Shown here: one piece after another, positions 1-22,363 of the stretch | How positions within the stretch are numbered: position 1 is the stretch's first letter | How the letters are laid out: each line of letters begins with the position of its first letter | Virus record (IMG/VR): IMGVR_UViG_3300027906_000170 | Span: 1 to 22,363 of that record | DNA from: a virus | Length of the DNA stretch: 22,363 bases | Reading direction: 5' to 3' (one strand) | Position numbers and translations under genes: made by a program | Notes under the pieces: model-generated | Told to the model about the DNA's origin: nothing | Seen by the model: only the letters and a program-made list of their open reading frames with translations | Database searches by the model: none

Positions 1-1
1 A

Positions 2-187
2 TCTAGAGGACGTAAGTTGCCCGGTGCATGGATAGATCAGCTACCAGATGAAGTGTTCAACCAGTGTTGGGATGGTACCAACAACGGCATAGGAAAGATA
101 ATGATGACCAAATGGTTACAATCTTTAGGCTATGACGATGCGACACAAGGCAAGGTAGCCGCGTTTTCTACTCGTGACCGACGCTAA
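2..187 (+). CDS. Partial small protein, C-terminal 61 residues
   Basis: The frame is open from the left edge to a TAA at 185-187, so the start lies outside the window. Visible residues run SRGRKLPGAWIDQL to AFSTRDRR, with a helical segment (KIMMTKWLQSLGYDDAT) and a Trp-rich N-terminal part. It overlaps the GTG start of the metallophosphoesterase by 14 bases, so the two are probably co-translated. Short proteins of this style that precede a phosphoesterase in phages are often helix-turn-helix-like, but I see no diagnostic motif and do not assign a function. Confidence 0.6.
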   Translation, partial: SRGRKLPGAWIDQLPDEVFNQCWDGTNNGIGKIMMTKWLQSLGYDDATQGKVAAFSTRDRR

Positions 188-1226
188 GTCCCTAGAGGAT
201 TATGCCTTAGATGGCACAACGATTCAGGAAGTTACGCAACTCTCTAGAAAGCTTGCTAAAACCAAAACAGAAAGAGATGTTTTTAAGGCGCAAGTTAAAG
301 AGTTGGAAGATACACTTGAAGAAGCAGAACTACGAAGCAAAATATTCACACATTTAAACGGGCATAATTATAAACCTCCGACTTGGTTAACACGTAAATC
401 TAAAAAATCCAGTGGTGTAGTATGCACTATTCTTTCTGATACGCATTTCGATGAAGTAGTAAGACCAGAAGAAATACAATTTAAAAACGAGTACAACAGA
501 GAGATAGCGGTTAAACGATTAGAAAACTACTTCCAGAAAATTATTCTATTAACAAAAGATTATATTACGGGTATCGAATACGAAGGTTGCGTTCTCTTTC
601 TCGGTGGCGATATTTTTTCAGGCGACATTCACGAAGAACTAACAGAAACAAACGAAGACACAATGCTAGCGTCAGTGATCTTTTGGACAGAACAAATAAC
701 AGCAGGAATCAATCTTTTATCAGAACATTTTAATCACGTTCATGTCCCATGCGTAGTAGGTAACCACGGTAGAAGATCACGTAAACCTAGATCAAAGCTA
801 AGAGTCAAAGATAATTTCGATTGGTTTCTTTCCAAAACTTTAGAGCAAAGATTTATAGATAACGACAAAGTAACATTTAACGTAGCAACAGGAGCAGACT
901 TAATCGTTGAGGTTCAAGATACTACCTATCTCTTAACACATGGCGACCAAGCCAGAGGTGGTGGAGGGATAGGCGGTATCTGGCCTCCGTTAATGAGGTT
1001 TGTTGCACGGAAACGCAACAATGTAGACTTTGATTATATGGTGCTAGGACACTTTCATCAATTAATAATGGCACCCTCATCTAGGTTTATGCTTAATGGA
1101 AGTTTAAAAGGTTACGATGAGTATGCTTCTACTGAGAATTTTGCGTATGAAGATCCGCAACAAGCTTTATGGATTAATGTCCCTGATAAGGGTGTGCTTT
1201 GGCAGACTGCTTTACTCGTCGATTAA
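174..1226 (+). CDS. Calcineurin-like metallophosphoesterase
   Basis: A 350-residue protein with a GTG start. Residues 20-56 are a charged heptad-like region, probably a coiled coil. The catalytic domain follows with the usual two-metal motifs: DTH (D89, H91), GGD (D146), GNHGR (N197, H198), THGD (H256) and GHFH (292-295). These are the metal ligands and catalytic His of the family, which includes phosphodiesterases and the Mre11/SbcD nucleases. There is no SbcC partner here, and the coiled-coil N-terminus may mediate oligomerisation. A role in phage nucleic acid processing is inference. The C-terminal end overlaps by 15 bases with the end of the convergent minus-strand gene, and no terminator separates the two transcripts. 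Confidence 0.88.
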   Translation: MTDAKSLEDYALDGTTIQEVTQLSRKLAKTKTERDVFKAQVKELEDTLEEAELRSKIFTHLNGHNYKPPTWLTRKSKKSSGVVCTILSDTHFDEVVRPEEIQFKNEYNREIAVKRLENYFQKIILLTKDYITGIEYEGCVLFLGGDIFSGDIHEELTETNEDTMLASVIFWTEQITAGINLLSEHFNHVHVPCVVGNHGRRSRKPRSKLRVKDNFDWFLSKTLEQRFIDNDKVTFNVATGADLIVEVQDTTYLLTHGDQARGGGGIGGIWPPLMRFVARKRNNVDFDYMVLGHFHQLIMAPSSRFMLNGSLKGYDEYASTENFAYEDPQQALWINVPDKGVLWQTALLVD

Positions 1227-1358
1227 AGGTGTAGCGAAACAAAGAGGACATTCGTTTTCAAAGTCATCGCGTTTAGTAATATTTTTTCCTACGTACCCAT
1301 CGCAATTCCAACACTTTGTGTACTCTTTAGCTCTGCCAGTTTGATGTTCCTGCATCAT
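1212..1358 (-). CDS. 48-residue Cys4 zinc-ribbon protein
   Basis: This small gene starts at tandem ATG codons (1358 and 1355) and ends at TAA 1214-1212. It encodes a basic N-terminus followed by CWNC (C16, C19) and CPLC (C37, C40) about 18 residues apart, the spacing of a zinc ribbon. An AGGA sequence lies just upstream. It overlaps the end of the 81-residue gene by 32 bases, in line with the gene packing here, and is the last gene of its operon. Zinc ribbons of this size may bind nucleic acid or a protein; no specific function can be given. The paired CxxC motifs in a frame open from the ATG make it a real gene more likely than not. Confidence 0.68.
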   Translation of the reverse strand: MMQEHQTGRAKEYTKCWNCDGYVGKNITKRDDFENECPLCFATPLIDE

Positions 1359-1572
1359 AATTCCTGTCGTCTATTTCTCCAAGGTCATACTTAACTAACC
1401 TATCGAACTTAGCTTCTTCCCAAAGTTTCTCTACTATCCCTTGTTCACTAGCATCTAAGAAAAAATACAATAATGTAGACGCTGTTCCTGTAGCAGTTAT
1501 ACGCCACATCCTAGTTTCAGGATCCATTTCTAATTGAATATCAAATGGAACGTTTTCTATTTCTTCAGACAA
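1327..1572 (-). CDS. Hypothetical acidic protein, 81 residues
   Basis: The sequence begins MSEEIENVPFDIQLEMD and has an alternating beta-like stretch (TRMWRITATGTASTLLYFF) followed by a charged helix. No signal peptide, membrane segment or metal motif is visible. Its start overlaps the end of the HNH gene by 8 bases and its end overlaps the zinc-ribbon gene, so it is an internal member of the minus-strand operon. I do not recognise the family. Confidence 0.6.
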   Translation of the reverse strand: MSEEIENVPFDIQLEMDPETRMWRITATGTASTLLYFFLDASEQGIVEKLWEEAKFDRLVKYDLGEIDDRNYDAGTSNWQS

Positions 1573-1924
1573 GTCCCATCTCCTTTGCTATATCTTTCAA
1601 CCGTTTAGCCTCTTCTTCCCAATCCATCTTATCTATGACTTCTCTTTTACGTAAGAGCGCATAGTAATTCTCTTCTCCTATTTGGTCTATTGTGAACTTG
1701 CCAAAGTCAACTGGATTGTCAGTGAAGTACATATGGCATGATGCACATAAACAAAAAGCATTGTTTAAATCTGTTCTAGTTTGTGAATATTTGCGTGAGA
1801 TTATGTGAGCGCATTGTAATGCGTGTGTACTATTGCATTTCATACATTTTCCGAAGTCTCTAGTGATTAAAGCGTGTAATCTAGTAGCTCTACCCTTCGC
1901 ACCTTTGCCGTATATATCAGCCAT
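1565..1924 (-). CDS. HNH endonuclease, NinG/Rap-like zinc-finger type
   Basis: A 119-residue protein with a treble-clef HNH core: CxxC at C27 and C30, the AHI motif with H40, N55, then CxxCH at C60, C63 and H64. The order CxxC, His, Asn, CxxC-His fits HNH nucleases with a structural zinc. The fold and length resemble lambda NinG/Rap-like recombination nucleases and free-standing phage HNH proteins. The C-terminal 35 residues form a charged helix. The start is joined to the upstream RDF-like gene by a TAATG overlap. Its position among a Cas4-like nuclease and an RDF-like protein points to processing of replication or recombination intermediates. A homing role is less likely because it sits in an operon and interrupts no gene, but it cannot be excluded. 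Confidence 0.82.
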   Translation of the reverse strand: MADIYGKGAKGRATRLHALITRDFGKCMKCNSTHALQCAHIISRKYSQTRTDLNNAFCLCASCHMYFTDNPVDFGKFTIDQIGEENYYALLRKREVIDKMDWEEEAKRLKDIAKEMGLV

Positions 1925-2760
1925 TAATCTGCCGGAATATATTTAGGGGAACCATTTGGATTTTTCTTAACTGCTACACCTGCTGGTGGGATATCCCACC
2001 CTTCAACTATTATCTCAGCTTCAACAACTTGAGCTTCAAGTTCTAGCATCGACGCTGGAGGTGAGGGGTCTTCCAACGCCGATGCCATCCCCTGACCTTC
2101 TAAGAGTGCATCTGCTGAACTTTTCATAGCTAATTTAGGAACTACAAAATGTTTTGTTTTACCAGCCGAAACTTTAGTTCTTTTCTCTAAACTAAGAGTA
2201 CATTCAGCCAACCCTATAGCCTGTAATTGACTTAACATTCCAGCCATTCCCGGTATTTCATTAGCCGCGTTCCATCCATTAGATTCTAGTCTCCATACAC
2301 CACCAAATTTAATTTCGGGTAACACAACTCGAAGTCTAGTAACAGGAGAACACAGCATTGAATCCTCATTTGAACATAGACAGGGAACAGAATCAAGATC
2401 CATGCCATCAGGAGAGGTTACTTGAATCTCGACATTTACACCGTCACAACGACGTTCACAACCACCCGCTGTCCATGCTTCATACCAGACATCAATGCTA
2501 TGTGGCGGCAAGAATACCCTTATCTCAGATGCTTCAGTAATAACTTCCCATTGGTCTTGTTTACTTCTAGGAGGTTTCCAATCATTTACTAAGCCACCAT
2601 ATATTCTAGCTATTTCTTCAACAGCTTCTTTATCAGGTGAAGTAAATCTAAAAGTTTCTAATGACTTAGGAAAACCTCTTCCTTTATCTTTAACACCTAA
2701 CCTTATACGTCCTTGTTCAGGTGTTCGTCCTAATTGAGTTAAAGGTTTAATTGGTTTCAT
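1924..2760 (-). CDS. Recombination directionality factor-like (phiC31 gp3-like) protein
   Basis: A protein of 278 residues from ATG 2760, or 282 from ATG 2772. From memory of the family it matches the gp3-like group: the N-terminal IRLGVKDKGRGFPKSLETFRFTS, a YGG-x-V-x-x-W segment, EVITEASEIRVFLPP, WYEAWTAGGCERRCDG, a Cys-containing CLCSNEDSMLCSPVTRLRVVLPE stretch and the GVWRLESNGWNAANEI block all recall it. In phiC31, gp3 binds the serine integrase and switches it to excision; related proteins also occur in phages with no obvious integrase, where they may serve DNA replication. The Cys-rich middle may bind zinc. No integrase or attachment site is visible here, so an RDF activity is unproven. 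It lies between the Cas4-like and HNH nucleases with short overlaps. Confidence 0.72.
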   Translation of the reverse strand: MKPIKPLTQLGRTPEQGRIRLGVKDKGRGFPKSLETFRFTSPDKEAVEEIARIYGGLVNDWKPPRSKQDQWEVITEASEIRVFLPPHSIDVWYEAWTAGGCERRCDGVNVEIQVTSPDGMDLDSVPCLCSNEDSMLCSPVTRLRVVLPEIKFGGVWRLESNGWNAANEIPGMAGMLSQLQAIGLAECTLSLEKRTKVSAGKTKHFVVPKLAMKSSADALLEGQGMASALEDPSPPASMLELEAQVVEAEIIVEGWDIPPAGVAVKKNPNGSPKYIPAD

Positions 2761-3598
2761 TAGCGGCACCATCTTCTACGCATTGTTTTTGATACGAACA
2801 ATAATTACATTGCCAGACTCTTCCAAAGTCAGTACCATTTTTCCAAGTACCATTACTAGGAGCAGTAACTACAGCAGGAAAAGGTAGATCAGGATTAGAG
2901 TGAGAAAACCTACGTGGAATATCTTTAGGTTCAGCACCATTCTCATATAATTCTTTAGTGATTCCTTCTAATCTAGCTATTTCCAATTCAGCTAGTTCAG
3001 TAAATTCTTCTTTAGAATAATGCCATTCACTTGCGAACCTACCTACATCATCTATGCCTGCCTTATCAGCAATACCTTTACCTATACACTCTAAAGAAAG
3101 GTAACCAATAACTAGAAGATCCGCATCAACTGAATGAGCGTACATAGATCCTTGCAGTAAAGCATTATGTCGAGGCCCTTCACCTTTTTCGACAGCCATT
3201 TTATAACCGAAACCATTAATAGTTTTAAGTTCTAATACTATTTTAGTACCATCATTACTTGTTAAAACTAAATCAATATGACCATGCCCATACTCACCTA
3301 ATTTTACTGTTACTTCTTCTTCAACAGTTACAGTGTCATCATTCTCTAACCACTTTTGCACAGCCGGTTCTAATACTTCATGGACAATAGAACCCAAACC
3401 CATACGCCAATAATCTGATGTAGTATTTGGATTCGTTTCTTCCACACCTTTCGCCATGTAAGCAATCTTTCTTGCACACATATCAGCCCATGATCCACGC
3501 CACCTTGTACCTTCTGGTTGTGATGGAGCTTCAGATCCTTCAGCCCATTGTTCTGCAATTCTATGCACAAACAATCGGTGTTCTATATTTGCTAACAT
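2747..3598 (-). CDS. Cas4-like PD-(D/E)XK exonuclease with Fe-S cluster cysteines
   Basis: A 283-residue RecB/Cas4-family nuclease. Visible landmarks are C41 (MCARK), H73 (GSIVHEVL), D109 (GHIDLVL), the ELK motif with E123 and K125, Q149 (ALLQGSMYAH) and a C-terminal cluster C264, C267, C273 (CNYCSYQKQC). One N-terminal plus three C-terminal cysteines is the 4Fe-4S signature of the Cas4/AddB type. The likely role is end processing of DNA during phage replication or recombination, and perhaps degradation of host DNA. A GAGGGG Shine-Dalgarno lies 5 bases before the ATG, which is joined to the previous stop as TAATG. No cas1/cas2 or CRISPR array is nearby, so it is a phage stand-alone enzyme. 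Confidence 0.87.
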   Translation of the reverse strand: MLANIEHRLFVHRIAEQWAEGSEAPSQPEGTRWRGSWADMCARKIAYMAKGVEETNPNTTSDYWRMGLGSIVHEVLEPAVQKWLENDDTVTVEEEVTVKLGEYGHGHIDLVLTSNDGTKIVLELKTINGFGYKMAVEKGEGPRHNALLQGSMYAHSVDADLLVIGYLSLECIGKGIADKAGIDDVGRFASEWHYSKEEFTELAELEIARLEGITKELYENGAEPKDIPRRFSHSNPDLPFPAVVTAPSNGTWKNGTDFGRVWQCNYCSYQKQCVEDGAANETN

Positions 3599-3852
3599 TA
3601 TTTCCCCTCTATATTCCTGACTCTTCTGATAAGAAAACCATTTTCCAATTCGACAGTATCTATTCTACCGTATTGAGCTTGTTTCCTATAAATCATGTTC
3701 CGAAAAGATTTCTTTTCAATATCGAAATCGTATCCTTTTTTGACATGCCACCAGTTCCCATTGAACCAAGATTCAAATGGATACTTTTTATTCCAAGCAC
3801 TATGTTGAATCATTAAAAGTTCTGCTTCGTCATTACTTAATTCTTTAGCCAT
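3598..3852 (-). CDS. Hypothetical small protein, 84-86 residues
   Basis: The gene begins at ATG 3858 (ATGA overlap with the DUF932 stop) or at the third codon, ATG 3852, which has AAAGG at a better distance and is chosen here. The sequence includes FESWFNGNWWHVKKGYDFDIEKKSFRNMIYRKA-like aromatic and basic residues and ends in a beta-like GFLIRRVRNIEGK. Such small Trp/Lys-rich proteins are frequent in phage early regions and are plausible DNA-contacting proteins, but no motif settles it. It is co-transcribed with the DUF932 and Cas4-like genes. Confidence 0.6.
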   Translation of the reverse strand: MAKELSNDEAELLMIQHSAWNKKYPFESWFNGNWWHVKKGYDFDIEKKSFRNMIYRKQAQYGRIDTVELENGFLIRRVRNIEGK

Positions 3853-3854
3853 GT

Positions 3855-4880
3855 TCATCCTTTACTTAAGATAGCTAATGCTTTATCACCAAGACGGGAC
3901 TTGCCATCAACAGCTTTAACCAAAGCTTTATGTTTATTTTGTAAGTTTCTAGGTTTGTATCCTGCATTTATATAATGTTGTTCAGCACCTTGCACAGCAT
4001 TATAAGCAAGCCATCTGTTACCACTATTATGTGTAGCCCATGCTTTTTTCTCTTTACCCCAAGCATCTAAGATTGCTATTGATCTTTCTTCATGGTGTCT
4101 TTGAGCTTGAGGATGAGGTGGCTCTCCATTGATACCTTTTGGTTCAGGTAATATCTGGTTAATCAACCCATAAAATTGGCTATCAGTAAACTCAGAATCT
4201 TTTAGAACACGAGCCATAACAGCCAACTTATTAAATCTTTCTATTGTTGACTTAACAATTTCACAACGCTCATCCAACATAGATTTATGATTCAATGTTC
4301 GTCGTACTTTAAATAAAGCTTTGCCCATGTTTAACATATTTGAACAGAACACACGGCTTGAGAAATCAAACACTCCCGTAGACCAAGTGCCATTAAATGA
4401 TGCAGTCCAAGCGATATTTGGACGAATGATATCTCCACCACCTAAATCAATAGGATCACCTATCTCTTGAACAATCATGCATCGTTGCCCTTGATTGAAT
4501 ATTGTGCAACCTATTGTGCTGTCAGGGAACATGTCGTCAGCCATGTCAGCTAAGAAAGTATAACTATTTTCTTCAGCGTAACCATGACCATGCAATCCCA
4601 ACACAACAGGCTCTTTACCACCAGATTCCATCCAACCTATGTCTTCTCTAACAGCAAACTTGTAAGCAGGCTCACCTTTATTATTCAATGGTGTTTCTAT
4701 ATAACTCATATCAGCAAGACCATTCATTCCAAAATTCTCATGGTCTGTGTAACTAGGTAGAAAACCAGCCGGTCTATACTTAACTAGAAACACACCATCA
4801 GCATCCACTAAATGTTCAGTAGCTGATTTCTTTATACCCTGATGCAGGATCCGATCTTTAAACCCCTCATTCAATATCAT
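3855..4880 (-). CDS. DUF932 phage/plasmid-like protein
   Basis: A 341-residue protein from ATG 4880, preferred over an upstream ATG at 4919 because AAAGGAG lies 6 bases ahead of it and the overlap with the previous gene drops to 14 bases. The pattern recalls the DUF932 (phage/plasmid-like TIGR03299) family: an N-terminal region with YKFAVREDIGWMESGG, a central segment from GDIIRPNIAWTASFNGT to SSRVFCSNMLNMGKALFKVRRT, and a C-terminal GNRWLAYNAVQGAEQHY that matches the family's W-AYNAVTEY-type ending. The biochemical role is unknown; members are common in phages, plasmids and integrative elements next to DNA-metabolism genes, as here. Confidence 0.8.
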   Translation of the reverse strand: MILNEGFKDRILHQGIKKSATEHLVDADGVFLVKYRPAGFLPSYTDHENFGMNGLADMSYIETPLNNKGEPAYKFAVREDIGWMESGGKEPVVLGLHGHGYAEENSYTFLADMADDMFPDSTIGCTIFNQGQRCMIVQEIGDPIDLGGGDIIRPNIAWTASFNGTWSTGVFDFSSRVFCSNMLNMGKALFKVRRTLNHKSMLDERCEIVKSTIERFNKLAVMARVLKDSEFTDSQFYGLINQILPEPKGINGEPPHPQAQRHHEERSIAILDAWGKEKKAWATHNSGNRWLAYNAVQGAEQHYINAGYKPRNLQNKHKALVKAVDGKSRLGDKALAILSKG

Positions 4881-5112
4881 TTCTTCTCCTTTGTTTAAGA
4901 CTATCTCGAACTCCCTCAATATTTTTAAGGTTACGTTCTACTTGTTCATCTGTAATAGGTACAGATTCATCATCGAAATACTTTCTATGTTTAGGTATTT
5001 CATTACGAACTGCACCTGCCAACACTCGTCTAATTGCAGTGACTAAACCCATTACTCGCGCGGCATCCTTTTTACTTTCAAAAGGTTTATTACGCATAGA
5101 TTTAACAAACAT
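4867..5112 (-). CDS. Hypothetical basic helical protein, 81 residues
   Basis: I place the start at ATG 5112 because AAAGAG lies 6 bases upstream and the WhiB stop ends 10 bases before it. A GTG at 5157 would add 15 residues and overlap WhiB by 35 bases. The protein is rich in Lys and Arg, predicted helical throughout (SKKDAARVMGLVTAIRRVLAGAV) and ends in an Arg-rich tail. It could be a nucleic-acid-binding or assembly protein; no family is recognised. It overlaps the DUF932 start by 14 bases. Confidence 0.55.
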   Translation of the reverse strand: MFVKSMRNKPFESKKDAARVMGLVTAIRRVLAGAVRNEIPKHRKYFDDESVPITDEQVERNLKNIEGVRDSLKQRRRNDIE

Positions 5113-5122
5113 ATTCAACTCT

Positions 5123-5443
5123 TTATTTATTTCTGAAAGGCGTTTGTTTACGTTCACTTGTGAATCTATACCTTTCAGCTTCTATTTCGCAGGACACATA
5201 TGTCTCGCGAAGATCTTTTTTGTGCCAAAACCACAACTCCTCACGTTTGTTAGCTAACACGCCACCACGTACAAACATCGCATGGTCACTTAACCGATCA
5301 TCAATTTTAATAGCATCCCAAAGACATGCTGATCTGACAGGACAAGTCCAACAAATTTCACGTTTGACTTCTTCAACTTTCATTCCTCTACATAAAGCTT
5401 TATGCCACCAACTATCTAGTTCAGATTGTGTAGGTACTTTCAT
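5123..5443 (-). CDS. WhiB-family iron-sulfur transcription factor
   Basis: A 106-residue protein with the four cluster cysteines of the Wbl family: C18, C31, C34 and C40, arranged C-x12-C-x2-C-x5-C, in the context CWTCPVRSACLWDAI. The turn that follows the cluster, VRGGVLANKREELW, corresponds to the family G-[VI]-W-G-G plus basic DNA-contact region, although the Trp is replaced by Arg here. Wbl proteins bind a 4Fe-4S cluster, partner with the primary sigma factor and adjust promoter choice; phage copies such as mycobacteriophage TM4 WhiB interfere with host gene regulation. A GGAG lies 5 bases before the ATG. It heads the minus-strand operon that ends at 1212, directly downstream of a 15-base site cluster that may regulate it. 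This is the main evidence for an actinobacterial host. Confidence 0.88.
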   Translation of the reverse strand: MKVPTQSELDSWWHKALCRGMKVEEVKREICWTCPVRSACLWDAIKIDDRLSDHAMFVRGGVLANKREELWFWHKKDLRETYVSCEIEAERYRFTSERKQTPFRNK

Positions 5444-5826
5444 AAGACTCCAATATTATTTAATAGGTGTGACAGTGACAGGGGATAAGGTCATTAACTT
5501 CTTCTAAGAATAGGACATAATATAATTTGAAGAAGGGAACCACACCCCTGCCACTATCATCTAGCGACAGGGGTTAGCGTCATCTCGGCAATGCCATTGA
5601 CCTTTATCCCCTGCCACTATCAATACCCGTTCGTCCGTGAGGCTTTACGTCCACGAGGCTATAGGGTATATGTTCTACTACTCGGTCAAGTACATTCTCC
5701 CTTCGGGACCAGTACCGTGCGCACACCGCCACAGTCATCCATTACTCCTGCTTTAGTAGAACATGTGCGAATTAACGGGGGAGTAAAGAAGGCGGTTTCT
5801 CTACTCCCCCTAGTAAGGAGCTAACC
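5444..5826. other. Gene-free regulatory stretch rich in palindromes
   Basis: No credible gene is present. After the 15-base sites come a tandem repeat of 16 bases (5632-5647 and 5648-5663, consensus CGTCCRYGAGGCTWTA) flanked by ATACCC and GGGTAT; an 11-base inverted repeat, ATGTTCTACTA at 5670-5680 and TAGTAGAACAT at 5754-5764, enclosing 73 bases with a TCCC-TTC-GGGA mini-hairpin and the palindrome GTGCGCAC; and a hairpin at 5777-5810 with a perfect 9-base stem GGGGGAGTA/TACTCCCCC. The last lies just past the ssb stop and may end or protect the upstream minus-strand transcript, although no T-tract follows. A TATAAT at 5521-5526 is a possible plus-strand -10. The stretch may be a promoter and operator hub, a small structured RNA or an origin. 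Confidence 0.5.
5470..5622. repeat. Four copies of a 15-base site, two on each strand, upstream of whiB
   Basis: The motif CCCCTGYCRCTRTCA occurs at 5545-5559 and 5608-5622 on the plus strand, both CCCCTGCCACTATCA. It occurs at 5470-5484 on the minus strand as CCCCTGTCACTGTCA, and in a weaker minus-strand form at 5559-5573 (CCCCTGTCGCTAGAT). The inner pair faces head to head and can form a hairpin (5544-5574). The outer pair forms a longer inverted repeat that includes neighbouring GGATAAGGTCA and TGACCTTTATCC sequences. The arrangement fits operators for a regulator, possibly WhiB or a phage repressor acting on the whiB promoter, or iterons of a replication origin. The sequence alone does not decide between them. 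Confidence 0.55.
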
Positions 5827-5830
5827 TTAC

Positions 5831-6238
5831 TTAGAACTTCTCTTCAGGTGTTGTATAGTTAGAAGATTTGTTATTGCTTTTTTCATTCTTTTGTATCGTT
5901 GTAACAGACCATCTAGTTGTTGCCCCGATCTCTTCAACAGAAATTTCAGGGTATTGTTTTTTATTCCCGTCATTATCTTCAACTCTATTGATTTTGATAC
6001 TGCCAACAACCATGACACGATCCCCACTACTGAAAGACTCAGCCACATTCTCACCCATCTGACCCCAAATAGCGAGGTCAAGGAATTCTGTTGTTTCGTT
6101 TTCTTTTCCATCCGGCGATGTCCATTTCTTATTGATGGCAATCCCGGTGTTACAGACATTGTTTCCATTGTCAAAGAATCTTAGTTCAGGATCTCTAGTC
6201 AAGTTACCCCACACTACAATTTGATTAGCTTGCGCCAT
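5831..6238 (-). CDS. ssb: Single-stranded DNA-binding protein
   Basis: A 135-residue protein with an OB-fold typical of bacterial SSB: QIVVWGNLTRDPELRFFDNG near residues 6-25, TGIAINKKW near 31-39, TEFLDLAIWGQMGENVAE near 50-67 and GDRVMVVGSIKINR near 72-85. The tail from 116 is short, Asn/Ser-rich and ends TPEEKF, an acidic residue pair followed by Phe that echoes the DDDIPF tip used to recruit host replication proteins. The start at 6238 has AAGGAG 7 bases upstream and gives the normal N-terminus. It is the last gene of the minus-strand operon beginning at 8710 and overlaps the preceding gene by 14 bases. It presumably coats single strands during phage replication. Confidence 0.92.
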   Translation of the reverse strand: MAQANQIVVWGNLTRDPELRFFDNGNNVCNTGIAINKKWTSPDGKENETTEFLDLAIWGQMGENVAESFSSGDRVMVVGSIKINRVEDNDGNKKQYPEISVEEIGATTRWSVTTIQKNEKSNNKSSNYTTPEEKF

Positions 6239-6464
6239 GTTTATTCTCCTTATATTCGTCAATTTGTCTATCCACATCTGCAGACAGAGCTTTATCAATC
6301 TCATTTTTTATACGTTTTTCATACAAAAAATGATGTATATCATCAACCAAAGAAAATGTGTCAGAGTTATCCAACTCTTTTCTTGCTTGAATTAACGTCA
6401 TATCCCACAAATCTGAAGCGATTTCTTCAGACCATGTGGAATACGACTCGTATGAGTCATTCAT
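6225..6464 (-). CDS. Hypothetical charged helical protein, 79 residues
   Basis: The protein begins MNDSYESYSTWSEEIASDLW and appears all-helical, with an acidic N-terminal half and a basic/acidic C-terminal half. No cysteine clusters, membrane segment or known motif is seen. Its end overlaps the ssb start by 14 bases, so it is probably translationally coupled to ssb. The function is unknown. Confidence 0.6.
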   Translation of the reverse strand: MNDSYESYSTWSEEIASDLWDMTLIQARKELDNSDTFSLVDDIHHFLYEKRIKNEIDKALSADVDRQIDEYKENKHGAS

Positions 6465-6484
6465 TTGTAACTTCTTTCTGTTAT

Positions 6485-6745
6485 TTAGAACGGACTGTTC
6501 TCTAACTCAGTTACTTTTGAACTAACCCAACGATCTAGATAGTTATAAGCCATCATTAAAGATTCAGCACATTCTTTATGCGCTTTAATCAAACCTTCAG
6601 GATCGGTAGTATGTACACCATGATGAAGAATTTCTAATCCATTATCAATGATGTCTTCAACTACCCATGAAATTGTTTTAAATCGCACCTTTTCAACAGG
6701 GAATCTTTGCAAATCACTAAGATCAGGTGCATTATCTTTAGTCAT
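6485..6745 (-). CDS. Hypothetical protein, 86 residues
   Basis: The start at ATG 6745 gives an ATGACTAA overlap of 8 bases with the previous stop, in keeping with this operon. An ATG at 6790 behind GGGGAG would add a Lys/Asn-rich leader (MNNDIKNKKKILHPK) at the cost of a 53-base overlap, so the start is uncertain. The body (SWVVEDIIDNGLEILHHGVH and HKECAESLMMAYNYLDRWV) looks like two or three helices. The family is not recognised. It lies in the early minus-strand operon next to ssb. Confidence 0.6.
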   Translation of the reverse strand: MTKDNAPDLSDLQRFPVEKVRFKTISWVVEDIIDNGLEILHHGVHTTDPEGLIKAHKECAESLMMAYNYLDRWVSSKVTELENSPF

Positions 6746-7094
6746 TTTCGGATGCAAGATCTTCTTCTTGTTCTTTATGTCGTTGTTCATCTAAATAACT
6801 CTCCCCATTTTCAAGAAGTGCTTCTAGTGTTTTTTGTGGCATTCTAATCCACATATCAGTTAAACTAATATTAACATATTTTACATCTTTTCTTTCAATA
6901 CCTTCATAAACATGTGCATATCCATCATTATGATCCACTACTATATCCACACTATGTGCTTCATCTATACAATGAATTTCTCTTGTTGAATGAAATTTAT
7001 TTAACTTATGTTTTAATGTGTATTCTAACTTCACATTAGCTCCTTTTATTGTGTTTTCGCATGAACCCTTAAACAGTTCATTTATTTTGAACAT
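6738..7094 (-). CDS. Hypothetical protein, 118 residues
   Basis: The N-terminal two thirds appear beta-rich (KLEYTLKHKLNKFHSTREIHCI, VDIVVDHNDGYAHVYEGI) and the C-terminus is an acidic helix (LENGESYLDEQRHKEQEED). No catalytic motif stands out. It overlaps the genes on both sides by 8 and 17 bases. The family is not recognised. Confidence 0.6.
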   Translation of the reverse strand: MFKINELFKGSCENTIKGANVKLEYTLKHKLNKFHSTREIHCIDEAHSVDIVVDHNDGYAHVYEGIERKDVKYVNISLTDMWIRMPQKTLEALLENGESYLDEQRHKEQEEDLASEND

Positions 7095-7269
7095 AAAATA
7101 CTGTTCCGTTATGATTAACTTCTTTTAATGGATACGGTTGATGTGTCCAACGATACGCACTTTTCTTAATATTCCTACGACAAGTAACCACACCATCTTC
7201 TTCACTACGCCATATGTCGTTAAGCGTGTCGAGACTAATCATTTTGTCGCAATACCTACACTCAGTCAT
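7078..7269 (-). CDS. Hypothetical small protein with CxxC motif
   Basis: The start at ATG 7269 makes an ATGA overlap with the previous stop; a GTG at 7278 with GGAG upstream is the alternative and adds three residues. The N-terminus has CRYC, and one further Cys (VVTCRRN) lies 26 residues later, followed by a basic, aromatic segment. Three cysteines plus a nearby His in HQPYP could bind zinc, but the second CxxC typical of the sister zinc ribbons in this operon is missing. It may be a decayed or divergent zinc ribbon. Confidence 0.58.
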   Translation of the reverse strand: MTECRYCDKMISLDTLNDIWRSEEDGVVTCRRNIKKSAYRWTHQPYPLKEVNHNGTVFYVQNK

Positions 7270-7568
7270 AGCCCCCACTCTTCTCCAGTATCTTGGTCTT
7301 CTATTTTCCAGACTTCAAACTCTGTAACCCAAGAGTTAGTGAAATCAAAGTAGTCATCAACGTTAAAAACGATATGTTCTCTAACATCAGAAAGTTCCAT
7401 GTCTTTTGGAATATCAAAAGTCTTGCTGTCTTCGTGCCTCCAAAAGATTTCAACCTCAACTCTCTTCATACCTTGAGGTATAGGTTTGTCTTCATCGTCT
7501 ACGTCTAATAGTTTTATACTTAAAGGCGGTACTTTAATAGTTCTACCTTCTACATCTACATCACTCAT
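7266..7568 (-). CDS. Hypothetical acidic protein, 100 residues
   Basis: The protein is acidic and beta-leaning, with MSDVDVEGRTIKVPPLSIKL at the N-terminus, RVEVEIFWRHEDSKTFDIP in the middle and NSWVTEFEVWKIEDQ towards the end. No motif is recognised. The start is joined to the preceding small zinc-ribbon gene by a TAATG overlap. It is an internal member of the early operon. Confidence 0.6.
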   Translation of the reverse strand: MSDVDVEGRTIKVPPLSIKLLDVDDEDKPIPQGMKRVEVEIFWRHEDSKTFDIPKDMELSDVREHIVFNVDDYFDFTNSWVTEFEVWKIEDQDTGEEWGL

Positions 7569-7720
7569 TAATACAACTCTCCTCTTTCTTCATCAAAACA
7601 TTCACTACAAACGATGTCGTTACCAACCATTTCAGTAACACCCGGAATAGTTGAATGCGTAACTACTTCAGAAATAACTTGTTCACATAATTCACATTCT
7701 TGCTCTGGACTAAGACTCAT
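7568..7720 (-). CDS. 50-residue Cys4 zinc-ribbon protein
   Basis: This small gene fills what would otherwise be a 140-base gap. It starts at ATG 7720, overlaps the previous gene by 11 bases with GGAGAG upstream, and its TAA merges with the next ATG as TAATG. The protein contains CELC (C9, C12) and CSEC (C38, C41), a zinc-ribbon spacing. Its framing, Shine-Dalgarno and overlaps on both sides support a real gene. A DNA- or RNA-contact role is plausible but unproven. Confidence 0.72.
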   Translation of the reverse strand: MSLSPEQECELCEQVISEVVTHSTIPGVTEMVGNDIVCSECFDEERGELY

Positions 7721-7994
7721 CGAACTCACTCTCCATTAACTCAGTAATATAAATATCGTGCGATCTTTGAAACATTTCAATCATGTGTTTAAACATATGT
7801 TCTTCGATAGGCCACTCACTTTGAGGAGTGCAATACCCTTCTAATTCATGTTGTTGTAATGCCTCATCAGTCCCACAAGGATTACAAACATAAACAGCTT
7901 TAGTATCTGCTGTTCTAGTAGTACGACTTAAAGAATTAAAAACTTGAGTAGGATGCAATTCGTTATTATTGCAACGTGGACATTTTTCTTTCAT
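7710..7994 (-). CDS. Zinc-ribbon protein, 94 residues
   Basis: The N-terminal half is a zinc ribbon: CPRC (C5, C8) and CNPC (C37, C40), with the typical RTADTKAVYVC beta hairpin before the second pair. The C-terminal half is an acidic helical region (EEHMFKHMIEMFQRSHDIYI). Proteins of this type are common in actinophage and cyanophage early regions, and some may be transcription-related, but no partner can be named. It overlaps its upstream neighbour by 4 bases (ATGA). Confidence 0.7.
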   Translation of the reverse strand: MKEKCPRCNNNELHPTQVFNSLSRTTRTADTKAVYVCNPCGTDEALQQHELEGYCTPQSEWPIEEHMFKHMIEMFQRSHDIYITELMESEFDES

Positions 7995-8248
7995 TGTTTC
8001 CCTTCGTAATAATCAGTGCGGTTGAACCTGTCTTCCGCACAATCTTCATTCCAATTTTCTACACATGTATTGTCTTCCATCCAACACATGATCTTGTCAT
8101 GTAACAACTCAACACAATCACCCCAATGAGAGAACTGTCTACTTAATACTGTTTGCTTTTCATTGTCACTATTTATTTCTTCAAACCTGTACGTGTAGTA
8201 CTCATCCTCTTTGTTGTGAACTATTTCTATTCCAGTTATCCAACCCAT
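7991..8248 (-). CDS. Hypothetical acidic protein, 85 residues
   Basis: It begins MGWITGIEIVHNKEDEYYTYRFEE, with beta-strand periodicity, and ends in a strongly acidic Cys/Trp-containing region (CWMEDNTCVENWNEDCAED). No known domain is seen. The start overlaps the preceding stop as TAATG. The high acidity and small size recall phage anti-host inhibitors or DNA mimics, but that is only a guess. Confidence 0.6.
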   Translation of the reverse strand: MGWITGIEIVHNKEDEYYTYRFEEINSDNEKQTVLSRQFSHWGDCVELLHDKIMCWMEDNTCVENWNEDCAEDRFNRTDYYEGKQ

Positions 8249-8583
8249 TACTTTACTCTCCTTACATTAAAGAACCCTCTTAACCGAGGCTCCATGTCCA
8301 TCAAATACCTCGCATAATACGGAGCATGATTGTTATTTATTTTGAACACAGGGTCAGTAGTATTCATTGCTATCTGCCAACGCACTACTTCAATAAGAGA
8401 TTTCATCCCCCATTTATTACGTCCAAGCTCAAGTAAATCCAATGCCATACGATGTAAATGTTCATACACTTCAGGGTTATCAGCATGGAATCTCAACCAT
8501 TCACCCGGATATTCTCTCCAATAAATAGGATGAAGGTCGTCTTCAAAACCCACTCCTTCTGGATTATCTAGTACTGCTGGCAT
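8248..8583 (-). CDS. Conserved phage protein of unknown function, 111 residues
   Basis: The start at ATG 8583 has AAGGAGAG 7 bases upstream and is preferred over ATG 8613. The sequence has a pattern I associate with a widespread phage family: FHADNPEVYEHLHRMALDLLELGRNKWG, then SLIEVVRWQIAM, then VFKINNNHAPYYARYLMDMEPRLRGFFNVRRVK. Such proteins occur in phages of varied hosts, usually among early or DNA-metabolism genes, and the FKINN..YYAR core is probably functional. The biochemical activity is not known to me. Confidence 0.7.
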   Translation of the reverse strand: MPAVLDNPEGVGFEDDLHPIYWREYPGEWLRFHADNPEVYEHLHRMALDLLELGRNKWGMKSLIEVVRWQIAMNTTDPVFKINNNHAPYYARYLMDMEPRLRGFFNVRRVK

Positions 8584-8710
8584 TATGAATCTCTCCTTCC
8601 AAAGTGTCTTCAATAGCCACCTTTAAAATAAACTCACCTAAAGTTTCTTTATGAAAATTAGAAACCCAAGTATATTTCTGATGCTCAACCCTAAACGTCA
8701 CAAAACTCAT
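8564..8710 (-). CDS. 48-residue hypothetical protein, first gene of the early operon
   Basis: ATG 8710 is preceded by AAGGAG with an 8-base spacer, one of the best ribosome-binding sites in the window. The frame runs to TAA 8566-8564, overlapping the next gene by 20 bases. The product begins MSFVTFRVEHQKYTWVSNFH and continues GEFILKVAIEDTLEGEI, a beta-hairpin-then-helix pattern. It is too small to classify. It would be the promoter-proximal gene of the operon that ends with ssb. Confidence 0.6.
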   Translation of the reverse strand: MSFVTFRVEHQKYTWVSNFHKETLGEFILKVAIEDTLEGEIHNASSTR

Positions 8711-8955
8711 AACAGTTACTCCTTTTCCTCATATCGCATAAACCTTAAACACAACAACAAAAACCCAATACTATAGTTCTATAAGAACATCCCTGAGGGG
8801 GGCGAAGGTCATCACCCACCACGCGACTAGTGGTCGGCGGCGTAACGCCGTCACGACGCTTGCGGCGTGATGGGTGGGGTTCCGCGGGATTCCTAAGATA
8901 ATCCGAAATTTTAATTTCGTGATTTCTCTTGGAATTGGGCGGTGAGACTAATCAC
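8711..8955. other. Intergenic region with GC-rich stem-loops
   Basis: No gene is seen. An AT-rich part (8711-8790) is the likely promoter zone for the minus-strand operon. It is followed by a much more GC-rich block: CGTCACGACG at 8849-8858 and CGGCGTGATG at 8863-8872 form a hairpin with one mismatch and one G-T pair; CGGCG-TAA-CGCCG lies at 8838-8850; and CCCACC (8815-8820) can pair with GGTGGG (8873-8878) around both. Beyond it are GGATT/AATCC and the hairpin CGAAAT-TTTA-ATTTCG near 8907-8922. The block could be a structured leader or small RNA, a protein-binding cruciform, or a second terminator for read-through. Confidence 0.45.
8776..8788. promoter_or_regulatory. Palindrome GTTCT-ATA-AGAAC, possible operator
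   Basis: A perfect 5-base inverted repeat around ATA sits 66 bases upstream of the first gene of the ssb operon, within an AT-rich stretch suitable for a promoter. The minus strand reads TATAGAACTATAGTATTG here. Binding of a dimeric repressor is a reasonable inference. No confident -35/-10 pair can be assigned. Confidence 0.3.
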
Positions 8956-9031
8956 AAAAAAAGTTAAGAGAGGAGAGAGAGGGAGTCGTCCGAGTCGAAG
9001 ACCCGGACTACTCCAGAGGCTCTCTCCTCTC
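8956..9031 (-). terminator. Long intrinsic terminator of the 10358-9038 transcript
   Basis: On the minus strand, just past the TAG at 9038, a stem of GAGAGGAGAGAG with CTCTCTCCTCTC (9031-9020 and 8979-8968, 12 pairs) continues inward with a second stem (9013-9004 against 8992-8983, 9 of 10 pairs) and a GTC-TTC-GAC cap. It is followed by TTAAC and seven T residues (8962-8956). This is a textbook Rho-independent terminator with an unusually long stem, and suggests a strongly expressed transcript that must be kept out of the next operon. Confidence 0.85.
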
Positions 9032-9037
9032 AAGTGA

Positions 9038-9937
9038 CTAGAAGTCAGCTACATCTTGAGCATTTTGCTGATCTCGATGACCTGCTTGTTCGATGCGGTC
9101 TTTTGCATCGTTTACTTGCCGTTCAGCGTGGTCAGCGCCCCAGATGAGCTTGCGCCCTTCTGCTAGCCACTCTGCGACATCCTCTCCTTCGGTGAGCCTA
9201 ACTATGGCTACCCAAGGATAACTGTCGCTTAATTTGAAGCGTAGCTGGTCGTAAGCCATTCGGCGATCCGAAGTGGAATCGACTTCTTGTTCACCGTTCC
9301 ACATTGGGACAATGACTTCATCCCCGCCGATGTCTTGAAGCTGGTAAGCCTTCTTCAGAACTGGTTGTCCTGATGGAGTCTTAGCGCCTGTTTCTATGTC
9401 CATGTGGACAATCTTCAAGCCTTTGCCACGCTTATCGTCGTAGGCAAAGTACTTAGGGGCATGTACCGCTCTAATGGCAACTCGCTCTTTACGAGGCTTG
9501 CCCTTTATATCGGTATTGCCTACTACGTGGCATAACTGTACGTCATACGGGGCGGTGAATAACTCTGGGAATGGTTCAAATTCCACTGGTCGCATTCCAC
9601 CTCGTGCTTCGGCTTTAACCTCGAAGACTACCTGTGGGGCTTCTGGCGCTACTATCGAGACGATTCCATTTGGATCGCCATGAAAGTAAAAGCGTCGGGA
9701 GCCATCCTTGGAGGCTTCAGCATCTATGTATTCGACGCTTTGCCAGTTGCTACGCCATGCTTTGAATACCCGATTAGGGTTCTGACCAGTCGCTATCGCT
9801 TTCGCTTCGGCGGCTGGTCGGTCTTGCACAGCGTCAATCTTGCGCGCCCATGTTTGTATTGCTTTATCGTCGCGATCAAAGGATGGCAAAAAGTCTTCTG
9901 CTATTTCTTTGTTTTCGCTTGTTGTTTCTGTACTCAT
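9038..9937 (-). CDS. Hypothetical 299-residue protein, strongly terminated unit
   Basis: The product begins MSTETTSENKEIAEDFLPSFDRDDKAIQTWARKI and ends with a charged coiled-coil-like tail (DHAERQVNDAKDRIEQAGHRDQQNAQ). The middle has beta-rich blocks (GIVSIVAPEAPQVVFEVKAEA, PYDVQLCHVVGN, ERVAIRAVHAPKYFAYDD). No catalytic motif, signal peptide or membrane segment is seen. The gene is visibly GC-richer and uses more C- and G-ending codons than its neighbours, and a very strong terminator follows it. It is joined to the upstream gene by TAATG with AAAGGAG ahead. These features fit an abundantly expressed protein, possibly DNA-binding or virion-associated, or a recently acquired gene. The family is not recognised. 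Confidence 0.8.
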   Translation of the reverse strand: MSTETTSENKEIAEDFLPSFDRDDKAIQTWARKIDAVQDRPAAEAKAIATGQNPNRVFKAWRSNWQSVEYIDAEASKDGSRRFYFHGDPNGIVSIVAPEAPQVVFEVKAEARGGMRPVEFEPFPELFTAPYDVQLCHVVGNTDIKGKPRKERVAIRAVHAPKYFAYDDKRGKGLKIVHMDIETGAKTPSGQPVLKKAYQLQDIGGDEVIVPMWNGEQEVDSTSDRRMAYDQLRFKLSDSYPWVAIVRLTEGEDVAEWLAEGRKLIWGADHAERQVNDAKDRIEQAGHRDQQNAQDVADF

Positions 9938-10188
9938 TAGTTAGCTCCTTTTATGTTTGGTATTTGTGAGTAGTAGATCGTCCATACCGTGACTGGTCGA
10001 TCAGTGGCAGTAGCGTAAGAGGACTTAGTAAAGTACTCAACACGCTGATCTGCCATATTTATGTGAGCAACGCGAACAGCAAGCTCAAAAGTGCCAAGCT
10101 TGTGATTCACGTTATTCACTCGATAATACGGACGGAAGTTGGATACCTCTGTTCCGTATTCACGTATCGATATGATGTTTAACCGCAT
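9937..10188 (-). CDS. Hypothetical basic protein, 83 residues
   Basis: The protein is beta-rich and basic (RPYYRVNNVNHKLGTFELAVRVAHI, VEYFTKSSYATATDRPVTVWTIYY). GGAGG lies just before the ATG, and the start overlaps the end of the preceding 59-residue gene by 10 bases; its stop merges with the next ATG. It may have an SH3-like or OB-like small barrel, but that is only an impression from strand spacing. The function is unknown. Confidence 0.65.
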   Translation of the reverse strand: MRLNIISIREYGTEVSNFRPYYRVNNVNHKLGTFELAVRVAHINMADQRVEYFTKSSYATATDRPVTVWTIYYSQIPNIKGAN

Positions 10189-10358
10189 TCAACCTCCTTC
10201 AATTCACCAATTTGTTCAGCTATTACTTCCCACTGGTGTACTGGAATGAATGGGATGAAATTGACGAAAGTAAAAACGCCGTCTTCAGCCAATTCAGGGT
10301 AATCGGCATGAAATTCAAGTGCTGATTTCAGATGCCAAAATGGTTTAAATGTAAGCAT
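10179..10358 (-). CDS. 59-residue hypothetical protein, first gene of its unit
   Basis: ATG 10358 is preceded by AGGAG with a 6-base spacer and the frame runs to TAA 10181-10179. The product, MLTFKPFWHLKSALEFHADYP followed by FTFVNFIPFIPVHQWEVIAEQIGELKEVECG, is aromatic-rich and resembles short phage proteins with a helix-strand-helix layout. Overlap with the next gene and a good ribosome-binding site support it. Without it there would be an unexplained 170-base gap. The function is unknown. Confidence 0.68.
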   Translation of the reverse strand: MLTFKPFWHLKSALEFHADYPELAEDGVFTFVNFIPFIPVHQWEVIAEQIGELKEVECG

Positions 10359-10658
10359 ATTATTCTCCTAACCCTGCGCCCAGAACAGACGCAGTTAACC
10401 GCTCTGCATCACACTGACCAGAGGCGTAGCAATGTTTGGTTAGTCGCTGAGGCGGCGTAGCAATCTCCGATTGCACAGCCGGTCGCAGTAGACTCCAGCA
10501 TTGCACAGCAGTCTGTGGCTCGGTTTCAGCGGTCATAATTGGGGCGTGTGACCGTAGCAATCTACGATTGCACAGGTAACTAGAACCGATTTGAGGGCGA
10601 AATCGAAGGTGTGATAAAGAGCGCGGTTAACTGTGTGTGTGTGTAACTGTAGAGAGAG

Positions 10659-10812
10659 CCAGTTTTATTAACGAAAGCCCTAGGCCGAGAGCGGAGCAGG
10701 ACGCACATCCGTAGCAATCTATGATTGCACAGGATACGTCCCCGAAAGTGCGCTCTTTGCATCTTTCGGCGAAGGCCAAGCGAAGCGTAGGGAGTTTCGA
10801 TTAATAAAATGG
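10659..10812 (+). other. Structured domain I of the candidate RNA
   Basis: TTTTATTAA (10663-10671) pairs with TTAATAAAA (10801-10809), CGAAA (10672-10676) with TTTCG (10795-10799), and CCCTA (10678-10682) with TAGGG (10788-10792); GGCC at 10683 and 10774 may continue the stem, and CC (10659-10660) can pair with GG (10811-10812). Inside are a long hairpin, GGACG (10699-10703) with CGTCC (10737-10741) around ATCC/GGAT and GCAATC/GATTGC, and directly after it CCGAAAG (10742-10748) with CTTTCGG (10763-10769). The 14-base loop of the latter contains GCGCTCTTT, complementary to AAAGAGCGC at 10616-10624. Confidence 0.65.
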
Positions 10813-11000
10813 AATCACTACAGACTGTTGTTAGTAGCGAGCCTAGCGAATGCGTGGCGATGCAGTAGACTAGAATCTCCGATTCTTAGTCGCTGGTGTC
10901 ATTTTAAATCCCGAAGGGATTTCGTAGCAATCTATAGTCGCTCGCTCGCGAGCAGACTTGATTGTCCAGAATGACACTACTAACTACAGTGTGTGTGATT
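10813..11000 (+). other. Structured domain II of the candidate RNA
   Basis: AATCAC (10813-10818) pairs with GTGATT (10995-11000), then ACTGT (10824-10828) with ACAGT (10986-10990), a T-T mismatch, and GTTAGTAG (10830-10837) with CTACTAAC (10977-10984). Inside are a 10-pair hairpin with one bulge (10868-10891) and a stem TGTCATT/AATGACA (10897-10903, 10970-10976). The stem holds AAATCCC-GAA-GGGATTT (10906-10922) and a long hairpin at 10928-10964 whose nested stems are CAATC/GATTG, AGTC/GACT and GCTCG/CGAGC. The layout is a clean multi-branch junction. Confidence 0.65.
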
Positions 11001-11720
11001 TGCTTGCACTCGAACGGTTACAGCGCGATGAGCGGAGGGAACCGGAGCGAAGCCACAGGTTCGTGATGGCGTTAGAAATCTCTGATTTCACAGCCATCTA
11101 GAATCGTCAAACATAGCAAACATAAGATCGTTGACGGATCTCTCCGTCACGACCGTCCACAGGTCGCTCTGTGGTCGGGAATCCAGTGGATTCACGAAAC
11201 ACAAACACACGGACAACACACCCATACAAGCCCACCAGACACACCAGCCGCATAACACAGCAAAAACCATAGAAACACAGGAAAATACAAGCTCAAAGTT
11301 CAGGCACCCCTGTGGTGTAGCATTTTTTGCTGTTGTTAGCGGGTGATGTCGGTGTTTTATCAGCAAACCGAAGACGCAAGTCGAGGTTTGGTGTGTCGCG
11401 TGGGGGGTGATGTACCTGAGGCCCCCTCAGATATTAAGTGTCTGGTGTGTTTGGTTGTGCGTGGACACCGGTTGTGTTTGTTTTGGGGGTTTGGGTTGTT
11501 GCCTAGTTTCCCCTTGGGTGCCGTCCGTCCGTTTTGAGTACGGTTCCACTCTGAGTTCGAGCGATCACGCTTTGCTCTGTCCCTGCCTGACTTGCTGGTA
11601 GGGAGCAGAAGCCCTTCTGACGGGCGAACGGAACCTGATAAGGGTTCGCACATCTCGTTTTTATGAATATGCCCTGTGATGTGGACGGGGCGCGTATATA
11701 TTTATATCATAGGAGAGAAC

Positions 11721-11786
11721 ATGTTCAAACCTTATAGGAGTTTTTTATGGCCGCAATGTCAAATTATTTGGAGACTAAAGTCTTAG
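11721..11786 (+). CDS. Possible 21-residue leader peptide overlapping the first tail gene
   Basis: ATG 11721 follows AGGAG with a 5-base spacer, as good a site as that of the real downstream gene. The frame reads MFKPYRSFLWPQCQIIWRLKS and stops at 11784-11786, inside the 131-residue tail gene in another frame. The downstream Shine-Dalgarno (AGGAG 11736-11740) lies within this frame, so its translation could couple to or modulate the start of the virion operon. It may equally be chance. The AT-rich TATATATTTATAT around 11695-11707 is the likely promoter -10 zone, but no clear -35 is seen. Confidence 0.3.
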   Translation: MFKPYRSFLWPQCQIIWRLKS

Positions 11787-12142
11787 ACTATGTTCTTCGC
11801 GATCAAGCAGATTGGGCGCCTACCGCTGTGTACCTTTCGTTGCATACAGCTAACCCTGATGAAGACGGTTCCGGTACAGAGGTGTCTGGTGGGTCTTATG
11901 CAAGGCAGGCTATTACTTTTAATGCCGCTCACGCTACTAACGGTACGATAGACAATTCGTCTGAAGAGACTTTCACTAACATGCCGGGAGTTGCTGTGAC
12001 TCATATAGGCATTTGGGATTCTGTTGATTCGTCTGGTAGTAACAATTTGTTGTTTTATGGTGCTGTGTCTTCGCCTAAGACTGTTACTGCTGGTGACACT
12101 ATTACGCTTGCGGCGGGTGCGCTAGATATAACTTTGGCTTAG
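11747..12142 (+). CDS. Phage tail/virion protein, 131 residues
   Basis: The sequence follows a well-known small phage structural pattern: NYLETKVLDYVLRD at the N-terminus, PTAVYLSLHTANPDEDGSGTEVSGGSYARQAITF in the first half, then VTHIGIWDS, LLFYGAVSSPKTVTAGDTITLAAGALDITLA at the end. Members are small beta-sandwich proteins encoded beside tail fibres in many phages and often described as tail fibre or Gp80-like proteins. AGGAG lies 6 bases before the ATG. It opens the plus-strand virion block, right after the candidate structured RNA. Its exact place in the virion is unknown. Confidence 0.78.
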   Translation: MAAMSNYLETKVLDYVLRDQADWAPTAVYLSLHTANPDEDGSGTEVSGGSYARQAITFNAAHATNGTIDNSSEETFTNMPGVAVTHIGIWDSVDSSGSNNLLFYGAVSSPKTVTAGDTITLAAGALDITLA

Positions 12143-12146
12143 TCCA

Positions 12147-12761
12147 ATGGCTACAAACTTTCCGGGGTCTTTAGATACCTCTACTCAACAACCTGCTCCG
12201 TCTTCGACGACGGACATGGACGCAACAGGTTACGAACATGATGTGGTTCATGCGAACCATTCTGGTGCGATTATTGCTATAGAAACGAAGTTGGGTTCTA
12301 CTGATAGTAACGCGACTACTGGTGCTGTGTTGATTGGTACAGGTTCGGGTACTTCAGCTTGGGACACTACTCCTGCTCTTGGTGGGGATTTGACTATGGG
12401 TGATAATCAGATCATTACTGCGAAAATGAAAGATTACTCGGAAACGGTTAATGTTATTGGTGGTACTGGTGGAGGCACTCAGGATATTGATTTGACGTTA
12501 GGTAATGTTATTACTGCTACGGTTGACACTTCGGCTAACACGTTTACGTTTTCTAACCCGTCGGCTTCTGGTAGCGCTTGTTCGTTTACTTTGATTTTGA
12601 CTAATGGAGGTTCGCAAACGGTGAACTGGCCGGGTACTGTCGATTGGGCTGGGGGTTCCGCTCCTACGCTCACCACTACGGGTGTTGATGTTTTAACATT
12701 TACTACAGTGGACGCTGGTACTATCTGGTACGGTTTCCCCGCTGGTTTGGCGATGGCGTAA
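12147..12761 (+). CDS. Tail fibre-like protein, 204 residues
   Basis: The N-terminus, MATNFPGSLDTSTQQPAPSS, and the HDVVHANHSGAIIAIETKLG segment match a common phage fibre N-terminal module (FP-SLD ... HA-H-NA-AI-AIE-KLG), thought to anchor the fibre. The rest is Thr/Gly/Ser-rich with repeated beta-strands (TQDIDLTLGNVITATVDTS, SFTLILTNGGSQTVNWPG) typical of fibre shafts or tips. Only 4 bases separate it from the previous stop, and its own stop overlaps the next ATG as TAATG. Likely a virion surface protein. Confidence 0.7.
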   Translation: MATNFPGSLDTSTQQPAPSSTTDMDATGYEHDVVHANHSGAIIAIETKLGSTDSNATTGAVLIGTGSGTSAWDTTPALGGDLTMGDNQIITAKMKDYSETVNVIGGTGGGTQDIDLTLGNVITATVDTSANTFTFSNPSASGSACSFTLILTNGGSQTVNWPGTVDWAGGSAPTLTTTGVDVLTFTTVDAGTIWYGFPAGLAMA

Positions 12762-13933
12762 TGCCTTTAGGTGCTTCCCGTGCGGGGATGTTGGGTGCGG
12801 CTGGTTCAGCCGGTGGTGGTTTTTTAGCTTGGGGTGGTCAGGTTAGGGATTTTGTTTCTACAACACCTTCTGTGTCGGGGCCTATGCGCGCTCACGTTTT
12901 TTACGGTAACGGAAAGTTTCGTGTTGTTGAGGGTGAGAAAGCGATGCATTATTGCATAGTTGCTGGCGGCGGTTCAACTGCTAATAAGGGGCCACATAAT
13001 TCTGGTAGTGGTGGAGGAGGGGGCGGTGGTTGCCGTACGAGTTGGCATGGCTCTTCGACAGCGTTGCCTACCATACCTGTGTCTACCACTGGTGGGCCTT
13101 CTTCAGATGGTGTGTACCCGATTGTTGTAGGGGCAGGAGGAGCGATGGCTAAACATTCTCCTGCTTCTTGGAATTGGGCTTCAGGTAACTGGTATGAGTT
13201 CGGTGTTGGGAACGCCGCGAGTCAACAGTATTCTGGCAGTCATCCGGGTACTGATCCGAATGGTATTCCAACTTGGACTAACAGTACAGGCAACTCTACG
13301 TCTGGTGGGCCGGGATGGAATACTATAAGTAACGGTACGCCTAGTGCCGCTTTAGGTTTAGTCGCTACAGGTGGAGGAACGGGACAATTTTCTTTGGGTG
13401 GCAAACCGGGAGGTTCAGGCGGCGGCGGTTACGCGTCAAGCGGTGACACTTTTGGTGGAGCTTTCGGAACGTCAGGTGATTCCAATGGTTACGCTTGGAG
13501 TCCGCAACAAGGACATCAAGGTGGTAACGGTAAGGGGCCTGTATCTAGTGGTTGGTGGGGTACTTTTTATCACGGTGTAGGTGGTGGCGGGGGTTACGGT
13601 GCGGCTGGTACATCAGCTAATTACGGTGGTGGTACTGGTGGGGGAGGTGTAGTTTTTCCTTTTGTAAGTGCTAATGCTTTGTACGCCGGTGGTGGCGGTG
13701 GAGGGTCGGGACATAATGCTGGCAGTCCGGGAGGTGCGGCAGGGGCAGGGCAGGGTGGTGGCGCTCCGGGTTTACCAAGCGGTGCGCCTTATAATGGAAT
13801 GAATTCTACTCGTGGTGCGGCTGGTTCTGGTGGTGGCGCTGGTGGCGGTTGGAATGGAAACAGTTCAGCTAATTATAACCTGCCAGCGGCAGGCGGTTCA
13901 GGTATAGTCGTAATAGCTTACTTAAAGGATTAA
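12761..13933 (+). CDS. Glycine-rich tail fibre tip / adhesin-like protein
   Basis: A 390-residue protein. After a short N-terminus it has a strand-rich block (MRAHVFYGNGKFRVVEGEKAM) and the motif HYCIVAGGGS, which resembles the Y-x-V-V-AGGG start of the glycine-rich domain in many phage fibres. Residues 80-390 consist largely of Gly-rich stretches with Gly/Ser/Ala runs interrupted by Asn, Tyr and Trp patches, ending GGSGIVVIAYLKD, the family's usual closing strand. Such domains can form polyglycine-II-like receptor-binding tips, as in T4-type gp38 adhesins. The low-complexity coding sequence is prone to recombination. It is joined to both neighbours by overlaps or tiny gaps. Confidence 0.78.
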   Translation: MPLGASRAGMLGAAGSAGGGFLAWGGQVRDFVSTTPSVSGPMRAHVFYGNGKFRVVEGEKAMHYCIVAGGGSTANKGPHNSGSGGGGGGGCRTSWHGSSTALPTIPVSTTGGPSSDGVYPIVVGAGGAMAKHSPASWNWASGNWYEFGVGNAASQQYSGSHPGTDPNGIPTWTNSTGNSTSGGPGWNTISNGTPSAALGLVATGGGTGQFSLGGKPGGSGGGGYASSGDTFGGAFGTSGDSNGYAWSPQQGHQGGNGKGPVSSGWWGTFYHGVGGGGGYGAAGTSANYGGGTGGGGVVFPFVSANALYAGGGGGGSGHNAGSPGGAAGAGQGGGAPGLPSGAPYNGMNSTRGAAGSGGGAGGGWNGNSSANYNLPAAGGSGIVVIAYLKD

Positions 13934-13935
13934 TT

Positions 13936-14661
13936 GTGGCCGCACCTACATGGATGACTTCATCTGCTATAACTCCTCCTGATCCGTGGGTTCATTTGCA
14001 AACAACTACTGTTAGTGGGACTACTACAGCTAATGTTGTTTTTCAGACAACAGATTCAAATGATGTCAACAACTGGGAGTATTACGAACATCTTGTTCTC
14101 GTTTCGATAGTTCATTCGCAAACTTCAGTAAACCCAACTTGGCTTCGGGTTACGTTAAATAATGATACTGGTACTGTGAGTAGCGGAACGTACCCAACAG
14201 GAACGATGATTGACAGGAATTACATACATTACCATTCAGGTAATAGCAACGGTTCGGCTACTGCCGTTGGGAACTCTAGTAGTACACAATACGAATATGG
14301 GACTATAGGTGGCACAGATGGCGCTGGTAGGGATGGCGCTAGTGGTATTCATTGGGGTGGATGGGTTTCATATTTTATGAATGTTAATTCAAGTGCAACT
14401 AAACAAATATTTAATTATGGAGGAAAATTTGACAGTGTTGAAGCTGGACCGTTTATAGGGTCAACATGGTGGGGTGGTTTAGTAAACCATACTGGTTATC
14501 AAGGGACTAATACGGATAGTGCGAGAACGGTTCAAGCTAATGGACCTATTACAGAAATAGATTTACATGTTGTAGACAACTCTGGATCGGCTGTAGCCTC
14601 TCAAGTTTTTAGAGCAGGTTCCGCTTTTTATTTATACGGCTTACATTGGGATATGACGTAA
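13936..14661 (+). CDS. Tail fibre-like protein, 241 residues
   Basis: A GTG start preceded by AAAGGA with a 6-base spacer. The protein is beta-rich and Thr/Ser/Gly/Asn-rich. It contains NWEYYEHLVLVSIVHSQTSVNPTWLRVTLNNDTG and ends FYLYGLHWDMT. The (Y/H)-HL-x-x-x-(G/S) strand motif and the L-Y-G-L ending are shared with the next two genes, so the three look like members of one small structural family. Likely a fibre or baseplate decoration. Confidence 0.62.
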   Translation: MAAPTWMTSSAITPPDPWVHLQTTTVSGTTTANVVFQTTDSNDVNNWEYYEHLVLVSIVHSQTSVNPTWLRVTLNNDTGTVSSGTYPTGTMIDRNYIHYHSGNSNGSATAVGNSSSTQYEYGTIGGTDGAGRDGASGIHWGGWVSYFMNVNSSATKQIFNYGGKFDSVEAGPFIGSTWWGGLVNHTGYQGTNTDSARTVQANGPITEIDLHVVDNSGSAVASQVFRAGSAFYLYGLHWDMT

Positions 14662-15278
14662 TGGCTGGCGTAGAAATAATCGACTCGTATCATGCACACA
14701 ATGGTGCAATCTCTAGCATAACTTTTACAAGCATTCCGCAGTCGTATAAACATTTATGGTTTATTGGAAAAATATCTAGCGATGGTGCTTATCACACTGC
14801 TGATGTCACTAAGTTCCAACTAAAATTTAAGTCTTCTTCTACAGGCGCAGGAGGCGACGGAGATTCTTGGGGTCAGGAATCACGCTGGTCGTCAGACGAT
14901 AACAGAAACGCTGTATCTGGTTCTTCTAACTGGAAGAAACATAACGGAATGTGGGATCATCATGCATCGCATCTTGTTTCGAGGCAAAGTTGCGCTCCTG
15001 TTGATGCTTGCGCTTTTGAATGTTTTATACCTAATTACAGTAAAAACAGTAGCGGTAAACCATCTAAAGGTGTTCTTTGGAAACAATCAGGGTTAGTTAT
15101 GGCTGACGGTGGTGAAAATAATCATTCGATTGCAAGAAATGTTTGGAAGCAAGGCGTATATGAGATACAGGGGCCTGACACTACAAGTGTTTCTACGGCT
15201 ATAACAGAAGTACAATTTTTAGCTACGAATGGTTATATGGGGTGGGAAACAAGTATTATAATGTATGGGATGACATAA
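14661..15278 (+). CDS. Tail fibre-like protein, 205 residues, related to its neighbours
   Basis: The start is the ATG that overlaps the previous TAA (TAATG). The protein has SSITFTSIPQSYKHLWFIGKI near the N-terminus, KFQLKFKSSS in the middle and ends ETSIIMYGMT. The I-x-F-x-S-I-x-Q-S-Y-x-HL core is repeated in the next gene (IEFASISQSYAHLLVVGLL), which shows common ancestry. Many aquatic phages carry series of such paralogous small fibre proteins. Function: probable virion surface component. Confidence 0.65.
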   Translation: MAGVEIIDSYHAHNGAISSITFTSIPQSYKHLWFIGKISSDGAYHTADVTKFQLKFKSSSTGAGGDGDSWGQESRWSSDDNRNAVSGSSNWKKHNGMWDHHASHLVSRQSCAPVDACAFECFIPNYSKNSSGKPSKGVLWKQSGLVMADGGENNHSIARNVWKQGVYEIQGPDTTSVSTAITEVQFLATNGYMGWETSIIMYGMT

Positions 15279-15847
15279 TGGGTTGGACTAAATTAGCTGA
15301 GAACGAAGTAACCTCTAGTGGCGTTTCAGAAATTGAATTTGCTAGTATTTCGCAATCATACGCACATCTGCTGGTAGTTGGGTTGTTGCAATGCACTGGT
15401 AGAAGTAGCACACAGCATCAGTTTGATACTGGCAGAATAACTTTCAATGACGACACTTCAGGGAATTACGGGTACTCAATGATAGGTCAACCTACAGACG
15501 CAGGTTTTAACTGGACTAGCGGTTCAGATTATCAAAATTATATTGAATGCCATTGGCAGTATGAACAACCTGATAACTGTACAAGTGCTTCAGCTTTTTA
15601 TCCGTTTACAATGTGGATATTGGGTTATACAAAAACTGGAACGAATATGACTAAAACTGTTTATATCGAATCAGGAAGCCAATCAAAAGAACATACGAGT
15701 GGTAGCCAATATGGTGGTATACGTAATTATGCTGGCGCATATTACGGGAACCCGTCAGGTGTCGCAATTAGCAGTATACAAATGTCTCCTGTAACCGCTA
15801 ATTTTGGTGTAAACTCGTATGTGTCGTTATATGGATTGGATGGCTAA
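15278..15847 (+). CDS. Tail fibre-like protein, 189 residues, related to its neighbours
   Basis: It begins MGWTKLAENEVTSSGVSEIEFASISQSYAHLLVVG at the TAATG overlap with the previous gene. The N-terminal strand pattern and C-terminal SYVSLYGLDG match the two upstream proteins, while the middle (YGYSMIGQPTDAGFNWTSG and following) is divergent. This fits a conserved scaffold with a variable surface. It leads into the tail-assembly-chaperone-like gene, again by TAATG. Confidence 0.65.
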   Translation: MGWTKLAENEVTSSGVSEIEFASISQSYAHLLVVGLLQCTGRSSTQHQFDTGRITFNDDTSGNYGYSMIGQPTDAGFNWTSGSDYQNYIECHWQYEQPDNCTSASAFYPFTMWILGYTKTGTNMTKTVYIESGSQSKEHTSGSQYGGIRNYAGAYYGNPSGVAISSIQMSPVTANFGVNSYVSLYGLDG

Positions 15848-16326
15848 TGGCAATTAAAATAGTAAACGGAGTTGAGTATCCTCTTACTGAGGAAGAAGAA
15901 GCCGCTAGAATCGAAGTGTCAGACGCTTGGGATCTGAGAATTGATGACACGCGAATGAACCGCGATCATATTTTGAAAGTAACAGACATAGTGTTACTTG
16001 AAGATTTTCCTTTGTCTGCTGGCACTAAAGCAGAATGGTTGGCGTACAGGCAAGAGTTAAGAGATTGCTTAGAATCATTTGAGAAAGTTTCCACGTTTGA
16101 GTTTCCTAAGTCACCTATTATTAAAAAAGCTGGCGAAGACGCATATAACGCTAAAAAAGCCAGCGGACCTTCTGATGCAGAAAAAGAGGAAAAAGGTGGG
16201 CAAGAAGCTTGGGATGCGCTCACTGATGAAGAAAAAGAATCTGAAACAGAAAGACTCGCATTGCATGAAAAACAAAGTGCTGAAACTGTAGCTGGTTATC
16301 CGGGTGCTGGCATAAACCCTGTGTAG
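15847..16326 (+). CDS. Phage tail assembly chaperone-like protein, 159 residues
   Basis: Residues 31-73 (RIDDTRMNRDHILKVTDIVLLEDFPLSAGTKAE..., ending YRQELRD) follow the pattern of the tail assembly chaperone family that sits next to fibre genes: an Arg-rich start, the tDw/tDi element, a Pro-containing loop, then W-x-x-YRQ-x-LRD (W64, 67-73). The C-terminal half is a highly charged helix. This family helps fold or attach tail fibres. Its place directly after three fibre genes and before the enzyme cassette supports the role. The match is from memory of the motif, so it is moderately certain. Confidence 0.68.
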   Translation: MAIKIVNGVEYPLTEEEEAARIEVSDAWDLRIDDTRMNRDHILKVTDIVLLEDFPLSAGTKAEWLAYRQELRDCLESFEKVSTFEFPKSPIIKKAGEDAYNAKKASGPSDAEKEEKGGQEAWDALTDEEKESETERLALHEKQSAETVAGYPGAGINPV

Positions 16327-16862
16327 TGGTTGAAAATCTTAAAAACCCTTTTACAGATAATTACTTTGGACTTAAAGAACAAGTTTTAAGTAATCATTTC
16401 CCTTGGTTGTTTTATGACGAAACTATTAAGGACACGCCTAATAAGTCGAAAGATTCATGGTTTTTTTCGCATACAATAATCAGCAGACCATTAGATTATT
16501 CGCTTATTCCAACTGTTAGTTCCACATATTTTGATCTAACTCATCAAGTTTTAAAAGAAATATTTGAAGTTAATGAAATAGATGTTAGATGTATTTATAG
16601 GGCTAACTTTAATTTAGTTCATCCTCAAACTGTTAAAAAAACTCCTATGCATGTGGATCATTACGATCTTCCCCATAAAGTATTATTAGTTTATTTAACC
16701 AGTTTTGTTGGTGGGCGTACTATTGTAGAGATTGAAGGTAAGGAACATTTCACAGAACCTAAAGAAGACAGGATTGTTACTTTTGATGGCTCGTACTTAC
16801 ATGCCGCTGAAACACCGGAAGATGGCACGAGGGTAGTTTTAAATTGCACGTATCATGGTTAG
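16326..16862 (+). CDS. Fe(II)/2-oxoglutarate-dependent oxygenase 1
   Basis: A 178-residue protein with a GTG start overlapping the previous TAG (TAGTG). The double-stranded beta-helix motif is visible: H109 and D111 (MHVDHYD, an HxD iron pair), GGRT near 129-132, distal H159 (SYLHAAETPEDGT) and R169, which would bind 2-oxoglutarate. The fold and length fit small phage/prolyl-hydroxylase-like oxygenases. Its substrate is unknown. It is co-transcribed with a second oxygenase and a halogenase, so the three may act on one molecule or structure. Confidence 0.82.
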   Translation: MVENLKNPFTDNYFGLKEQVLSNHFPWLFYDETIKDTPNKSKDSWFFSHTIISRPLDYSLIPTVSSTYFDLTHQVLKEIFEVNEIDVRCIYRANFNLVHPQTVKKTPMHVDHYDLPHKVLLVYLTSFVGGRTIVEIEGKEHFTEPKEDRIVTFDGSYLHAAETPEDGTRVVLNCTYHG

Positions 16863-17407
16863 ACCCTTTCATATCGCAATATCAGATAGAAGATCCATCT
16901 GTTTGTAAAACAATTATTGAAGGAAGCGAACTTTCTAAACGCTGGTCTAAATCACAAACAGTGTCAGGGGTTGATACTTATTCAAGAGATTCGGATTCTT
17001 TAAATTTTTTAGCTGAAGCTCCACCTGTTGAACATGAACCCGTTCTCAAATTTATGCAGGAATGCGTGGATCATTACTGTGAGAGTATTCCTGCCGCTGG
17101 GCAAGTTCCAACATTCGGTCTTAGAGAAGGATACGCATTGTTACGATACCAGCCGGATCAGGCGTATCATGCGTTTCACTCTGATGCAGGGTGGCCTAAT
17201 CTTATATATAGGCATTTCACATTATGCATGTTTATGAATACTGTCCAAGATGGTGAGATGGAATTTAAACATCAGAAACTTAAAGTTAAACCTGTAGCTG
17301 GTAGGGCTATTATTTTCCCTGCTTTTTGGGGGTACACTCATAGAGGGTTACCGTCACCTGACACACGGTATTTATTGAATGCTTTCTACGGATTTTTAGA
17401 AGAATGA
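16844..17407 (+). CDS. Fe(II)/2-oxoglutarate-dependent oxygenase 2
   Basis: A 187-residue protein. The likely start is TTG at 16844, overlapping the first oxygenase by 19 bases, with GAGGG upstream; the next in-frame ATG would remove the N-terminal 70 residues. Catalytic residues are H112 and D114 (FHSDAGW), distal H166 (GYTHRG) and R175. The YHAFHSD and FMNTVQDGEMEF layout resembles prolyl 4-hydroxylase-like PKHD enzymes. It is clearly distinct in sequence from oxygenase 1, so this is not a recent duplication. The substrate is unknown. Confidence 0.82.
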   Translation: MHVSWLDPFISQYQIEDPSVCKTIIEGSELSKRWSKSQTVSGVDTYSRDSDSLNFLAEAPPVEHEPVLKFMQECVDHYCESIPAAGQVPTFGLREGYALLRYQPDQAYHAFHSDAGWPNLIYRHFTLCMFMNTVQDGEMEFKHQKLKVKPVAGRAIIFPAFWGYTHRGLPSPDTRYLLNAFYGFLEE

Positions 17408-18534
17408 AGTTAACAGTAGTTGGTCGAGGAATGGCAGGGTTACTGTCTGCGGCACATTTTCAGAGATGGTCTGATTATGAGATAGAAGTTATAGGTGATC
17501 CTGAAATCCCACCTGTTACTGTAGGGGAAGGTTCGCTTCTTTCTTTCCCTGAGATACTTCAAGTTAATTTAGGGTTTGGTCTTAAAGACATGTTTGAAGT
17601 TGGGGCGACACAAAAACACGGCATCTATTATGAAGGATGGGGAAAAGAAAATTTTCTGCATCCATTTAAATTAGGTGCGTATGCGTTGCATTTTGATTCA
17701 TCAAAAATGCGCAACTGGATTGAAACAAGATTAACTAATGTTACTTTCACAGAAGATCATATTGATAACATAGAAACTGTAGACGGTGATTATGTTATGG
17801 ATTGTCGGGGGTGGGGATGGGAAAACGAAAATCTTAGGATACCGTTAGAAGCACCTATTAATTCTGCTGTGATAGTTGACAGAGAACACACATTAGATAC
17901 AACAACTTTAGCTAAAGCTATGAAAAATGGTTGGATGTTTGGGATTCCTTTACAGCACAGAATGTCATACGGGTATGTATATAACGATAAGTTCGCTACT
18001 GAAGAAGAAATCTTGGAAGAGATGCTTGAAGTAGTAGGCGAAGGATCTCCGCATAGGTCAATGTGGATTCCTAGTTATTACACAGGTAAACAAGACGGGG
18101 AAAGGATTATACGAAACGGTAACGCTTCTCATTTGTTTGAACCACTTGAAGCAACATCGCTTGGGTGTGTTGACAGAATAAATAAGTTAGCTTACGAGCA
18201 TTGGCATAATCCTGAAGATCAAATATTATTTGGAATTTATTATTCTGAAATGCTAGTCGATGTCGAAGCGTTAATTAACATGCACTATTTAAACGGGTCA
18301 GTGCATAAAACAGATTTTTGGAAATACGCAAGTGAAATAGCTGAAGAAACAATGGCTAATTTACCTCTAAACAGATTAAGAACAATCCGATCTGTTTTAA
18401 AAGAAGAAGATTTACACCCTAGTGTAGAAGCATTATTTGGTTGGCCAGTGCATTCTGTGAAAATCAATTTTGATTCTATAGGTGTGACAATAGAAGATGT
18501 GGAAAGATGGATGGAGAAAACTCCCAATAGATGA
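17404..18534 (+). CDS. Flavin-dependent (tryptophan-type) halogenase
   Basis: A 376-residue enzyme, shorter than bacterial tryptophan halogenases of about 500-540. The FAD-binding GRGMAG lies at 7-12. TVGEGSLLSFPE (39-50) corresponds to the G-x-GEA-T/S region of the family. K71 (TQKHGIYYEGW) is the likely equivalent of the catalytic lysine that carries hypohalous acid or chloramine. WMFGIPLQHR (177-186) corresponds to the WxWxIP signature with the second Trp replaced by Phe, followed by GYVYNDKF. FEPLEATS (245-252) is the third diagnostic block. The known phage halogenase VirX1 of a cyanophage shows that such enzymes can be active on varied substrates. ATGA overlap with oxygenase 2 implies coupled translation. 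No flavin reductase is nearby, so the host would supply FADH2. Confidence 0.88.
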   Translation: MKLTVVGRGMAGLLSAAHFQRWSDYEIEVIGDPEIPPVTVGEGSLLSFPEILQVNLGFGLKDMFEVGATQKHGIYYEGWGKENFLHPFKLGAYALHFDSSKMRNWIETRLTNVTFTEDHIDNIETVDGDYVMDCRGWGWENENLRIPLEAPINSAVIVDREHTLDTTTLAKAMKNGWMFGIPLQHRMSYGYVYNDKFATEEEILEEMLEVVGEGSPHRSMWIPSYYTGKQDGERIIRNGNASHLFEPLEATSLGCVDRINKLAYEHWHNPEDQILFGIYYSEMLVDVEALINMHYLNGSVHKTDFWKYASEIAEETMANLPLNRLRTIRSVLKEEDLHPSVEALFGWPVHSVKINFDSIGVTIEDVERWMEKTPNR

Positions 18535-18547
18535 TATTTTTTAAGGC

Positions 18548-19198
18548 ATGACTATATACAGAGCCGCAGGTGTAGACTATCGTGTCACAACCCTCAACTA
18601 TGATGGAGGGACTCAACCTACTCTTACTGCTTCTCTTTCCAGTTCAGCTTCTATAACAGCAGAAATAGTAGAGGAAGCATCAATAGCTTCAGCTATATCT
18701 AGCGCCGCTTCAGTAGCGGCAGAGATTACTGCTACTACAGGTATAGCGGCGGCGATTTCTTCTTCAGCTTCGATAACAGCCGTTATCGTAGAAGAAGCTT
18801 CTATCGCTTCAGCGATTTCAAGTTCTGCTTCTGTAAGCACAGCTTTGAATATGACTAATTTTATTACTTCTTCTTTGTCTTCAACAACGTCGAAGGTTAC
18901 AGTCATTATCGAAGAGGCTTCTATAGCGTCTGCTCTTACTACAACTTCGACTGTTTCAGCGGACATTGTTAGAGAGCGGCCTATAGAAGTTAATCTTTCT
19001 GGGAGTGGTTCAATAGAGGGAGCGTTAACACATGCTCACTTGATTAGTGCTGGCCCATTTGGTGGGGTAGCGTCACTTGCTTGTGTTATTGGCGCGGATA
19101 GACCGAATCCTCATGTAACTTTGGCAATTTCTTTGCCAACGAATGTTACTCTTGTATCATCGTTAGTAGATGACGTTTCGATTACAGTAGGTGTTTAA
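18548..19198 (+). CDS. Repeat protein with 20-residue units, probable fibre or capsid decoration
   Basis: A 216-residue protein. Residues 27-142 are six imperfect units, the later five exactly 20 residues long, with the pattern ASIASAISSSASVSAEIVEE. Odd and even units alternate in their last four residues. The Ile/Val and Ser/Ala periodicity suggests a stacked beta structure or solenoid. The remaining C-terminal part is non-repetitive and beta-rich. It lies between the halogenase and the small Ig-like protein, just ahead of terminase. A virion decoration role is inferred from context. Confidence 0.65.
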   Translation: MTIYRAAGVDYRVTTLNYDGGTQPTLTASLSSSASITAEIVEEASIASAISSAASVAAEITATTGIAAAISSSASITAVIVEEASIASAISSSASVSTALNMTNFITSSLSSTTSKVTVIIEEASIASALTTTSTVSADIVRERPIEVNLSGSGSIEGALTHAHLISAGPFGGVASLACVIGADRPNPHVTLAISLPTNVTLVSSLVDDVSITVGV

Positions 19199-19500
19199 TG
19201 GCAACATACGATAAAAATGACCAAGTGCGCGTAACTGCCACGTTTACAACTGGTGGTAGTGCTGACGATCCAACAGATAATGAAGATGATGTGACTATCA
19301 CTTGGAATAAACCTGATGGGACTAACACTTCTTACACGGGGTCAGGTGGTATGACACGATCTGGTGCAGGTGTGTATTATAAAGATTTCACATTAGATCA
19401 GATAGGGGTTCACACAATAAGGTTTGTTGGTAGTGAAGGTATCATTGCCGCCGAAACTGTTGAGTTAGAGGTAACGAAGTCAATCTTCGATCACGCTTAA
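19198..19500 (+). CDS. Small Ig-like virion protein, 100 residues
   Basis: It begins MATYDKNDQVRVTATFTTGG and continues through VTITWNKPDGTNTSYTG, GAGVYYKDFTLDQIGVHTIRFVGSEG and TVELEV, a seven-stranded immunoglobulin-like pattern. Short proteins with this MATYDKGD-x-VRVT opening are common next to head or connector genes in phages. The start overlaps the previous TAA. It probably decorates the virion or links head and tail, but the exact site is not known. Confidence 0.7.
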   Translation: MATYDKNDQVRVTATFTTGGSADDPTDNEDDVTITWNKPDGTNTSYTGSGGMTRSGAGVYYKDFTLDQIGVHTIRFVGSEGIIAAETVELEVTKSIFDHA

Positions 19501-19513
19501 CCCAAGAGGGACC

Positions 19514-21232
19514 ATGACTAATACTTCGCATGAACAGCATGGCGGCAACGTCAGCAAAGTCAGGGGACAGAAGACTCGTGAATTGTTCCTTGAAGGACTC
19601 GCGGAGCATGGAACTATCTCTAAGGCGTGTACTGTCGCTGGTGTCACACGATCCGCTTATGATAAGTGGAGACAACGCATACCTGACTTCGCTGAGAAAG
19701 CGGACGCTATCAGGAGCAAAGCGCTCGCTGACGGCGGCATGGAGAAGTGGGACGGCACTTTTCAAAGTTTCAGAAGTCACTATTTCGGCCACATGTCCCC
19801 GTGGTTCCATATCAAAGCCATTGAAGCGTATGAAAACACACCACCCGGAAACATCACCCTCATCCTTTGGCCTCCAGAACACGGCAAAACAACGCTCGCC
19901 GAGGACTACTTCTGCTACAAACTGGCGACCAACCCCGAATTCAGGATCACTGTCGGATCTGAGGGCCAAGACATGGCGCGCAAAATTCTTGGGCGTATAC
20001 GTAGCCGGATGGAACCTCATGGACCTTTCCCTAAATATGTAGCCAAATATGGACCTTTCGTACCTCAAAACCAGAGTGGTCGTAAAACTGCTCAAGCTTG
20101 GGGTGCTGATTATTTTAACGTGTTTAAAAAGGCTAGTCACGATGAGCGTGATTATTCGATGGTTTCTTTAGGTTGGAGATCGAAGATTGCTGGTACACGT
20201 ACTGACCATTTGCATATTGATGATATTCAGTCTCGTGTTTCTTTAAATCTTACCGAACAGATGTTCGAGATTTTCCGTCAGGACTGGTTAACTCGTCCGG
20301 GTGAGAATGGGCGAACGAGTATTAATGGTACTCGTGTGGGTGAAGACGATTTTTATGAAAGGGTAATGAATGAAATAGATCCAGATATTCTTTCTGTGAT
20401 TAGATTCCCTGCAATCGTTACTAATGATGAGGGCGAGCCAGAACCGTTGTGGCCTGAAATGTTTTCTATGGATGCTCTTGACAGGATTAAACGTAAAGTT
20501 GGGGAAGAAGCATGGTCGCGTAACTATATGCAACAGCCAAGTTCTTCTGCTGAAGCTACGTTCGATGAGGAATCTATACAGAAATGTTTGAATCCTTTAC
20601 GTTCGGTGAATCATCACCCACCAAAGAATTGCACTGTTTACATTGGGTTAGACCCTGCTTTGGGTTCCAATAACTGTGTGATAGCGGCTACTCCACATGA
20701 GGATAAGTTGAAGATTCTTTTCGTTAGAGAAGATGTCGGTCTTACACGTAATGAGCAGATACTCGGTATTGTTGAAGAAGCAGTACTTAGATGTGGGCAG
20801 AATGGTGCGACTGTATCGGATGTTGTGATTGAAGCGATGGTATTCCAGAAAGGTTTATCTCGTGATGAGCGTCTTATAGAAATGACTGAACGATATGGAT
20901 TCCGTGTAAGAGAACATTTAACTGGTGTGAATAAATATGATGAAACTATTGGTGTTCCTTCTATGGCTTTGTCGTTTATGCGTGGTGAAATTGACATCCC
21001 TTATGCAGATGATCCATCCACACGCCACCAATCTGACGAACTAATAAGACAGTTGAAAGCATGGCGACCATTAAAACGAGGCACTAAACTAAGACAGGAT
21101 CAAGTGATGGCACTATGGTTCATATGGATACTATGGAGACAAAGGAAACAATCATATAGTGTTGACTCTTCACAATTCAGCTTTAAGGGACTACCTTGGA
21201 AGACAGGTATGTCCAAAAGTAAGGTTTTTTAA
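19514..21232 (+). CDS. terL: Terminase large subunit with N-terminal helix-turn-helix
   Basis: A 572-residue packaging motor. Residues 19-58 (ELFLEGLAEHGTISKACTVAGVTRSAYDKWR) form a helix-turn-helix like that of small terminase subunits. The ATPase follows with Walker A PPEHGKT (120-126) and Walker B HLHIDD (232-237). The C-terminal RNase H-like nuclease begins at YIGLDPALGS with D380 and continues through VVIEAMVFQKG (437-447). It cuts concatemers and drives DNA into the prohead. No separate small terminase is in the window, so the N-terminal domain may supply DNA recognition. Codon use changes within the gene: before about 20030 C-ending codons are common, after it T-ending codons prevail, which hints at a recombination joint. 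The start has GAGGGACC upstream. Confidence 0.92.
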   Translation: MTNTSHEQHGGNVSKVRGQKTRELFLEGLAEHGTISKACTVAGVTRSAYDKWRQRIPDFAEKADAIRSKALADGGMEKWDGTFQSFRSHYFGHMSPWFHIKAIEAYENTPPGNITLILWPPEHGKTTLAEDYFCYKLATNPEFRITVGSEGQDMARKILGRIRSRMEPHGPFPKYVAKYGPFVPQNQSGRKTAQAWGADYFNVFKKASHDERDYSMVSLGWRSKIAGTRTDHLHIDDIQSRVSLNLTEQMFEIFRQDWLTRPGENGRTSINGTRVGEDDFYERVMNEIDPDILSVIRFPAIVTNDEGEPEPLWPEMFSMDALDRIKRKVGEEAWSRNYMQQPSSSAEATFDEESIQKCLNPLRSVNHHPPKNCTVYIGLDPALGSNNCVIAATPHEDKLKILFVREDVGLTRNEQILGIVEEAVLRCGQNGATVSDVVIEAMVFQKGLSRDERLIEMTERYGFRVREHLTGVNKYDETIGVPSMALSFMRGEIDIPYADDPSTRHQSDELIRQLKAWRPLKRGTKLRQDQVMALWFIWILWRQRKQSYSVDSSQFSFKGLPWKTGMSKSKVF

Positions 21233-22363
21233 TGTATACCTTTGATGAAATAGTAGGGATTATAAGACAAAGGCAAGAAGCTCAAAGCCCGTTATTGGAA
21301 AGAATGCTTGATGTCAAAGAAAGATATAACGGTGATTATGTTATACCGCTTCCTACTATGGATGAAGAACCTGTTTTACCGCCGCTAACCCCTGCGCTTA
21401 TAGCAGAGAATATTGATGCTGTAGCTCAACGAGCCTCATCAGTTATGCCTTTCATTGGATGTCCTGCTATTGATCCTTCTAAAGAAAGAGGAGTTAGATC
21501 ACGGGAGTATGCTGATATTCGTAGACGGGCATTAGCGGCGACTTGGTATTCATCAAAATATAAAGTTAAAATACGTCGAGCTTATAGACATTTAGCTGGT
21601 TATGCCACATCGTGTTTAGTGGTAACTCCAGATTTTGAAAAAGGTTTACCGCGTATTGATGTTCGGGATCCTCTTGGTGTATACCCGGAACCTAAAGCAT
21701 ATGAAGATGTAGATCCACCTCGTAACTGCGGGTTTATTTATGGCAAATCAGGCGATTGGTTACGCGCTCATTATCCTGCCGCTAGACAAGAAAATGGTGG
21801 ACCTGTTGCTTCAGATGATAATGCCCGTCAAGAATTGTGGGATGTATGCGAGTGGCTAGATAGTGACCATATTGTTATAGGGATTATGGGGCCAAGATAT
21901 AATCATTACAATCAAACATACCCATATCACAGTACACAAATAGAGCTTTCTCGTGCGCCTAACAAATCTGGTATGCCGTGTGTCATAACTCCGGGTCGTA
22001 TTACTTTAGATAAAATAGCTTCTTCTGTTTCCAATGTTGTAGGGATCGTGGATCTTATGTCAAAAATGATGGCATTGGAAATACTTGCACAAGAAAAAGC
22101 AATCTTCCCTGACAGGTATATAATAGGACGATCGGGTCAGGTACCCATGATCGTCGGAGGTGAATGGAAGGACGGTCGTGAAGGCGAGGTGAATGTACTC
22201 CTCGATGCAGAATCTATTGGCGAATTAAGATCAACACCTGATCCGAGTACAAACATTGCGATCGACAGATTGGAAAGAAATGCTCGTATTTCAACAGGAA
22301 CCGTACCCCAGATTGGTGGAGAAACTTACGGAGCGCTCCGTACCGGTAGAGGAATCGATTCCC
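21232..22363 (+). CDS. Phage portal protein, N-terminal part, cut by the window edge
   Basis: The ATG at 21232 overlaps the terminase TAA (TAATG), and the frame is open for 377 codons to the edge. The sequence shows portal features: an N-terminal helical region (EIVGIIRQRQEAQSPLLERMLDVKERY), IAENIDAVAQRASSVMP, RRRALAATWYSSKYKVKIRRAYRHLAGYATSCLVV, the DVRDPLGVYPEP motif that is typical of portal wing segments, and NVVGIVDLMSKMMALEILAQEKAIFPDRY near the stem. Gene order terminase-portal is classic. The portal ring is the gate for DNA packaging and the nucleus of head assembly. The C-terminal part lies outside the window. Confidence 0.85.
   Translation, partial: MYTFDEIVGIIRQRQEAQSPLLERMLDVKERYNGDYVIPLPTMDEEPVLPPLTPALIAENIDAVAQRASSVMPFIGCPAIDPSKERGVRSREYADIRRRALAATWYSSKYKVKIRRAYRHLAGYATSCLVVTPDFEKGLPRIDVRDPLGVYPEPKAYEDVDPPRNCGFIYGKSGDWLRAHYPAARQENGGPVASDDNARQELWDVCEWLDSDHIVIGIMGPRYNHYNQTYPYHSTQIELSRAPNKSGMPCVITPGRITLDKIASSVSNVVGIVDLMSKMMALEILAQEKAIFPDRYIIGRSGQVPMIVGGEWKDGREGEVNVLLDAESIGELRSTPDPSTNIAIDRLERNARISTGTVPQIGGETYGALRTGRGIDS

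Follow-up and report, generated by a model that had tools for sequence, protein, structure and literature searches.

The question raised by this locus is what is encoded in the approximately 1.3 kb that separate the early genes from the late ones in the virus record (22,363 bases, referred to here as the window). The early-type genes on the left of the region, including those for SSB, exonucleases, and a WhiB-like protein (scoring slightly below the Pfam cut-off), run leftward, and the late genes on the right run rightward, with a Gp80/PHROG 240 structural protein first. A sequence-only reading had proposed a candidate giant phage RNA between an early-type unit and the virion operon, and the element was indeed located at this junction (Table 1). 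The nearest early-side frame had no protein family match. In the late half of the window, a tryptophan halogenase-like gene (Pfam Trp_halogenase, 17404-18534) was found, adjoined by two genes that resemble oxygenases by eye (16326-17407); a protein with repeated Ala/Ser-rich units (SSASITAEIVEEASIASAI...) is encoded at 18548-19198.

Table 1. Coordinates of the RNA element, its parts, and the adjoining genes in the window.
Feature	Start	End	Strand	Details
Nearest early-side reading frame, 59 aa	10179	10358	-	divergent from RNA
Whole structured noncoding element	10370	11700	+	fold z -10.9; homologues in same place
Domain I	10385	10640	+	closing helix 10389-10400/10625-10636, P 0.99
Module A, open form	10424	10509	+	GUA/ACA 3x3 internal loop around GCAAUGUU/AGCAUUGC
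Module B, GUCGCU strand first	10442	10494	+	AGUAGAC/GUCGCU internal loop
Module A	10453	10481	+	CGGC-GUA-GCAAUC-ucc-GAUUGC-ACA-GCCG
Module A	10551	10577	+	ACC-GUA-GCAAUC-uac-GAUUGC-ACA-GGU (L027: AGC/GCU)
Domain II	10642	11022	+	closed by 10642-10650/11014-11022
Module A	10707	10735	+	AUCC-GUA-GCAAUC-uau-GAUUGC-ACA-GGAU
Domain II core	10812	11001	+	best-supported part of 5' half
Module B, AGUAGAC strand first	10864	10894	+	
Composite hairpin, module A + variant module B	10923	10970	+	GUAGCAAUC-UAUAGUCGCU...AGACUUGAUUG
Domain III hairpin with module A variant	11058	11105	+	GUUAGAAAUC..GAUUUCACA; fold
Element C, copy 1 (candidate pseudoknot)	11125	11149	+	AGAUC.GU.UGACG.GAUCU.CUC.CGUCA
Element C, copy 2 (candidate pseudoknot)	11150	11174	+	CGACC.GU.CCACA.GGUCG.CUC.UGUGG; CGAUC/GAUCG, UGAUC/GAUCA in relatives
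Long imperfect helix, A/C-rich arm to G/U-rich arm	11186	11482	+	predicted fold only
Conserved 3' core	11507	11694	+	18 distinct sequences, alignment A1
3' H-type pseudoknot	11649	11691	+	CACAUC 11649-11654/GAUGUG 11678-11683; GCCC 11671-11674/GGGC 11688-11691
Promoter-like TGGACG-17-TATCAT, RNA 3' end to late operon	11682	11710	+	consensus match only
First late-operon gene (Pfam Gp80/PHROG 240 structural protein)	11747	12142	+	

No reading frame in 10,359-11,700 exceeded chance length, the overlapping short ORFs were interrupted by stops or frame shifts in relatives, and the gaps in the 3' alignment were of 1-2 nt, with no codon phase at variable sites. These results rule out a coding gene and bear out the earlier view that no gene-like frame crosses the span, in which a conserved protein-coding signal was looked for and was absent. 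On the plus strand, 10,370-11,665 folded at -538 kcal/mol compared with -429 kcal/mol for dinucleotide shuffles (z = -10.9), and the minus strand folded at -467 kcal/mol (z = -8.8). The fold of 10,370-11,700 contained well-defined helices, and the first conserved helix and the 3' pseudoknot were used to infer the limits of the element. Domains I and II of this fold correspond to the two adjacent domains with long, interrupted stems described previously. Additionally, a second structured noncoding stretch (8795-9036, plus strand, fold z = -6.6) was found beside the early 299-aa gene, and its core, GGGGUUCCGCGGGAUU..CCGAAAUUUUAAUUUCG..AAUUGGGCG, recurs in contigs L001 and L003 with apparent compensatory changes.

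Related contigs were retrieved by DNA patterns together with the flanking late protein, and about 20 of these marine phage contigs carry a homologous noncoding region at the corresponding early/late junction. Wherever the contig was long enough to tell, the homologue had an early minus-strand gene on one side and the late operon on the other. The region had no BLAST match among cultured phages and plasmids. The last ~250 bp (11,504-11,750) were 86-94% identical in most relatives and ~77-82% identical in the most divergent ones, and the 5' half occurred in several unrelated architectures, grouped as the window with L027, L001/L002/L003/L102, L019 with L026, L020/L025/L011, and the short L018 with L017. 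The last two, the shortest relatives, retain little of the 5' half, indicating that not every member needs to be large. In L003, L006, and L010, the adjoining late protein was 37-40% identical to that of the window and the 3' core stayed closely similar, which argues that selection or recombination acts on the element itself. Many related contigs broke inside or beside the RNA (L001/L006, L002/L010, L004, L009, L013, L015, L016, and L021), probably as assembly breaks where the conserved core meets variable sequence. The first 361 positions of L024 were similar to L003 in the upstream part and to the 3' region of L025 in the downstream part, a mosaic that suggests that either the RNA has recombined internally or the contig is chimeric.

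A WhiB-carrying phage fragment has been assigned to Ca. Actinomarina in an earlier report (PMC3861242), and one of the homologous contigs (L102, PBOM01000048.1) was binned in an Actinomycetota MAG. Based on the WhiB-like protein and the L102 contig, the phages carrying the element are probably a marine group with Actinomycetota as hosts.

Alignment folds were scored against column shuffles, giving z values of -9.0 for the 5' half of the window and L027, -8.8 for 10,805-11,020, -12.0 and -12.4 for subtype I, -8.5 for L019/L026, -8.0 for L020/L025/L011, and -6.8 for the 3' core; the 5' half of the short L018/L017 pair gave only -1.4. When the structure of domain II (core at 10812-11001) was taken from the window alone, 83% of its 72 pairs were kept in L027 (64% identical); both bases had changed in 11 pairs and one base in 3, and slid partners paired at only 32-40%. 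The window-only pairs of domain I were kept in L027 at 58%, compared with 27-40% when slid, in a stretch that aligns poorly with L027 because of indels, and its closing helix ends in a ACUGUGUGUG strand present in all six of the six close homologues. In the 3' core, 91.3% of the alignment cells were paired (35-47% in slid versions), and eight pairs showed double changes, amounting to 47 double-change cells compared with 14.3 in shuffles, a count reached by none of 500 shuffles. A helix at A1 columns 56-58/64-66 was ruled out, as 3.7% of its cells were paired. The base pairs of this noncoding region between the early and late operons have been kept by evolution through compensatory changes in the aligned homologues, which strongly supports the giant phage RNA proposed from the sequence. 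Region 10,370-11,700 is almost certainly a real structured RNA.

Small motifs recur within the element. In module A, a 3x3 internal loop (GUA/ACA) separates an inner stem, GCAAUC/GAUUGC in nearly every copy, from an outer stem that varies between copies and is complementary in every one (CGGC/GCCG, ACC/GGU, AUCC/GGAU, AGC/GCU, GUUCC/GGAAU, GCGC/GCGC, UCGG/CCGA, and AAGC/GCUU). Fourteen matches were found in six RNAs compared with 0.22 in shuffles, representing 12 distinct copies with nested alternatives counted once. Module B is an internal loop of AGUAGAC and GUCGCU, for which both strand orders occur. Three other contigs from the module A/B pattern scans (L096-L098) matched by chance and are unrelated in sequence. 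Element C, a compact H-type pseudoknot, has GU and YUC as its loops; its stems covary, and the first stem was found in four versions (AGAUC/GAUCU, CGACC/GGUCG, CGAUC/GAUCG, and UGAUC/GAUCA). The window has two copies, each subtype I RNA has one, and the element is also present in the short L018 and L017 RNAs; since the descriptor search gave many unrelated chance matches, the identification is based on the shared loops and stems and not on the count. In addition, the early region of relatives has another noncoding structured spot (L018 1100-1330, L025 3100-3210, and L020 ~280-400), which carries element C in L018 and L025.

Where one probable pseudoknot had been noticed by eye, three probable ones were found, namely the two copies of element C and the one that ends the 3' core. 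In the latter, the two stems interleave in the H-type manner, with covariation at 4/6 and 2/4 pairs and 97-100% of cells paired. The 3'-most helix exists as CACAUC/GAUGUG, CAGACU/AGUCUG, CAUACU/AGUAUG, or CAGCCU/AGGCUG, and in the second stem GCCC/GGGC alternates with ACUC/GAGU. The RNA had been thought to end near a T5 tract. This tract is present at 11,658-11,662, but it is spanned by the 3' pseudoknot, and the structure continues for ~30 nt, to ~11,694. A distant version of the 3' core was identified in L031/L032 only; the core model gave no convincing match in L033-L094, more distant phages sharing the late gene, and the match in L105 was partial (22 nt). The promoter-like TGGACG-17-TATCAT was kept in the aligned close relatives and absent in the distant L031. 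Upstream of 10,385 there was no clear promoter, and the RNA 3' end lacked a convincing intrinsic terminator.

Taken together, we favor, with modest confidence, the interpretation that the element represents a new ~1.3-kb modular RNA family of marine actinobacterial phages, which would be produced from the plus strand as its own transcript and act as a folded scaffold or particle. The RNA would be transcribed separately and end near 11,694, before the promoter-like site of the late operon. Because this site follows the pseudoknot, the late mRNA is suggested to start downstream, leaving the RNA as a separate product. The 5' half would be assembled from interchangeable domains reusing the GUA/ACA loop, the AGUAGAC/GUCGCU loop, and the compact pseudoknot, and these exchangeable domains would be joined to the conserved 3' core, which terminates in a pseudoknot. 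By analogy with GOLLD and ROOL, the repeated motifs would engage in tertiary, intermolecular, or protein contacts. A fixed 3' core, exchangeable 5' domains, and connector-like modules appear to fit a scaffold or particle better than a switch, a reading drawn by analogy with GOLLD, ROOL, and OLE (PMC12286853). More tentatively, the RNAs might form a self-assembling, kit-like giant class, in which the modules serve as tertiary or intermolecular connectors, the 5' domains are exchanged on a fixed core, and a large particle is built in infected marine actinobacteria.

A possible but less probable explanation is that the element forms the late operon's 5' leader, a structured part of the late mRNA that controls late expression, for instance by antitermination, mRNA protection, or translation control by the 3' pseudoknot ~55 nt before the first start codon. 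Consistent with this, the element always directly precedes the late operon on the same strand, its most conserved part is the 3' core nearest the gene, and no convincing terminator separates them. However, a leader of more than 1.3 kb would be of extreme length, and relatives with the same operon have entirely different 5' architectures. The conserved promoter-like site (a consensus match only) also separates the RNA from the gene, and it is mainly for this reason that a free RNA is preferred over a leader.

The sense of the RNA bears on another explanation, an RNA of the minus strand serving as leader of the early operon. The early frame begins less than 30 nt from the element, and inverted repeats can fold on either strand (z = -8.8 on the minus strand). 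Nevertheless, the alignment energy of the plus strand was below that of the minus strand in most groups, with the comparisons of 10,805-11,020 and L018/L017 slightly favoring the minus strand, and internal wobble sites in helices were G.U in 9 cases compared with 3 for A.C. Furthermore, every module A copy at the locus reads on the plus strand. The combined evidence moderately favors an RNA read on the plus strand, and an early leader appears unlikely. Slightly more doubtful still is a role at the DNA level, with the hairpins as dyad-symmetric binding sites of a replication origin, packaging site, or operator palindromes. The GC skew of the window switches sign near the region, many contigs of relatives end inside it, and the module A stems are palindromic, but the copies of module A have entirely different outer stems that nonetheless remain complementary, and the long-range helices and pseudoknots covary. 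The contig ends are also scattered and located at the start of sequence shared by co-occurring phages, as in assembly breaks.

The least credible explanation, a highly diverged GOLLD or ROOL missed by the covariance models, would account for the same size class, the phage-borne nature, and the conserved 3' and variable 5' regions known from GOLLD (PMC12286853), but the Rfam models for GOLLD, ROOL, and OLE gave no match on 10350-11750 at E-values up to 10, nor at E-values up to 1 in the full window or in seven homologous loci, and no tRNA gene was found in the window. Of the two options left by the sequence-only reading, a divergent GOLLD/ROOL or a new class, the latter is favored because no meaningful Rfam score was obtained at permissive E-values and no tRNA lies nearby. 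A LOOT match in L003 (25.8 bits, threshold 46.4) was rejected, being in the opposite sense and at another location, and a UCA1 match (12.7 bits, threshold 80) was attributed to chance. The family appears to match no Rfam family, although it may function as GOLLD, ROOL, and OLE do, and to be described nowhere in the sources searched; a literature search, which missed most subscription journals, found no earlier description of the RNA.

To our knowledge, the very large structured RNAs recognized in bacteria and phages number only a handful. GOLLD, ROOL, and OLE form RNA-only complexes: GOLLD is a homo-oligomeric RNA-only nanocage whose expression rises in the lytic phase, and ROOL has a conserved intermolecular kissing loop. 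An apparently unrelated large RNA family, represented by about 20 contigs, provides an independent case on the roles of giant phage RNAs and allows one to ask whether large assemblies are a general solution. The domain swaps and short forms that the family shows in nature serve as ready-made mutants, in which the 3' core is always kept and other parts are exchangeable.

Among known systems, the manA and wcaG motifs are structured RNAs of cyanophages (PMC2864571) that likewise adjoin phage genes, but they are compact, have their own consensus structures, and are thought to be cis-regulatory, whereas the present element has no Rfam match. OLE is likewise large and ornate and was recognized by covariation, in bacteria (PMC12286853). 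OLE forms a dimer; the present RNA is phage-encoded, lies at an operon junction, and has no match to the OLE model. ROOL, which is also large and encoded by phages, has several pseudoknots and a linker of low conservation (PMC12286853); the present RNA shares the phage origin and large size and has several probable pseudoknots, but differs in context, in the missing model match, and in length, being about twice as long as the 659-nt ROOL studied by cryo-EM. GOLLD is often, though not strictly, found near tRNA islands, in contrast to the tRNA-free window, and the present RNA further differs from it in its site at the early/late junction and in its repeated GUA/ACA and pseudoknot modules. Nevertheless, both have elaborate secondary structures and a conserved 3' region preceded by a less conserved 5' region, a similarity of plan that does not imply homology.
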